Positions 1-64,000 of a stretch of DNA of 64,000 nt are shown piece by piece. This DNA comes from Xylophilus rhododendri. GTDB lineage: Bacteria; Pseudomonadota; Gammaproteobacteria; Burkholderiales; Burkholderiaceae_C. The DNA lies in assembly GCF_009906855.1 (NCBI RefSeq), contig NZ_CP047650.1, positions 1,302,001 to 1,366,000 on the forward strand, in the 5' to 3' direction. Both the position numbers and the translations under genes were made by a program. Within the stretch, counting starts at the first letter, position 1. Every line of letters starts with the position of its first letter. Under the pieces are notes generated by a model. That model was not told the origin of the DNA and searched no databases. It was given only the letters and a program-made list of their open reading frames with translations.

Positions 1-1291
1 TGTCGGCGATGGCCGCGATGTTGCCGCCGGCGTCGAACACCACCGGCTGCAGGCTCTGCCGCCGTGCGAAGGCCAGCAGCTGGCCGGTGAGCTTGGCGGC
101 GCGCGAGACCGCGTTGGAGATGGAGCCGAGGAAACGCTGGCGGCGCTCCTCGGCCAGGCCGGGGCGCTGCATCAGCTGCACCGAGCTGCTGATGATGGTG
201 AGCAGGTTGTTGAAGTCGTGCGCGATGCCGCCGGTGAGCTGGCCGACGGCCTCCATCTTCTGGCTCTGGCGTAGTTGCTCCTCGGCCTGGCGCAGGGAGC
301 TTTCCTGGGCCTTCTGATCGGTCACGTCGCGGCCGGAGGCGATGATGAAGGACTCGGCCGGGCTGGCGCTCCAGGAGAGCCAGCGGTAGCTGCCGTCGCG
401 GTGGCGATAGCGGTTCTCGAAGGCCGAGAAGGCGGTGCCGCCGGCCAGGGCCTGCGCGCCGTCGGCCGTGTGCGCCAGGTCGTCGGGGTGGACCAGGTCC
501 ATGAAGGAGCGGCCGAGCAGCTCTCTTTCGGTCCAGCCGAGGGTGGCTTCCCAGGCGGGGTTGACGGCGACGATCTCGCCGTCGAAGCGGGCCACCAGCA
601 GGACGTCGCGCGACAGCTGCCACAGGTGGTTGCGGTCCGCCGTGCGCAGGGCGACTTCCTTTTCCAGGCCGACATTGAGGCCGCGCAGTTCGGCCAGTGC
701 CTCAGCCGTGGCGATGGCGGCCCAGGTGCGGTCGGCCACGGCACGCACGAAGGCGATTTCTTCCCGGCTCCAGGCGCGCCGCACGCTGTCGTGCGCGAGG
801 AAGACGCCGGCCAGCCGGCCCTCGCGCATCAGCGGCACGTTGAGCAGGGCCTTGATCTGCATGTGGTCGAAGGCGTCCGCCTGCCCGGAGGTGCGGGGAT
901 CGAGCCGGATGTCGTCGATCGCCACCACGGCGCCCGCGCGCAGGTCCTCGATGAAGCTGCCGAAGTCGGCGAAGCAGTAGTCGCCCGCGACCGAGGGCAC
1001 GCTGGCGTCGCGGCGCCAGTCGGCCGCCACACGCACGTGGGTGGCCAGCGTGCCGATGGCGCCGTAGCCGCCGCGCGAGGCGCCGATCGCCTGGGCGCAG
1101 ATGCGCGCGGCGGCCAGCACGATCTCCGCTTCCGTCTGCACCTCGCGCAGGGCATCGCCTAGCGCCAGCAGCGCCTGCTGGTAGGCCTCGGCGCGGTCGG
1201 TGGCGACCGCTGCGTCCGGGACAGGCAGGGCGCCTGGCGCCGCGCTCGGGGCGGGCGGCGTGCCGGGCTCCAGAAAGGAATCAGTGCTCAT
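1..1291 (-). CDS. GAF-PAS sensor histidine kinase (3' part outside window)
   Basis: The minus-strand frame is open from the ATG at 1291 to the window edge, about 430 codons, so the C-terminal ATPase domain lies outside. Residues ~35-195 look like a GAF domain, ~205-330 a PAS domain (WxxxLGWTxxEL type), then a dimerisation helix with GGIAHDFNN, putting the phosphoacceptor histidine at about residue 358. The GGIAHDFNN form is typical of kinases often followed by a receiver domain. No membrane segment is visible, so it is probably cytoplasmic and senses a soluble signal. It is divergent from flhDC, separated by about 385 bases. The ligand is unknown. Confidence 0.85.
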   Translation of the reverse strand, partial: MSTDSFLEPGTPPAPSAAPGALPVPDAAVATDRAEAYQQALLALGDALREVQTEAEIVLAAARICAQAIGASRGGYGAIGTLATHVRVAADWRRDASVPSVAGDYCFADFGSFIEDLRAGAVVAIDDIRLDPRTSGQADAFDHMQIKALLNVPLMREGRLAGVFLAHDSVRRAWSREEIAFVRAVADRTWAAIATAEALAELRGLNVGLEKEVALRTADRNHLWQLSRDVLLVARFDGEIVAVNPAWEATLGWTERELLGRSFMDLVHPDDLAHTADGAQALAGGTAFSAFENRYRHRDGSYRWLSWSASPAESFIIASGRDVTDQKAQESSLRQAEEQLRQSQKMEAVGQLTGGIAHDFNNLLTIISSSVQLMQRPGLAEERRQRFLGSISNAVSRAAKLTGQLLAFARRQSLQPVVFDAGGNIAAIAD

Positions 1292-1676
1292 CGATGAAGG
1301 TTGGGCTGCGCGAAATACGCGCGGGATGGCAAACCGGCGATTGTCCCCAATCGGCCGGGCCGCGTCGCTGTGGCGGAAGGATGCGGCCGCTTGACGGGCG
1401 TTTGTCCTACCGGCCCGTCCGGCTCGCCCCAAGACGCATGGGCCGTGGCCTCACAGGAGCCGGCGGTTTCGATCCGATGATTGCGAGCGCTTACACCCCA
1501 TACTTCAACTTCGCATGGAACGGATCTGGTCCTACAGGCAGCCGGCCTCTGTAGACACGGAGGCCGGCTCCGTGGCCGACCCGAACGGGCTGGACGCGTG
1601 TCCACCATGGGTTCATCGGATCGACCCCTGGCGATCTTGCCAAGCGGCCGTCTTTCGAAAGCCTTGGAGGACTGCA
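1292..1676. other. Long intergenic leader between kinase and flhDC
   Basis: No convincing gene is seen in these 385 bases. They must hold the divergent promoters for the kinase and flhDC. Structure includes an imperfect inverted repeat near 1334-1358 and a strong hairpin at 1540-1569, listed separately. A GGAGG Shine-Dalgarno lies just before the flhD ATG. Confidence 0.6.
1540..1569 (+). promoter_or_regulatory. Strong hairpin in the flhDC leader
   Basis: Arms AGCCGGCCTC and GAGGCCGGCT are perfectly complementary over 10 bp around a 10-base loop. The structure lies about 107 bases before the flhD ATG and has no U-run after it, so it is not a standard terminator. flhDC leaders are known targets of post-transcriptional control in enterobacteria. 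A similar role here is inference. Confidence 0.4.
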
Positions 1677-2006
1677 ATGACCCACCAACAAATGCTCCAC
1701 GAGATCCGCGAAGCCAATCTGACCTACCTGATGCTTGCGCAAAGCCTGGTGCGGCAGGACAAGGCCGAAGCGGTGTTCCGCCTGGGCCTGAACGAGGAGT
1801 CCGCCAGCCTGCTGGCGGGCCTGTCGTCGGCCCAGATCCTCAAGCTGGCCAGCAGCAGCCATCTGCTGTGCCGCTTCCGTATCGACGACGAGATGGTCTG
1901 GAGCCTGCTGACCAACCAGAACGCCTCGGCCAAGTCGGAGAACGAGGCCACCAACCGGCTGCACGGCAGCATCCTGATGGCCGGCCGTATCGCGGAAGTC
2001 GTCTGA
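1677..2006 (+). CDS. flhD: Flagellar transcriptional activator FlhD
   Basis: 109 residues, the usual FlhD length. The N-terminal EIREANLTYLMLAQ and DKAEAVFRLG motifs and the C-terminal LLCRFRIDDEMVW segment are characteristic of the family. FlhD forms the FlhD4C2 complex with FlhC and activates class II flagellar operons. The ATG at 1677 was chosen because GGAGG sits 7-8 bases upstream and because it gives the normal length; upstream in-frame codons give a non-conserved extension. flhC follows after 23 bases. A second, diverged FlhD is encoded at 43628-43924. Confidence 0.95.
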   Translation: MTHQQMLHEIREANLTYLMLAQSLVRQDKAEAVFRLGLNEESASLLAGLSSAQILKLASSSHLLCRFRIDDEMVWSLLTNQNASAKSENEATNRLHGSILMAGRIAEVV

Positions 2007-2029
2007 CCGACCGCCGCAAGGACATGCCG

Positions 2030-2611
2030 ATGGAACCGACCGCTGCTCCCGTCCCGACGCCCGCGAAGACGCCGTCCGCGCCCAAGAGCGTGCTCAACGA
2101 ATCCCGGCAGATCGAGCGTGCGGTGACCCTGATCAAGATGGGCGCACGCATGCAGGTGCTGGAGTCGGAGACCACACTGTCCTACGAGCGGCTGATCCGG
2201 CTCTACAAGGAGATCGTGGGCAAGTCGCCGTCGAAAGGGCAGCTGCCGTTTTCGACCGACTGGTTCCTGACCTGGCAGGAGAACATCCATGCCTCGCTGT
2301 TCCTCAACATCTACGAGTACCTGGACAAGGGCGCATCGCTGGATTCGATCGATGCGCTGACCAAGGCCTACAAGCTCTACCTGGAGCAGGTGGAGGCCGG
2401 CGGCATCGAGCCGCTGCTGTCCTTCACCCGGGCATGGCGGCTGTTGAAGTTCGTGGATGCCGCGATGCTGGAGCTGACCACCTGCACCCGCTGCAAGGGC
2501 CGTTTCGTGACCGAGCCTTATGAGAACGCCCGGCACTTCGTCTGCGGCATGTGCAATCCGCCGGCGCGGGCGGGCAAGAGCAAGGTGGCGGGCTCGCTCA
2601 GCCTGGATTGA
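2030..2611 (+). CDS. flhC: Flagellar transcriptional activator FlhC
   Basis: 193 residues, matching the family. It has the conserved LNESRQIERAVTLIKMGAR start and, near the C-terminus, the zinc-binding cysteines in CTRCKGRF and FVCGMC. FlhC provides DNA contacts in FlhD4C2. Two in-frame ATGs occur at 2024 and 2030; the AAGGA at 2018-2022 is better spaced for 2030. It is co-transcribed with flhD. No other flagellar genes lie in the window. Confidence 0.95.
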   Translation: MEPTAAPVPTPAKTPSAPKSVLNESRQIERAVTLIKMGARMQVLESETTLSYERLIRLYKEIVGKSPSKGQLPFSTDWFLTWQENIHASLFLNIYEYLDKGASLDSIDALTKAYKLYLEQVEAGGIEPLLSFTRAWRLLKFVDAAMLELTTCTRCKGRFVTEPYENARHFVCGMCNPPARAGKSKVAGSLSLD

Positions 2612-2617
2612 GCGGGC

Positions 2618-2827
2618 TCAGAGGCCGAATTTCTTCAGCAGCGCCGGCATCAGTTGCGCCAGCAGGATGGCGCTGACCACCCACATGATGACGCTGTTCT
2701 TCGCTTCGGCGACATCGGTGCGGGTGGCGTAGTTGGACCTGACGACGGCCAGGTCGCGTTCGATGGCGGAAAGCCTTTCGCCGGATTTTTCCGCCAGTGC
2801 TTCGAGTTTGGAGACACGTGTTTCCAT
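2618..2827 (-). CDS. Small single-span membrane protein with coiled coil
   Basis: 69 residues from the ATG at 2827: a charged heptad-like helix (residues ~1-45) followed by one hydrophobic segment (~47-63) and a short basic tail. This layout is like XhlA/haemolysin-type or DUF1640-like small membrane proteins, but I do not recognise the family. It converges on flhC with a 6-base gap. A longer in-frame start at 2902 adds a low-complexity basic leader and was not chosen. Confidence 0.6.
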   Translation of the reverse strand: METRVSKLEALAEKSGERLSAIERDLAVVRSNYATRTDVAEAKNSVIMWVVSAILLAQLMPALLKKFGL

Positions 2828-3000
2828 CGCGCCATTATCGGGCGGCTCTGCGCCGCCACGACGTTCTTGACCATCGATTCGGATCAGTGATCGGGACACC
2901 ATCGCCTGTACTTTCTTTCATCCGGACATGACGGCGGGTTGTAGCGCAGACACCTGACCGGCCGTCGGCTCCCCAACGGATACGCCTGTAAATTCGGGGC

Positions 3001-3573
3001 ATGACGATTTCCCCGGACGGCGGCGCCCGCCTGATCTGTTTCAACAAACCCTACGGCGTGCTCAGCCAGTTCACCCCGGAGGGCCGCTGGCAGGGCCTGA
3101 AGGGCTATATCGACCTGCCGGGCGTGCATGCGGCGGGAAGGCTCGATGCCGACAGCGAGGGCCTGCTGCTGCTGACCGACGACGGCGCGCTGCAGGCCCG
3201 CATCTCGCACCCCCGCTTCAAGATGGACAAGACCTACTGGGTGCAGGTGGAAGGCGAGCCGGACGAGGCCGCGCTGCAGGCGCTGCGCCAGGGCGTGATG
3301 TTGAAGGACGGCATCACCCTGCCCGCCCAGGCGCGCCGGCTCACCGAGGCACCGGCGCTGTGGGAGCGCCAGCCGCCGATCCGGGTGCGCCAGGCGATTC
3401 CCACCTGCTGGATCGAGCTGGTGATCCGCGAGGGCCGCAACCGGCAGGTGCGGCGCATGACGGCGGCGGTGGGTTTTCCCACGCTGCGGCTGGTGCGCGC
3501 CGCGATCGGGCCCTATGCCATCGGCGATCTGGCGCCAGGCACCTGGCGCCGCGAGCCGGTGCGGCAGGCCTGA
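3001..3573 (+). CDS. rluE: 23S rRNA pseudouridine synthase, RluE type
   Basis: 190 residues without an S4 domain, as in RluE. The catalytic aspartate lies in GRLDADSEGLLLLT (about residue 49), and the RNA-binding IREGRNRQVRRM motif is intact near residue 142. RluE converts a uridine of 23S rRNA (U2457 in E. coli) to pseudouridine. The gene stands alone, convergent with the udh gene (20-base gap). The enzyme class is firm; the exact target uridine rests on family knowledge. Confidence 0.9.
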   Translation: MTISPDGGARLICFNKPYGVLSQFTPEGRWQGLKGYIDLPGVHAAGRLDADSEGLLLLTDDGALQARISHPRFKMDKTYWVQVEGEPDEAALQALRQGVMLKDGITLPAQARRLTEAPALWERQPPIRVRQAIPTCWIELVIREGRNRQVRRMTAAVGFPTLRLVRAAIGPYAIGDLAPGTWRREPVRQA

Positions 3574-3592
3574 ACGCAGGCCCGCGCCGCGC

Positions 3593-4408
3593 TCAGGCCG
3601 CGCCGCCTCGCCGCAGATGCGCCGGCGTGTAGTCGTGGCTGGCGAAGGCGCCCCCCTGGAACTGCCGGGCCACCGCATCGGCGGTGTCGGGCTGCGCCAG
3701 GATCTGCGCGGCCCAGTCCTCGGCATCCTGCACCGGCCGATAGCCGATGGCGTTGGCCTGGGACAGGTCGTAGTAGGCCCGCCGGTTGTTCGAGATGCCC
3801 CACACGGCGGTGTAGCCCACCGCGGGTGCCGCGATGCAGCGCTCGATCAGGTGCAGCATGTCCTCGGTGCCCAGCCAGGTGCTGAGCTGGCGCAGGTTCT
3901 CGGGCGGCCGGCCCATGCAGGTGCCGATGCGCAACGCGATGCCTTCGATGCCGTGCTTGTCCCAGTACAGCCGGCCCATGGCCTCGCCCCAGGCCTTGGA
4001 CAGGCCGTAGAAGCCGTCGGGCCGGAACTCCGAATCCAGGCGCAGCTTCTGCTCCACCGGATACATGCCGAATGCATGGTTGGAGCTGGCGAAGACCACC
4101 CGCCGCACGCCGTGCCGGCGTGCGCCTTCGTAGACCTCCACCAGGGCGCGCAGGTTGTTGTCGATGATCTCCGGCAGCGGCTTTTCCACGCTGGTGCCGG
4201 CCAAATGGATCAGCACCTCGGTGCCCGCCAGCAGCCGGTCGACCACCGCCGGCTCGCGCAGGTCGCCGTGCACCAGGTCTTCATCCGGGGACAAGGGCAC
4301 CAGCGGCTCGAAGCCGGCGACCCGCAGGTCATGGCCGCGCGCGCGCAGGCCGGTGCGCAGCAGGCTGCCGACGATGCCGCCGGCGCCGCTCAATGCGATC
4401 TTGCTCAT
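3593..4408 (-). CDS. udh: NAD-dependent uronate dehydrogenase
   Basis: 271 residues of the short extended SDR/epimerase family. The Rossmann motif GAGGIVGS is at residues 8-15, and the Tyr-x3-Lys pair is Y134/K138 in FYGLSKAWGE, which fits Udh. The enzyme oxidises D-glucuronate or D-galacturonate to the aldarolactone. It is the last gene after dctP-dctQ-dctM on the same strand, so the TRAP system probably brings in the hexuronate. The later steps (lactonase, glucarate dehydratase, KDG dehydratase) are not in the window. A related sugar dehydrogenase specificity cannot be excluded. Confidence 0.85.
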   Translation of the reverse strand: MSKIALSGAGGIVGSLLRTGLRARGHDLRVAGFEPLVPLSPDEDLVHGDLREPAVVDRLLAGTEVLIHLAGTSVEKPLPEIIDNNLRALVEVYEGARRHGVRRVVFASSNHAFGMYPVEQKLRLDSEFRPDGFYGLSKAWGEAMGRLYWDKHGIEGIALRIGTCMGRPPENLRQLSTWLGTEDMLHLIERCIAAPAVGYTAVWGISNNRRAYYDLSQANAIGYRPVQDAEDWAAQILAQPDTADAVARQFQGGAFASHDYTPAHLRRGGAA

Positions 4409-4439
4409 GGGAATGGCTTTCTCTCGGTCTCTGGGTGGC

Positions 4440-5732
4440 TTAGTGGGCATAACCCATGAACAGGCGCGGCAGCGCCAGCGAGAAGGCGGGCACATAGGTC
4501 ACCAGCATCAGGGCCGCCACCAGCGCGCCGTAGAAGGGCCAGATGGTCTTCATCACCGCGCCCACCGAGATCTCGCCGATGGCGCAGCCCACGAACTGGG
4601 TGGTGCCCACCGGCGGCGTGTTCAGGCCCAGCGCGCAGTTGATCAGCATGACGATGCCGAACTGCACCGGATCCATGCCGAACTTCACCGCGATCGGCAG
4701 CAGGATGGGCGTGGCGATCAGGATGGTCGCCGCCATGTCCATGAAGGTGCCGAGCACGAACAGGATGACGTTGATCAGCAGGAACACCACCCAGGGCGTG
4801 GTCGACATCTTCGACAGCAGCGCGCCCATGAAGTCGGCCACCTCGTACAGGCCCATCAGGTACTGGAACATGGCCGAGACACCGATCAGCAGCAGCACCA
4901 CGCCGGTGGTCTTGACCGCCTTGGCCGCCGCCAGCAGCAGGTGGTGCCAGCTCATGGTGCGGTAGATCAGGAAGGTCAGCAGCAGCGTGTAGATGACCGC
5001 GATGGATGCCGCCTCCGTCGCCGTGAACACACCCGACAGGATGCCCGCCAGGATGATCACCACGATCAGCAGCCCGGGGATGGCACCCGCCGCGGCCCGC
5101 GCCACGCCGCCCCAGCCGGGGAACACGCCGGCCGGATAGCCGCGCGACACCGCCACGCCGTAGGCCGCCACCAGCATGCAGACCATCAGCACCGCCGCCG
5201 GCAACAGGCCGGCCGCGATCAGCGCGCCCACCGACACCGAGCCGCCCGCGGCCAGCGCGTAGATGATCATGTTGTGGCTGGTCGGCATGAGCGCGCCGAC
5301 CAGGGCCGCATGGGTCGTCACGTTGACCGCGTAGTCGGCGTGATAGCCCTGCTTCTTCATCATGGGGATCATCACCGCGCCCATGGCCGACACATCGGCC
5401 ACGGCCGAGCCGCAGACACCGCCGAACAGCGTGCAGGCCACCACGTTGGACATGCCCAGGCCGCCGCGCACATGGCCGGCCGCGCTCTGGGCCAGCCGCA
5501 CGATCTTGTCGGCCACGCCGCCGTGCAGCATGAGTTCGCCGCTGAAGATGAAGAACGGGATCGCCAGGAAGGAGAACACGTTCATGCCGCTCATCATCTG
5601 CTGGAACAGCACCGCCAGCGGCAGGCCTTCGTAGAGGATGGTGCAGAGGGAAGACAGGCCGATGGCGAAGGCCACCGGCACGCCCAGCACGAGCAGGGCG
5701 AAAAAGCTGATGCACAGGATGGTCAGTGCCAT
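4440..5732 (-). CDS. dctM: TRAP transporter large permease DctM
   Basis: 430 residues with about 12 hydrophobic segments, the usual DctM length. Family signatures such as NVFSFLAIPFFIFSGELM and GLNTPPVGTTQFVG are present. It forms the channel subunit of a sodium-driven periplasmic-protein-dependent importer in the inner membrane. Its start (ATG at 5732) overlaps the end of dctQ by 10 bases, implying translational coupling. Next to udh, the cargo is probably a hexuronate. Confidence 0.93.
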   Translation of the reverse strand: MALTILCISFFALLVLGVPVAFAIGLSSLCTILYEGLPLAVLFQQMMSGMNVFSFLAIPFFIFSGELMLHGGVADKIVRLAQSAAGHVRGGLGMSNVVACTLFGGVCGSAVADVSAMGAVMIPMMKKQGYHADYAVNVTTHAALVGALMPTSHNMIIYALAAGGSVSVGALIAAGLLPAAVLMVCMLVAAYGVAVSRGYPAGVFPGWGGVARAAAGAIPGLLIVVIILAGILSGVFTATEAASIAVIYTLLLTFLIYRTMSWHHLLLAAAKAVKTTGVVLLLIGVSAMFQYLMGLYEVADFMGALLSKMSTTPWVVFLLINVILFVLGTFMDMAATILIATPILLPIAVKFGMDPVQFGIVMLINCALGLNTPPVGTTQFVGCAIGEISVGAVMKTIWPFYGALVAALMLVTYVPAFSLALPRLFMGYAH

Positions 5733-6274
5733 GAAGGCTCCACTTGCTTGCCCTGCACGAGGGCGATGATGTGCTCGATCGAGAACGAGATGATGAGCAC
5801 GCCGGAGATCACCAGCGGCAGGTAGCGGACCGCCTCGGGCAGGCCCAGGTTGGGGATGAGGTAGGACGCCACCGAATGTCCCAGCACCGAGCCGTTCCAC
5901 ACCATGGCCGCGCCGAACAGGATCACCAGCGCATGGATCAGCAGCTCGATGCGGTTGCGGATCTTCTCCGGCACCAGCACCAGCAGCGACTCCATGCCGA
6001 TATGGCCCGCGTCGCGCACGCCCACGGCCGCGCCGATCAGCGTGATGTAGAGCACCAGCACCAGGGCCAGGCTTTCGGTCCAGGTCGGCGAGCTGTTGAG
6101 CACGTAGCGGCCGAACACCTGGAAGAAGACGATGGCCACGACGACGAAGAGGCCTGCCACCGAGGTGAACATGCCCCAGCGCGCCACCAGCGCGTTGACG
6201 CTGGTCAGCGGGCCGGTCAGCGGCCGCTCGGCCGGCTGCGGCGGCAGCGGCTCGGCGAGTTCGATTTCCTGCAT
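5723..6274 (-). CDS. dctQ: TRAP transporter small permease DctQ
   Basis: 183 residues with four hydrophobic segments (about 35-57, 68-88, 108-128, 148-170), the normal DctQ topology. The motif VFFQVFGRYVLNSSPTWTE is typical of the family. It pairs with DctM. The ATG at 6274 lies 4 bases after the dctP stop and agrees with family length. Confidence 0.92.
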   Translation of the reverse strand: MQEIELAEPLPPQPAERPLTGPLTSVNALVARWGMFTSVAGLFVVVAIVFFQVFGRYVLNSSPTWTESLALVLVLYITLIGAAVGVRDAGHIGMESLLVLVPEKIRNRIELLIHALVILFGAAMVWNGSVLGHSVASYLIPNLGLPEAVRYLPLVISGVLIISFSIEHIIALVQGKQVEPSWH

Positions 6275-6278
6275 GGGA

Positions 6279-7274
6279 TTACTGCGTGTCCTGGATGCGC
6301 TTGACCAGCTCACGCAGCTTGGGCGTGTTGGCGAACTTGGCGTAGACCGGCGCCATCGCATCGATGAAGGGCTTTTTGTCGGCGATCGGCAGCACCTGGG
6401 CGCCGCCGGCCTCGGCGATCTTGCGGGACTTGGCCTCGCGCTCCTGCCACAGCTGGCGCATGGTGGCGACCGACTCCTTGGCGGTCTTGCGCACCAGGGC
6501 CTGGTCCTCCTTCGACAGGGTGTCGAAGATCTTCTTGGAGAAGACCAGCACCTCCGGCGTCATCGCATGCTCGGTGACGTTGTAGTACTTGGCGGCCTCG
6601 AAGTGGCGCGAGGACTCGTACGAAGGCCAGTTGTTCTCGGCGCCGTCCACGATGCCGGTCTTCAGGCCGGTGTAGACCTCGCCGTAAGGCATGGGCGTGG
6701 CGTTGGCGCCCATGGCTTCCATCATGGCCACGAACAGGTCGGACTGCTGCACCCGGATCTTCATGCCCTTGACGTCGGCCAGCGTGCGGATCGGCCGCTT
6801 GGCGGTGTAGATCGAGCGCGCGCCGCTGTCGTAGAAGGCCAGGCCGACCATGCCCTGGTCCGCCATGGCGGCCAGGATCTCGTCGCCGATCGGGCCGTCC
6901 AGCACATGGTGCATATGGTCGGTGGAGCGGAACACGAAGGGCATCGAGATGGCCAGGGTGTCCGGCACGATGTTGTTCAGCAGCGCGGCGTTGATGCGCA
7001 TCATGTCGAGGCCGCCGATCTTCAGCTGCTCGATGGTGTCGCGCTCCGAGCCCAGCGCGCCGGCGGCGAACACCTTCACGCCCAGCCTGTCGTGCGACTG
7101 TTCCTTGAGCGACTTGCCCATGGCGCGCACCGCCTCCACCGTCGGATAGTCGGCGGGCTGCACATCGGCGGAGCGGAAATCGCGGGCGACGGCGCCCTGG
7201 GCGAATGCCATGGCGACGGTGGCGGCCAGGGCCAGCAGGCCGCCGCGCAAAGGGCTGAAATGATCTTGTCTCAT
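6279..7274 (-). CDS. dctP: TRAP transporter substrate-binding protein DctP
   Basis: 331 residues with a Sec signal peptide (cleavage near residue 30, after AVA). DctP family features include the segment ending MKIRVQQSDLF and the arginine in it that usually binds the carboxylate, plus TGIVDGAENNWPS. It delivers a carboxylate, probably a hexuronate, to DctQM. It is the first gene of dctP-dctQ-dctM-udh, reading away from the GntR gene across a shared promoter region. Confidence 0.93.
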   Translation of the reverse strand: MRQDHFSPLRGGLLALAATVAMAFAQGAVARDFRSADVQPADYPTVEAVRAMGKSLKEQSHDRLGVKVFAAGALGSERDTIEQLKIGGLDMMRINAALLNNIVPDTLAISMPFVFRSTDHMHHVLDGPIGDEILAAMADQGMVGLAFYDSGARSIYTAKRPIRTLADVKGMKIRVQQSDLFVAMMEAMGANATPMPYGEVYTGLKTGIVDGAENNWPSYESSRHFEAAKYYNVTEHAMTPEVLVFSKKIFDTLSKEDQALVRKTAKESVATMRQLWQEREAKSRKIAEAGGAQVLPIADKKPFIDAMAPVYAKFANTPKLRELVKRIQDTQ

Positions 7275-7326
7275 GGTCTTGTGTCGCTGAGGGGTTGGAG
7301 CGGGCGTTTCTGGATTTCCGCTCAAG

Positions 7327-7399
7327 TTGACTGACAACTTGATTGTTTTTCGATAGGTTGTCTGATAACTATCGGGGAAACCCGCGGTTTGTCTGACTT
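7327..7399. promoter_or_regulatory. Three operator-like sites for a FadR-type GntR regulator
   Basis: Three related 11-mers lie between dctP and the regulator gene: TTGACTGACAA at 7327-7337 (inside the perfect inverted repeat AAGTTG-N5-CAACTT), TTGTCTGATAA at 7358-7368, and TTGTCTGACTT at 7389-7399. They fit the TNGTNNNACNA-like pattern known for FadR-subfamily GntR proteins. Control of both directions by the adjacent regulator is inference. Confidence 0.6.
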
Positions 7400-7428
7400 C
7401 ACACGCAGGCTGATACGATCGTCCGTCC

Positions 7429-8142
7429 ATGACCGACGCCCTGCCCCAAGACCGACCCGCACGAGGCTCCCTGGCCGACCGCGTGTATGCCGGCGTGCTC
7501 GATGCCATCCTGCGCGGCGAGGCCGCCGAAAGCGGCAAGCTGCCCACCGAAGGAGACCTGGCGCTGCGCTTCAACGTCTCGCGGCCGACGGTGCGCGAGG
7601 CGCTGGCGCGGCTGCGCTCGGACGGCGTGATCGCATCGCGCCGGGGCTCTGGCAGCCATGTGATCCGCCCGCCGGGCGCACCCAGCGCCGCGGTGACGCC
7701 CATCAGGAGCATCGCCGACATCGAGCGTTACTACGCCTTTCGCTGCTGCGTGGAGAGCGGCGCGGCGGCCGCGGCAGCGGAGTTCCGCGACCAGCGCGAC
7801 CTCGACAGCATCCGGCAGGCGCTGGAGGCCCTGTCGTCCACCGCCAGCGGCGGGCCTTCGGAGATCGAGCGCGACATCGAGTTCCACCTGGCCATCGCCC
7901 GGGCCTCGCACAACCCCTTCTTCGTGGCCACGCTGGAGACCAGCGTGGCGCCGATCCGCCAGTTGATGGAGCTGCCGCGCAGCTTCGACGACGACGGCGA
8001 GGACCGTGCCCGGCAGGTGCAGGCCGAGCACCTGGCGATCGTCGAGGCGATCGAGCGGCAATCGCAAGGCGATGCGGTCGAGGCCACGAAGGCCCATGTG
8101 ATGAACGCCAAGCGGCGCATCTTCGAAGGCACGCAGCTCTGA
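7429..8142 (+). CDS. GntR-family regulator (FadR/FCD subfamily)
   Basis: 237 residues: a winged HTH at about 14-80 (LPTEGDLALRFNVSRPTVREAL) and a helical FCD ligand domain at about 100-230 with metal-ligand-type positions (DIEFHLAIARASHNP, EHLAIVEAI). It is divergent from the TRAP/udh operon and faces three operator-like repeats, so it most likely represses uronate uptake until the ligand is present. The nature of the ligand is inferred from context only. Confidence 0.88.
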   Translation: MTDALPQDRPARGSLADRVYAGVLDAILRGEAAESGKLPTEGDLALRFNVSRPTVREALARLRSDGVIASRRGSGSHVIRPPGAPSAAVTPIRSIADIERYYAFRCCVESGAAAAAAEFRDQRDLDSIRQALEALSSTASGGPSEIERDIEFHLAIARASHNPFFVATLETSVAPIRQLMELPRSFDDDGEDRARQVQAEHLAIVEAIERQSQGDAVEATKAHVMNAKRRIFEGTQL

Positions 8143-8295
8143 AGCCGCGCGGCCGCAAGCGCGGCCGGCGCCGTGTCGGCAGGCGACTACAGCCGGCTCG
8201 GACTGTTCATACAGCCGGTTCCGCCATCATCCGCAAACCATAAGCACAGATCCGAGAAACATTTCAGGCCTCTGCTTTACAACTTATCGCATGCC

Positions 8296-8811
8296 ATGAA
8301 GACCTCCAACAAAATGCTGCTGGGCACGCTCGCGATTGCCGCCGCACTCTCCCTCTCGGCCTGCGGCGGCGGCAACGACGACGATCCCTCGGCGACCGAC
8401 CAGAACGCGCTCTACACGGTCACCGCGGCCACCAACGCCAATCTCAACGGCGTCTACGGCAGCACCGCCCTCGGCCTGACCGGCGTGGACCGGCTCAACC
8501 CCGTGGGCTCGGCACCCGAGGTATGCAGCTTCAAGTTCAACAATGTCAGCAAGGTCGGCGACTCCACGGTCACCTCTTTCGGCGACATCCGTTATCTGCC
8601 CAATACGAACAACCTCTACCAGGTCTTCATCACGGTGGGCGGCGTGGAATTCAACAGCGGCACGACGGCCGACGTCACGGTGGACCGCACCGGCACCGGC
8701 CGCATCCTGTTCACCAACAAGCAACTGGGCGCGAGCAGCGATGCCACCCAGACCCTGCGGCTGACCGGTGCGGTGCCCCTGCCCGCTTCGGGTGTCCCGG
8801 TCGGTTGCTGA
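8296..8811 (+). CDS. Unknown secreted lipoprotein
   Basis: 171 residues beginning MKTSNKMLLG, with a signal peptide and a lipobox LSLSAC-GGG at about residues 17-22, so it should be lipidated and anchored in a membrane. The mature part is rich in Thr, Asn, Gly and Val and suggests beta structure. No known domain recognised. No clear Shine-Dalgarno precedes the ATG. It stands alone downstream of the GntR gene. Confidence 0.75.
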   Translation: MKTSNKMLLGTLAIAAALSLSACGGGNDDDPSATDQNALYTVTAATNANLNGVYGSTALGLTGVDRLNPVGSAPEVCSFKFNNVSKVGDSTVTSFGDIRYLPNTNNLYQVFITVGGVEFNSGTTADVTVDRTGTGRILFTNKQLGASSDATQTLRLTGAVPLPASGVPVGC

Positions 8812-8920
8812 TCCAGCACTATCGCCGCCAGAGACGGTCCGCGACGGCCTGCGAGGTCCCCTGGCCGTTTTCTTTTGCCTGAGTTCGCGCCGGGCTCGGC
8901 GGCCGGCCGGCCCAAGGCAC

Positions 8921-9151
8921 TCAGTGCTCGAGAATCTCCGGCGAAAGGGCGTCTCCAACCTGCACCGCCTCCGCATCCACCGCGACCAGCGCCAGCACCC
9001 CGGCCTCCAGCGCGGCCTCGTAGCTGCAGAAGCTGCCGACGCCGCTGCCGCTGTGCAGCTCGAACATCTGCGGATGCAGGCCCCGCGCATGCACTTCCCA
9101 GCCGAAGCCGCCATGGCCATCGGTGACGACGCAGAGTGCATGAAGCCGCAT
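8921..9151 (-). CDS. Small conserved-looking unknown protein
   Basis: 76 residues, starting at an ATG with GGAGG 5 bases upstream. Composition is balanced and not GC-frame-like, with segments such as ALCVVTDGHGGFGWEVH and FCSYEAALEAGVLAL. No signal peptide, no recognised family. It is paired with a possible 48-codon gene just upstream on the same strand. Confidence 0.5.
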   Translation of the reverse strand: MRLHALCVVTDGHGGFGWEVHARGLHPQMFELHSGSGVGSFCSYEAALEAGVLALVAVDAEAVQVGDALSPEILEH

Positions 9152-9163
9152 GGTCGCCTCCGC

Positions 9164-9310
9164 TCAGATCAGGTGGATGGAATGCAGCACCCAGCCCGCC
9201 AGCGAGGGGCGGCGCATCGACTGGTCCAGCACACGGGCCGCGCCGTCCAGCGCCACGGTGGCGATGGCGGCGAGGTGGGAGCTGGTGGCGGTGGCGATGA
9301 GTGCTGACAT
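9164..9310 (-). CDS. Possible small protein of 48 residues
   Basis: A short frame with ATG at 9310 encodes an alanine-rich helix-like peptide ending VLHSIHLI. It lies 12 bases upstream of the 76-residue gene on the same strand. The ribosome binding site is weak. It could be a small coupled gene or chance. Confidence 0.3.
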   Translation of the reverse strand: MSALIATATSSHLAAIATVALDGAARVLDQSMRRPSLAGWVLHSIHLI

Positions 9311-9657
9311 ACCGCCATGGTGGCCCGCGACCGGCTCCGGCGGCCGCAGTGCGTTTCCCTACAAGGCGACAGGCAAACGACCCCTGCCGCGTCATAGCCC
9401 GCCGCATGCCGCGTGGGCCGGACGAGTGCCCTCGGGGCGGTGTCCGCCTGCATGGCGTAGGAGCCTCCCTACCCGCCGCTGACCATTCGCGCATGAGAAG
9501 GGGGATTTCCAGACCGCAATTTGCAGCAATGCCGGGGGGAATGACAAACGTCATGGTCATGGTTCCCTCTGGGGACTTGCTGGAACATTTTTTGCCGGCG
9601 CATACCACCCTCAGCCGGCCGTGACTCCATGGCCGGGAGCGGCAGGAGACACACAGC
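9311..9657. other. Intergenic region of about 350 bases
   Basis: No convincing gene. It carries the promoter side of the gene at 9658; a lower-G+C patch occurs near 9510-9600. A short inverted repeat ATGAC-N4-GTCAT at 9541-9554 is too short to interpret. Confidence 0.4.
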
Positions 9658-10119
9658 ATGCCCATGAAGCTGCTTTGCATCGGGCCTTACCGCGTGCACA
9701 CGCTGGGACAAGAAGGCCTTGCCCGTTCGCCATGGCATTCCCAGGATCTGCGCCAGCTGCTTCGCGATGCGCTGGAGTCCCACCGGCCGATGGAGCTGCC
9801 GCCGCCCTGGGAGGGCCTGCAGGCCCGCGTCACCGGGCATGACATCGGGCTGTCGGTGCGGGTGTCGATGGAAGCCGCATCGCCCGAGGTCCGCGACCGC
9901 TTCATGTGGCGGGTATTGACGGCGCTGGTGCCCGAGCAGCGCCTGCGCGACGACCCCGAGCCCGCCGAACGCCGCTGGTGCGCCTGGATCTGGCATGGCG
10001 GCGACATGAAGGCCGACGCCCTTGACCGCCTGCAGATCGAGGCCTTCGTGCATGCCATCTCCAAGGCCTGGATCGAACAGATGGCCTCGACGGTGCAGGC
10101 GCATCACCTGCTGCACTGA
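9658..10119 (+). CDS. Unknown 153-residue protein
   Basis: Starts MPMKLLCIGPYRVH with CAGGAG 8-9 bases upstream. It is soluble and acidic/tryptophan-containing, without signal peptide or membrane segment. A RRWCAWIWHGGDMKADALDRL segment and a C-terminal helical part are seen. I recognise no family. It ends shortly before the oxidoreductase gene on the same strand, and may be co-transcribed with it. Confidence 0.6.
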   Translation: MPMKLLCIGPYRVHTLGQEGLARSPWHSQDLRQLLRDALESHRPMELPPPWEGLQARVTGHDIGLSVRVSMEAASPEVRDRFMWRVLTALVPEQRLRDDPEPAERRWCAWIWHGGDMKADALDRLQIEAFVHAISKAWIEQMASTVQAHHLLH

Positions 10120-10146
10120 GCGCGGCGGGCTGCGGCATGGCGGGCG

Positions 10147-12279
10147 ATGCAAGACAATCACGCAGCCATGTCCAGCCCAGCCCCCACCCCCTCCTCCTCC
10201 TCTTCTTCCTCCGACACGGGCGAGCAACGGCGCGTGACCGGTGCCTGTCCGCACGACTGCCCCGACACCTGCGCCCTGCTCACCACGGTGCAGGACGGGG
10301 TGGCGGTCAAGCTGCAGGGCAACCCCGCGCATGCCCACACCGGCGGCGTGCTCTGCACCAAGGTCTCGCGCTACCTGGAGCGCCACAACCATCCCGAGCG
10401 GCTGACGCAGCCGCTGCGGCGGGTGGGCGCCAAGGGCGAAGGGCGGTTCGAGCCGGTGTCCTGGGACGAGGCGCTCGACGACATCGCCGCGCGCCTGAAG
10501 GCGATCGCCGAGCCGCAAGCCATCCTGCCCTACAGCTACGCCGGCACCATGGGCCTGGTGCAGGGCGAATCGATGGACCGGCGTTTCTTCCACAAGCTCG
10601 GCGCCTCGCTGCTGGACCGCACCATCTGCTCGTCGGCCGGCGGCGAAGGGCTGGCGCAGACCTATGGCGGCAAGGTGGGCATGCGGGTGGAGTTCTTCGC
10701 CGAGGCGAAACTGATCCTGATCTGGGGCAGCAACTCCATCGGCAGCAACCTGCATTTCTGGCGCCATGTGCAGACGGCCCGGCGCGCCGGCGCCCGCATC
10801 GTCTGCATCGATCCGCGCCGCACCGAGACGGCCGAGAAGTGCGACGAGCACCTGGCCCTGCTGCCCGGCACCGACGCCGCCCTGGCCTTCGCTTTGATGC
10901 ACGAGCTGATCGTGCACGGCTGGCTGGACACTGACTACATCGAGCGCCACACCCTGGGCTGGGACGGCCTGCGCGAGCGGGCCCTGCAGTGGCCGCCGTC
11001 CCGCGCGGCGCAGGTCTGCGGCCTGCCCGAGGCGCAGATCGTGGCGCTGGCGCGGGACTACGGCACGACGCAGCCGGCCGCCATCCGGCTGAACTACGGC
11101 GTGCAGCGCGCCCGCGGCGGCGGCAACGCAGTGCGCGCCATCGCCTGCCTGCCGGCGCTGACCGGCGCCTGGCGGCATCGGGCCGGCGGCCTGCTGCTCA
11201 GCGCCTCCAGCTTCTTTCCGGTCGACCGCGCCGCGCTGCAGCGGCCGGACCTGTTGGCCGGCCGGCAGCCGCGCACCGTCAACATGAGTTCGATCGGCGA
11301 TGCCCTGACCGGCGACGCGCAGGCGCTGTCGGGCGGCCCGGCGGTGCAGGCGGTGGTCGTCTACAACAGCAACCCGCTGGCGGTGGCGCCCGATTCGGCC
11401 AAGGTGGCGGCCGGCTTCGCACGCACCGACCTGTTCACCGTGGTGCTGGAGCAGTTCCAGACCGACACGGCCGACCATGCCGACTACCTGCTGCCGGCCA
11501 CCATGCAGCTGGAGCATTGGGACATCCACACCAGCTACGGCCATACCGACGTGCTGCTGAACCGGCCGGCGGTGGCGCCGCCCGCCGAGGTGCGCAGCAA
11601 TGCCTGGGTGTTTCGCGAGCTGGCGCGCCGCATGGGCTTCACCGAGCCCTGCTTCGCCGATGACGACGAGGCCTTGTGCCGGACCGCCTTCCGCGCCGAT
11701 GCGCTGGACCACGAACAGCTCTGGGACCGCGGCTTCACCTCGCTGCGCCTGGCCGAGGCGCCCTTCGCCGAGGGCGGGTTCCCGACCGCCTCGGGGCGCT
11801 GCGAATTCCACAGCGCACGCCTGCAGGCGGTGGGACAGGACCCATTGCCGGCCTACCTGCCCAACTACGAGCCGGCGGGAGCCGATCGGGACTTCCCGCT
11901 GGCCATGATTTCACCGCCCGCGCGCAACTTCCTGAACTCCAGCTTCGTCAACGTGCGCAGCCTGCGCGCCATGGAGGGCGCGCCGGTGCTGGAGATGCAC
12001 GCGGCCGATGCGCAGACCCGCGGCATCGCCTCGGGCGATCTGGTGCGGGTCTTCAATGCGCGCGGAGAACACCGCTGCCACGCCGAGGTCTCGTCCCGCG
12101 CCCGCCCCGGCGTGGTCAACGGCCTGGGCATCTGGTGGCGCAAGTTCAGCCCCGACGGCACCAATGTGAACCAGCTGACCAGCCAGCGCCTGACCGACAT
12201 GGGCCGGGGCCCGACCTTCTACGACTGCGCCGTGCAGGTGGCGGCCGTCAGGACGCCAGGCGCAGGTTCTTCACCTTGA
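10147..12279 (+). CDS. Molybdopterin oxidoreductase (DMSO reductase superfamily)
   Basis: 710 residues. The N-terminal CPHDCPDTC motif and a following GVLCTK cysteine form a [4Fe-4S] site; the molybdopterin oxidoreductase domain follows, with a C-terminal molydopterin-dinucleotide-binding domain (about 590-700). There is no Tat signal, so it is probably cytoplasmic. The substrate cannot be told. A serine-rich leader (SSSSSSS) precedes the cluster domain. In-frame ATGs at 10147 and 10168 are both possible. No electron-transfer subunit gene is adjacent. Its 3' end overlaps the convergent ygiW-like gene by 32 bases. Confidence 0.85.
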   Translation: MQDNHAAMSSPAPTPSSSSSSSDTGEQRRVTGACPHDCPDTCALLTTVQDGVAVKLQGNPAHAHTGGVLCTKVSRYLERHNHPERLTQPLRRVGAKGEGRFEPVSWDEALDDIAARLKAIAEPQAILPYSYAGTMGLVQGESMDRRFFHKLGASLLDRTICSSAGGEGLAQTYGGKVGMRVEFFAEAKLILIWGSNSIGSNLHFWRHVQTARRAGARIVCIDPRRTETAEKCDEHLALLPGTDAALAFALMHELIVHGWLDTDYIERHTLGWDGLRERALQWPPSRAAQVCGLPEAQIVALARDYGTTQPAAIRLNYGVQRARGGGNAVRAIACLPALTGAWRHRAGGLLLSASSFFPVDRAALQRPDLLAGRQPRTVNMSSIGDALTGDAQALSGGPAVQAVVVYNSNPLAVAPDSAKVAAGFARTDLFTVVLEQFQTDTADHADYLLPATMQLEHWDIHTSYGHTDVLLNRPAVAPPAEVRSNAWVFRELARRMGFTEPCFADDDEALCRTAFRADALDHEQLWDRGFTSLRLAEAPFAEGGFPTASGRCEFHSARLQAVGQDPLPAYLPNYEPAGADRDFPLAMISPPARNFLNSSFVNVRSLRAMEGAPVLEMHAADAQTRGIASGDLVRVFNARGEHRCHAEVSSRARPGVVNGLGIWWRKFSPDGTNVNQLTSQRLTDMGRGPTFYDCAVQVAAVRTPGAGSSP

Positions 12280-12631
12280 ACTTGAGCTGGCCCCATTCCT
12301 TCTCGACCTCGCCGCTGATCTCCACCCACTGGTCCGCGCCCAGCATCACGCCGTCGGGAAAGCGCCTGGGCGAGATCTCCACCGTCATGCGGCCGGTGTC
12401 GTCGGCGAAGGTGTAGTGCTTGCCCTGTTCGTGCGAAACGATTCGGCCCTTCAAGCGGGCGGGCTGCTCGTCCTTGCCGCTGTCCTGGAGCTGGCGCACC
12501 GTCAGCAGTGCCGCGCCGCCGGGGCCGACATAGGTCCCCGGTGCCGCCGCCACGGCGGCCTGGCCCTCGGCGTGCGAGCCGCTGGCGATCATCAGGGCGG
12601 CGAGCGCGCAGGCAAAAATGGTGAGCTTCAT
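12248..12631 (-). CDS. ygiW: YgiW/YdeI-family periplasmic OB-fold stress protein
   Basis: 127 residues with a signal peptide (MKLTIFACALAALMIASGSHA) and a BOF (bacterial OB-fold) domain: the GRIVSHEQGKHYTFADDTG and VEISGEVEKEW segments are diagnostic. Such periplasmic proteins bind cationic ligands and relate to stress tolerance. In E. coli ygiW precedes qseBC; here it follows qseC on the same strand after 85 bases, which supports the assignment. Confidence 0.85.
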   Translation of the reverse strand: MKLTIFACALAALMIASGSHAEGQAAVAAAPGTYVGPGGAALLTVRQLQDSGKDEQPARLKGRIVSHEQGKHYTFADDTGRMTVEISPRRFPDGVMLGADQWVEISGEVEKEWGQLKFKVKNLRLAS

Positions 12632-12716
12632 GGCGTTCTTCCTTTCGTCGATGGAGCCGGGGTTCCGGCATGGGCTCCATTGCAAACGCCAAAGCTGAAG
12701 GTTTTCTGATGTCCGT

Positions 12717-14120
12717 TCAGGCCAGCGGAAAGTCGAGCACCACGCCCAGCCCGCGGCCGCCCAGGCCGCCCTCGAATGACAGCCGCGCCTCGTGCAGCGC
12801 CGCGATGCGCGCCACGATGGACAGGCCCAGCCCATGCCCCGTGCGGCCGCTGCCCAGCACCCGGAAGAAACGCTCGCCCAGGCGCGCCCGGTCGGCCGCG
12901 CCCACGCCGGGTCCGCCATCGCGCACGGCGATGCGGCAGCGCCCGGCCAGCGCCTGAACCTCCACGCTCACCGGCCCCTCGGCAGGCCCGTAGCGCAGGG
13001 CGTTGTCGATCAGGTTGCGCAAGGCGGTGCGCAACAGCTCGGGCTGGGCCGGCAGCGTGGCCACGCGGCAGTCCAGGCGCAGATCGATCTCGCGCTCCTT
13101 GCGGAACTCCGCGCGCAGCGAACCCAGCAGGGCCGGCAGATCCACCGGCTGGCGGGGCAGCGAGGCCGGGTTCTCCGGATCCAGGCGCGCCAGCGCCAGC
13201 AGGCTCTCGACCAGCCCGGTGCAGCGGTCCACCTCGTCGCGCAGCGACTGCAGGGTGACGGCATCCGCCTGCGGCTGCGCGCTCGCTGGCAGCGCCGCCT
13301 GCTGCCGCTGCATCAGCTGGATGCGCATGCGCAGGGCGGCCAGCGGCGTGCGCAGCTCGTGCGCCGCATCGGCGGTGAAACGCCGCTCCGACTGCAGCGC
13401 CCGCGACAGGCGGCCCAGCACCAGGTTGAGCGCCTCCACGATCGGCAGCAGTTCACGCGGCACCTGCCCGGTCGGCACGGGCGTCAGGTCATCGACCGAC
13501 TTGGCGCCTATGCGCCCGGCGGTCTGCTCGATCGGCTGCAGCAGCCGGCGGATGATCCACCAGCAAAATCCTGCCAGCAGCAGCAGCAGGGCCAGCGCCG
13601 GCCACGCCAGCGCCTCGGCCACGTCGGTCAGCAGCGACAGGCGCTTCTTCCAGGGCTGGCCCACCTGCACCTGGAAATCCTGGCCCTTGGCACGCGCCAG
13701 ATAGACCCGCCAGGCCTGGCCATCCACCCACACGTCGCGGAAGTCTCCACGCTCGTCCAGCGCATCGGAAAAGGGCCGCGACGGCGCCTGCGCGGCACGG
13801 CGCAGGATGTTGCCGCGGCCATCCACGATCTGGTAGTACAGGCGCAGCTTGGCCGGCTCACGCTCCTCGGCCGCATCGGCCGCCGGCGCATGGCCGTGCT
13901 GCTGCAGGCTGGCGCCCAGCACCAGGGTCAGGCGGGCGGTTTCCTTCAGGGCGTCATCGAAGACATCGCTGGTCTCGTGCCAGGCGACATACACCACCAC
14001 CCCCAGGCTCACCGACCACACCAGCACGCTCGCCCCCAGGATGGAGGCGATCAGGCGGCGCCGCAGCGAATACGCATGGGCCGGCCGCTGCCACGGCCAG
14101 CGCGGGAGCCACGCCCTCAT
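12717..14120 (-). CDS. qseC: Sensor histidine kinase, QseC-like
   Basis: 467 residues: membrane spans at about 23-47 and 172-190 enclose a periplasmic sensor (about 50-170), followed by a HAMP-like linker, HisKA with AAHELRTPLAALRMRI (phosphoacceptor His254) and an HATPase domain with DNALRYGP and GPGVG boxes. It belongs to the OmpR/EnvZ-type, QseC/PmrB-like group. It overlaps qseB by 4 bases (ATGA), showing coupling. The signal is unknown; the QseC name rests on the ygiW neighbour and overall layout. Confidence 0.88.
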   Translation of the reverse strand: MRAWLPRWPWQRPAHAYSLRRRLIASILGASVLVWSVSLGVVVYVAWHETSDVFDDALKETARLTLVLGASLQQHGHAPAADAAEEREPAKLRLYYQIVDGRGNILRRAAQAPSRPFSDALDERGDFRDVWVDGQAWRVYLARAKGQDFQVQVGQPWKKRLSLLTDVAEALAWPALALLLLLAGFCWWIIRRLLQPIEQTAGRIGAKSVDDLTPVPTGQVPRELLPIVEALNLVLGRLSRALQSERRFTADAAHELRTPLAALRMRIQLMQRQQAALPASAQPQADAVTLQSLRDEVDRCTGLVESLLALARLDPENPASLPRQPVDLPALLGSLRAEFRKEREIDLRLDCRVATLPAQPELLRTALRNLIDNALRYGPAEGPVSVEVQALAGRCRIAVRDGGPGVGAADRARLGERFFRVLGSGRTGHGLGLSIVARIAALHEARLSFEGGLGGRGLGVVLDFPLA

Positions 14121-14782
14121 GCCGGCGCCAGCCCGTAGCCGTGGTGGCGCACGGTGGTGATGAAGCCGCTGCCCAGCTTCTTGCGCAGGTTGGAGATGTG
14201 CACCTCGATCGCGTTGCTCTCCACCTCCTCGCCCCAGCCGTACAGCGCCTCTTCCAGCTGCGCGCGGCTGAGCACCTGGCGGCTGCGCCGCATCAGCGCT
14301 TCCAGCACCGCGAATTCACGGGCGGTGAGGCTGACCGGCAGGCCTTCGCGGGTGACGCGTTTGGCGCCCGGGTCCAGCTCGACCGTGCCGTGGCGCAGCG
14401 TGGCCGGCATCGCCTGGGCTGCCGATCCGCGCCGGATGGCGGCGCGGATGCGGGCCGACAGCTCCTCCAGGTCGAAGGGCTTGACCAGGTAATCGTCCGC
14501 CCCCAGGTCCAGGCCCTCGATGCGGTCGCGCACGCCGTCGCGCGCGGTGATGAAAAGCACCGGCAAGGCGGCGCTGCGGGCACGCAGTGCCGCCAGTACT
14601 TGGTCGCCGGCCATGCCGGGCAGGCCGCGGTCCAGCACCAGGCATTGGTAGTCATGGGTGCGCAGCGCCGTGTCGACCAGGTCGCCGCGCTCCAGCCAGT
14701 CGACCGCATAGCCGTCCAGGCGCAGCCAGGATTCGATGGTGCGGCCCAGGCTGCCATCGTCTTCGACGAGGAGTATTCGCAT
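14117..14782 (-). CDS. qseB: OmpR-family response regulator, QseB-like
   Basis: 221 residues. The receiver domain has the acidic pair EDD at 7-9, phosphoacceptor Asp51 (LVLDRGLPG) and the KPFDLEEL lysine. A winged-helix DNA-binding domain (about 125-220) ends in FITTVRHHGYGLAPA. It is the first gene of qseB-qseC-ygiW on the minus strand and is likely autoregulated, as in related systems. Confidence 0.92.
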   Translation of the reverse strand: MRILLVEDDGSLGRTIESWLRLDGYAVDWLERGDLVDTALRTHDYQCLVLDRGLPGMAGDQVLAALRARSAALPVLFITARDGVRDRIEGLDLGADDYLVKPFDLEELSARIRAAIRRGSAAQAMPATLRHGTVELDPGAKRVTREGLPVSLTAREFAVLEALMRRSRQVLSRAQLEEALYGWGEEVESNAIEVHISNLRKKLGSGFITTVRHHGYGLAPA

Positions 14783-14846
14783 GGCCCAAAGCGTAAACGA
14801 TGCGCCGCGGCGGGCGCGGCGCATCGTTTGCTTCGGTACCGCGGAT

Positions 14847-17263
14847 TCAGACCTTCGGCGGATCGGTCTCCCGCACCGGATGCCGGTGCGCCGCCATGGC
14901 CTCGATGAAGTCGGCGATGGCCTGCGTGGCCCCCGCCGCATCGCCCAGCACCAGCCCCGGGTCGGCGCTGCCGTCGGCCAGGGTCAGCGGCACATCGGCC
15001 TTGAGCAGCAGGGCCTGCGAGGCGCCCAGGGCCAGGATGGTCTTGCCGTGGCGGTACTGGTCGCGGATGAACTCCAGCGCATGCGCATCCTGCAGCAGCG
15101 CCTCGGCGCCGGAGCCGTCGGGCAGCGCCAGGGCGTCGAAGAGGAAGCCGGGGCTGTTCTCGGTGGTGGCGTCGGCCATCAGCTTCTGGCCGTCGTCGCC
15201 CACGATCGCGCCCAGGCGCGGCGCCACGAAGCGGCCGATGGCGCCGGCGGCGAACAGCTGCGCCTGCAGGGCCTGCAGCGGCGCGACCTGCACGCCGGGG
15301 GCCACCAGGATGGCCACCTTGCGGCTGCGGATGCCGCCCTCGCCCGGACGGGCCAGCAGCGAAAGGGCGGGCGACTTGCTCACCTCCGGCGTGGCCGGCT
15401 CCGCCAGGGCCAGCGGCAGGGGCGAAGGCATCTCCATGCCCAGGTCGGCGGCCAGCTGCCCGGCCAGGTCGCCCGAGACATGGGCAAGGCCGGCCACCAC
15501 CCGTTCGCGGATCGCGGGAGTCTGCACCTTGGAGAGTTCGAAGCGGAAGGCGGCCAGGATGTGGGCCTGCTCCACCGGCGTCTGGCTTTCGTAGAAGAGC
15601 CGGGCCTGGGTGTAGTGGTCGGCGAACTTCTCGGGCTTGGCCCGCACCTTGTCGCTGGCCTCCTTCGCGTCCATGCGGGCGGCCACGCTGACGAAGCCCT
15701 GGGCCGCGCCGGCCTGATAGGGGCGCCGCCGGCCAGCGAGTTGGGCTCGTAGCTCACCCGGCCGCGGTGGATGGCCTGGCGGTGCATGCCGTCGCGCTGG
15801 TTGTTGTGCACCTGGGCGATGGGCGCGTTGATCGGCAGCTCGTGGAAGTTGGGGCCGCCCAGGCGGCTGATCTGGGTGTCCACATAGGAGTGGATGCGGC
15901 CGGCCAGCAGCGGATCGTTGCTGAAGTCGATGCCGGGCACCACATGGGCCACGCAAAAGGCGACCTGTTCGGTCTCGGCGAAGAAGTTGTCCGGGTTGCG
16001 GTCCAGCACCATGCGGCCGACGATCTGCACCGGCACCAGCTCTTCCGGGATGATCTTGGTGGCATCGAGGATGTCGAAGCTGAAGGCCTCGGCCTGGGCC
16101 TCGGTGAAGATCTGCAGGCCGAGTTCCCACTCGGGGTATTCGCCGCAGTCGATGGCTTCCCACAGGTCGCGGCGGTGGAAGTCCGGATCGGCACCCGAGA
16201 TCTTGACGGCCTCGTCCCACACCAGCGAATGGGTGCCCAGCTTGGGCTGCCAGTGGAACTTCACGAACACCGACTCGCCCGCTTCATTGACCAGCCGGTA
16301 GGTGTGCACGCCGAAGCCCTGCATCATCCGGTAGCTGCGCGGGATGGCCCGGTCGCTCATGGCCCACATCATCATGTGGGTGGATTCGGGCATCAGCGAG
16401 ATGAAGTCCCAGAAGGTGTCGTGGGCCGAGGCCGCCTGCGGCATGCCGTGGTGGGGCTCGGGCTTGACGGCGTGGATCAGGTCGGGGAACTTCATCGCGT
16501 CCTGGATGAAGAAGACCGGCATGTTGTTGCCGACCAGGTCCCAGTTGCCTTCGTCGGTATAGAACTTGACGGCGAAGCCGCGCACGTCGCGCGCCGTGTC
16601 CTTGGAGCCGCGCTCGCCGGCCACGGTGGAGAAACGCACGAAGACCGGGGTGATCTTGCCCTTCTGCTGGAAGGGCGCGGCCTTGGTGTATTGCGTTATC
16701 GGCTCGTAGGCCTCGAAGAAGCCGTGGGCGGCCGAGCCTCGCGCATGCACGATGCGTTCGGGGATGCGTTCGTGGTCGAAGTGGGTGATCTTCTCGCGCA
16801 GGATGAAGTCTTCCAGCAGCGCCGGGCCGCGCACGCCGGCCTTGAGCGAGTTCTGGTTGTCGGCGATCTTCACGCCCTGGTTGGTGGTGAGCACCTGGCC
16901 GGAAGAATCGACCCGCACCCGGTCCAGCGAAGCGATGGTGGCGTTGGTGCCGGGCTGGGCCGCGCCGCCGGTCTTGTCGTTGGTGTTGGCTTCCGACAGG
17001 CTGCTGGCACCCGGCAGGGTCGAGGGCGGCTCGACCGTCTGGCCGGCCGGCGGCTGCTGCGCGCCCAGGGCGCCGTGTTCGGCCGCCTTGCCGGCGTTGT
17101 AGGGCATGCCGGCGGCCAGGGCCTGGGTGTCGGCGCTGCGACGGGCGGCGGGGTCGCCGGCCACGGCTGCTGCTGGCGCGGGCTGGGCCGGGCCGCTGTC
17201 GGTGTTGCGGGCGGCCGAGCGGGCGGCGACTGCGTCGGCGGTCGGGGTCTTGGAAGCTGCCAT
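14847..17263 (-). CDS. katE: Large-subunit catalase KatE (HPII type), frame broken at about 15720
   Basis: The first frame (from ATG at 17263) gives a disordered N-terminal leader, then the catalase core with active-site His173 (VHARGS) and Asn246 (GNNMPVFF), spaced as in E. coli HPII. After SLAGGAP (about residue 514) the protein continues only in another frame, which carries the rest of the core and a C-terminal DJ-1/PfpI-like domain to 14847. One extra base in the GGGG run at 15720-15723 would restore a single reading frame. I infer a homopolymer error rather than a pseudogene. The enzyme degrades hydrogen peroxide and is usually a stationary-phase haem protein. Confidence 0.85.
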
Positions 17264-17432
17264 GGATGTTGCCGTTCTGTGGTGTGGAGGTGGGGATCCG
17301 GCAAGTTAGGTGGAGGGCCGGCCGCATCCTGTAGGCCGGATCCCATGACCGTCGTCGTCGAAGCCTGCGGCGATGCGACCCATCGCCAGATGGCAGTCCG
17401 GCAAGGCCGATGTCGCCGGACAATGGCGGGTC

Positions 17433-18665
17433 ATGCCCTGTACGCCCGCGCCAGCCGCTTCCCCCGATTCCGCTTCCGAACACTGGCGCCGCAACCTCGC
17501 GGTCTGCATGTTCGGCTCCTTCACCACCATCGTGGCGATGACGCTGCTGCTGCCCTTCCTGCCGCTGTATGTGGAGCAGCTGGGCGTGAAGGAGCACGCA
17601 GCCATCGTGCAGTGGTCCGGCGTGGCCTACGGCGCCACCTTCTTCAGCGCGGCGCTGGTGGCGCCGCTTTGGGGCCGGCTGGCCGACCGCTACGGGCGCA
17701 AGCTGATGCTGATCCGCGCCAGCCTGGGCATGGCGGTGGCGATGGCGCTGATCGGCCTGGCGCAGGACGTGTGGCAGCTGGTGGCGCTGCGGCTGCTGGC
17801 CGGGCTGCTGGGCGGCTACGCCTCCGGCTCGATGGTGCTGGTGGCCACGCAGACACCCAAGGACCGCTCCGGCTGGGCGCTGGGCACCATGTCATCGGCC
17901 ATCATGGCGGGCAATCTGGTGGGGCCCTTGCTCGGCGGCGCGCTGCCGCCGCTGATCGGCATACGCGCCACCTTCTTCGGCGCAGGCGCGGTCATCTTCG
18001 TGGCCTTTCTCGCGACCTGGTTCCTGGTGCGCGAGGAGCGCCGGCCGCCACCCACGGCCGGTGCGGCCAGGCCGCGCGGCGGCTGGGCGGGCGTGCCGGA
18101 CAAACGCCCCATCCTGGCCATGCTGTTCACCGGCATGCTGCTGATGCTGGCCAATATGTCGATCGAGCCGATCATCACCGTGTACGTGGCGCAGCTGGTG
18201 GCCGATCCGGCCCAGGTCACGCGGACCGCCGGCTTCGTGATGTCGGCCGCCGCGCTGGGCAGCATCCTGTCGGCCGCGCGCCTGGGCCGGCTGGCCGACC
18301 GCATCGGGCATTGGAACGTGATCGTCGGCTGCCTGGCGGTGTCGGCGGTGCTGCTGGTGCCGCAGGCCTTCGTCACCGCCGGCTGGCAGCTGGTGCTGCT
18401 GCGTTTTTTGATGGGGCTGTCGCTGGGCGGGCTGCTGCCCTGCATCGCGGCGGTGATCCGCCACAGCGCGCCGGAAAGGGTGGCCGGCAGCATGCTGGGC
18501 TACTCGATCTCGGCGCAGTACACCGGCCAGGTCGCCGGGCCGGTGCTGGGCGGTTTCGTGGGCGGGCATTTCGGCATGCGCACCGTGTTCTTCGCCACCT
18601 GCGTGCTGATGGCGGCGGGGGCGGCCTGGAACTGGTGGGCGCAGCGGGCGGTGCGGCCGCGCTGA
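17433..18665 (+). CDS. MFS efflux transporter
   Basis: 410 residues with 12 hydrophobic segments. The loop 2-3 motif GRLADRYGRKLML and an internal repeat GRLADRIGHW in the second half are standard for the family. A central cytoplasmic loop carries VREERRPPP. It resembles drug exporters of the MdtG type, but no substrate can be assigned. It is divergent from katE. The ATG at 17433 was preferred because the stretch before it is not hydrophobic and not conserved-looking. Confidence 0.85.
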   Translation: MPCTPAPAASPDSASEHWRRNLAVCMFGSFTTIVAMTLLLPFLPLYVEQLGVKEHAAIVQWSGVAYGATFFSAALVAPLWGRLADRYGRKLMLIRASLGMAVAMALIGLAQDVWQLVALRLLAGLLGGYASGSMVLVATQTPKDRSGWALGTMSSAIMAGNLVGPLLGGALPPLIGIRATFFGAGAVIFVAFLATWFLVREERRPPPTAGAARPRGGWAGVPDKRPILAMLFTGMLLMLANMSIEPIITVYVAQLVADPAQVTRTAGFVMSAAALGSILSAARLGRLADRIGHWNVIVGCLAVSAVLLVPQAFVTAGWQLVLLRFLMGLSLGGLLPCIAAVIRHSAPERVAGSMLGYSISAQYTGQVAGPVLGGFVGGHFGMRTVFFATCVLMAAGAAWNWWAQRAVRPR

Positions 18666-18678
18666 GGCCGTACCGCTT

Positions 18679-19866
18679 TCAGTCGCCGATGACGTTTCTC
18701 TCGCGCAGCCGTTCGATCTCGCCGGCCTCGTAGCCCAGCCCGGCGAGCAGCTCCCGCGTGTGTTCGCCCACCGCGGGCGGCTGCAGGCGGATCTCCGGCT
18801 GCGTGCCGTCCATGGTGAAGGGCAGCAGCGGCGCCTTCGACATGCTGCCGTCGTTCATGCGGATCGGCGCCAGCCCGCCGGTGGCCTGCAGGTGCGGGTC
18901 GTCGAACAGCTCTTCCGGGCGGGTGATCGGCGCGAAGGGCAGGCCCCGTTCCTCGAACACCGCCGCCAGTTCGTCCGCGCCACGGTCGGCCAGGTGCGCA
19001 CGCAGCCGGGGCATCAGCCAGTCGCGCGCCAATACCCGGTCGTTGTTGCTGGCCAGGCGCGGGTCGGCGGCCAGATCCGGCAGCCCGAAGGCCTCGCAGA
19101 AGACGGCCCACTGCTTGTCGCTGACCACCGCCAGGAAGATCTGCTGGCCGCCGCGCACGGTGAACACGTCGTAGATCGCCCAGGCCGAGATGCGGCTGGG
19201 CATGGGCGCGGCCGGCGCTCCGGTGGCGGCGAACTGCATCATGTGCTGGGCCATCAGGAAGACGTTGTTCTCGAAGAGCGAGGACTGCACCTCCATGCCC
19301 TCCCCCGTCTTCTCGCGCCGGGCCAGCGCGGCCATGGCGCCGATGGCGCCGAACATGCCGCCCATGATGTCGTTGACGCTGCTGCCGGCGCGCAGCGGAT
19401 CGCCCGGCCGGCCGGTCATGTAGGCCAGTCCGCCCATCATCTGCACCACCTCGTCGAGCGCGGTGCGGTGTTCGTAGGGGCCGGGCAGGAAGCCCTTGAG
19501 GCTCACGTGGATCAGGCCGGGGTTGAGCGTCTTCAGCGCGGCGGGGCCCAGGCCCAGCTTGTCCATCACGCCGGGCTTGAAGTTCTCGCTGACGATGTCG
19601 GCGCTGGCGACCAGGCGCAGCGCGGCCTCCAGGCCCTCGGGCTGCTTGAGGTCGAGCACGATGCTCTTCTTGTTGCGGTTGAAGACCGGGAAGAAGCCCG
19701 ACCCCGCGCCCAGCAGCCCGCGGGTGCTGTCGCCACCCGGCGGCTCGACCTTGATGACCTCGGCGCCCAGGTCGCCCAGGATCATTCCGCAGGTCGGGCC
19801 CATGACCATGTGGCTGAATTCGACGACGCGGATGCCGGCGTAGGGCAGGCGGTCGGTTTCAGTCAT
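18679..19866 (-). CDS. Family III CoA transferase (CaiB/BaiF)
   Basis: 395 residues. Family marks are the N-terminal GIRVVEFSHMVMGPTCGMIL and LGAEVIKVEPPGGD, with the predicted catalytic Asp166 in GSSVNDIMGGM. It moves CoA between carboxylic acids. The substrate is unknown. It begins 2 bases after the secreted carboxymuconolactone-decarboxylase-like gene, so the two form an operon. Confidence 0.9.
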   Translation of the reverse strand: MTETDRLPYAGIRVVEFSHMVMGPTCGMILGDLGAEVIKVEPPGGDSTRGLLGAGSGFFPVFNRNKKSIVLDLKQPEGLEAALRLVASADIVSENFKPGVMDKLGLGPAALKTLNPGLIHVSLKGFLPGPYEHRTALDEVVQMMGGLAYMTGRPGDPLRAGSSVNDIMGGMFGAIGAMAALARREKTGEGMEVQSSLFENNVFLMAQHMMQFAATGAPAAPMPSRISAWAIYDVFTVRGGQQIFLAVVSDKQWAVFCEAFGLPDLAADPRLASNNDRVLARDWLMPRLRAHLADRGADELAAVFEERGLPFAPITRPEELFDDPHLQATGGLAPIRMNDGSMSKAPLLPFTMDGTQPEIRLQPPAVGEHTRELLAGLGYEAGEIERLRERNVIGD

Positions 19867-19868
19867 GG

Positions 19869-20516
19869 CTATCTCGGCAAGGTCGGAATCTGCTGCGGCG
19901 TGTTCGCCGGCAGCGGAGTCTGCGCGACGTTGAGGATGGCCGCCAGCGTGGAGTAGTAACCGTCGAGCCCGACCAGGTCGATCACGCCGCGCTCGCCGAA
20001 CTTCTGCACCACCCGCTGGTAGTTGACATCGCTCACGCTGCGGTTGCGGTGCAGTTCGTCGATGAAGTCGTAGATCATTTCCTCGTCGGCCGCCATGCCG
20101 GTGGGCCGGCGGCCTTCGGCCACGGCCTTGGCGATCTCGGGCTTCAGGCCGGCCTTGAGTGCCAGCTTCTCGTGGGCGAACCATTCGTACTGGTTGCTCC
20201 AGTGGCGCGAGGTGAGCAGGATCACGAATTCGCTGATGCGCGGCTCCAGCGCGCTCTCATAGCGCAGGTAGGCGCCGGCGCGCTGCAGGCGGTTGAGGAA
20301 CTCGGGGCTGCGCAGCAGCGGCACCCAGGGCCCGGCACCCACGCTGCGCGGGGCGGCGCCGGCCGGCGCGCCCTGAGTGAGCTGGGCGACGGCGCTCTTC
20401 TGCGCCTCGGTCATCGCCTCGACCGGAATCGGCGGCATGCGGTCGGCCGCCAGCGCGGCGGCCGTGCCGGCCAGCAGGAGGCCGGCGCAGGCCAGGGAGC
20501 GGATCGGGAGCTTCAT
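19869..20516 (-). CDS. Secreted carboxymuconolactone decarboxylase-like protein
   Basis: 215 residues: a signal peptide ending ALAA, then an AhpD/CMD-like helical domain with EFVILLTSRHWSNQYEWFAHE. The CxxC of true AhpD peroxidases is absent, so redox activity is not expected. A periplasmic CMD-fold protein paired with a CoA transferase is a recurring arrangement in Burkholderiales catabolic loci; its role is not known to me. Confidence 0.8.
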   Translation of the reverse strand: MKLPIRSLACAGLLLAGTAAALAADRMPPIPVEAMTEAQKSAVAQLTQGAPAGAAPRSVGAGPWVPLLRSPEFLNRLQRAGAYLRYESALEPRISEFVILLTSRHWSNQYEWFAHEKLALKAGLKPEIAKAVAEGRRPTGMAADEEMIYDFIDELHRNRSVSDVNYQRVVQKFGERGVIDLVGLDGYYSTLAAILNVAQTPLPANTPQQIPTLPR

Positions 20517-20551
20517 GGGGGTTCTTCGTGCGATGGAATCCCACAATCTTA

Positions 20552-20574
20552 GTCACCGAATGTGTGACATGTCA
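20552..20574. promoter_or_regulatory. Palindromes upstream of the CMD-CoA transferase operon
   Basis: Two overlapping palindromes are present: GTCAC-N7-GTGAC (20552-20568) and the perfect TGACATGTCA (20565-20574), 36-58 bases before the start at 20516. Their position suits an operator. No regulator gene is adjacent. Confidence 0.35.
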
Positions 20575-20619
20575 TCCAGACAAGCAGAAAGAGGCTGACC
20601 GGCCCCTGACCGCCAGCGT

Positions 20620-23600
20620 TCACTGGCTGTCCGTCAGCCGCCGCCAGGAAATGCGGCGCAGACCGCTGGCGCTGGTGGCGGTGGGCACGGTGGTGCTGGC
20701 GACCGAGCCGTCCGATGCCTTGGTGACGGCCACGACGGTGCGGCTGATGGTGCTGGCCAGGGTGGCGCTGCTCGACAGCCCGGAGGACGACAGCAGCACG
20801 CCCGCGTTGGAGGCGCCGGACACCTTCAGGCCATTGGCGAAGTTGAGGTAGTTGAGATAACTCGTGCCGCCCACGCTGCAGGCGCCGGTGGTGCTCGGCA
20901 GGTTGGAGACGAAGGCCAGCGTGCCCAGCTGCAGGGTGGGATCGGTGTCGATGCGCTCGCCTGCGTAGGGCAGGTCGGCGTACCAGCCGTTCATGGTCGC
21001 CAGGCTCCAGGAGTAGCTGACCGAGCTGCTCGCCGCGCGGGTGCCGCTGCTGTCGGTGAGGATCTGCCGCACGAAACAGGCGGTGGCGGTGGACGCGGTG
21101 GAGCAGGCGTTGGCCCGCGGGCTGCCGTAGAGGCCGGTGCTGAGCGAGGAGGTGGTGAGCGGGTCCTTGATCGCGTAGATCGTCTGCTGCTGGGTGGTGG
21201 AGATATCGCTCACGCCCAGGTAGGCGCCGGTGCCGACGAAGACCATGTGCACGCCGCTGGCGAGGCCCAGCTCGGGCCGCGAGGTGACCGGCTGGCGGGT
21301 GCCCGAGGCATCGGCCAGCGTCGCCAGCAGCTGCACGGTGGCGGTGCCGCCGCTGGCCGTCAGCGCGCTGATGTCGAAGCGCCAGAGGTTGCCGAAGAGG
21401 TCGCCGCCGTAGACCTGGGTGGCCGTGTTGTTGTAGGCGCTGTCGACCCAGGCGCTGATCTTGGACAAGCCGCTCGGGCAGGGTGCCACGCTGCAGCCGG
21501 CCACCGTGCCGCCGCTGCTGGTGGTGCCCACGCCCGTGTCGATCTTCTTGATGACCGCGCCGGTCGCCGCGTTGAGCACCCACAGGATGCCGTGGCCGGT
21601 GCCGGGCGAGACGTTGTTGTAGCCCGAGGTCAGCAGCACGACCCAGGTGCCGTCGGAGAGTTTGGTGACGACGGGCTTGCCGTAGGAATAGCCCAGGTCC
21701 TGGTCCACCACATAGGGCGATGCCTTGGTGGTGTCCGAGGTGAACTCCCACAGCAGCGTGGGCGAGGAAGGCGTGGTCACGTCCAGGGCGTAGAAGCCGC
21801 GCCCTCCCCCGCCCAGGCCGCCGACCAGGATGGTGCGCCAGGCACTCGATGCATAGACATCGGCCTGCACCAGGTTGCCGTCCACCAGGAACTGGTGGGT
21901 GGCGGCGTAGTTCTTATCGGCCAGCCGGTAGAGCGAGGGCAGCAGCATCGAGGGGATGTAGGCCCAGCTCTCGGCACCGGTGTCGGCCTTGAAGGCATGC
22001 AGCATGCCGTCGTTCGCGCCCACGTAGACCATGGCCTGGCGGGCGGACTGGGCCGATTTGAAATCGGTGTAGCCGCTGTCCGAATAACTGAAGGACGGCG
22101 TCTGCACATACACCGGCTGCGAATTGGCGATGTCGCCCAGCACATGGGTGCGCGGGAAGTAGTACCTGGTGCTGGCGGCGCCTTCGTTGCTGCGGTCGCC
22201 GCGCAGGTAGTTGACCAGGTTGATGCCGCCCGCGCCGGTGGTGGTGCCGGCGGTGCTGCTGTCGGTCTGCGAGGCCGCGGCCAGGCAGTTGGTGCCGGTG
22301 GTGCAGAACTGCGAGAGGCCGGAGATGGCCGACATCTGGAAATAAGCCTTGTTGGTGCTCGACAGCGATGCCCACTGGAAGGGCAGCAGCGCATTGCTGG
22401 TGGCCGGGTCGTAGGTGTAGATGGCACGGGCGGTGTAGGCCAGGTTGTCCAGCAGCGGCGTGGTCGCCAGGCTGCCGGTGGCATCCACGCAGTCGCTGCC
22501 GGCGCCGGACTCGGCCCAGCTGGGCGTGCTGCCCACCGCGCCGGTGGTGGCGTCGATGCTGTAGCGCGCCAGGTCGCCGAACCACTTGGCCGAACAGAAG
22601 CGGGTGCCGAACACATAGCTGGCGGAGCCGGCGCTGAGGTTCTGGGTGGACAGCGTGGCGGCGGCGGAGCTGCTGCTGGCGGCATCCACGTTGTTGAGGA
22701 AGTCGGTCAGGCCCGACTTGAGTTCCGACGCGTTGGTGGCGCTGTAGTAGGTGCCGCGGCCGTTGACGGCGGCGTGCCAGAGATCGTCGATGGTGGTCTG
22801 GCTGTCGCTCACCGGCTTGGGCCAGTTGCAGCTGCCCGAGCTCTGCCAGCTGCACACGCCGCTGGCCAGGGTGGCGCTGCTGGCGGCGGTGCCCTTGGAG
22901 ACGTCGTAGTAGTCGCCGCTGGTGGCCGAGGCATAGCCGCTCTGGTACTGCATGTAGCCCGAGGCGCCCAGGCCCACCGTGTAGGTGTTCATGCGCTGCT
23001 GCTTGTTGGCGTAGGCATTGCTCGACACATCCACGCCGCTGGCATTGGTGGTGTTGGAGAAGGTGGAGGAGCGCAGGTCGGTGGCGTAGAAATACTCGGC
23101 CACGTCGGCCAGGGTGTTGGCCGTGGCATTGCCGTCGAGGTAGGGGCGGGCTTCGCTGCCGTCCTGGTCGCCGATGCTGCTGCCGTTGATCTGGGTGGGC
23201 GTGCTGCTCTCGTTCCAGTAGCCGTCGGTCGAGAGGATGGTGTAGTTGCGCTGGCAGGCGTACTGGATCGGATCGGTGGCGCTCTGGTTGTTGACCGTGC
23301 TCAGCTTGCCCGCGTAGTAGCGGCCGGCGGTGGACAGGGCCACCCGCAGCGGCGTGGAGTTGTTGGGATTGGCCTTGAACAGCTTGGCATACCAGGCCGC
23401 CTTCTGGCCGGCGCTGCCGGTGGTGATGTCGGCCACGTTGAGGAAGTCGCTGCCGGTGCTGTTGTTGATGCTCATATAGCCCAGCCGGTAGCTGGTGGTG
23501 AGCACGTTGAAGGCCAGCGAGATCGAGGTCTTCGTCATCTGCATGCGCGTCTGGTAGTAGGCGTACCAGTTGGCGAAGTTGGTCATCTCCTCGGCATAGG

Positions 23601-24330
23601 TGCAGCTGGTGCCGGCGCAGTCGGTGCGGGTGGCGGCCTTGGCCGTCGTGCCGGGGTAGTTGTAGCTGCTGGTGGACGAGGTGATGCTGACCTTGGTCTG
23701 GCTGCCCGGCACCGAGGTGCTGCGGCCCGGGAACCGCGGATAGGTGTAGGTGCTGCCGCCGCTGGGCGCGGTCTCGATGCGGGTGGCCTGGCAGGAGGTG
23801 AGGCCCGAGGTGGAGCACCAGCGCAGATAGGCCGGATACGGGTAGGCGGTGCTGGCCGCTGTCTGCGTGGCGCAGGTCCGCAGGTTGGTCGAGCTGCAGT
23901 ACTCGCCCGGCGTGAAGTAGTAGTAATAGGCGTTGTTCACCAGCGAGCTGCTGGAGGAGGACTGCACGCCGTAACCGTCGGCCGGCACGCTCTTCCAGGC
24001 CGAGGTGTTGGCCGCAGTCATGCTCGAATAACTGGTGCCCGCGTAGTTGACCGGCGGCGTGTAGGTGACCGCCGGGTCGTAGTACAGGCCGTTGAAGCGG
24101 CTGTTGTAGAGCAGGTAGGCGTTGGTGGAGCTGTAGTCGTTGGCCCAGTCCGGCAGGTAGCTGTAGTCCATGCTGCCGGAGTCGTCCAGCACGAAGAGGA
24201 TGTTGGGCTTGACCAGGGTGGCGGTGGAGGTCTCCAGCGGCGAGGAGGCCAGGTCGGTGGCCGCCGGCAGCGCGATGGCCGGCAGCAGCAGGCCCAGCAC
24301 GGGAACGGCCAGGAAACGGACGGGATTCAT
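20620..24330 (-). CDS. pilY1: Type IV pilus tip/biogenesis protein PilY1
   Basis: 1236 residues with a signal peptide. A von Willebrand A-like domain starts near residue 43 with the MIDAS motif DDSGS (49-53). The C-terminal half (about 700-1230) is the PilY1 beta-propeller, with GANDGMLHAFKADTGAE and RGFYALDVTTP. PilY1 sits at the pilus tip, counters retraction through PilT and takes part in adhesion and surface sensing. It overlaps pilX by 4 bases. The middle is rich in Ser/Thr/Ala/Tyr. Confidence 0.92.
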   Translation of the reverse strand: MNPVRFLAVPVLGLLLPAIALPAATDLASSPLETSTATLVKPNILFVLDDSGSMDYSYLPDWANDYSSTNAYLLYNSRFNGLYYDPAVTYTPPVNYAGTSYSSMTAANTSAWKSVPADGYGVQSSSSSSLVNNAYYYYFTPGEYCSSTNLRTCATQTAASTAYPYPAYLRWCSTSGLTSCQATRIETAPSGGSTYTYPRFPGRSTSVPGSQTKVSITSSTSSYNYPGTTAKAATRTDCAGTSCTYAEEMTNFANWYAYYQTRMQMTKTSISLAFNVLTTSYRLGYMSINNSTGSDFLNVADITTGSAGQKAAWYAKLFKANPNNSTPLRVALSTAGRYYAGKLSTVNNQSATDPIQYACQRNYTILSTDGYWNESSTPTQINGSSIGDQDGSEARPYLDGNATANTLADVAEYFYATDLRSSTFSNTTNASGVDVSSNAYANKQQRMNTYTVGLGASGYMQYQSGYASATSGDYYDVSKGTAASSATLASGVCSWQSSGSCNWPKPVSDSQTTIDDLWHAAVNGRGTYYSATNASELKSGLTDFLNNVDAASSSSAAATLSTQNLSAGSASYVFGTRFCSAKWFGDLARYSIDATTGAVGSTPSWAESGAGSDCVDATGSLATTPLLDNLAYTARAIYTYDPATSNALLPFQWASLSSTNKAYFQMSAISGLSQFCTTGTNCLAAASQTDSSTAGTTTGAGGINLVNYLRGDRSNEGAASTRYYFPRTHVLGDIANSQPVYVQTPSFSYSDSGYTDFKSAQSARQAMVYVGANDGMLHAFKADTGAESWAYIPSMLLPSLYRLADKNYAATHQFLVDGNLVQADVYASSAWRTILVGGLGGGGRGFYALDVTTPSSPTLLWEFTSDTTKASPYVVDQDLGYSYGKPVVTKLSDGTWVVLLTSGYNNVSPGTGHGILWVLNAATGAVIKKIDTGVGTTSSGGTVAGCSVAPCPSGLSKISAWVDSAYNNTATQVYGGDLFGNLWRFDISALTASGGTATVQLLATLADASGTRQPVTSRPELGLASGVHMVFVGTGAYLGVSDISTTQQQTIYAIKDPLTTSSLSTGLYGSPRANACSTASTATACFVRQILTDSSGTRAASSSVSYSWSLATMNGWYADLPYAGERIDTDPTLQLGTLAFVSNLPSTTGACSVGGTSYLNYLNFANGLKVSGASNAGVLLSSSGLSSSATLASTISRTVVAVTKASDGSVASTTVPTATSASGLRRISWRRLTDSQ

Positions 24331-24971
24331 AGAGCCACCATGGTCTGCTGATAGGAGGTGGTGCCGCGCGGCCCGGCCACTTTCACCGTGATGCGGTAGT
24401 AGGTCGGGCTGGTGCAGCTGATGTTGCCGGCGCCGGCATTGCTGTCGAGCGTCATGCTGCTGCCGCAGGCGGTGGAGGCCGGCGCGGTGGAGCAGCCGAT
24501 GGCGCTGCTGGCATCGCCCGTGCCGGCGCACATGCGCTGGACGAGATAGGAGGCGGTGTTGCCCGCCGCATCGGCGGCTTGCGCGACCGGCGTGGCGCCG
24601 GCCGAGACCAGGGCATCCCACACATCGCCCCAGCTCTGGGTGCTGCTCGGGTCGGTGCGGCTGGCCAGATAGCCGCGCGCCTTCTGGTCGCAGGCCATCA
24701 CGGTGGCGCCGACGGTGGCGGCGCAAGTCGTCGCGGTGCTGGAACTGGCCTGGCCCGAGTTGTTCTCGATCCAGACGATGGCCGCCTCCGTGCCGGCATC
24801 CGAAGCGGTGACGGCCGCCTGCTCGTAAGCCAGGTTGCCGCTGACCAGCGTCACGGTGGAGACGGTGCGCATCAGCGCGACGGCGGCCAGCGACATGATG
24901 ACCAGCGCGACCAGGGCGACGATGAGCACGAAGCCCCGCTGCCCGGGTCGCCGGGCACGACGAGCGTTCAT
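24327..24971 (-). CDS. pilX: Minor pilin assembly protein PilX
   Basis: 214 residues. A short basic leader ends in RPGQRG, followed by the hydrophobic FVLIVALVALVIMSLAAVALMR of type IV pilin-like proteins, with the GF prepilin cleavage site. The rest has the PilX/PilX_N layout and paired cysteines. It primes pilus assembly with PilY1. The expected neighbours fimT, pilV, pilW and pilE are absent; upstream is a decayed antitoxin gene. Confidence 0.88.
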   Translation of the reverse strand: MNARRARRPGQRGFVLIVALVALVIMSLAAVALMRTVSTVTLVSGNLAYEQAAVTASDAGTEAAIVWIENNSGQASSSTATTCAATVGATVMACDQKARGYLASRTDPSSTQSWGDVWDALVSAGATPVAQAADAAGNTASYLVQRMCAGTGDASSAIGCSTAPASTACGSSMTLDSNAGAGNISCTSPTYYRITVKVAGPRGTTSYQQTMVAL

Positions 24972-25193
24972 GAAGAGGCGCTCAGCGCAGGGCGAAAAGG
25001 ATGCGGCGGGCTGGAACGGAGCGGGAAGGCAGGCAGGGCATGGGCGCTAGGCAACGACAGGGATGGTCGAGTCTGGCCAGGCTGCATGCCGGTTTGTTTG
25101 GCTGCGGGTATCGCGCTGGAAAAGGCTTGTATGCGTCACGATGGACGGCGATAGCCGCCAGCAAGAATTCCCTCAACAGAACTGACTCAGGAG

Positions 25194-25382
25194 TTGAAGT
25201 TGGAAAAGCGGATCGATTTCGACATGGCAGACTTTCTCGACAGCCCCGAAGCGATGACTGAGTACCTGTCGCAGGTGCTCGCAGACGGCAACGCGTCGGA
25301 GCTACTAGCTGCGCTTGGCCACGTCGCGCGTGCAAAAAACAAGATCGAGAGACGCGCTCCCAGCCAATCGGTCATACCTTGA
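25194..25382 (+). pseudogene. Decayed addiction-module antidote (HigA-like) gene
   Basis: Starting at TTG 25194 (or 25200 with CAGGAG upstream), the first ~45 residues match the pattern of the addiction-module antidote family: FDMADFLDSPEAMTEYLSQVL followed by LLAALGHVARAK. The helix-turn-helix half that should follow (IARxxGLSRExLYKAL) is missing; the frame ends in KIERRAPSQSVIP. The shifted frame contains NRSYLERSLR, a weak echo of that helix. No intact toxin gene lies upstream. I see it as a remnant. Confidence 0.6.
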
Positions 25383-25486
25383 GCGAAGTCTCCGGCCACT
25401 GGTCCCGGGGACAGGACCAGCTGGTTCCATTGAACCCCCGCCCTTCCCTGCCTACGATGTCTCCAATCGAAAAACAAGGAGACACG

Positions 25487-26467
25487 ATGACCCACCGATT
25501 CCATCGGCGCAGCGCCATGGCCGCCCTCGCCCTGCTCGCCCTCGGCGCCGCCGCCCCCGGCCTGGCGCTCGCCCAGGACAGCGGCAAACCCATCACCATC
25601 ATCGTCGGCAGCCCGCCCGGCGGCACCACCGACACGCTGGCGCGGGTCATCGGCAAGCTGATGGGCGATGCGCTCGGCCGGGTGGTGCTGGTGGAGAACC
25701 GCGCCGGCGCCGGCGGCAACATCGCAGCGGCCTATGTGGCCAAGGCGCCGGCCGACGGCAGCACGCTGCTGATGAGCTTCACCGGCCACACCATCAACGC
25801 CACGCTCTACAAGAACCTGAGCTTCGACCCGGTGAAGGACTTCACGCCCATCACCATGGTGGCCCGGGTGCCCAGCGTGCTGATCGCCCGCAAGGGCCTG
25901 CCCTTCCACGACACGGCCGGGCTGGTGGCCTATGCGAAGCAGAACCCCGGCAAGCTCAGCTTCGCCATCGGCGCGCAGGGCTCCTCGCTGCACCTGGCCA
26001 GCGAGCAGTTCAAGATGCTGACCGGCACGCAGATCCTCAACATCCCCTACAAGGGCACCGGCCCGGCGCTCACCGATCTGCTGGCCGGCACGGTGGACCT
26101 GATGTTCGCCAGCACCGTCAACGTGCTGCCGCACATGAAGACCGGCGCGATCCAGCTGCTGGGCGTGAGCAGCCGCGAGCCGCTGCCGCAGGTGCCGGGC
26201 GTGCCGCCGATCGGCAAGACCGTCAAGGGCTTCGAATCGACCGCCTGGTTCGGCCTGTTCGGGCCCGCCAAGATGCCGCCGGAAGTCACCGAGAAGTACT
26301 ACCAGGCGGTGAAGAAGGCCGTCGAATCCCCGGCCTACCAGGAGCGCATGCAGACCGAGGCGGCCAGCGCGGTGGATATGACACCCAAGGCCTTCGGCCA
26401 GTTCGTGGCGCAGGACGTGCAGGACTGGGCCAAGATCATCAAGGCCTCCGGCGCGACGGTGGAATGA
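25487..26467 (+). CDS. Bug-family substrate-binding protein (tripartite tricarboxylate type)
   Basis: 326 residues with an Arg-containing signal peptide ending LALAQ. The Bug/TctC signature follows: ITIIVGSPPGGTTDTLAR and VVLVENRAGAGGNIAA, with IPYKGTGPALTDLLAG later. These periplasmic proteins bind carboxylates for TctAB-type importers or act as sensors; no tctAB genes are present here. An AAGGAG box lies before the ATG at 25487. The stop overlaps the next gene's start (ATGA), so it is in an operon with the hydratase. Confidence 0.9.
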   Translation: MTHRFHRRSAMAALALLALGAAAPGLALAQDSGKPITIIVGSPPGGTTDTLARVIGKLMGDALGRVVLVENRAGAGGNIAAAYVAKAPADGSTLLMSFTGHTINATLYKNLSFDPVKDFTPITMVARVPSVLIARKGLPFHDTAGLVAYAKQNPGKLSFAIGAQGSSLHLASEQFKMLTGTQILNIPYKGTGPALTDLLAGTVDLMFASTVNVLPHMKTGAIQLLGVSSREPLPQVPGVPPIGKTVKGFESTAWFGLFGPAKMPPEVTEKYYQAVKKAVESPAYQERMQTEAASAVDMTPKAFGQFVAQDVQDWAKIIKASGATVE

Positions 26468-27762
26468 GCATGGCCGCAGCCGCCACACCCCAGACACCGG
26501 CGCAGACCCTGGCCCAGAAGCTGGTCGCCCGCGCCGCCGGACGCGAGACGGTCACGCCGGGCGAGATCCTCACCTGCCGGGTCGACCTGGCCATGATGCA
26601 TGACTCGGGCGGGCCCCGGCGCGTCAAGCCCATGCTGGAGAAGCTGGGCGCCCGGGTCTGGGATCCGGACAAGGTCGTTGTCGTCACCGACCACTACGTG
26701 CCCGCCTACGACGCCGACAGCCGCGCCATCGTGCAGATCGCGCGCGACTGGGTGAAGGAGGCCGGCATCCGGCGCTTCCACGACGGCGAGGGCATCTGCC
26801 ATGTCGTCGTGCCGCAGAAGGGCTATCTGCGCCCCGGCATGTTCGCCGTGGGCGGCGACAGCCACTCGCCCACCGGCGGCGCCTTCGGCGCCTATATGTT
26901 CGGCGTGGGCGCCACCGAGATGCTGGGCGTGCTGGTCACCGGAGAGATCTGGCTGAAGGTGCCGCACACCATCCGCATGCACTGGGACGGCCGGCTGCCG
27001 CCGGGCGTCTCGGCCAAGGACATGATGCTCTACCTGTGCACCCGCTTCGGCATGGACGGCGGCCAGTACCAGGCGGTCGAATACGCCGGCCCGGCGGTGG
27101 CGGCGCTGTCGATGCAGGAACGCATGACGCTCTCCAACATGACCGCCGAACTCGGTGCCCAGGCCGGCCTGGTGGCGCCCGACCAGGTGACGGCCGACTG
27201 GCTGGCCGCCGCCGGCGCGACCGACGTGGACATCGCCGGCTGGCACACGGACGAAGGCGCGCCGCTGCTGGCCGACCACCGCCTGGACGCCAGTACCCTG
27301 GCGCCCCAGGTGGCCGAGCCGCACAGCCCCGCCCATGGCCGCGATGCCGATGCGCTGCGTGGCGTGGCGATCAACCTGGCCTACGTCGGTGCCTGCACCG
27401 GCGCCAAGCTCGACGACCTGCGCATGGCCGCGCAGGTGCTGCGCGGCCGCAAGGTGGCCAAGGGCGTGCGCCTGCTGGTGGCCCCGGCCAGCGCGCTGGA
27501 CCAGTCGCGCGCCGAAGCGGAAGGCGTGCTCGGTGCGCTGACCGATGCCGGCGCCGAACTGCTGCCCAACAGCTGCGGCGCCTGCGCCGGCTACGGCGCC
27601 CACACCTTCGGCGACGATGTCGTCGCCATCAGCACCACGGCGCGCAACTTCAAGGGCCGCATGGGCTCGGCCGCCTCGCAGGTCTACCTGGCCTCGCCCT
27701 GGACCGTGGCCGCCTCGGCCGTGGCGGGACGTGTGGCCGATCCCCGGGAGATGCTGGCATGA
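26464..27762 (+). CDS. Aconitase-like hydratase, large subunit (LeuC/DmdA-like)
   Basis: 432 residues of the aconitase/IPM isomerase large-subunit family. The iron-sulfur cysteines are Cys311 (VGACTGAK), Cys371 and Cys374 (NSCGAC), with the 60- and 3-residue spacing seen in LeuC. Other conserved segments are GDSHSPTGGAFGA and FKGRMGS. It needs the small subunit encoded next (ATGA overlap). With the downstream lyase, hydration of a substituted maleate is more likely than leucine synthesis, but this is inference. Confidence 0.88.
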   Translation: MSMAAAATPQTPAQTLAQKLVARAAGRETVTPGEILTCRVDLAMMHDSGGPRRVKPMLEKLGARVWDPDKVVVVTDHYVPAYDADSRAIVQIARDWVKEAGIRRFHDGEGICHVVVPQKGYLRPGMFAVGGDSHSPTGGAFGAYMFGVGATEMLGVLVTGEIWLKVPHTIRMHWDGRLPPGVSAKDMMLYLCTRFGMDGGQYQAVEYAGPAVAALSMQERMTLSNMTAELGAQAGLVAPDQVTADWLAAAGATDVDIAGWHTDEGAPLLADHRLDASTLAPQVAEPHSPAHGRDADALRGVAINLAYVGACTGAKLDDLRMAAQVLRGRKVAKGVRLLVAPASALDQSRAEAEGVLGALTDAGAELLPNSCGACAGYGAHTFGDDVVAISTTARNFKGRMGSAASQVYLASPWTVAASAVAGRVADPREMLA

Positions 27763-28298
27763 ACCCGCTCCAGGACTTTCCCGCCACCGGCCGCGCCTGG
27801 GTCTTCGGCGACGACCTCAACACCGACCTGCTGGCTCCCGGCGGCTACATGAAGTTCGGCATCGCCGAGATCGCCAGGCACTGCCTGGAATCGCTGGAGC
27901 CGCGCTTCGCGCAGGAAGCCAGGCCGGGCGACATCATCTTCGCCGGCCGCAACTTCGGCGCGGGCTCTTCCCGCGAGCAGGCCGCCGAGGTGCTGCGCCA
28001 CATGGGCATCGCCTGCGTGGTGGCCGTGTCCTTCTCGGGCCTGTACTACCGCAACGGCTTCAACCTCGGCCTGCCGCTGCTGGTCTGCCCCGAGGCGAAC
28101 ACCGTGGCCGATGGCGCCCCGGTGGCCTGCGACCTGGACGGCGCCCGCATCCTCGACCACGCCAGCGGCCGGGTGCTCGCCTGCGAACCGATTCCCCCCC
28201 ACTTGGTGGCCATGATCCGCGACGGCGGCCTGCTGCCCCATCTTGCCAAACGCCTCGCGGCCGAACGCGCGGCCCTCACCTCCAAAGACACCGCATGA
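27759..28298 (+). CDS. Aconitase-like hydratase, small subunit (LeuD/DmdB-like)
   Basis: 179 residues of the swivelling domain. The FGDDLNTDLLAPGGYMK start and AGRNFGAGSSREQA substrate-recognition loop are intact. The start overlaps the large-subunit stop by 4 bases, and its own stop overlaps the next start, so all are coupled. It closes the active site of the large subunit. Confidence 0.88.
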   Translation: MNPLQDFPATGRAWVFGDDLNTDLLAPGGYMKFGIAEIARHCLESLEPRFAQEARPGDIIFAGRNFGAGSSREQAAEVLRHMGIACVVAVSFSGLYYRNGFNLGLPLLVCPEANTVADGAPVACDLDGARILDHASGRVLACEPIPPHLVAMIRDGGLLPHLAKRLAAERAALTSKDTA

Positions 28299-29155
28299 GC
28301 ACCGATTTCAAGACCCGGCTCCAGTCGCCCGCCATCGTCACCGCCCCGGGCGTGTACGACGCCTTCTCCGCCCTGCTGGTGGAGCAGGCCGGCTTCGAGG
28401 CCGCCTACCTCTCCGGCGCCAGCATTGCCTACACCCGTTTCGGCCGGCCCGACATCGGCCTGCTCTCGCTGGACGACGTGGCCAATGTCACCGGCAACAT
28501 CCGCGAGCGGGTCGGCCTGCACCTGATCGTGGATGCCGATACCGGCTTCGGCAACGCCCTCAACGTGCAGCGCACGGTGCGCCTGCTGGAGCGCGCCGGC
28601 GCCACGGCCATCCAGCTGGAGGACCAGACCAGCCCCAAGCGCTGCGGCCACCTCGACGGCAAGACCATCATCTCCAGCACCGAGATGGCCGGCAAGATCC
28701 GCGCGGCCTGCGATGCGCGGCGCGATGCCGGCACCCTCATCATCGCCCGCACCGATGCGGTGGCGGTCGAAGGCCTGGAGCCCGCTCTGGAGCGCGCCGA
28801 GCGTTATGCCGAGGCCGGCGCCGACGTGCTCTTCGTCGAGGCCCTGCGCACCCAGGCGGACATGGCCACCGCTCTGCAGCGCCTGTCGCACCGCGCACCC
28901 ATGCTGGCCAATATGGTCGAAGGCGGCAAGACGCCCATCCTGCCCGGCGAGCAGCTGCAGGCCCTGGGCTACCGCATCGCAATCTTCCCCGGCGGCACGG
29001 TGCGTGCGCTCAGCTTCGCGCTGCAGGGCTACCTGGCCAGCCTGCGCGAGCACGGCACCACCGAACCCTGGTGGCCGCAAATGCTGCAGTTCGACCGGCT
29101 CAACCAGGTGATCGGCACGCCCGAGATGCTGGCCAGCGGCAAGAAGTACGAATAG
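28295..29155 (+). CDS. Isocitrate lyase/PEP mutase-family lyase
   Basis: 286 residues. The metal site DADTGFGN (80-87) and the catalytic loop SPKRCGH with Cys117 show a C-C bond lyase rather than a phosphonomutase. Relatives cleave 2-methylisocitrate, 2,3-dimethylmalate or oxaloacetate. In an operon with an aconitase-like hydratase the likely reaction is cleavage of a substituted malate to pyruvate/propionate-type products, as for 2,3-dimethylmalate lyase of nicotinate fermenters. The exact substrate is not proven. Confidence 0.85.
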   Translation: MSTDFKTRLQSPAIVTAPGVYDAFSALLVEQAGFEAAYLSGASIAYTRFGRPDIGLLSLDDVANVTGNIRERVGLHLIVDADTGFGNALNVQRTVRLLERAGATAIQLEDQTSPKRCGHLDGKTIISSTEMAGKIRAACDARRDAGTLIIARTDAVAVEGLEPALERAERYAEAGADVLFVEALRTQADMATALQRLSHRAPMLANMVEGGKTPILPGEQLQALGYRIAIFPGGTVRALSFALQGYLASLREHGTTEPWWPQMLQFDRLNQVIGTPEMLASGKKYE

Positions 29156-29186
29156 CCGCTTCGGCCCCGGGGCTACAGTGCCGGCC

Positions 29187-29969
29187 ATGCCCACTGCCGA
29201 CACCGCCCTGCCCCGCTTCCACCAGCTGCGCCTGATCCTGCGCGAGCGGCTGAAGACCGGCGTCTACCCGCAAGGCCTGCCGCTGCCGGGCGAACGCCTG
29301 CTGGCCGAGGAATTCGGCGTGGCCCGTGTCACCGTGCGCTCGGCCCTGGCCCGGCTGGAGGAGGAAGGCCTGGTGCTGCGCCTGCGCGGCAAGGGCACGC
29401 TGCCGGCGGCGCAGGCCGAGCTGCCGCCCCACCTGAAGCTGCGTGGCGGCCTGCTGGACAACATCGTCACTATGGGCCTGCGCACCCGCGTGACGGTGCT
29501 GGAGCGCCGGCTGATCGCCGCCCCCTCGCATGCCGCCGAGGCGCTGCAACTCGCCCCCGGCACCCGGGTGCTGAAGGTGGTGCGGGTGCGCAGGTTCAAG
29601 GGCCAGCCGATCGCCTATACGGAAGTCTTCCTGCCGCAGGACCTGGCGCCGGCGGTGGAGAAGACCGTGCTGCAGGAAATGCCGATGCTGGTGGCGCTGG
29701 AGCGGCACGGCGTGCGGGTGGTGTCGGCCGACCAGACCCTGGGCGCCGCCCTGGCCGACCTGCATGTGGCCGAGGCCCTGCGGGTGGCGGCCGGCGTGCC
29801 GCTGCTGCGGGTGTCGCGGGTGGCGGTGGACGACCAGGGGCGGCCGGTGCAGTTCCTCACGGGGCTCTATCACCCGGAGCGCTATGAGTACCACATGCAG
29901 CTGTCGCGGGTGGGGGATGCGACCAAGGTGTGGATTGAGAACGATCGGCCACCCGAGGCGGCCGGCTAG
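29187..29969 (+). CDS. GntR-family regulator (HutC/UTRA subfamily)
   Basis: 260 residues: an N-terminal winged HTH (GLPLPGERLLAEEFGVARVTVRSALARL) and a C-terminal UTRA ligand domain (about 95-250) with RVRRFKGQPIAYTEVFLP. It follows the lyase after 31 bases on the same strand and so probably controls its own operon. A GTG at 29178 is an alternative start; the ATG at 29187 is preferred. Confidence 0.88.
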   Translation: MPTADTALPRFHQLRLILRERLKTGVYPQGLPLPGERLLAEEFGVARVTVRSALARLEEEGLVLRLRGKGTLPAAQAELPPHLKLRGGLLDNIVTMGLRTRVTVLERRLIAAPSHAAEALQLAPGTRVLKVVRVRRFKGQPIAYTEVFLPQDLAPAVEKTVLQEMPMLVALERHGVRVVSADQTLGAALADLHVAEALRVAAGVPLLRVSRVAVDDQGRPVQFLTGLYHPERYEYHMQLSRVGDATKVWIENDRPPEAAG

Positions 29970-29971
29970 CG

Positions 29972-29991
29972 CATCACCCAATCAGGTGATG
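29972..29991. terminator. Hairpin after the GntR gene
   Basis: Perfect 7-bp arms CATCACC and GGTGATG around six bases begin 2 bases after the GntR stop. No U-run follows, so termination is uncertain. The region just beyond (about 29993-30030) is markedly A/T-rich and may hold the promoter of the patatin operon. Confidence 0.35.
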
Positions 29992-30045
29992 GACAAAAAT
30001 TTGAAATAAATTGAAACTAATGTTTGGTGGCGGCCGGGCGCGGAG

Positions 30046-33000
30046 ATGACACCGCGTCCGATCGCCGGAGCGCTTGCAAACGACCTCTACGAGGTAGCTA
30101 TGGCTAGCCGACGGCTCAAACAGACACCTCGGGACGAGACCCTGGACTGGCGGAACGTCCTTCTCGCTGAGTACGCCCATTTGTTCCCGGGTAGTGCCTG
30201 GACGGCTCCGGACACACGCCGATTGGAAGAACGCTTCGAACACATGGGCCCGGATGCCGAACACCCCGCCCCGTCCGCGCTCTGCCTGTCGGGCGGCGGC
30301 ATCCGGAGTGCCACATTCAGCCTGGGCGTATTGCAGTGGATGGCCCAGAAGGGACAGCTGCAGGACATGCACTATGTCTCGACGGTCAGCGGCGGTGGCT
30401 ACATAGGCAGTTGGCTGGTCAACTCGCTGGTACAGGCACGGAACCGAGGCGAGGATGCCCTGGAGTGGCTGAACAGCATGGCCCGCGGCTGCGGCGCGGC
30501 CAAGCCGGAAGACGGCCGACCGCCGGATCCGGTGGCCCAGCTGCGCGCCTTCAGCAACTACCTCAGCCCGACCGGCGGGCTCTCCGGCGATGCGTTCAGC
30601 CTAGTGGCGATCTTCGTGCGCAACTTGCTGCTCAACGTGCTGGTCTGGCTGCCGCTGCTGGCCGCCGCCGTAGCGCTTCCGCGCTTCTACGTCGCGTTGC
30701 TCGGTACGCCAATGCCCCCTTTCTCCGAGACGGTATGGGCCTTCGTGATCCCGGTCGTGATGGCGCACATCGTCGCAGGCATCGCCTACGTGGCGGCCGA
30801 TCTGCCCACCTTTCATCCGCCCGGCAAGCCCGCAACGCCGGAACGCCGCAGCCGTTTGCGCAGCAGATTCCGCCGGTGGGCTTTCCTGCTCATCGTCGGT
30901 GCAGCCGTGCTGCTGAGCGTGCTGGGCGCCTGGCAGGCCGATCTGCGCGCGGTCCACTGGAGCGTCTTCGTCGGTGCAGGCGTCGGCGCACACCTGCTGG
31001 GGGCCAGCCTTGGTGCCCTGGCCCGCATCTCCCGCGGCACGCCGACACGCACCAAGACGGCGCGCGGCGCAGCAGCCGTGATCGCCGTGGGCGCACTCGG
31101 AGGCGCGCTCAGCTACCTGGTGCTGGCCCAGCTCGGCGCACCGGACGACGGCCCGCCCACCACCGACCAGCAACGCCTGCTCTATGCCACTTTCGCGGTG
31201 CCGGCCATGACCGCTGCCTTCTGGCTGGCGATGACGCTGTACGCCGGCCTGATGAGCCAGGACACCAGCGAGAGCGACCGCGAATGGTGGGCCCGCGCCA
31301 CGGCGCAGTGGCTGAAGTTCTCCCTGGGCTGGATGGCCGCCTTCGGCCTGGTGATCTGGCTGCCGCTGCCCATCCTGGACCGGCTCGGCGCGCAGGGGCC
31401 TACCGCTGTGCAGTTCGGTTTGGGCAGCGGCGTGCTGGGCGTGCTCACCAGCCTGCTCGGCTACTGGAGCAAGAACTACGACGAAGTCAAGCGCAAGGCG
31501 CAGAGCGTGGTCAACGCCACCGGCATCAAGCTGCTCGAGCTGATGGCCGGCCTGGTCGTGCTGACGGTGCTGCTGGCCATCTCCCTGGGCTGGAGCGCCG
31601 CGCTGGACCGCTGCCACCACTGGGACTGGACGGAGCGGATCTGCCTTCGCGACATCTCCGCCGAGACCAACTTCCTGCGTGAACAAACCGCCCTCGTTGC
31701 CGAGAGCGAACAGAGCGCCCGGGACGCGGCACAGCAAGGCCAGGCAGGCCGGCAAACGGTACAGGACGCAGAATCCCTTGGCGTCGACCCCTATGGTCTG
31801 CGGGTAGGCGGATCGGCCGCAGCCCGGGTCTATCGCCATGTGCTGCTGGCGGCCGAATGGTGGGTGCCGCTCGGCGCGGGACTGAGCCTGCTGCTGTTGG
31901 CGGGCCTGTTCGCCTGGCGCATGGGAGCCAACAATTTTTCACTGCATGGCATGTACGGCAACCGCCTGGTGCGGGCCTACCTCGGCACCGGCCGGCAAGA
32001 GCGCAAACCGCACTGGTTCACCGACTTCGACGAGGAGGACAACCCACCGCTGAGCGACTTCGAGGCGCCGCTGGACCTGACGCCCCACGCCCACGCGCAA
32101 AAACAGGCCCGCCAACCGCGTCTGTACCCGGTGATCAACATGGCCCTGAACATGGTCCGGCCCACACCGGAGCGGCTCGACTGGCAGCAGCGCAAGGCGG
32201 CCCCCTTCATTGCCACGCCCATGCACTGCGGCGCCTTCAACGTCGGCTTCCGTTCAAGTAAGACCTACATGGGCGGCATGCAACTCGGCCGGGCGATGAC
32301 TATCTCCGGCGCCGCGGCCACCCCCAACATGGGCTACCACAGCTCGCCGCTGGTGGGCTTCGTGATGACGCTGTTCAACGTCCGGCTGGGCTGGTGGGCC
32401 CCCCACCCCGAACGCCGGTACTGGAACCAGAAGCAGCCGCCGCTGGGCATCGAGGTCAACCTCGCCGAAGCCTTCGGTTCGACCGGCGAGGACGAAGACT
32501 TCGTCTACCTCTCGGACGGCGGCCATTTCGACAACCTGGGCCTGTTCGAAATGGTGCGCCGGCGCTGCCGCCGCATCGTGGTGGTCGACGCGACCTGCGA
32601 CGGCCGCTACCAGTGGGCCGACCTGCTCGACGTGGTGCGCAAGATACGGGTGGATCTTGGCATCGAGATCGGGCTGCCGGCCGTGCTGCCCGGCCCTGGC
32701 CGCGCCAGCGAATTCCAGCGTTTTCTGGAGGCTCCCATCTGCTACTCCGCACGCGACGGAAGCCATCCGGACGCAGACGGCAAGCTGGTGGTGCTCAAGC
32801 CTATGCTGCTGCGCGACCACGACGCGCCCGAACTCGCCGCCTATGCCGACATGAGCGCTGCGCCCGGCAGCGCGCTGGACGATCCCCGGCGCTTCCCGCA
32901 CCAGACCACCGCCGATCCCTTCTTTGACGAACGGCAGTTCGAAAGCTACCGGCTGCTGGGCTACCTGACTGCCGAAGCGGCGCTGGGCGAGCAGCGTGGC

Positions 33001-33693
33001 ATTTGGGCCTGGCCCAAGGAGACGACGCCGCCGCCCCGGGCCTTGGCACCGGCCGTCCCGGTCGCGGCAGCGATGCGGCCGATGGCGACGGGCGTGGGCC
33101 TGGGTCAGGCCGTGGGGCAGTGGAGTCACAGCGCCGCGCTGGCGGCGGCGCTCACCGTCGGCGGCACGCTGGGCGTGGCCGGCACGGTGGCGCTGGCCCC
33201 GGCCGAAATATCGCTCTCCGCGGCCGACCGCACGCTGCTGCGTGAAGGCCTGTCGATGCGCATGGAGGCCGCCCCCCTGCGGCTGGATCCCGGCGACCTC
33301 CAGGCCCTTCGGCAGCGCGATGCGATCAACGTGGATGCCTCTTCGATCCTGACGTCGGCGACAGAGCTGAGCAAGGCCGCGAAGGACATCTCCTCCGCAG
33401 CAGACCGGCTCCAGCAGGCGCGGACGGACGCAGAGGCCGTCAAAACGATCATCACCCGACTGCAGACACTTGATGAGTGGATCCAGAAACTCACGCTCGC
33501 CATCGGCACCGGTGGTGCGTCTTCGAGCAAGGCGCTGGCAGCCACCATCGCCGACCTCAACGTCACGCTCGCGGACCTGAACAAGAAGCTGCCCGCCGAA
33601 CCCGGCCTGACCAAGGCCATCGACGACCTGAAGAATTCGATCAAAGACATCGGACCGCGCCGTAATGTGCGCGGGCAGGAAGGCTCACGATGA
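30046..33693 (+). CDS. Giant membrane patatin-like phospholipase
   Basis: 1215 residues. The patatin domain is split: the oxyanion loop LSGGGIRS (81-88) and nucleophile Ser115 (TVSGGGYIG) are N-terminal; about ten hydrophobic segments occupy residues ~180-630; the catalytic Asp824 (LSDGGHFDNLG) comes after them. A further hydrophobic stretch (~1035-1055) and a coiled-coil tail (~1080-1200) end the protein. It should be an inner-membrane acyl hydrolase acting on lipids. The nucleophile elbow has Thr where the usual GxSxG has Gly. An alternative start at 30100 has a better Shine-Dalgarno (GAGG). The next gene overlaps its stop. Confidence 0.85.
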   Translation: MTPRPIAGALANDLYEVAMASRRLKQTPRDETLDWRNVLLAEYAHLFPGSAWTAPDTRRLEERFEHMGPDAEHPAPSALCLSGGGIRSATFSLGVLQWMAQKGQLQDMHYVSTVSGGGYIGSWLVNSLVQARNRGEDALEWLNSMARGCGAAKPEDGRPPDPVAQLRAFSNYLSPTGGLSGDAFSLVAIFVRNLLLNVLVWLPLLAAAVALPRFYVALLGTPMPPFSETVWAFVIPVVMAHIVAGIAYVAADLPTFHPPGKPATPERRSRLRSRFRRWAFLLIVGAAVLLSVLGAWQADLRAVHWSVFVGAGVGAHLLGASLGALARISRGTPTRTKTARGAAAVIAVGALGGALSYLVLAQLGAPDDGPPTTDQQRLLYATFAVPAMTAAFWLAMTLYAGLMSQDTSESDREWWARATAQWLKFSLGWMAAFGLVIWLPLPILDRLGAQGPTAVQFGLGSGVLGVLTSLLGYWSKNYDEVKRKAQSVVNATGIKLLELMAGLVVLTVLLAISLGWSAALDRCHHWDWTERICLRDISAETNFLREQTALVAESEQSARDAAQQGQAGRQTVQDAESLGVDPYGLRVGGSAAARVYRHVLLAAEWWVPLGAGLSLLLLAGLFAWRMGANNFSLHGMYGNRLVRAYLGTGRQERKPHWFTDFDEEDNPPLSDFEAPLDLTPHAHAQKQARQPRLYPVINMALNMVRPTPERLDWQQRKAAPFIATPMHCGAFNVGFRSSKTYMGGMQLGRAMTISGAAATPNMGYHSSPLVGFVMTLFNVRLGWWAPHPERRYWNQKQPPLGIEVNLAEAFGSTGEDEDFVYLSDGGHFDNLGLFEMVRRRCRRIVVVDATCDGRYQWADLLDVVRKIRVDLGIEIGLPAVLPGPGRASEFQRFLEAPICYSARDGSHPDADGKLVVLKPMLLRDHDAPELAAYADMSAAPGSALDDPRRFPHQTTADPFFDERQFESYRLLGYLTAEAALGEQRGIWAWPKETTPPPRALAPAVPVAAAMRPMATGVGLGQAVGQWSHSAALAAALTVGGTLGVAGTVALAPAEISLSAADRTLLREGLSMRMEAAPLRLDPGDLQALRQRDAINVDASSILTSATELSKAAKDISSAADRLQQARTDAEAVKTIITRLQTLDEWIQKLTLAIGTGGASSSKALAATIADLNVTLADLNKKLPAEPGLTKAIDDLKNSIKDIGPRRNVRGQEGSR

Positions 33694-34160
33694 AACCCGC
33701 CGCTTCGACCGCGCTGCTGCTGGCGCTGGTGTTGACCCTGGCCGGCTGCTCGACGACGCCACCTTCTTGCGAGCCGTTCCGGGCCGCGTGGTACCTGGGC
33801 CCCGACACCGATGCCAGCGGAAGCACTGCGCCGGCGCTCTATCTGGCCTTGCTCAACGAAGGGCAAGGCCAGATGGCAGTGGAGCATCTCGCTGTCAATC
33901 CGGACATCGGCTCGCAGCCGGCGTTCGAAAAGGCGTACAGCGAAAGTCTGCGCCCCGGTGACCTTCGACTCTTTCACCTGAATCGAGAACTGCCGCCGTC
34001 CAGCATTCAGTGCTGGTTGCCGGTGGCGGTCACGCTGACCTGCACGCGGGGTGAACTCAAAGGCAAACGAACCGAGGCCGTTTCCGGCGCGCTGCCCAAT
34101 TACCTGCACGCGTACTGGCTGGACAAATGCATGCTCCCCAAGAAGGCCAATCCCTCATGA
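33690..34160 (+). CDS. Unknown lipoprotein in patatin operon
   Basis: 156 residues with a signal peptide and lipobox LTLAGC (about residues 15-20). The mature part has four further cysteines and no recognised domain. It overlaps the patatin stop by 4 bases (ATGA) and the next gene by 4, so expression is coupled. It may be an accessory or envelope anchor for the patatin; that is inference. Confidence 0.75.
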   Translation: MKPAASTALLLALVLTLAGCSTTPPSCEPFRAAWYLGPDTDASGSTAPALYLALLNEGQGQMAVEHLAVNPDIGSQPAFEKAYSESLRPGDLRLFHLNRELPPSSIQCWLPVAVTLTCTRGELKGKRTEAVSGALPNYLHAYWLDKCMLPKKANPS

Positions 34161-34924
34161 ACCGGCGCATCGCTCCTGCCCTGCTGGCCGCCGCGTCGCT
34201 TGCCGTGACGACCGCCGCCTGGCCCGCCGAAGCCGCTCGGCCTGCGCCGCGGCCGCAAAGCGTTTCACAGCGCCTGCAACAACATTTCGTCGCCACCGTG
34301 GAGGGCTGGCGCAAGGTCCGGCTGCGCCCGCTGGAGGCCACCGTGGAGTCCAAGGACCAGAAACCGACCGAGCGGCAGGCCACCCAGAAACGTCTGTACG
34401 AGCAGGTGGAGATCGTGGTCGTTCCAACGCCCATTCCGATCATGCGTTCGCAGCAACGCATCAATGGCAGCACCGTCTACGTTAGCGCCGGCTGGCTCAG
34501 CATGGTCAACGAAATGCTCTGGGCGGGCGAACTGCATCTGCCGGCCGCGCAGAAGGGGGCGCCGGGCAGTAGCTGCCTGACGGCCTACCAGGACACGCTT
34601 TTCCGCTATGCGATGAACCAGGACCGCGTGCAGTCCGAGGCCTTTCCCCGGGTCGCGGCGCTTTTCGAGACACGCTGCGAGCCGCCGCGAGGCGACGACC
34701 CCGAACGCTTCGCGCGCAAGCAGCGCATCGACGCAGCATTCGAGCAGACTACCGTGCGGTTCATGGACCGCGAGATGGATACGCTCTTCGAGCGCAATAA
34801 CGCAGGCCCGGGTCCGGACGGCGCCGACAGGCCGCGCTGCCCGCCAGACGCCACAGCCCGGTATCCGCTGAGAACCTGGTGCTGGCTGGAGACGCACGAT
34901 TTCCTGCTGCGGTCGGTCGAGTAG
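34157..34924 (+). CDS. Unknown periplasmic protein in patatin operon
   Basis: 255 residues with a signal peptide ending AEA near residue 26. Cysteines at the C-terminal half (SSCLTAY, ETRCEPP, PRCPPD, WCWLE) suggest disulfides in the periplasm. The motif NGSTVYVSAGWLSMVNEMLWAGEL resembles the central helix of metallopeptidase-like folds, but no HExxH is present. Third gene of the coupled set with the patatin and lipoprotein. Confidence 0.7.
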   Translation: MNRRIAPALLAAASLAVTTAAWPAEAARPAPRPQSVSQRLQQHFVATVEGWRKVRLRPLEATVESKDQKPTERQATQKRLYEQVEIVVVPTPIPIMRSQQRINGSTVYVSAGWLSMVNEMLWAGELHLPAAQKGAPGSSCLTAYQDTLFRYAMNQDRVQSEAFPRVAALFETRCEPPRGDDPERFARKQRIDAAFEQTTVRFMDREMDTLFERNNAGPGPDGADRPRCPPDATARYPLRTWCWLETHDFLLRSVE

Positions 34925-34958
34925 CGCGGGAAGAACGAGCGGAACGCGGACAAGGCCC

Positions 34959-35887
34959 TCAGCGCACGTAGGGCTGCGTCAAATAAGCCGGCGCACTCTG
35001 CCGCCCCACCAGCCCCCCACAGCCAGCAAGGCCAGCAGATAAGGCAGCATGATCAGGATCGCATTAGGCACCTGGATCCCCAGCGCCGGCAGCTGGAACT
35101 GCAGCGCCGTGGCCGCGCCGAAGAGCAGGCAGGCCAGCAGCATGCGCCCCACTTTCCAGTTGCCAAAGATCACCGCCGCGATCGCCAGATAGCCCGCGCC
35201 ACTCGTCATGCCTTCGGTGAAGGTATGGATATCGCCGATCGACAGGAAACATCCGCCGATGGCCGACAGCACGCCGGTGAACACCACCGCGCCGTAGCGA
35301 ACGGCAGTGACCGACAACCCGGACTTGTCCACCGCCTTGGGCTCCGAGCCCGCCGAATGCAGGGCCAGGCCCAGCGCCGTGTAGCGCATCGTCCAGGCCA
35401 CCAGCGCGACGAGCGCCAGCGCCAGGTACACCAGCCAGACCTGGGTGAACACCGCGTCGCCGAACACCGGAATCTGCGACAGCAGCGGCGGATGCCACTT
35501 GTCGAAGCCCGGGACCTCGGCGCGCGAGCGGCCACCGAAGATCTCGCGATAGGCCAGCGTGGTCGCCCCCAGCACCAGGATGTTGATGCCGATGCCGGTC
35601 ACCACCTGGTTGGCCCGCAGCGTGATGCTGAGAAAGGCCTGCAGCAGCGCCACCGGCAGCACCGCCAGCACGCCTATCAGGAGGCCGAGCGCCGGGCTGC
35701 CGGTGTAGACCGCGCCGACCGCGCCGGCGAAGGCGCCGGTCAGCATCATCCCTTCCACACTCATGTTGAGCACACCCGCCCGCTCGCTGACCAGCTCGCC
35801 GGTGGCGCCCAGCAGCAGCGGCACCGCAAGGCGCAGGGTGGAGCCCGCGAAGACGGCGGCCATCGCGCCGCTGGCCGGATCGCTCAT
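34959..35887 (-). CDS. BMP-type nucleoside ABC transporter permease 2 (C-terminal frameshift)
   Basis: About 308 residues with 8-9 hydrophobic segments; NMSVEGMMLTGAF and RANQVVTGIGINIL are typical of NupQ/YufQ-like permeases. The called frame ends at 34979 in an atypical RRLI tail. In the alternative frame the family-like tail APAYLTQPYVR is present, ending at 34959. One extra base in the CCCCCC run at 35013-35018 joins them (AVGGLVGRQSAPAYL). I infer a homopolymer error. Its start overlaps permease 1. Confidence 0.85.
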
Positions 35888-36963
35888 CGTGCAGCTCCCT
35901 TCTTGTCCATCCAGCGGGCCGAGCCGGCCAGCGCCACGATGATCACGCCCTGGATCACCAGCACCAGCGAACTGGGCACATTGGCCGTCATTTCCATGTT
36001 GATGCCGCCTGAGCGGATGAAGCCAAAGAGCAGCGCACCCGCCACCACCCCGATGACCGAGCCGCGCGCCAGCAGGCCCACCACCAGACCGTCGAAGCCG
36101 TAGCCCGAGGAGAAGCCGGCCTTCAGGCTGTACTGCTCGCCCTGCAGCATCATCGATCCGGCCAGGCCGCCGAGCGCGCCGGCCGCGAAGAAAACGCCCA
36201 CGATGGCCGGCGCGATGGCGATGCCCGCCTTGCGTGCCGCCAAGGCATTGAGGCCCACGGCCTTCAGGCGCAAGCCGAACACCGTGCGGTGCAGCACCAC
36301 GGCCACCAGCACCGCCAGCACGATGCCCAGCGGCAGGCCCCAGTGCAGCGGCATGCCGGCGTCGCCGGTCAGCAGCGGGAGTTTGGTGGGATCGGGTATC
36401 TCCAGCGATTCCGGCAAGGTGCTGGAGCTGGTCATGGGCTGGCGCAGCAGGGCCTCGCTCTGCACGCTGCCGTAGAGCAGCCAGACGCCGATGAAGGACA
36501 GCATCAAACTGCTGATCACCTCGTTGGTGCCGACCTTCACCTTCAGCAGCCCGATCAGCGCGCCCCAGAGCCCGCCGCAGACGCAGGCCGCCAGCATCGG
36601 CAGCACGAAACCCAGGCCGACCGGCAACCCCGCCACGCCCGGATGCAGGCAGACGGCGGTGGCCGCGATGGCGCCGATGGCGATCTGCCCTTCCCCGCCC
36701 ACATTGGTGAGGTTGGCCCGGTTGGCCAGCACGAACCCCAGCCCCACCAGGGTGAAGACCAGGCTGCGGTTGATGGAGGCCGCCAGCGCATAGGGTGAGC
36801 CCCAGGCGCCGTCGGCGAAGGCGGCCACGGCATCGCCCATGGGCACGCCGATGGCGGCCACCAGCAGCAGGCCGAGCACCAGGGCGCCGACCACCGCGGC
36901 CAGGGACAGCAGCACCGCCCGCTGGTCCTGCAGGACATTCGTCCATCGTGTTGCTTGGTTCAT
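35884..36963 (-). CDS. BMP-type nucleoside ABC transporter permease 1
   Basis: 359 residues, about 9-10 hydrophobic segments. GLGFVLANRANLTNVGGEGQIAIGA and VKVGTNEVISSLMLSF are signatures of NupP/YufP-like permeases. It overlaps the ATPase gene and permease 2 by 4 bases each. The importer likely takes up nucleosides or related N-heterocycles. Confidence 0.9.
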   Translation of the reverse strand: MNQATRWTNVLQDQRAVLLSLAAVVGALVLGLLLVAAIGVPMGDAVAAFADGAWGSPYALAASINRSLVFTLVGLGFVLANRANLTNVGGEGQIAIGAIAATAVCLHPGVAGLPVGLGFVLPMLAACVCGGLWGALIGLLKVKVGTNEVISSLMLSFIGVWLLYGSVQSEALLRQPMTSSSTLPESLEIPDPTKLPLLTGDAGMPLHWGLPLGIVLAVLVAVVLHRTVFGLRLKAVGLNALAARKAGIAIAPAIVGVFFAAGALGGLAGSMMLQGEQYSLKAGFSSGYGFDGLVVGLLARGSVIGVVAGALLFGFIRSGGINMEMTANVPSSLVLVIQGVIIVALAGSARWMDKKGAAR

Positions 36964-38486
36964 TGGGTCTGTCCCGCCATCCAGGCGCCTATGCGTTCGC
37001 GCTGCGAGGCATGGGCCTCGCACTCGCCCATGATCCGGCCCCGGTACAGCACCAGGATCCGGTCGGCCACATGCAGCAGTTCGTCCAGTTCGGAGGAGAT
37101 CAGCAGCACGCCCACGCCGCGTGCGCAGGCGCCGACGATGTGGCCGTAGACGGCTTCCACGGCACCCACGTCCAGGCCACGGGTGGGCTGGGCGGCCATC
37201 AGAAATTTGAGGCCGTCGGTGGTGAGTTCACGCGCCAGCACGGCCTTCTGCTGGTTGCCGCCGGACAGGCCGCTGAAGGCCGCATCCGGGCCTGCCGCGC
37301 GAACGTCGTAGGTCAACATCAGCTGCTGCGCATCGCGCTTCAACGCGGCGCGGTCCAGCAGCCCCCAGCGGCGGTAGTCGCCCAGGCGGTTGAGCAGCAT
37401 GTTCTCGGCCACGCTCATCTGGGTGACGCAGCCGGAGGCATGGCGGTCCTCGGGCACGATGCCCACGCCGGCGGCGGTGATCGCGCCGGCGCTGCGGCCG
37501 GTCAGATCCTCGCCGGCCACGAAGAAGCGGCCCTCGGTGTTGTCCATCAGGCCGGAGAGCACGCCGGCCAGTTCGACCTGGCCATTGCCCTCCACGCCGG
37601 CCACACCGACGATCTCGCCCGGCGCCACCATCACCGTGAAGTTATCCAGCCGGGTCACGCCCTGGGCGTCGCGCACCGTGAGGCCATCGACCATCAGGGC
37701 CGGCACCGGTTCGGCCTCGCCCGATGGCGTGGCGGCGCGGGCGGGCGCGGCGGGCAGCACGTCGGAGGGGTCGGCCAGGTCGCGCTGGATCATGGCGCGC
37801 ACCAGGCTCGTGATGTCCTCGGCCGGCTGGTCCGAGCGCGCCACGATGCGCCCGCCGCGCAGCACGGTCGCGCGCCGCGCCACCTGGCGGATCTCGGCCA
37901 GCTTGTGCGTCACCAGCACCACGCCGCAGCCCTGCTCGGCCACCCGCTGGCAGACCTGCAGCAGGGCCTGGATCTCGTCGGGCAGCAGCACGGCGGTGGG
38001 TTCGTCCAGCACCAAGAGGCGCGGCTCGCGCATCAGGCACTTGACGATCTCCACTCGCTGGCGCTCGCCCACCGACAGGTCGGACACCTTGGCATAGGGA
38101 TCGAGCGGCATGCCGTAGCGCTGTCCCAGCGCCTGCATCCGCTCGGCGCATTCGGCGCGCTTGAGCACGCCGCGCGACTGGCCCAGCAGCAGGTTGTCCA
38201 CCACACTCACATCGGGCACCAGGCTGAAATGCTGGTGGACCATGGCGATGCCCTGCGCCAGCGCATCGGCCGGCCGCGCCGGCCGGTAGGGGGCGCCGTC
38301 GAGCTTCATCGTCCCGCCGTCGGGTGCATGCACACCGAAGATCAGGTTGCACAGGGTGGACTTGCCCGCGCCGTTCTCGCCGAGCAGGCAGTGCACCTCG
38401 CCGGCTTCGAGCGACAGCGAGATGTCGTCGAGCACCCGCAGCCGCCCGAAGCTCTTGCCCAGGCCGTCGAGTTCGAGCAGCGGCAC
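36960..38486 (-). CDS. BMP-type nucleoside ABC transporter ATP-binding protein
   Basis: 508 residues with two fused ATPase halves. The first half has Walker A GENGAGKST and signature LSVGERQRVEI; the second has a degenerate Walker A GVEGNGQVE and signature SGGNQQKAVLAREL, the usual asymmetry of sugar/nucleoside-type ATPases. It powers the two permeases encoded downstream. Confidence 0.92.
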   Translation of the reverse strand: MPLLELDGLGKSFGRLRVLDDISLSLEAGEVHCLLGENGAGKSTLCNLIFGVHAPDGGTMKLDGAPYRPARPADALAQGIAMVHQHFSLVPDVSVVDNLLLGQSRGVLKRAECAERMQALGQRYGMPLDPYAKVSDLSVGERQRVEIVKCLMREPRLLVLDEPTAVLLPDEIQALLQVCQRVAEQGCGVVLVTHKLAEIRQVARRATVLRGGRIVARSDQPAEDITSLVRAMIQRDLADPSDVLPAAPARAATPSGEAEPVPALMVDGLTVRDAQGVTRLDNFTVMVAPGEIVGVAGVEGNGQVELAGVLSGLMDNTEGRFFVAGEDLTGRSAGAITAAGVGIVPEDRHASGCVTQMSVAENMLLNRLGDYRRWGLLDRAALKRDAQQLMLTYDVRAAGPDAAFSGLSGGNQQKAVLARELTTDGLKFLMAAQPTRGLDVGAVEAVYGHIVGACARGVGVLLISSELDELLHVADRILVLYRGRIMGECEAHASQRERIGAWMAGQTQ

Positions 38487-38490
38487 CGGA

Positions 38491-39465
38491 TCAGCCTTCC
38501 AGCACCTTGATCTTGCCGCTCTGAATGTCCTTCTTGATCGCCTCGATCCTGGCCTTCTGCTCGGCCGTGCCCTTGCAGATCACCATGTCCGAAGCCTTCG
38601 GCCCCATGGCCAGGCCGAAGGGCTTGTAGCCCGGCTTCCAGCTGCCGGACACCGCCTGGTCGATGGCGTACTGCACCTCGTAGCCCACGCCGGTGATGCT
38701 GTAGGCCGGGTAGAGCGGATCGCTGCCGCAGCGGTCGGTGTAGCTGCCGATGATGTGGGTGCCCTTCTCCTTGGCCGCCTGCTCCATGCCGCGCAGGCCG
38801 AGGTTGAGGATGTGATAGTGCACATCCGCGCCCTGGGCGATGGCGGCCAGCGTGGCTTCCTTGGACTTGGCGACGTTGTCGAAGTCGCCGGTGTAGTTCT
38901 CCACGTACTTGATCTTGGGGTTGATGTAGGCCGCGCCCTTGCCGAACTCCTTGCCGGCGTTGACGATGGACGGGATCTCCATGCCGCCCACATAACTCAC
39001 CACGCCGCTCTTGCTGAGCATGGCGGCGGAGGCGCCGGCCACGAAAGCGATCTCGGCCTGCTTCACGTCGTAGCCGGCCACGTTGGCCACCTCGTCGCCC
39101 TTGCTGCCGCCGACGATGGAGAAATGCGTCTTGGGAAAGCGCTTGGCCACTTTCATCACGGCCGCCTGCGTCTGCCCGCCCACGCCGATCACCAGGCTGT
39201 TCTTGCTGGCCAGGTTGACCAGGGCCTGTTCCATGTCGGCGTAGTTGATGTTCTCGATCATCTGCACCTTGATCTTGTCGCCGTACTGCTTCTGCGCGGC
39301 GGCCAGGCCGTCGTAGCCGGATTCCATCCAGCCCTTGTCGGACTTGGAGCCGGGGATCAGCACACCGACGGTGACCGGGCCGGCCGCCTGCGCGGCGCCG
39401 GCCAGGGCCAGGGTGGCTGCCACGATGGAGGCGAAAGAGGTGAATTTGGACAGGGGCTTGGACAT
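38491..39465 (-). CDS. BMP-family substrate-binding protein
   Basis: 324 residues with a signal peptide ending AAQAA. The basic membrane protein (PnrA/Med-like) fold is shown by VGVLIPGSKSDKGWMESGYDGL and the later ATLAAIAQGADVHYHIL. Unlike Gram-positive homologues it has no lipobox and should be free in the periplasm. The ATG at 39465 is preferred over 39471 because AAAGGA is better spaced. It is the first gene of the transporter operon, divergent from the RutB-like gene. Confidence 0.9.
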   Translation of the reverse strand: MSKPLSKFTSFASIVAATLALAGAAQAAGPVTVGVLIPGSKSDKGWMESGYDGLAAAQKQYGDKIKVQMIENINYADMEQALVNLASKNSLVIGVGGQTQAAVMKVAKRFPKTHFSIVGGSKGDEVANVAGYDVKQAEIAFVAGASAAMLSKSGVVSYVGGMEIPSIVNAGKEFGKGAAYINPKIKYVENYTGDFDNVAKSKEATLAAIAQGADVHYHILNLGLRGMEQAAKEKGTHIIGSYTDRCGSDPLYPAYSITGVGYEVQYAIDQAVSGSWKPGYKPFGLAMGPKASDMVICKGTAEQKARIEAIKKDIQSGKIKVLEG

Positions 39466-39650
39466 TGGCATTCCTTTCGCTAGGGAGAGTGCGTAAGTAA
39501 CTAAACAATTACCTGATGGACGAGTCGGGGCGAGCGTTCGCAAGAACGGTGCCACCCGTTTTCGGGCCGCCGCGGGGCGGCTGGCACCACAAAGGCGCCA
39601 AGCCCGGCACCGCGGCGGTGCCCCGTCCATACCCAAGCTGGAGCAGCACC

Positions 39651-40445
39651 ATGCAGATCGATACGACGCACATTCCCGGCGCCCTGGGCACCGCACCGCA
39701 CTACCACTGGCGCGCCACGGCCGAACAGGTCGACATGGCCATGCCCGCGCCCGCGCCCCGCCCCCTGCGCCTGGCCGCCGAGCCGCAGAACCTGGTGATC
39801 GACCTGCGCCGTAGCGCCATGGTGGTGATCGACATGCAGAACGACTTCTGCACCCAGGGCGGCTGGGTGGACCATATCGGCGGCAACTACGCCGCCGACC
39901 GCGCCGCCATCGCGCCGCTGCAGGCCCTGCTGCCGGCCCTGCGCGAAGCCGGGGTGCCCGTCATCTGGGTGAACTGGGGCAACCGGCCGGACCTGGCCAA
40001 CATGCCGCCCAACCAGATCCACCTCTACAAGAACAGCGGCAGCGGCACCGGCCTGGGCGACCCGCTGCCCGAGGGGCGCGGCAACGTCTTGGAGAAGGAC
40101 TCCTGGGCCGCCGCCATCGTGGACGAACTCGCGCCCCTGCCCGGCGACATCCGGGTGGACAAGCACCGCATCAGCGGCTTCTGGGACACCCCGCTCGACA
40201 GCATCCTGCGCAACCTGGGCGTGAAGACGGTTCTCTTCGCCGGCTGCAACACCGACCAGTGCGTGCTGCACACGCTGACCGATGCCAATTTCCTGGGCTA
40301 CGGCTGCGTGATGCTGGAGGACTGCTGCGCCACCTCCTCGCCGGATTTCTGCACCCAGGCCACGGTCTGGAACGTGAAAAAGTGCTTCGGTTTCGTCAGC
40401 GATTCGCAGCGGATGCTGAGCGCGCTGGCGCAGCAGCCGGCCTGA
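39651..40445 (+). CDS. RutB-like cysteine hydrolase (isochorismatase family)
   Basis: 264 residues. The catalytic triad is visible: Asp61 (VIDMQNDF), Lys171 (VDKHRISGF) and Cys204 (NTDQCVLHTL). The 33-residue Lys-Cys spacing and the SGFWDTPLDSILRNLGVK segment are like RutB ureidoacrylate amidohydrolase; biuret- or maleamate-type amidases are alternatives. It likely splits a ureido or amide bond from an opened N-heterocycle. It is divergent from the BMP transporter and 22 bases before a RutR-like regulator gene. Confidence 0.87.
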   Translation: MQIDTTHIPGALGTAPHYHWRATAEQVDMAMPAPAPRPLRLAAEPQNLVIDLRRSAMVVIDMQNDFCTQGGWVDHIGGNYAADRAAIAPLQALLPALREAGVPVIWVNWGNRPDLANMPPNQIHLYKNSGSGTGLGDPLPEGRGNVLEKDSWAAAIVDELAPLPGDIRVDKHRISGFWDTPLDSILRNLGVKTVLFAGCNTDQCVLHTLTDANFLGYGCVMLEDCCATSSPDFCTQATVWNVKKCFGFVSDSQRMLSALAQQPA

Positions 40446-40467
40446 GCGGCGCGGGGACAATCCCACG

Positions 40468-41208
40468 ATGCCCGTCATCCCGAAACCTGCTCCGAAGAAG
40501 AAGGCCGCCGCCCGCGACCCCGCCCGCACCCGCGCCCGCATCCTCAAGGCCGCCGTGGCCGAGTTCTCCGCCAAGGGCTTCAGCGGCGCCCGCACCGAGG
40601 AGATCGCCCGGCGCGCCAAGTCCAACATCCGCATGCTCTACCACTACTTCGGCGGCAAGGATGCGCTGTATGTGAGCGTGCTGGAGGACGTGCTGCTGCG
40701 CCTGCGCGCGGCCGAGATGCAGCTGGACTTCGAAGCCGTCGAGCCGCTGGAAGGCGTGCTGGCCATGTTCGATTTCATCGACAGCCATTTCGGCGCCCGC
40801 CCCGAGCTGGGCCGGCTGCTGGCTTTCGAGAACATGAACCACGCCAAACACCTGCAGCGCTCCGACGCCATCCGCGCCGCCGCCTCGCCGGTGCTGGACC
40901 TGATCGCCGGCCTGCTGCGGCGCGGCGAGGCCAGCGGCGCCTTCCGCGCCGGCATCGATGCCCTGCACCTCTACACCGCCATGGTGAGCCTGGCCTACTA
41001 CAGCCGGGCGCACGGCCACACCCTGTCGCGCATCTTCGGCACCGACCTGCTGGACCCTGCCTGGCTGGCGGAACACCGGGTGCTGGCGCACGAGATGCTG
41101 GTCGGCTACCTGAAGCCTCAGCCCTCGAACGAGACCGAGGCCAGCTTGTCGGTCATGAAATCCGGCCGCTCCAGGATGGGCCGGCCGATCGCCACCAGAT
41201 CGGCCTGA
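40468..41208 (+). CDS. TetR-family regulator, RutR-like
   Basis: 246 residues. The HTH (AAVAEFSAKGFSGARTEEIARRAKSNIRMLYHYFGGKDALY) and the C-terminal dimerisation region resemble RutR/YcdC. The N-terminus is lysine-rich. After the normal family end (LVGYLKP, near 41120) the frame runs on for about 30 residues through the 3' end of the convergent OYE gene, a 91-base overlap. It probably controls the RutB-like gene and the transporter. Confidence 0.87.
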   Translation: MPVIPKPAPKKKAAARDPARTRARILKAAVAEFSAKGFSGARTEEIARRAKSNIRMLYHYFGGKDALYVSVLEDVLLRLRAAEMQLDFEAVEPLEGVLAMFDFIDSHFGARPELGRLLAFENMNHAKHLQRSDAIRAAASPVLDLIAGLLRRGEASGAFRAGIDALHLYTAMVSLAYYSRAHGHTLSRIFGTDLLDPAWLAEHRVLAHEMLVGYLKPQPSNETEASLSVMKSGRSRMGRPIATRSA

Positions 41209-42113
41209 CCTTGGGCCAGCACCTGCTCGATCAGCGACCTGCGGTGCAGGCCGCCCACCGCGATCACTGGGATGGACACCGCCTGCCGGATCGCCTGCGC
41301 CCAGCCCAGCTGGTAGCCCGGCTGGCTGCTGGCCGGCGCGATCGGCAGCAGGCCGCCGGAAGACACATGCACCGCCGCCAGGCCCAGCGGCGCCAGGGCG
41401 TTGACGGCGGCGGCCACGGACTCGGGCGTGAGGCCGCCTTCCACGTAATCGCTGGCCGAGACACGCAGGCTCACCGGGTAGTCCGCGCCGACCACCGCCC
41501 TGACCGCCGCCAGCACTTCCATGGCAAAACGCTGCCGGCCCTCGGCCGAACCGCCGTAGCCGTCCTCGCGCCGGTTGCTCAAGGGCGACAGGAACTGGTG
41601 GATGAGATAGCCATGCGCCGCATGCAGCTCGATGCCGTCGAAGCCTGCGGCCACCGCGCGGCGGGCCGCGTCGGCGAAGGCCTGCACGGCATCGGCGATG
41701 TCCTGCTCGCTCATCGCCTCGGGCTTTCCGTAGCTGCCGTCGAAGGCGATGGCGCTGGGCGCCAGCAGGCGCTCTGCGGCTGGCGGGTTCGACTTGCGCC
41801 CGCCATGCGAGAGCTGGATGAACACCGGCACGCCGTGGGCATGCACCGCATCGGTCACGGCCCGCAGCGGCGCGACGTGGCGCTCATGGAAGATGCCGAT
41901 GTCGTCCTTGAACAGCCGGCCGTTGGACGCCACCGCCGTGGACTCCACCACGATCAGGCCGATGCCGCCCTCGGCGCAGCGGCCGTAGTGCAGCGGGTGG
42001 TAGGCGGTGGCGCTGCCGTCGGGCGCGCCGCGGTACTGCTGCATGGGCGCCATCACCAGGCGGTTCTTCAGCCGCAGGGGCCCGAGCTGGAATGCGGAAA
42101 AGATCAAGGACAT
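41118..42113 (-). CDS. Old yellow enzyme-family NADH:flavin oxidoreductase
   Basis: 331 residues in a FMN TIM barrel. Family marks include LKNRLVMAPMQQYRG, the substrate-binding pair in GIELHAAHGYLIHQFLSP and DGYGGSAEGRQRF, and VAIGRPILERPD near the end. It reduces activated C=C bonds. The start at 42113 lies 31 bases from the divergent amidase. It may reduce an unsaturated intermediate of the same pathway; this is inference. Confidence 0.88.
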   Translation of the reverse strand: MSLIFSAFQLGPLRLKNRLVMAPMQQYRGAPDGSATAYHPLHYGRCAEGGIGLIVVESTAVASNGRLFKDDIGIFHERHVAPLRAVTDAVHAHGVPVFIQLSHGGRKSNPPAAERLLAPSAIAFDGSYGKPEAMSEQDIADAVQAFADAARRAVAAGFDGIELHAAHGYLIHQFLSPLSNRREDGYGGSAEGRQRFAMEVLAAVRAVVGADYPVSLRVSASDYVEGGLTPESVAAAVNALAPLGLAAVHVSSGGLLPIAPASSQPGYQLGWAQAIRQAVSIPVIAVGGLHRRSLIEQVLAQGQADLVAIGRPILERPDFMTDKLASVSFEG

Positions 42114-42144
42114 GTCGGGAGACCGGATCGAAATGGAAGCTGAG

Positions 42145-43617
42145 ATGAACCCCACCGCGTGCAAGGACTGCGCCACCGGCATCGCCGACATCGCCGAGGC
42201 GGTGCGCAGCGGTACGGCCAGCGCCGAATCGCTGGTGGACGAGACCTTCGCCCGCATCGCCGCGCTGGACGGCTCGCTGCACGCCTTCTGCACCCTGGAC
42301 GAAGCCGGCGCCCGCGACGCGGCCCGCGAGGTGGATCGGCGCATCGCCCGAGGCGATCCGGTCGGCCCGCTGGCCGGCGTGCCGGTAGCGGTGAAGGACC
42401 TGATCTGCACCCGCGGCCTGCGCACCACCTTCGGGTCCCAGCTCTATGCGGATCATGTGCCCGACGAAGACGATGTGGTGGTCGAGCGCCTGCGCGCGGC
42501 CGGCGCCATCGTGGTCGGCAAGACCAACACCTCGGAATTCGGCTACGGCGCCTTCGGCCACAACGCCCTGTTCCCCACCACCCGCAACCCCTGGAACCTG
42601 GACCTGACGCCGGGCGGATCGAGTGCCGGCTCCGGCGCGGCCGTGGCCGCCGGCCTGGTGCCGCTGGCCATCGGCAGCGATGGCGGCGGGTCGGTGCGCG
42701 CGCCGGCCGCGCTGTGCGGCATCTACGGAATCAAGCCGTCCATGGGCCGGGTGCCGGCCTGGCCGGGCTGCCGGGACGAGCGTTTCCCCGGCATCTCCAG
42801 CTGGGAGTCCCTGGAACACATCGGCCCGATGACCCGCACCGTGGCCGACGCGGCCCTGGCGCTGTCGGTCATGTCCGGCCCATCCGCCAAGGACCGTTTC
42901 TCGCTGCCGATGGAGATCACCGATTGGTCGATTCCGCCCGCCGACACCCTGCGCGGTACAAGGCTGGCCTACAGCGGCGACCTGGGTTTCGCCACGGTGG
43001 ACCCGGAGGTGCGCGCCATCACCGAAGCCGCCGCCCTGCGGCTGGCGGCCCTGCTGGGCTGCCGCCTCGAATCCGACCAGCCCGCCCTCACCCACTACGG
43101 CGCCGCCTTCGAAACCCTGGTGGCGATGGACACCGACCGCCAGGGCCTGCGCCGCATGGCCGCCGAACAAGGTGTGGTACTGCAGGGCTGGCTGGCCAGC
43201 CTGCTGGAGCGGGAATGGACGGCCGATGCCTTCACCGAAGCGCTCTTCGAACGCAAGAAGGTGGTCAGCACCACTTGGCGTTTCATGGAGCGCTACGACT
43301 TCCTGCTGACCCCCGCCACGGCCTGCGCAGCATTCGGCCTGGACATCGCCGGCCCTTCGGTGATCGATGGAAAGGAAGTGAACGCCGGCAGCGCCTGGCT
43401 GGCCTTCTCGGCCCTGGGCAACCTGACAGGGCTGCCGGCCGCATCGGTGCCGGTCGGGCTGACGCGCGATGGCCGGCCGGTCGGGCTGCAGATCATGGGG
43501 AAACATCTGGACGACAAGGGCGTGCTCGCCCTGTCCGCGGCCATGGAAACCTTGTTCACCCCGGCCTGGCCGCCGCTGGGCTGCCGGGAGCCCTGGATGA
43601 AACCGGGCGCTGGCTAG
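42145..43617 (+). CDS. Amidase signature family amidohydrolase
   Basis: 490 residues. The Ser-cisSer-Lys triad is present: Lys in VAVKDLICTRG, and GGSSAGSGAAVAAGLVPLAIGSDGGGSVR with both serines. The family cleaves amides, including carbamoyl-type substrates. GGAAG-like spacing supports ATG 42145; 42133 is an alternative. It is divergent from the OYE gene and convergent with the orphan flhD (10-base gap). Confidence 0.87.
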   Translation: MNPTACKDCATGIADIAEAVRSGTASAESLVDETFARIAALDGSLHAFCTLDEAGARDAAREVDRRIARGDPVGPLAGVPVAVKDLICTRGLRTTFGSQLYADHVPDEDDVVVERLRAAGAIVVGKTNTSEFGYGAFGHNALFPTTRNPWNLDLTPGGSSAGSGAAVAAGLVPLAIGSDGGGSVRAPAALCGIYGIKPSMGRVPAWPGCRDERFPGISSWESLEHIGPMTRTVADAALALSVMSGPSAKDRFSLPMEITDWSIPPADTLRGTRLAYSGDLGFATVDPEVRAITEAAALRLAALLGCRLESDQPALTHYGAAFETLVAMDTDRQGLRRMAAEQGVVLQGWLASLLEREWTADAFTEALFERKKVVSTTWRFMERYDFLLTPATACAAFGLDIAGPSVIDGKEVNAGSAWLAFSALGNLTGLPAASVPVGLTRDGRPVGLQIMGKHLDDKGVLALSAAMETLFTPAWPPLGCREPWMKPGAG

Positions 43618-43627
43618 AACCTGCGGA

Positions 43628-43924
43628 TCAGGCCGCCTCGGCCATCAAGCCACCCAGCGAGAACCGGCTGGCCGGAGCCTTCGAGCTGGTCAGCAGGCCG
43701 AACACCGTGTCGTCGTTGATCGGGAAGCGGCACAGCAGGGTGCTGCCGCCGGCCAGCTTGTCGAGCTGGTGGGCGTCCAGGCCGCTGAGCAGGTCGGCCG
43801 ATTGCGCGCTGACACCCAGGCTGGCCATGGCTTCGGCCTTGTCCATCTCGATCAGCTTCTGGGCCACGTTGAGATAGACCAGGTTGGCGTTACGGATCTC
43901 GGCGAGCAGTTGTTCGGTGTTCAT
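43628..43924 (-). CDS. Orphan second FlhD-like regulator
   Basis: 98 residues, aligned throughout with FlhD at 1677-2006: LLAEIRNANLVYLNVAQKLIEMDKAEAMASLGVSAQSADLL and LLCRFPINDDTVFGLL. No flhC is adjacent. FlhD without its own FlhC could form mixed complexes with the FlhC encoded at 2030 or act alone. The FRLG region is changed to MASLG, and the C-terminal tail differs. Family membership is clear; function is not. Confidence 0.85.
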   Translation of the reverse strand: MNTEQLLAEIRNANLVYLNVAQKLIEMDKAEAMASLGVSAQSADLLSGLDAHQLDKLAGGSTLLCRFPINDDTVFGLLTSSKAPASRFSLGGLMAEAA

Positions 43925-44175
43925 CGTGGTGTCCTTGCCTGGTTCATCTCTGCCCTTCAGCCGGATTGCGAAGGTGTCGATGCGGTGAATGAATTGTGAA
44001 GTTGGCGGATACGGAACTGAAGTCGGCGTTCCCTGTGTGTGATGTCTGGTTCCGGGAGGGGCTTGTAGGAAAAATGCCTACACGGCGTGCTGCGCCGCTT
44101 TTCGCTCAACTTCGGCCGGTTTGTGACGAAAATACAGAAAGCCGGTACATCACCTCTCACCCACACAGCCCCCCC

Positions 44176-45504
44176 ATGCCCCTTTGCCAGACGCGAGCAG
44201 CCCTCGTCCTGCTCGCCGCCAGTTGCCTGGCGACCGGCGCCCATGCGGAGATCGACGCCCTGGTGCGCGATGCCATCGGCCTTCAGCAGTCCGGCCAGGC
44301 CCAGGCCGCCTTCGACATGCTCTCCAGCCATGAGGTGGAGCGCGCGGGCGACCCGGATTTCGACACCGTGCTCGGCATCTCGGCCAACGACATCGGCAAC
44401 TATCCGCGCGCCATCCTGGCGCTGGAGCGGGCCCTGGCGGTGATGCCCGGACAGGCGCGCATCCAGGCCGAACTCGGCCGCGCCCTGTTCGCCGTGGGCG
44501 ACAACCAGGCCGCCCACACCCTGCTGAGCCAGGCGCGGCAAGGCCAGGTGCCCGAGGGCGCGGCACGCACCATCGACCAGTTCCTCAACGCCATCGCCCG
44601 GGTGGAAGACGCCAGCCGTTCCTCGGTGCGCGGCTATGTGGAAGGCGGCTTCGGCTACGACAGCAACGTCAACAGCGGCCCCACCGGCGCCAACGTGGCG
44701 GTGCCCGTCTTCGGCGGCCTGATCCTGACGCTGGACCCGGCCGGCGTGCGGCGAGAATCCAGCTTCGCCAGTGCCGGCGCCGGGGTGGCCGGGCGCTATG
44801 TGGTCGATCCGCGCTGGTCGGTGATCGGCGGGGCCAGCGTCAGCGCCCGGCCCAATACCTCGGCCGTGCATGGCATGGACACTGCGCAGGCCGATGCCAA
44901 TGCGGGCGTCTCCTACCGCCACGAGCGGCACGAACTCATCCTGGCGACGCAGCTGTCGAGCTTCCGCTACGGCAGCGACACCCTGCGCCAGACGGCCGGC
45001 GGCACCGCCGAATGGGTCTACCGCCTCGACGGCTTCCGCCAGTTCGACAGCTACCTGCAATACGCCCGCCTGCACTATCCGCAGCAGCATCTGCGCGATA
45101 CCGACCGCACGGTGCTCGGCACCTCCTATGCCCACCGTTTCGCCGGCGGCCAGCTGGCCTATGGCGGCGCCTATGTGGGCCGCGAGGCCACGCGGGCGGA
45201 CAACGTCGATCAGCTCGGCCACCGCCTGGTCGGCCTGCGGGCCGGGGTGCAGGCGCCGGTCTCGGCCACGCTGGCGGGCTTCGCCACGCTCGGCTGGGAG
45301 CGACGGCTCTATGGCGGCGAGGATCCCTTCTTCCTGGTGCGCCGGGAGGACAAGCAGGCCACGCTCAACCTCGGCCTGCTGTGGGATCCGGCGCCGCTCT
45401 GGCGCGTGACGCCGCAGCTGGCGCTAACCCGGGTGGAATCGAATTCGCCGATCGCCGATTTCCACAAGGCCGTGCTGTCGGTCAATGCCCGCCGGGATTT
45501 CTGA
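44176..45504 (+). CDS. TPR/beta-barrel outer membrane protein, Slam-like (type XI secretion)
   Basis: 442 residues: signal peptide ending GAHA, tetratricopeptide-like helices (~25-150: ALERALAVMPGQARIQAELGRALFAVGDNQAA), then a beta-rich barrel (~155-442) with alternating aromatic strands, ending in phenylalanine (VNARRDF) as outer-membrane proteins do. This matches surface lipoprotein assembly modifier (DUF560) layout, which exports partner proteins across the outer membrane. The next gene, 2 bases on, encodes a likely client. In-frame codons before 44176 give a non-signal leader. Confidence 0.75.
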   Translation: MPLCQTRAALVLLAASCLATGAHAEIDALVRDAIGLQQSGQAQAAFDMLSSHEVERAGDPDFDTVLGISANDIGNYPRAILALERALAVMPGQARIQAELGRALFAVGDNQAAHTLLSQARQGQVPEGAARTIDQFLNAIARVEDASRSSVRGYVEGGFGYDSNVNSGPTGANVAVPVFGGLILTLDPAGVRRESSFASAGAGVAGRYVVDPRWSVIGGASVSARPNTSAVHGMDTAQADANAGVSYRHERHELILATQLSSFRYGSDTLRQTAGGTAEWVYRLDGFRQFDSYLQYARLHYPQQHLRDTDRTVLGTSYAHRFAGGQLAYGGAYVGREATRADNVDQLGHRLVGLRAGVQAPVSATLAGFATLGWERRLYGGEDPFFLVRREDKQATLNLGLLWDPAPLWRVTPQLALTRVESNSPIADFHKAVLSVNARRDF

Positions 45505-45506
45505 AC

Positions 45507-47945
45507 ATGACATCGCCTTTCCGCTTTCGGCCCGCCACGCTCGCCCTGGCCATCGCCGCCGTCTATCCGCTGGCCGGGCAGGCGCAGACCGCCGCCGGCG
45601 TCGTGCAGTTCAGCATCGGCGACGTGACCGTGCAACGGCAAGGCGCCACCCTGCCCCTGAAGAAGGGCGAGGCGGTGCAGAGCGGCGACCAGCTCGCCAC
45701 CGGCGCCGACGGCCGGCTGCAGATCCGCTTCAGCGACGGCGGCCTGGTCGCGCTGCAGCCCGCCACCCGCTTCGCCATCACCGAATACGCCGACCGGCAG
45801 GATCCGAAGCAGGACCGCTATCTGGTCAAGCTGATCCAGGGCGGCCTGCGCTCCATCACCGGCCTGATCGGCAAACGCAACCACGACAACTACCAGGTGG
45901 AGACGCCGGTGGCCCTGATCGGCATCCGCGGCTCGGCCTTCACCGCCTTCTACGACAGCAACGACCGCAACCTGAAGGTGGCGGGCGAGCAGGACGCGAT
46001 CGAGGTCTGCAACTCCGCCGGCTGCGTGGGCCTGAGCGTGGGCGAAAGCGCCCTGGTGCAGCCCGGCCGCGGAAACCAGCTGCCCAGCCGTACCGGCGAA
46101 CGCGCCAGCCTGCCGGTGGCCGCCCCCGTGCAGGCCGCGCAGGCCGTGGCCAACCAGAGCGACGATGCCGGCCGGACGGTGGTGCTGGCCCAGGCCGCGG
46201 CGGCGCGGGGCATGGCACCGCCGCCGGCACCCGCGCCGGGGACCACACCTTCGCCCGCGCCCGGCCCGGGCAACGGATCCGGGAGCACACCGACACCCGC
46301 GCCTTCGCCGACCGACGGAAGCGGGACAGCGCCGGCTCCGACGCCAACCCCGCCGGCCTCGCCAGCGCCTCCGTCAGCGCCGACCCCGGCGCCGCCAGCC
46401 TCACCCACGCCACCGCCGCCGCCACCGCCACCGCCGCCGCCACCGCCGCCGGCTCCAGGACCTGCCCCCGCACCGGTCTCCACGGCCAGCGGCCTGACCG
46501 TCACCGGCATCGCCACCAGCATCACCGGCACCGGCAGCGGCTATGCCACCCAGTCCCGGCAATGGCAGAACGCGGACGCCGGCTTCGATGCCAACGGCAA
46601 GCCGCAGCAGTTCAGCACGGCCTCCGCCACGGCCATACGCACCGGCACCCAGGGCGCGACGTCCTACCAGTCGGGATCGGTGCTGTTCGGCGACCTGCTG
46701 GTCCTGGGCAGCTGGGACGGCGCCAGCTGGACCTCCGGCGCCAGCAACAGCAACGACGCCCGCTTCGCCTACGTGGCCGGCATCCCCACCGCCCTGCTCG
46801 GCGCCCTGGCCGGCCAGCGCGGCAGCTATGTGATGGCGGCCGCCACGCCGGTCTACACCGACCGCAACCTGGCCGGCTCGGTCGACTCGGCCACCCTGAC
46901 GGTCGACTTCCTCGGCACCAGCAGCAGCCTGGGCCAGCTGTCGCTCGGCCTGACCCTGCCCCATGTGGCCGGCGCCAGCACCATCTCCAGCAGCTACACC
47001 GCCAGCGGCACGCTGGTGGGCAGCGGCGCCACGCTCTCGGGCGCCCTGTCGCTGTCCGGCGCCGACTGCGGCAGCGGCGCCGACCAGTGCGGCACCGGCT
47101 CGGCCCAGGGCTTCTTCTCCGGGCTGGGCGGCAGCAAGGTGGGCCTGAGTTTCCAGGGCAGCACCGCCAATGTCGGCGGCTTCGGCGGCGCCCTGGCGCT
47201 GGAGCAGGCCGGCCTGCGCGGGCTCACGCCCAGCCTCAGCGGCGACAGGGCGACGGCCTACGCCGCCACCTTCGCCTACATCGGCAACGCGGGCACCCCG
47301 GTCCAGCAGAACCTCACCAGCGACGGCGACAAGGTCGCGTTCTACGGCAGCGAACTCACCGACTTCAGCCCGCGCGGCAGCCAGCCCAACCTGAGAAAGA
47401 CCGGCACCCTCACCGCCAGCAGCGCAGGCGCCGGCGGCCTGGGCACGCCCGGCAGCGCCGACTTCATCGGCTGGGGCAGCTGGGAGGCCGGCACGGTCAG
47501 CGGTGTCTCCGGCCCGCCGGGTGTCACCAACGTGCACTACATCGTGGCCACACCCACGCCGGATCTCTCCATGCCGACCACGGGCACGGCGAGCTACAGC
47601 ATGGTCGGCGGCAGCGCGCCGGTCTCGTCCACCCTGGGTGCGGGCACGCTCAACGCGGCGTCGATGTCGGTGGACTTCACCGCCGCCACGCTGACCACAC
47701 GGCTGGACCTGAGTTTCGCCGGCGGCAGCTACAACGTCTCCGGCAACGGCCAGTTCCGCCAGCCGGGCCTGGCCGCGGCGGCCATCGTGCCGGCCGCGGC
47801 CTCGGGCACGGCGATACCGGCGGTGATCAACGGCGTCTTCAGCGGCGCCGCCGCGATGCGGGCGGGGCTGACCTATGCCGTCACCGGCAATGCCACGCTG
47901 GGTAATGTGAACGGAGCCGTGGTGTTCCAGAAGAGCGGGAACTGA
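45507..47945 (+). CDS. FecR-domain exoprotein with proline linker and repeated beta domains
   Basis: 812 residues. A signal peptide ends AGQAQ; a FecR domain (~30-190) includes GEAVQSGDQLATGADGRLQIRFSDG and ALIGIRGSAF. A low-complexity linker (~235-330) contains a polyproline run. Two related C-terminal beta domains follow: the first closes with FFSGLGGSKVGLSF...GGALALEQ (~535-560), the second with VFSGAAAMRAGLTY...GAVVFQKSGN (~778-812). Their FxG...GG ends resemble TbpB-like barrels of type XI clients. There is no lipobox, so it may be released. It follows the Slam-like gene by 2 bases. Confidence 0.75.
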   Translation: MTSPFRFRPATLALAIAAVYPLAGQAQTAAGVVQFSIGDVTVQRQGATLPLKKGEAVQSGDQLATGADGRLQIRFSDGGLVALQPATRFAITEYADRQDPKQDRYLVKLIQGGLRSITGLIGKRNHDNYQVETPVALIGIRGSAFTAFYDSNDRNLKVAGEQDAIEVCNSAGCVGLSVGESALVQPGRGNQLPSRTGERASLPVAAPVQAAQAVANQSDDAGRTVVLAQAAAARGMAPPPAPAPGTTPSPAPGPGNGSGSTPTPAPSPTDGSGTAPAPTPTPPASPAPPSAPTPAPPASPTPPPPPPPPPPPPPPAPGPAPAPVSTASGLTVTGIATSITGTGSGYATQSRQWQNADAGFDANGKPQQFSTASATAIRTGTQGATSYQSGSVLFGDLLVLGSWDGASWTSGASNSNDARFAYVAGIPTALLGALAGQRGSYVMAAATPVYTDRNLAGSVDSATLTVDFLGTSSSLGQLSLGLTLPHVAGASTISSSYTASGTLVGSGATLSGALSLSGADCGSGADQCGTGSAQGFFSGLGGSKVGLSFQGSTANVGGFGGALALEQAGLRGLTPSLSGDRATAYAATFAYIGNAGTPVQQNLTSDGDKVAFYGSELTDFSPRGSQPNLRKTGTLTASSAGAGGLGTPGSADFIGWGSWEAGTVSGVSGPPGVTNVHYIVATPTPDLSMPTTGTASYSMVGGSAPVSSTLGAGTLNAASMSVDFTAATLTTRLDLSFAGGSYNVSGNGQFRQPGLAAAAIVPAAASGTAIPAVINGVFSGAAAMRAGLTYAVTGNATLGNVNGAVVFQKSGN

Positions 47946-48042
47946 GGGTCGCCAAGGTCTGGACGGCCCACGACAATGCGCAGCGCGGCCCTGTCGCCAC
48001 CGGCCGGGCGGCCATCACCAGCCATCCAGAAAGGAGTCCCGT

Positions 48043-48522
48043 GTGACCAGCAAGAACACCATCTGCCTCTGGTACGACGGCAGTGCCCTCGAAGCCGCCG
48101 AGTTCTACGCCCGCACCTTCCCCGACAGCGCGGTGAAGGCCGTGCACCGCGCGCCCGGCGACTATCCCTCGGGCAAACAGGGCGACGTGCTCACCGTGGA
48201 ATTCACCGTCGCCGGCATCCCCTGCCTGGGCCTGAACGGCGGCCCGGCCTTCCGCCAGACCGAAGCCTTCTCCTTCCAGATCGCCACCGACGACCAGGAA
48301 GAGACCGACCGCCTGTGGAACGCCATCGTCGGCAACGGCGGCCAGGAGAGCGCCTGCGGCTGGTGCAAGGACCGCTGGGGCCTGTCCTGGCAGATCACGC
48401 CCCGGGCGCTGACCGCGGCCGTCACCGACCCCGACCGCGCCGCCGCCCAGCGGGCCTTCGCCGCGATGATGCACATGCAGAAGATCGACATCGCGGCCAT
48501 CGAAGCGGCCCGGCGCGGCTGA
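48043..48522 (+). CDS. VOC-family protein, PhnB-like
   Basis: 159 residues from a GTG with AAGGAG 7 bases upstream. The two beta-alpha-beta-beta-beta modules (ICLWYDGSALEAAEFYARTFPDS and ACGWCKDRWGLSWQITP) are typical of the PhnB/3-demethylubiquinone-type VOC group. Enzymatic role is unknown. It precedes the DUF4256 gene by 11 bases. Confidence 0.85.
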   Translation: MTSKNTICLWYDGSALEAAEFYARTFPDSAVKAVHRAPGDYPSGKQGDVLTVEFTVAGIPCLGLNGGPAFRQTEAFSFQIATDDQEETDRLWNAIVGNGGQESACGWCKDRWGLSWQITPRALTAAVTDPDRAAAQRAFAAMMHMQKIDIAAIEAARRG

Positions 48523-48533
48523 AGAGGCCCGGC

Positions 48534-49079
48534 ATGAGTTCCGCACCGCATGCAGCCCTGGTCCAGGCCCTCAGGCAGCGCTTCGAGCAGAACCCGCAAC
48601 GCCATCCCGGCCTGGCCTGGACCGCCGTCGCGGCCCGCCTGCAGGCCAGCCCGCAGAAGCTGGCGGCCCTGCAGGAGATGGAGAAATCCGGCGGCGAGCC
48701 CGACGTCGTCGGCGCGGCCGACGGCAACGGCGCCCTGCTTTTCTGCGACTGCGCCCCGGAAAGCCCGCTGGGCCGGCGCAGCCTCTGCTACGACGAAGCA
48801 GCCCTCAAGGCCCGCAAGGAAAACAAGCCCGCCGGCAGCGCCCTGGGCCTGGCCGAGGCCATGGGTGTGTCGCTGCTGAGCGAAGCGCAATACCGCGAGC
48901 TGCAGGCCTTCGGCGAATTCGACCTGAAGACCTCCAGCTGGGTGCTGGCGCCCGACGAGATCCGCGCCGTCGGCGGCGCCATCTTCTGCGACGGGCGCTA
49001 CGGCCGCGTCTTCACCTATCACAACGGACCGCAGTCCTACTACGCCTCGCGCGGCTTCCGAGCCGGCCTGCGGGTGTGA
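48534..49079 (+). CDS. DUF4256 protein
   Basis: 181 residues matching the DUF4256 pattern: LRQRFEQNPQRHPGLAW, MEKSGGEPDVVG, FCDCAPESPLGRRSLCYDEAAL and VFTYHNGPQSYYASRGFR. Cytoplasmic, function unknown. DUF4256 genes often sit beside VOC genes, as here. Confidence 0.85.
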   Translation: MSSAPHAALVQALRQRFEQNPQRHPGLAWTAVAARLQASPQKLAALQEMEKSGGEPDVVGAADGNGALLFCDCAPESPLGRRSLCYDEAALKARKENKPAGSALGLAEAMGVSLLSEAQYRELQAFGEFDLKTSSWVLAPDEIRAVGGAIFCDGRYGRVFTYHNGPQSYYASRGFRAGLRV

Positions 49080-49080
49080 A

Positions 49081-49779
49081 TCAGCAGGCGAAGCGGGCCC
49101 ACAGCCAGTAGAGGTGGTTGAGCGTCCAGCGCTGCTCCAGCCAGCGGATGCGGCACTGGATCTGCCTGGCGGCCTCGTCGAACAACTGCCGGGGCACCGG
49201 CCTTCCATGGATCAGGTAGCGCCAGGCCAGGCCCATGGCGAAGTCCATCTCGTCGCGCACGACGGAGGCAAACGGCTCGGACACCTGGCGCAGTTCGCGC
49301 TCCAGACGCACACCCGCGCGCCGCACGAAACGGCCGATGGCGTGGTAGCGCCGGTCGAACTCCTGGCCGCGCAGCGACTTGCGGCCGCCGAGTGCCTGCA
49401 GCGACTCCAGCCGGAGCCTGCGGGCGCGGCCGTCGATGGACGCCCTGCCCCGGCGGATGTCCCACAGCATCTGGCCGATCCTCGCCAGCGCCAGCTCGGC
49501 CTGCACCGGCCCCGGCCGGCGCGGCCGTGGATACCAGGCGCCGAACATGTCGCCCAGCCGGCCCAGCACGTTGCGGCGCTGGCGGTAGGCGTGGGCGATA
49601 TCGTCGTCGGGGATGGAGAAGGCGGAGTCGTCCCACATCGGCTCGTCGGTGTCGCCCGGGGAGAAGGACGGCACAGCGATGCCGCCGGTTTCCGCCCGCT
49701 TCACCGTGGAATTCGCGGAGTCGTTCCACAAAGGCGGCAGGCCGGCGGGCGGGATCGCCGGGGAGGAAGGCACGAGCAT
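49081..49779 (-). CDS. Unknown protein of 232 residues
   Basis: The N-terminal third is proline-rich and acidic (DEPMWDDSAFSIPDDDIAHAYR); the rest is basic and arginine-rich with Trp (WYPRPRRPG, RIRWLEQRWTLNHLYWLWARFAC). No signal peptide or known domain. It converges on the DUF4256 gene with a 1-base gap and shares orientation with the 96-residue gene upstream, about 100 bases away. I do not recognise the family. Confidence 0.6.
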   Translation of the reverse strand: MLVPSSPAIPPAGLPPLWNDSANSTVKRAETGGIAVPSFSPGDTDEPMWDDSAFSIPDDDIAHAYRQRRNVLGRLGDMFGAWYPRPRRPGPVQAELALARIGQMLWDIRRGRASIDGRARRLRLESLQALGGRKSLRGQEFDRRYHAIGRFVRRAGVRLERELRQVSEPFASVVRDEMDFAMGLAWRYLIHGRPVPRQLFDEAARQIQCRIRWLEQRWTLNHLYWLWARFAC

Positions 49780-49881
49780 GGCTACTTTTTTGGAGCTGAG
49801 CCTTCCATCCTTGATTCGGCGGCCGACGCTCCGGTGGCGGGCCGCGCGAAATATCGCCTTGCGCGCGAAGCGGCGGCGGCG

Positions 49882-50172
49882 TCAGGCCAGGCCGTCGTCG
49901 AGCCGGCGCAAACCCGACTCCGCCACCGAACCGACGCGGTCGACCAGCAGCTGCAGCACCCGGACGCGGGTGCGCAGGTCGCCGAAGTTCTCGCCTGCCA
50001 GGATGGGGTCGCAGGCGATGCCGGTCGCCGCGCGGGCGAGCGTGCCGACCTCTCGCAAGGTGTCGCGCGCCTGTTCCAGAATGGCCTGGCTGCTCGCAGG
50101 CCGCGGCGGCGCATCCCCGGGTCGATCGGTGGGGACAAGGGTTGTCGAAAGGGGTTTGCTGGTTTTCCTCAT
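49882..50172 (-). CDS. Unknown protein of 96 residues
   Basis: Begins MRKTSKPLSTTLVP with AGGAGG 5-6 bases upstream, a clear translation start. A short basic leader is followed by two amphipathic helices (SSQAILEQARDTLREVGTLARAA and TRVRVLQLLVDRVGSVAESGLRRLD). This helical layout is like small effector, phasin-like or regulatory proteins, but I cannot assign it. Confidence 0.6.
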   Translation of the reverse strand: MRKTSKPLSTTLVPTDRPGDAPPRPASSQAILEQARDTLREVGTLARAATGIACDPILAGENFGDLRTRVRVLQLLVDRVGSVAESGLRRLDDGLA

Positions 50173-50367
50173 GCTGGCCTCCTGCGTCGGACGCGACTGC
50201 GACAGATTCCGCCGCGCGGTCATGAGGGATGAAGGGCGGCAGCTCGGACGGGTTGGCGTACCGTGAACTTCCCACGGGAAAAACGGCAGGGCGTGAACCC
50301 TCCCGCCCGAGCCGCCAGAAAGCGAATCGAACGAAAAGGCCGCAGTTCCTGCGAACGCGGGTGAGCC

Positions 50368-50383
50368 CACGGCCTTGGCCGTG
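50368..50383. repeat. Perfect 16-bp palindrome beside the IS element
   Basis: CACGGCCTTGGCCGTG lies about 20 bases outside the left inverted repeat of the insertion sequence. It could be a transcription stop for the leftward genes or part of the insertion target. On the other side, GTCGCG-N7-CGCGAC at 51815-51833 lies about 16 bases outside. Confidence 0.4.
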
Positions 50384-50403
50384 AGAAGTTCAGCGGGACG
50401 TAC

Positions 50404-50415
50404 ATGGACGCCCCT
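50404..50415. repeat. IS left inverted repeat
   Basis: The 12-mer ATGGACGCCCCT is the exact reverse complement of 51787-51798. Confidence 0.85.
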
Positions 50416-50683
50416 TTGCCAAGCAAGTCAGTTGGTGGCGGCTCGATCAAGAAAAAGATTGCACCCGTACATCCGGACTTTGTGCAGCCTTTCGGACTGC
50501 GATCCCTGATGGGTTCTGCTGGTTGGTTCCCGATAGCCAATGTGCACTCGAAGTGCCTGTCCCGTAGCGGGTCTGACCAACCCCGGTCTTACCTGTCTTG
50601 CCATCACTGCCTGATTGCCCGAGCAATCGGTGGTCTAACTCCAGTTCGTCTTTGCCTGCGCAGAGTATTTGCGGCCTGCGCGT
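50416..50683 (-). ncRNA. Probable guide (bridge/seek) RNA region of the IS
   Basis: This 268-base noncoding stretch follows the transposase on its own strand. IS1111-type elements are known to encode their target-choosing guide RNA downstream of the transposase. Hairpin-capable pieces are visible, for example CCCGTAGCGGG near 50564 and GATTGCCCGAGCAATC near 50613. RNA boundaries cannot be set by eye. Confidence 0.4.
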
Positions 50684-51718
50684 TTATATCGCCGCCGCGC
50701 CAGCGCAGTACTGCGCCTCGTACGTTCGGCCCGTCGTCAGCAAGGCCCACACGATCCGCGCGTTCTTGTTGGCCAGCGCAACCGCCGCCACATTGGGCTT
50801 CTTGCGCTCGAGCAGGCCCTTGAGCCAGTCCGTCTGCTCGGCCGACTTCTGGCGCCGGCAGATCACCGCCCGCGCGCCGTGGATGAGCAAGGTCCGCAAA
50901 TACGCGTCGCCTCGCTTGCTGATGCCCAGCAGCGTCTGCTTGCCCCCGCTGGAGTGCTGGCGCGGCACCAGGCCCAGCCAGGCCGCCAGCTGCCGGCCGC
51001 TGGCGAAGCTCTTGGCGTCGGCGATGCTCGCCACCAGCGCCGTCGCCGTGATCGGGCCGATGCCCGGGATCGTCTCGAGCTGGCGGCAGGCCGGGCTCTG
51101 GCGATGCCACAGCCGGATGAGCGCTTCGGTCTCGTCGATCTGCCGCGTCAGCTCCTTCAGGTTCTGCAGCAGCCGCTCCATGAGCTGCCGGAACTGGCCC
51201 GTGAGCTCGTTGCTCGCGTCTTCGAGCAGCTCTGGCAAGTACTGCGCAACATGCCGGATGCCCTTGGGCATGATCAGTCCGAACTCCGCCATGAGACCGC
51301 GGATCTGGTTGCCCTGCGCGGTACGCGCCTTGACAAAGCCCTGGCGTACGCGGTGCAGCGCCAGCAGCGACTGCTGCTCGATGTCCTTGATCGGCACGAA
51401 GCGCATGTTCGGCCGGGCCACGGCTTCGCAGATCGCCTCGGCATCGGCCGCGTCGTTCTTGTTGGTCTTGACGTAGGGCTTGACGAACTGCGGCGCCATC
51501 AGCTTGACGGTATGGCCCAGGCTGGTGAGCTTGCGAGCCCAGTGGTGGGCACTGCCGCAAGCTTCCATGCCGATCAGGCAAGGCGGCAATTGCGCGAAGA
51601 ACTCGGCCATCTGCTCACGCCTGATCTGCTTGTTCCAGACCTTGCGGCCAGCCTCGTTGACCGCGTGCACCTGGAAGACATTCTTTGCCAGGTCGATGCC
51701 TACTGTCGTAATGTTCAT
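50684..51718 (-). CDS. IS110-family transposase
   Basis: 344 residues, full length. The N-terminal DEDD (RuvC-like) domain starts VGIDLAKNVFQ (Asp9) with MEACGSAHHWAR and KNDAADAEAI. The C-terminal Tnp20 domain has IPGIGPITATAL and PRQHSSGGKQTLLGISKRGD, which holds the catalytic serine. No frameshift or stop interrupts it, so the element may be active. Confidence 0.95.
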   Translation of the reverse strand: MNITTVGIDLAKNVFQVHAVNEAGRKVWNKQIRREQMAEFFAQLPPCLIGMEACGSAHHWARKLTSLGHTVKLMAPQFVKPYVKTNKNDAADAEAICEAVARPNMRFVPIKDIEQQSLLALHRVRQGFVKARTAQGNQIRGLMAEFGLIMPKGIRHVAQYLPELLEDASNELTGQFRQLMERLLQNLKELTRQIDETEALIRLWHRQSPACRQLETIPGIGPITATALVASIADAKSFASGRQLAAWLGLVPRQHSSGGKQTLLGISKRGDAYLRTLLIHGARAVICRRQKSAEQTDWLKGLLERKKPNVAAVALANKNARIVWALLTTGRTYEAQYCAGAAAI

Positions 51719-51738
51719 GGTGGACGCTCCTCTCGGTT

Positions 51739-51762
51739 AAGTGGAAAACAACGCTTCCACTT
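51739..51762. promoter_or_regulatory. Hairpin just before the transposase gene
   Basis: AAGTGGAA and TTCCACTT form a perfect 8-bp stem around eight bases, 20 bases before the transposase start. It could limit read-in translation from outside promoters, a common IS safeguard. A TGGACGCTCCT sequence similar to the inverted repeat lies at 51721-51731. Confidence 0.4.
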
Positions 51763-51786
51763 TGGCACTTCTGATGCCGTTTTGGG

Positions 51787-51798
51787 AGGGGCGTCCAT
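51787..51798. repeat. IS right inverted repeat
   Basis: AGGGGCGTCCAT is the exact reverse complement of the left repeat. Confidence 0.85.
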
Positions 51799-51861
51799 CC
51801 CATTGCCAATCCCAGTCGCGTTTTTTGCGCGACGGCTGACTTTAGCGCAGGTCAGCCGAGC

Positions 51862-53001
51862 TCAAGCCGCCAGCACCTCTCTCAAGGACACATCCTCCAG
51901 GGCATAGACGCCGCGCGCGGCGCGCCACACCAGCGACTTGTCCTGCAAGGCCTGAAGCGCCGCCTGCACGGCGGTCACATCGACCCGGGGCGCCGACTCG
52001 GCCGACTCTCCGGCGGCGCTCAGGGCCTCGCGGTATTTCTCCAGGGTTGCCGCCTCGAAGGGGCGGTACTGCGTGCCGCTGTCGGCCAGGACACGCAGGA
52101 CGGCCGTCTGCAGCGGCGTCAGTGCGTGCACGACCCGCAGGGTCTCGCAAGCGGCGGCATCGATCTGCTCCGCCACCGCGGCGGAGAACCTCTCCTGGAC
52201 GTCCGCGGGCTGGATCTGGAAATCGAAACGCAGGGAGTCGGCTGCCGCACCCAGCAGTTCGGGCCGCCATCCCGCCTTCTCGAACAAGGCCCAGACGGCC
52301 TCGGGCGCCAGCTCGGCAGACAGGCCCACGTGCTCGCAGAACCAGGCGACATAGTCCTTGTCCAGGTGCGGGAAGGCCACCAGCGGCGCGCCGTAGAAGG
52401 CCTGGTCCTTGCTGCTGCGCAGCATCGCCAGCTTGTCGCGGTTGGATCCCGTGCAGACCAGGCGCAGACCGTGGTGGGCGCTGCTGTTGAGTTCGTCGCG
52501 CGCGGCCTTCAGCGCGAAGAGGCTGTCCATGCCGGCCTGGCTGGTCAGGGCATGCTGGGCTTCGTCGATCACCAGCACCATGGGCTGCTTCACCTCGTCG
52601 GACAGCACCGCCAGCGCCTGGACCAGTGTCACGTCCTTGCCGATGCCGATGCGGTCCAGCGAGAACTCCAGTCCTGCCACCTTGCCGCCGCTGATGCCCA
52701 GACCCTTGGCGATCTTCTGCACCGCGTGGCCATGCCGGCCCATCTCCGTGCGGATGGCGACCGCGAGCAGCTCGCTCGGGTCCACATGCCGGTCCGCCCA
52801 CAGATCGACATAGATGACGACGGCGCCCTTGGCCTGCAGCGCCGGGCGCAGGTCCTCCCGCACGAAGGTGGACTTGCCGGTGCGCCTCGGCGCGGCCAGG
52901 AAAACGCCCGAGGGCGATGAAGATGTGGGCGACTGGTGCAGGATCTGCGCGGCCAGTTGGCTGGCCAGCCCGGGCCGCGGAAAGATGGGGGTGTCCGCCA
53001 T
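51862..53001 (-). CDS. Solitary AAA ATPase
   Basis: 379 residues. Walker A is APRRTGKST (37-45), Walker B VLVIDEAQHA (142-151), a sensor-like VCTGSNRDKL follows, and the C-terminal third looks like winged-helix DNA-binding domains (LTPLQTAVLRVLADSGTQYRPF, LQALQDKSLVWRAARGVYAL). It belongs to the AAA/STAND-like ATPases with a DExQ box. AAGGAG precedes the ATG by 7 bases. It stands alone between the IS and lolD, behind a distinctive AT-rich repeat promoter. Confidence 0.8.
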   Translation of the reverse strand: MADTPIFPRPGLASQLAAQILHQSPTSSSPSGVFLAAPRRTGKSTFVREDLRPALQAKGAVVIYVDLWADRHVDPSELLAVAIRTEMGRHGHAVQKIAKGLGISGGKVAGLEFSLDRIGIGKDVTLVQALAVLSDEVKQPMVLVIDEAQHALTSQAGMDSLFALKAARDELNSSAHHGLRLVCTGSNRDKLAMLRSSKDQAFYGAPLVAFPHLDKDYVAWFCEHVGLSAELAPEAVWALFEKAGWRPELLGAAADSLRFDFQIQPADVQERFSAAVAEQIDAAACETLRVVHALTPLQTAVLRVLADSGTQYRPFEAATLEKYREALSAAGESAESAPRVDVTAVQAALQALQDKSLVWRAARGVYALEDVSLREVLAA

Positions 53002-53024
53002 GGCACGCTCCTTTTACAGAGAAA

Positions 53025-53060
53025 TATAGTCGACTACAGTGGATTATAGTTTTCTACAGT
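53025..53060. repeat. Direct repeats in the promoter of the AAA ATPase gene
   Basis: TATAGTCGACTACAGT (53025-53040) and TATAGTTTTCTACAGT (53045-53060) match at 13 of 16 positions with a 20-base period; a partial third copy, CTCTACAG, follows. The first contains the palindrome TAGTCGACTA. The sequence is much richer in A/T than its surroundings and lies 24-59 bases before the ATPase start, as an operator would. Confidence 0.55.
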
Positions 53061-53087
53061 TCTCTACAGAAGCGCTCCCGAACGCCC

Positions 53088-53787
<700 letters not shown>

Positions 53788-53795
<8 letters not shown>

Positions 53796-55044
53796 AACGC
53801 AGCGCCTCCGCGGGATTCACGCGGCTGGCGCGCCAGCTGGGGTAGAGGGTGGCCACGAAGGACAGCACCAGGGAGATGACGGCGATGGGCACGATGTCGG
53901 CCTCCTGCGGCTCGCTCGGCATCTGGCTGATCAGGTAGACGTCCTTGGGCAGGAAGCTGGCGTGGAACAGGTGCTCCAGCGCCGGCACGATCACATCGAT
54001 GTTGAAGGCGATCAGGAGGCCCAGGCCCAGGCCGGCCAGGGTGCCGATCACACCCACCATGGCGCCCTGCACCACGAAGATGCCCATGATGCTTTTCGGG
54101 CTGGCGCCCAGGGTGCGCAGGATGGCGATGTCGGCGCGCTTGTCGGTCACCGTCATCACCAGCGTGGAGACCAGGTTGAAGGCGGCCACGGCCACGATCA
54201 GCGTGAGGATGATGAACATCATGCGTTTCTCGACCTGCACCGCCGCGAACCAGGTCTTGTTCTGCTGGGTCCAGTCGCGGATGAAGACCTCGCCGCTCAG
54301 GCTGTTGGCCAGCTGCTGGGCCACCTCGGGCGCCTGGTGCAGGTCGCGCAGCTTCAGGCGCACGCCGCTCGGGCCCTCCAGGCGGAAGATGCGGGCCGCA
54401 TCCTGCTCGTGCACCATGGCCAGGGCCGAGTCATATTCGAAATGGCCCGAGTCGAAGGTGCCGACCACGGTCATCTGCTTGAGCCGCGGTACCACCCCGG
54501 CCGGTGTGACCTGGCCGTTGGGCGACACCAGCGTGACCGGATCGCCCACCCGCACGCCCAGCGCGCGGGCCAGCTCGATGCCCAGCACGATGCCGAACTG
54601 CCCCGGCACCAGCTTCTGCAGCACCGCCACCTGCTGCGGCCCGCCCAGGTCGGCCACCTCGGCTTCGTGCGCCGGGTCGATGCCGCGGATCAGCGTGCCG
54701 CGCATGTCCTCGCCGCGGGCGATGAGCGCCTGGGCCGAGATGAAGGTGGCCGCGCCTATCACCTCGGGATTGCGCCGCGCCTCCTCCATCGTCTTGCCGG
54801 CATCGGCCAGCGCCGCGCCGTTAGGCGACAGGATCTCGATGTGCGAGACCACCGAAAGCATGCGGTCGCGCACCTCCTTCTGGAAGCCGTTCATGACCGA
54901 CAGCACGATGATCAGCGCCGCCACGCCGAGGGCGATGCCCAGCATGGACACGCCGGAGATGAAGTTGATGAAGCCGTTGCGCCGCGTGGCGCGGCCGGCC
55001 CGGGTGTAGCGCCAGCCCAGGACCAGCTCGTAGGGAAGTTGCAT
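53788..55044 (-). CDS. lolC: Lipoprotein-release ABC transporter permease LolC/LolE
   Basis: 418 residues with one N-terminal and three C-terminal membrane segments around a large periplasmic domain. [34 protein letters not shown] is the LolC/E start and [24 protein letters not shown] the coupling helix region. Only one permease gene is present, so it may act as a LolF-type homodimer with LolD. Confidence 0.93.
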
Positions 55045-55293
55045 GTGGGAGAGGGTGCGTGCGGGTGAGTGGGGATGCGCGGGACGGCGGTGAAGGCGCA
55101 GGGATTGTGATCGATCGCGCGGCGGGGCTTGTGTGGGAATGCGTGGCCGCGGCGCCGGGCTGGCAGAAGCTGGCCGGTCGAACATTCTCCACACAACTCC
55201 GTAGAACTATTACGCGTAAAGCGGCTGCGATTAGTTCCGACTTCTGAGAGGGCCAGCCAAAAATGAGCACCCACTCACTCCGAGAGCACTCCC

Positions 55294-55641
55294 ATGACCA
55301 TCCCCACGGAAAAAAGCCTGATCGACTCCTTCAAATGCACAGGTCGCGCCATACCGGACGAGTACCGCCTGGTATTCGACGATGCCGGCAGGGCGGAGAT
55401 CGATGTGACGAATCTGCGCTCTTTCGATTACCACGTGCACTCCCTGTCTGGCGAAGACTTCCAATTGCCGTTCACCGTGGAAACGTCCCATGGACGCAGG
55501 AACGTCCAAGGGCGAGGTCGCTACGACTTATCTCCGCCCTATACGGGCAGGCTGGTTTTTGAATCGACGTGTACATCCGCCAACCACACCATCGCAGAGT
55601 TGACATCCTTCCAGGCAAGCAGTTGGCAGACACCTGCGTAA
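55294..55641 (+). CDS. Array unit 1, unknown small protein
   Basis: 115 residues: IDSFKCTGRAIPDEYRLVF, AEIDVTNLRSFDYHV, FTVETSHGRRNV, LSPPYTGRLVF and LTSFQASSWQTPA match the array pattern throughout. No signal peptide or membrane span. Predicted mostly beta from strand-like alternation. GAGAG precedes the ATG weakly. Family not recognised. Confidence 0.65.
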   Translation: MTIPTEKSLIDSFKCTGRAIPDEYRLVFDDAGRAEIDVTNLRSFDYHVHSLSGEDFQLPFTVETSHGRRNVQGRGRYDLSPPYTGRLVFESTCTSANHTIAELTSFQASSWQTPA

Positions 55642-55660
55642 TACCTGCCCGACCACATAA

Positions 55661-55705
55661 GTGAACCTATGGTTCGAAACCTCGCACGGCAATGTGGAAT
55701 TACCG
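55661..55705 (+). pseudogene. Array fragment, middle part only
   Basis: This stretch encodes WFETSHGNVELPHD, matching the FTVETSHGR strand of unit 1, with no matching start or end. It shows that a copy was lost between units 1 and 2. Confidence 0.45.
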
Positions 55706-55751
55706 CATGACAGGCGCCACTTATGCAATCACCACTTCGAAAGCTACGGAC

Positions 55752-56120
55752 ATGATTTCATTGGATTTATTCAAACTCGACGGCAAGGCAAGAGTTTATT
55801 CTGGCGCCATCCAAATTCGGGCCGGCAGCACGGCGACCGGCATTGTGATCGATCTGCGATCGTTTAATTATTTAATTGGCGAACCCACCAACCAGCGCAA
55901 CCCTCCATTGCTGCTGATCACTTCCGCCGGGCAGACGCTGTTGTCCGCGCCCAGGGCTCTGTTCCGGGCGACGCACACATTCGCCGAGCCTTACTCCGGA
56001 AAAATCACCCTCTGCATGGCGAACGGCGTCGCCAGCGGAACGAACATTTTCGAAGTCAAGGATTTCGATGGCACGATGGATCCAGCTTTTGACAAAGTGC
56101 ATTCAGTACGCGGTTCGTAA
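55752..56120 (+). CDS. Array unit 2, diverged unknown protein
   Basis: 122 residues from ATG 55752 (55707 and 55692 also possible). DLFKLDGKARVYSGAIQIRAG, IVIDLRSFNYLIGEP, LLLITSAGQTLLS, AEPYSGKITL and NIFEVKDFDG follow the array order. The C-terminus is longer than in other units. No clear ribosome site, so expression is uncertain. Confidence 0.5.
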   Translation: MISLDLFKLDGKARVYSGAIQIRAGSTATGIVIDLRSFNYLIGEPTNQRNPPLLLITSAGQTLLSAPRALFRATHTFAEPYSGKITLCMANGVASGTNIFEVKDFDGTMDPAFDKVHSVRGS

Positions 56121-56137
56121 CCGTACGTGGAGAAAAT

Positions 56138-56310
56138 ATGCCTATCATTCCAACGGGCGCATTCAAATACACAGGCAACGTCCAGCCCACAAAATTCAGC
56201 CTGCGTATCTGGCTGACAGGGTCTGCGGAAATTGACGCCGTCAACCTGCAGTCGTTCACACGGTCGAGCTGCAGAATTTTTCAGCGGACACATGGAATAC
56301 ACCAACATGA
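56138..56310 (+). pseudogene. Array unit 3 with internal deletion
   Basis: The start is well preserved with GGAGA upstream: MPIIPTGAFKYTGNVQPTKF...AEIDAVNLQSF. Immediately after, the sequence jumps, out of frame, to the family's end TVELQNFSADTWNTPT and stop at 56308-56310. About 40-50 codons are deleted. The reading that continues past the join to 56368 is meaningless. Confidence 0.6.
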
Positions 56311-56436
56311 CCGAATTCCGCATTCCCGCCGACAATTAATACCTCCACCACCCTGCTCCACCCGGTAATTTTGAGACCAACCTCACCGGACATAGCCTGA
56401 TCAACCCATTCGAATTGACATTCGGAGCGCCGAGCC
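56307..56436 (+). pseudogene. Array unit remnant with early stop
   Basis: ATG at 56307 overlaps unit 3's stop; after MTEFRIPADN comes a TAA, and the same frame then reads PPGNFETNLTGHSLINPFEL, equivalent to the VETSxGR strand region. Start and end parts are missing. Confidence 0.45.
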
Positions 56437-56763
56437 ATGCCAACCATACCTACCGATGCATTCAAATTCGTGGGCAAAGCGTCCCCCGGAAAATTCAACA
56501 TGTGCATCTGGGAGACAGGTGCCGTGGAGATCGACGTTGTCGGTCTGCAGTCATTCGACTATTACGTAGGTGGCCCCCAAAGCCAGCCCGCACCGGAGAT
56601 GCACACCTTGGGTGGGCGTGCAGTGCTGCACGGCCTGGGGACGCAGGTGTTTTCTCCACCTTATACCGGTAGGCTGTCTATCCGCTTGTATGCAACACCC
56701 AAGAGACCGAACACGGTGCAACTGCAGAACTTCATTGCGGATGCGTGGACCACTCCGTCGTGA
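56437..56763 (+). CDS. Array unit 4, unknown small protein
   Basis: 108 residues and the cleanest copy: MPTIPTDAFKFVGKASPGKF, AVEIDVVGLQSFDYYVGGP, MHTLGGRAVLH, FSPPYTGRLSIRL and TVQLQNFIADAWTTPS. No signal peptide. Weak GGAG upstream. It ends 30 bases before unit 5. Confidence 0.6.
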   Translation: MPTIPTDAFKFVGKASPGKFNMCIWETGAVEIDVVGLQSFDYYVGGPQSQPAPEMHTLGGRAVLHGLGTQVFSPPYTGRLSIRLYATPKRPNTVQLQNFIADAWTTPS

Positions 56764-56793
56764 AAATACATCAGGCATTGTGGAGAATTAGAA

Positions 56794-57132
56794 ATGGACG
56801 AAATTACAACCGCTCTTGCAAACTTCAGATACGAAAACGGCGCATCCCCGGGTGGAAATTATATTGACATCCCGGGTGGCGGATCGGCAAGCTGCAATGT
56901 CACGGAACTCAAATCCATGGCCTTCGCATTGATTCGCCACTCTTAAACGCCAATTGCCTATGTGGAAACCAGCCGCGGCCGAACCATTATCAACCCAGAT
57001 CAACGCTCACTAAAATACAACCCTCCCTATACAGGTCTGATCAGGATATTTGCCGAACACGGGCACGACGATTGTTGTTTCACATTCCAGATATACGAAT
57101 TCAACGCCAAAAATTCACGCATGCCTCAATGA
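56794..57132 (+). pseudogene. Array unit 5 with in-frame TAA
   Basis: 113 codons with good GGAGA upstream. MDEITTALANFRYENGASPG...CNVTELKSMAFALIRHS ends at TAA 56944-56946. The same frame continues without further stop through AYVETSRGRTIINPDQ and LKYNPPYTGLIRIFAEHG to TGA at 57130. A single nonsense codon thus splits an otherwise whole copy. Confidence 0.6.
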
Positions 57133-57245
57133 AAATGGCCGGGACCGCTGTTCATTTGACCATTGAGCGGTCAGGCCAAATGATTCGGGGAGTGGTCAAG
57201 GCCCAGACTCCTGGGGCCGGTCGCGGCGGTGGGACAATCCGCCGG

Positions 57246-58187
57246 ATGCACCTTCTTGTTCCGTACGCCAGCGCCCTGGCCCCCGGCTGCGATGCCGCCC
57301 GACGCAGCCTGGAACTGCATAACCTGAGCGCCCTGCTGGGTCGGCTGACCTGCTCGGCACGGGATGAAGCCGAAGAGTTCTCGCTTTCGACACCCCACGA
57401 ACGAAGCTTGGCTCGACTGCGCGGCCTCGCCGCCGACGATGGGCAACAACCCTGGGCCGCGCTGGCCATCGCCGATGCAGGCGGCCAAGCGGGCGACGAG
57501 GCCATGGCCTGGATCACGCCCTGCCACTGGCAGATCGCACCCGACCACATCAGCCTGACCGACCCCGCCTCGCTGGGACTGACCGAAGCCGAGTCGCGCG
57601 CCACGCTGGCCCTGATCGGCCCGTACTTCACCGAAGACGGCATCACCCTCGAATACCGCACGCCCAGCACCTGGCTGGCGCGCGGCGAGATCTTCCGCGG
57701 CATGCCCAGCGCTTCGCTGGACCGCGTCACCGGCCGCAGCCTCGACCTGTGGATGCCCGACGGCCCGGCCGCCCGCCCGTTGCGCCGGCTGCAGACCGAG
57801 GTGCAGATGCTGCTCTACACCCATCCCATGACCGACGAACGCAATGCACGAGGCCTGCCTGCCGTCAATGCCTTCTGGGTGAGCGGCACGGGGGCCCTGC
57901 CCGCTTCCGTCAAGCCCGCGCCGCCGGATCTGCGCGTGCCGCAAGCACTGCGCGAGGCAGCACTGCACGAAGACTGGGCCGCCTGGCGCGCCGCCTGGCT
58001 GGCCGTGGACGCTGGCGAATGCGCCGAGGCGCTGAAAGCGCTGGATGCTGGCCAGCCCGTCACCCTGACCTTGTGCGGTGAGCGCTCTGCCATCGAATTC
58101 ACCGCGCAGCCGCGCTCGCTCGGCCAGCGCATCCGGGGCCTGTTCGGCGCCAAGCCCGGCCTGCAGGACTGGACGGCCCAGCTGTGA
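57246..58187 (+). CDS. Conserved protein upstream of recJ (phosphoglycerate-mutase-like annotation)
   Basis: 313 residues, cytoplasmic. MHLLVPYASALAPGCDAARRSL at the start and ITPCHWQIAPDHISLTDP centrally are typical of a Burkholderiales protein kept beside recJ and often named after phosphoglycerate mutase or regulatory protein RPE. No histidine phosphatase RHG motif is visible, so that name is doubtful. Its end overlaps the recJ GTG by 4 bases. Confidence 0.8.
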   Translation: MHLLVPYASALAPGCDAARRSLELHNLSALLGRLTCSARDEAEEFSLSTPHERSLARLRGLAADDGQQPWAALAIADAGGQAGDEAMAWITPCHWQIAPDHISLTDPASLGLTEAESRATLALIGPYFTEDGITLEYRTPSTWLARGEIFRGMPSASLDRVTGRSLDLWMPDGPAARPLRRLQTEVQMLLYTHPMTDERNARGLPAVNAFWVSGTGALPASVKPAPPDLRVPQALREAALHEDWAAWRAAWLAVDAGECAEALKALDAGQPVTLTLCGERSAIEFTAQPRSLGQRIRGLFGAKPGLQDWTAQL

Positions 58188-59907
58188 AGATCATCCCCCG
58201 CGACATCCCCCGCGCAGCGCCTGGGCGCTGGAGCAGGCCGGCGTGCATCCGCTGCTGGCGCGCCTATTCGCCGCTCGTGGCGTGCGCAGCCACGACGAAC
58301 TCGACGACGGCCTGGGCCGCCTGCTGCTGCCCGCCGGCCTGCTGGGCGCGGCCGAGGCTGCCGTGCTGCTGGCCGATGCAATCCGCGATGACCTGCGCAT
58401 CTGCGTGGTCGCCGACTACGACTGCGATGGCGCCACCGCCTGCGCGGTCGCCGTGCGCGGCCTGCGCCTGCTGGGCGCGAAACACGTTGATTACCTGGTG
58501 CCCGACCGGGTGGTGGACGGCTACGGCCTCACCCCCTCCATCGCCCAGCGCGTGGCCGACAAGGGCTGCGACCTGCTGGTGACGGTGGACAACGGCATCG
58601 CCAGCGTGGACGGCGTGGCCTTCGCCCACGCCCTCGGCCTGAAGGTGTTGGTGACCGATCACCACCTGCCCGGCCCGGTGCTGCCTCGGGCCGACGTGCT
58701 GGTCAATCCCAACCAGCCGGCCTGCGCTTTCGAGAGCAAATGCATTGCCGGCTGCGGGGTGATGTTCTATGTGCTGCTGGCACTGCGGGCCGAGCAGCGC
58801 GCCCGCGGCCTGTACGAAGGCCAGCCGCAGCCCAAGTTGGACCAGTTGCTGCCGCTGGTTGCGCTGGGCACGGTGGCCGACGTGGTCAAGCTCGATGCCA
58901 ACAACCGCCGGCTGGTGGCGCAGGGGCTTTCGCGCATCCGCCGCGGGGCGATGCAGCCGGGCATCGCCGCGCTGTTCGAGGCGGCCGGGCGCAAGGCGGT
59001 GTCGGCCACGGCTTTCGATTTCGGCTTCGCGCTGGGCCCGCGCATCAACGCCGCCGGCCGCCTGGCCGACATGACACTCGGCATCGAATGCCTGCTGACC
59101 GATGACCGTTCGCGCGCCGACGAACTCGCGCGCATGCTGGACACCATCAACCGCGAGCGCCGCGACATCGAAGGCGGCATGCGCGACGACGCCATGGCCA
59201 TGGCCGAAACCCTGTTCGCCGGCGGTGGGCTGGAATCGCCGCCGGCCGCGATCTGCGTGTTCGGCGAGGACTTCCACGAAGGCGTGGTCGGCATCGTCGC
59301 CTCCCGCCTCAAGGACAAGCTGCACCGCCCCACCTTCGTCTTCGCCGCCAGCGCGGCGCCGGGCAAGGAAATGGAGCTGAAGGGCTCGGGCCGCTCGATC
59401 CCGGGCTTCCACCTGCGCGACGCGCTGGACCTGGTGGCCAAGCGCCATCCCGGCGTGCTGCTGAAGTTCGGCGGCCACGCCATGGCCGCCGGCTGCACCA
59501 TCGCCCGCGAGCATTTCGAGACCTTCCGCGATGCCCTGGCCCAGGTCGCCGACGAATGGCTGGACGAGGCCACCCTCACCCGCCGCATCGAGACCGACGG
59601 CCCCCTGGCGCCCGAATACCGCCGCGCCGACATGATCGACACCCTGCACAGCGCCGTCTGGGGCCAGGGTTTCGCCGCGCCGACCTTCAGCGAGGAACTG
59701 CAGGTGGTCAGCCAGAAGCTGGTGGGCGAGCGGCACCTGCAGCTGAAGCTGCTGCACCAGGGCCAGCCGGTGGACGGCATCTGGTTCGGCCACACGGAAG
59801 TGCTGCCGGCGCGGGTGAAGCTGGCCTTCCGGCTGGATGTGAACGAATGGCGGGGGGAGCGGCGGGTGCAGTTTCTGGTGGAGGCGGCGGAGCTGCCGGC
59901 GGGTTAG
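58184..59907 (+). CDS. recJ: Single-strand exonuclease RecJ, frame broken near its start
   Basis: About 574 residues. The start GTG at 58184 reads VKIIPRDIP, the normal RecJ beginning, but the frame then fails; the rest (PRSAWALEQAGVHPLL onward) runs in the next frame to 59907. One extra C in the CCCCC run at 58207-58211 restores it. DHH-family motifs VVADYDCDGATA, LVTVDNGIAS, VTDHHLPG and the DHHA1 FGGHAMAAGC are intact. RecJ degrades single strands 5' to 3' in repair and recombination. I infer a homopolymer error. Confidence 0.9.
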
Positions 59908-59923
59908 GCGTTGCCCGTGCTGG

Positions 59924-60474
59924 TCATACCAGCAAGGCCGGGGCTGCAAAACCCGGCCTATTTGAAGGTTTGGCCCGTTTCATCCGCCTGCAGACCATAC
60001 ACAGCAGACCGAGACCGGCACTCAGCATGGCATAACTTTCCGCTTCGGGTACTGCAGCCACCGGAGTCAAGGTCAGGAGCGCCGTGCTGCCCATGGCGAT
60101 ATTCAACTCGCTGAGGCTCACGGTCAGCGTATTCCCGACCGTGGCGATGTCGCTGGAATCGAGGAACGAGGACGAAGTCAAATGATAGGTACCCGGGAAG
60201 TCTTGGGAGAGGTCGGTAATAACATAGGAACTTCCAGCAGTCGGCTCCCAACTCTGAATGATCAAAATTTCGATGGTGGAATCATCAATGGTTACGTTTT
60301 CATAGCCCGACGCAAATAGGGTTCCACCGGAGACTATTGTCCGGTCACCAAGATCCACATCCCCGTTAGTGCGATAAGTTACGTTAACCATATCCCCAAA
60401 ATACCGGCATGCACGTTCACCGCGACCAGGAAACACAAGCCCGCAAACACATTCAAACATTTCCTTTTCGACAT
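59924..60474 (-). CDS. PEP-CTERM-type exported protein with frameshift
   Basis: The ATG at 60474 gives a signal peptide MSKRKCLNVFAGLCFLVAVN ending VHAG, but the frame stops soon after. The next frame holds the mature part (GDMVNVTYRTNGDVDLGDRT onward) to 59924. An extra base in CCCC at 60394-60397 joins them. The C-terminus VPEAESYAMLSAGLGLLCM followed by CRRMKR is a PEP-CTERM sorting signal with VPEAESYA in place of VPEPxTYA. It would be processed by an exosortase, not encoded here. Lower G+C than its neighbours. Confidence 0.7.
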
Positions 60475-60643
60475 GATTCACTCCAAATTGATGTTGACTG
60501 GAAATACCCGATGAAAAGCACATCTGAATTTTCATAACGCGGATTCCCGGCCTCAATAGCCCAGACGAGCTTTCAAAGCACTCACACTCCCGTAATTACC
60601 CAGGGGACCGTGCGATCGCGCCAATAGCGCCTAAAATGCCCCG

Positions 60644-61498
60644 GTGCCCACCTTCCAGAACGCCGACCTGCATTGCCACTCCGTCGTGTCCGACGGCACC
60701 CTCACGCCCGAAGCCCTGGCGGTGCGGGCCAAGGCCAACGGGGTGGAACTCTGGGCGCTGACGGACCATGACGAGATCGGCGGGCAGCAGCGGGCTGCCG
60801 CTGCGGCCAAGGCGGCGGGGCTGCCTTATCTGACCGGCGTGGAGATCTCGGTCACCTTCGCCGGCGAGACGGTGCACATCGTCGGCCTGGGTTTCGACGC
60901 AGAGGACCCGGCCATGGTGCAGGGCCTGGCCGACACCCGCGGCGGCCGCGAGAAACGCGCGCGGGAGATGAGCGATCAACTGGCCAAGGTCGGCATCAAG
61001 GACGCTTACGAAGGCGCGCTGCGCTACGTGGGCAATCCGGAGCTGATCTCGCGCACGCACTTCGCGCGCTATCTGGTCGAAGCCGGCTACTGCAAGGACA
61101 CGCCCGAGGTGTTCCGCAAATACCTCACCGACCACAAGCCGGGCTTCGTGCCGCACCGCTGGGCCACGCTGGCCGATGCGGTGGGCTGGATCACCGGCGC
61201 GGGCGGTGTGGCGGTGATTGCGCATCCGGGCCGCTACGCCTTCTCGCCCAACGCCGAGTTCGCGCTCTTCAGCGAATTCAAGCAGCACGGCGGCCGCGGC
61301 GTGGAGGTGGTGACCGGCAGCCACACGCCGCCGGAATACGCCGTCTATGCCGACATGGCGCGTGAGTTCGGCCTGGCCGCCTCGCGCGGCAGCGATTTCC
61401 ACAGCCCCGACGAATCCCATACCGACCTGGGCCAGCTGCCCTATCTGTCCGCCGATCTGCCACGGGTGTGGGATCTGCTGGCCGATCGCATCCGGTGA
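60644..61498 (+). CDS. PHP-domain 3',5'-nucleotide bisphosphate phosphatase
   Basis: 284 residues. PHP metal ligands are visible: DLHCHS, TDHDE, GVEIS, VIAHPGRY and SRGSDFHSP. Relatives (TrpH/YciV/RNase AM) remove phosphate from 3',5'-bisphosphonucleotides or RNA 5' ends. Start is a GTG at 60644; the ATG at 60636 is in another frame. The yciO-like gene two positions on supports the YciV assignment. Confidence 0.85.
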   Translation: MPTFQNADLHCHSVVSDGTLTPEALAVRAKANGVELWALTDHDEIGGQQRAAAAAKAAGLPYLTGVEISVTFAGETVHIVGLGFDAEDPAMVQGLADTRGGREKRAREMSDQLAKVGIKDAYEGALRYVGNPELISRTHFARYLVEAGYCKDTPEVFRKYLTDHKPGFVPHRWATLADAVGWITGAGGVAVIAHPGRYAFSPNAEFALFSEFKQHGGRGVEVVTGSHTPPEYAVYADMAREFGLAASRGSDFHSPDESHTDLGQLPYLSADLPRVWDLLADRIR

Positions 61499-62378
61499 GT
61501 CCGGCGCTGGCGGGCATCGCCTGCGTGGTCGCCGCCACCGCCTGCTTCGCCACGCTCGACAGCAGCGTGAAATACATGGGCGCGAGCCTGCCCCTGATCA
61601 CCATCGTGTGGACGCGTTATGCGGTGCAGGCCATGGTGGTCAGCGCCGCGCTGCTGCCGACCCGCGGGCTGGCATCGCTGCGCACGGCGCATCCCCGCTT
61701 TCAGCTGCTGCGCGGCGTGCTGCTGGTGTCGACCAGCGTGCTGGGCTTCTTCAGCCTGCGCCACATGCCGGTGGGCGAGTTCACGGCGGTGGTGATGGTG
61801 ACGCCGCTGGCCATCACGGTGCTGGCGGCCGTGGTGCTGCGTGAGCGCGTTTCGGCGCTGCGCTGGGGGCTGGTGGCACTGGGTTTCTCCGGCACGCTGG
61901 TGGTGCTGCGCCCCGGCAGCGAAGCCTTCCAGTGGGCCACGCTGCTGCCGCTGGCGCTGGTGGCCTGCAATGCCTGGTTCCAGGTGCTGACGAGCCGGCT
62001 GGCGCGCACCGAGGATCCGGCTGCGATGCAGTTCTACGGCGGCTGGGTGGGCACGCTGGCCGTCTCCCTGCTGCTGCCCTGGGCTGGCAGATGCCGGGCG
62101 ACTGGCTGACCGGCGCCAAGCTCGTCGGCATGGGGCTGGCCGGCACGGTGGGCCACTACCTGCTGACCCTCGCCTACCGCCGCGCGCCGGCCGCCACCCT
62201 CACGCCCTATCTGTACGCGCAGATCGGCTTTGCGATGTGCGCCGGCTTCCTGCTGTTCGGCCATGTGCCGGATGCGCTGGCGCTGAGCGGCATCCTGATC
62301 ATCGCCCTGTCGAGCGCGCTCGGCGCCTGGCTGACGGTGCGCGAGAGCCGCATAGTCGTGCAGCCAGCAGAGGCTTGA
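61495..62378 (+). CDS. EamA/DMT-family exporter with frameshift
   Basis: About 294 residues with ten hydrophobic segments, as in two-EamA-domain transporters. It begins with a GTG overlapping the PHP stop. The first frame ends in LLLPWAGRCRATG at 62109; the family-like continuation WQMPGDWLTGAKLVGMGLAG to 62378 is in another frame. One extra G in GGG at 62081-62083 gives LLLPWGWQMPGDW. I infer a homopolymer error. The cargo is unknown. Confidence 0.83.
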
Positions 62379-62399
62379 GGGCCGGGCAACAATCGGCGC

Positions 62400-63041
62400 A
62401 TGGCCCAATATTTCGAACTACATCCCGACAATCCTCAGCCGCGCCTGATCAAGCAGGCCGTGGCCCTGCTGCAGCGCGGCGGCGTCGCTGCCATCCCCAC
62501 CGACTCCAGCTACGCGCTGGCCTGCCGGCTCGACGACCGCGATGCGGTCGAGCTGATGCGGCGCATCCGCCAGATCGACGAGAAGCACCACCTCACCCTG
62601 CTCTGCCGCGACCTGAGCGAGCTCTCCAGCTATGCCAAGGTGGACAACCGCCAGTACCGCCTGCTGAAGGCCGCCACGCCCGGCGCCTACACCTTCCTGC
62701 TGGAAGCGACCAAGGAAGTGCCGCGCCGCGTCAGCCATCCCCAGCGCAAGACCATCGGCCTGCGGGTGCCCGACCACCGGGTGCTGCAGGCGCTGCTGGA
62801 GGAGCACGGCGCGCCGCTGCTGGCCACCACCTTCATTCCGGCCGGCGAGGACGAGCCGATCAACGATCCCGGCGAGATCCGCGCGCGCTATGAAAAGGTG
62901 CTGGCCGCCGTGGTCGATGCCGGCGCCTGCAATCTGCAGCCGACCACCGTGGTCGACCTGACGCCGATGGACGGCGGCGACGATCCGGTGGTGATCCGTG
63001 AAGGCCGGGGCAGCCTGGAAACCCTGGGCCTCGCGGGCTGA
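62400..63041 (+). CDS. YrdC/Sua5-family protein, YciO-like
   Basis: 213 residues of the threonylcarbamoyl-AMP synthase fold: AVALLQRGGVAAIPTDSSYALACRLDD, GAYTFLLEAT and KTIGLRVPDH. The longer C-terminus and the PHP neighbour fit YciO rather than TsaC. True t6A synthesis is therefore uncertain. Confidence 0.85.
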   Translation: MAQYFELHPDNPQPRLIKQAVALLQRGGVAAIPTDSSYALACRLDDRDAVELMRRIRQIDEKHHLTLLCRDLSELSSYAKVDNRQYRLLKAATPGAYTFLLEATKEVPRRVSHPQRKTIGLRVPDHRVLQALLEEHGAPLLATTFIPAGEDEPINDPGEIRARYEKVLAAVVDAGACNLQPTTVVDLTPMDGGDDPVVIREGRGSLETLGLAG

Positions 63042-63054
63042 CACAATCGCATCG

Positions 63055-63726
63055 GTGGAAACCTCGCAACTCATACAGACCGTCCTGGTCAACGCCCTGC
63101 CGCTGCTCTTCGCGATCACGGTGCACGAAGCCGCCCATGGCTTCGCCGCCCGGCGCTTCGGCGACGACACCGCCTATCGCATGGGCCGGCTCACACTCAA
63201 CCCGCTGCGCCATATCGACCCGGTCGGCACGGTGCTGATGCCCGCGCTGATGTTCTTCGCCACCTCGGGCTCCTTCGCCTTCGGTTATGCCAAGCCGGTG
63301 CCGGTGAACTTCGACCGGCTGCGCAATCCCCGGCGCGACATGGTGCTGGTGGCGCTGGCCGGGCCGGCCTCCAATTTCATCCAGGCCTTTCTCTGGGCGG
63401 CCCTGCTCATCGTGCTGCTGGGCGCGGGTGTGCAGGAGCGCTTCTTCCTGCAGATGGCCCAGTCGGGCATCCGCTGGAACCTGGTGATGTGGGCCTTCAA
63501 CCTGTTTCCGCTGCCGCCGCTCGATGGCGGCCGGGTGCTGGCCGGCCTGCTGCCGCCGCGCGCCGCGCGGGTGCTGGACCGCATCGAGCCCTACGGCTTC
63601 TTCATCGTGATGGGCCTGGTGGTGGCCGGCGTGGTGGCATCGCTGTGGATGCTGCCGCTGATCGGCCTGGGCGAGCTGGTGCTGAAGTGGCTGCTGACGC
63701 CGGTCGTCACGCTGATGCGTTTCTAA
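63055..63726 (+). CDS. Site-2 protease family (M50) membrane protein
   Basis: 223 residues, about six membrane segments, starting at a GTG. The zinc site is HEAAH near residue 24, and the second motif NLFPLPPLDGGRVLAG supplies the third ligand. It cleaves substrates within the membrane; the natural substrate is unknown. trpS follows after 33 bases. Confidence 0.88.
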   Translation: METSQLIQTVLVNALPLLFAITVHEAAHGFAARRFGDDTAYRMGRLTLNPLRHIDPVGTVLMPALMFFATSGSFAFGYAKPVPVNFDRLRNPRRDMVLVALAGPASNFIQAFLWAALLIVLLGAGVQERFFLQMAQSGIRWNLVMWAFNLFPLPPLDGGRVLAGLLPPRAARVLDRIEPYGFFIVMGLVVAGVVASLWMLPLIGLGELVLKWLLTPVVTLMRF

Positions 63727-63759
63727 AATTCCCTTTTCCTCCTGTCGATACCGTCTTCC

Positions 63760-64000
63760 ATGAGCATCCAACGCGTCCTCACCGGCATCACCCCCACCGG
63801 CACGCCCCATCTGGGCAACTACGTCGGCGCCATCCGCCCCGCCATCGCGGCCAGCCGGGAGCCGGGTGTCGAGAGTTTCTACTTCCTGGCCGACTACCAC
63901 GCGCTGATCAAGTGCGACGAGCCGGCGCGCATCCAGCGCTCCACGCTGGAGATCGCCGCCACCTGGGTGGCCGCCGGCCTGGATCCGGAACGGGTGACCT
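63760..64000 (+). CDS. trpS: Tryptophan--tRNA ligase (5' part only)
   Basis: The first 80 codons are visible, starting [34 protein letters not shown] is the HIGH-like motif of class I synthetases and [11 protein letters not shown] follows as in TrpRS. The rest, with the KMSKS loop, is outside the window. Confidence 0.92.

Follow-up and report, generated by a model that had tools for sequence, protein, structure and literature searches.

A partly decaying tandem array in Xylophilus rhododendri encodes probable leaderless paralogues of a PEP-CTERM passenger domain

The 64,000-nt stretch of the Xylophilus rhododendri chromosome analyzed here (NZ_CP047650.1, positions 1,302,001 to 1,366,000, hereafter the window) carries a tandem gene array that we read, with somewhat more confidence than doubt, as a species-specific cluster of leaderless and tail-less paralogues of a PEP-CTERM passenger, which duplicated, diverged under selection, and are partly decaying. 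An exported passenger would have been copied without its signal peptide and its C-terminal sorting tail, so that the products would be β-sandwich proteins of ~110 residues made in the cytosol. The leaderless copies would have been duplicated head to tail in one spot and once elsewhere and would have diverged under purifying selection, two of the five array copies having since been broken. We infer that the change ran from the exported to the leaderless form.

The array consists of five units, U1 to U5, which belong to one ~110-codon family and follow each other head to tail on the + strand, separated by spacers of 110, 17, 126, and 30 nt. Three of them are intact, leaderless copies: U1 (55294..55641, 115 aa), U2 (55752..56120, 122 aa), and U4 (56437..56763, 108 aa). 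U3 (56138..56310) is broken: its first 40 codons (120 nt, 56138-56257) and its final 53 nt, as far as the stop codon (56258-56310), resemble U4, with ungapped match scores of 46 and 19 and a shuffle maximum of 17, while the middle is gone and the remainder is out of frame. U5 (56794..57132) is interrupted by a single in-frame TAA. The original prediction of at least five tandem copies of such a family between lolC and the recJ side, with intact, deleted, and stop-containing members, is borne out in coordinates and copy number. It had also placed mid-gene fragments between the copies; two pieces can be recognized, namely the C-terminal piece of U3 and, in the U3–U4 spacer, a start-less piece on the + strand that resembles the beginning of U1 (56375..56420, 74% over 46 nt, score 22 versus a maximum of 17 in 60 dinucleotide shuffles), but the fragment proposed for the U1–U2 interval is not significant (profile E 1.9). 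No gene was recognized in the stretch outside the units. Promoter-like sites in the stretch occur at chance level (2 found versus 1.5 expected). The idea of a sigma-54 promoter, borrowed from the RpoN-dependent pepA gene (PMC9850573), was rejected because no consistent site was found.

In the list of open reading frames, the left neighbor is a gene named lolC in the original prediction, here putative (53788..55044, - strand), with an 83-90% DNA match in five sister regions. The right neighbor is the gene preceding recJ (57246..58187, + strand), which has a DNA match in all seven genomes of the genus and no Pfam family in a Pfam scan. Just after recJ lies another PEP-CTERM gene (59924-60556, - strand), above the PF07589 cut-off, with a different passenger, a weak start, and the PEP motif PEAES.

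The units are widely diverged. BLASTP among U1, U2, U4, and U5 ranges from 38% (U1–U4, E 4.5e-22) to 24% (U1–U2, E 0.001), with U4 matching U2 at E 7e-8 and U5 at E 9e-6; U3 and U4 form the closest pair among the units. When the whole genome was searched with U4 by phmmer, U1 (E 2.7e-15), U3 (1.7e-9), and U2 (0.002) were retrieved, and U5 reached just 0.05. The mutual similarity also holds at the profile level: a profile built from any three of U1, U2, U4, and U5 recovers the fourth (U1, E 9.3e-15; U2, 1.1e-8; U4, 1e-17; U5, 9.5e-10) when 2000 shuffled sequences and 840 ORFs serve as decoys. Neither Pfam, up to E 1, nor PHROGs contained a family matching any of six array pieces, and a sequence search of solved structures with U4 alone returned none.

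By profile similarity, the array family, which had been left unrecognized at the outset, is the passenger domain found in a small set of surface proteins of the PEP-CTERM type, which are sorted by an exosortase. When the whole genome (G000) was scanned with a profile made from array units only (A3), exactly two matches lay outside the array. The first is a solo leaderless gene of 108 aa, L032 (L032:1480-1806, - strand, at about 5382500 of G000:C1; E 1.7e-9), which is the nearest relative of U2 (37%) and lies 44 nt after a binding-protein gene that we take to be of the Bug type. The second, L033, is 166 aa long, has a signal-like segment at its N-terminus, ends in a PEP-CTERM tail, and was matched blind at E 3.8e-7. 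It lies above the Pfam PEP-CTERM cut-off, and its nearest NCBIfam model is FxDxF (NF038126), where it scores 42.9 bits and L068 from the sister genome G003 scores 49.8 bits, both under the cut-off of 50. Membership of the array units in NF038126 was rejected, as they fall below the curated cut-off and U1, U2, U4, and L032 have no match at a meaningful level; in NCBIfam as a whole, U1, U2, and L032 have no match and U4 has one at E 0.11. U4, searched singly, has a weak match in its own genome (E 0.067) to a second gene, one also picked up by the FxDxF model.

A mixed profile that includes leaderless rows (A5) has four matches in G003, which is the closest sister when the DNA of the flanking gene is compared, every one of them in a frame that carries a PEP motif. 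A further match lies in G452, a genome of another family. In the other direction, a profile of seven PEP-CTERM passengers recovers all four intact leaderless proteins (E 3e-10 to 3.9e-6, against 1.1 for the best of 4000 shuffles); since five of its seven rows were gathered with a profile that already held leaderless rows, the blind L033 match is the cleaner test of homology. With a profile of U1, U2, U4, U5, and the start of U3, the PEP-CTERM relative L006 (E 0.01) ranked below one of the shuffled sequences (3.3e-4), and it is therefore L033, not L006, that carries the link between the array and PEP-CTERM proteins. With the leaderless profile, L006 reaches just 0.0053 and the fragment L072 6.3e-4.

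The sorting machinery that such proteins depend on is encoded in the same genome by an exosortase (PF09721, E 5.1e-68, above the cut-off). Within the genus, FxDxF matches at E 1e-8 are confined to G000 and G003, 12 in each, with 0 in the other five genomes, and the same two have the strong exosortase matches (5.1e-68 and 1.6e-66); three others range from 9.2e-24 to 2.5e-17 and two have none. The L068 locus (G003:C1, about 3095500-3097100) holds two adjacent PEP-CTERM genes whose passengers belong to this group, one gene being apparently frameshifted, so that decay apparently also touches exported members.

In alignments with the PEP-CTERM proteins, the leaderless proteins begin where the passenger does, behind the signal-like segment, and extend to a point immediately ahead of the VPEP motif. 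Their N-terminal hydropathy is low, and the frames are open for just 6-29 residues upstream of the array starts. At the C-terminus, where a PEP motif, a hydrophobic helix, and a basic cluster were looked for, the array units have no Pfam or NCBIfam PEP-CTERM match, and the hydropathy of the last 30 residues is at most 0.50 in five proteins. The U2–U3 and U4–U5 junctions leave no room for both a leader and a tail because the spacers there measure just 17 and 30 nt. L032 terminates in RPES right before its stop codon, at the place where L033 has PEPES; this RPES is possibly a remnant of the sorting motif.

Comparison with related genomes, as suggested in the original prediction, was informative about the site. 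The starts of the flanking genes lie 2201 nt apart in this genome, against 149 nt in G003 and 122 nt in G005; the stretch missing from these two empty sites (55123..57229, + strand, edges approximate) comprises the array together with a leader region of ~170 nt and a trailer of ~100 nt. In G006 (L022:1526-2453) and G002 (L023:1601-2590), a Pfam scan found in the same gap a nucleotidyltransferase and a HepT-like domain, both above their cut-offs and encoded in G002 by one 330-aa frame, which by its domains is presumably toxin-antitoxin-like. The gap is also longer in G001. None of five sister regions matches the array significantly at the DNA level (best E 0.12). With the site empty in two sisters and occupied by another pair in two, this is a variable place, and the array is particular to one species among the seven genus members; genes seem to have been gained repeatedly at the lolC-recJ site. 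At the solo locus, the G003 counterpart of the Bug-type gene (82% over 951 nt) is directly followed by another gene and no solo copy, although with a single matched gene the synteny is weak.

Leaderless copies were found in G000 alone: in one of 60 relatives with U4 as the query, and, with A3, in one genome of the family out of 399. At the level of the order, A5 matched two of 399 genomes, with leaderless copies in G000 and a PEP-CTERM form in the other, and a further profile, A6, matched one of 369 genomes of the class and one of 330 of the family, both times G000. These draws overlap, each includes G000, thresholds were 1e-3 to 1e-6, and a limited number of first-look candidates was scored per genome.

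Several of these features would suit genomic debris, that is, non-working passenger pieces without leader and tail that are drifting away: two of the five copies are broken and a further start-less piece lies between them, divergence among copies is very high, there is no clear promoter (2 sites versus 1.5 expected), and leaderless copies are confined to a single species among the genomes searched. We nevertheless regard debris as rather unlikely. The pN/pS ratio of U3 and U4 is 0.33, with wrong-frame controls near 1, which indicates that their codons were under purifying selection and hence that leaderless forms, before they decayed, were maintained as proteins. The three intact array copies and the solo copy moreover retain full-length frames with a third-position G+C of 0.65-0.83, as opposed to 0.52 in the broken U5, and both structure models (U4 and U2) are confident.

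Transfer of a leaderless family from an unsampled source, or an older leaderless form that PEP-CTERM proteins later took up as a passenger, would account for a G+C content below that of the chromosome, for the restriction to a single species among the genomes searched, and for a tree that does not resolve; we judge it improbable. The array is indeed poorer in G+C than its surroundings, as originally noted: the units have 48-57% and the stretch 49-58% in 300-base steps, versus 62-74% in the flanks. Low G+C does not show transfer, however, because the PEP-CTERM relatives have it too (49-60% in four passenger genes of this genome and the nearest sister). Forms with leader and tail occur in G003 and in G452, whereas leaderless forms occur here alone. 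No donor of the array was found: a plasmid search gave no relative, three scans of viral contigs no confirmed one, and phages nothing beyond one mycobacteriophage minor tail protein (two records, E 0.1). Two strict-pattern scans of named genome contigs, which would miss divergent copies, gave 110 and 2 pattern matches, none confirmed. A single origin of the leaderless copies appears in 28% of 200 bootstrap trees, and the tree settles neither the number of origins nor which form came first. Of the proposed local duplication, diversification, and loss after transfer, the first three thus agree with U3/U4 as the closest pair, with two of five copies broken, and with sister sites that are empty or different; transfer finds no such agreement, given the G+C content shared with PEP-CTERM relatives and the lack of a donor.

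Silent cassette stores that feed an expressed gene by gene conversion, such as pilS and vls, have the anatomy seen here, with promoter-poor, leaderless, tail-less, and truncated tandem copies. A store feeding an expressed PEP-CTERM gene is nonetheless hardly credible and was rejected on DNA identity, which is too low for recombination: the longest exact words shared with the two PEP-CTERM genes of this genome measure 11 and 10 nt (shuffle means 9.9 and 9.6), those among array units 7 to 10 nt, and the 14-nt word in common with the solo copy, although above the shuffle maximum of 13, involves a gene that is also leaderless.

Leaderless paralogues under selection, the reading we prefer, would mean that a PEP-CTERM passenger can persist even when it lacks the signals for export and sorting by which its relatives are defined. 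That exosortase substrates were re-internalized in one species, where they gave rise to a multigene family of lectin-like proteins that is under selection and whose members lack a leader and are made in the cytosol, is a bolder proposal, which we put forward tentatively. If it is true, exported matrix proteins could be a source from which bacteria acquire small soluble lectins. A literature search on PEP-CTERM proteins, at the level of the listed records, showed no description of leaderless passenger paralogues, and for FxDxF the titles among the matches listed mostly concern clathrin-mediated endocytosis, none of them PEP-CTERM proteins.

The family is predicted to fold, over nearly its whole length, into a β-sandwich resembling carbohydrate-binding modules (CBMs). 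The folding proposed in the original prediction for U1 and U4 yielded confident models for U4 (pLDDT 89.5, pTM 0.81) and also for U2 (pLDDT 84.3), but Foldseek found no match at E 0.001 in the PDB (best 2.4e-3), nor was there one at 0.001 in a viral structure library. A glycan-binding role may be inferred from the CBM-like models. Among the immunity, adhesin, or recognition functions guessed at first, adhesin comes nearest, the passenger being that of exosortase-sorted surface proteins, although the copies have neither export signal nor sorting tail. Tying one passenger type to a CBM-like fold would offer a reason, open to testing, why PEP-CTERM proteins are linked to exopolysaccharide.

The predicted fold is shared with CBM36, CBM35, CBM6, and the N-terminal domain of CE2 esterases, likewise over nearly the full length. 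Unlike these, the array family has no Pfam match, identity in those alignments is 9-10%, and assignment to the CBM36, CBM35, or CBM6 sequence families was rejected, no Pfam family having appeared up to E 1 in the six array pieces despite the CBM-like fold. In enzymes with such a domain, it is part of a secreted protein. The intact copies may instead work in the cytosol or be released without a signal, in the manner of small leaderless bacterial lectins. LecB, to which the likeness as a small soluble protein is an analogy only, is not known to have a signal peptide. Its subunits are of 11.7 kDa and bind the exopolysaccharide Psl (PMC7841849), and it was detected in the cytoplasm and the membrane fraction (PMC3466170). 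Also among the closest known systems are PEP-CTERM proteins near the FxDxF group (NF038126; TIGR02595/PF07589), whose passenger is homologous; FxDxF genes and an exosortase are present in this genome. PEP-CTERM sets undergo fast duplication and loss, about 97% of members have a signal peptide, and the system is tied to exopolysaccharide (PMC1569441); for PepA, one such protein, it is reported that overexpression restores flocs and raises the share of bound exopolysaccharide (PMC9850573). The array and solo copies differ from this group in having neither signal peptide nor PEP-CTERM tail and no meaningful NCBIfam match.
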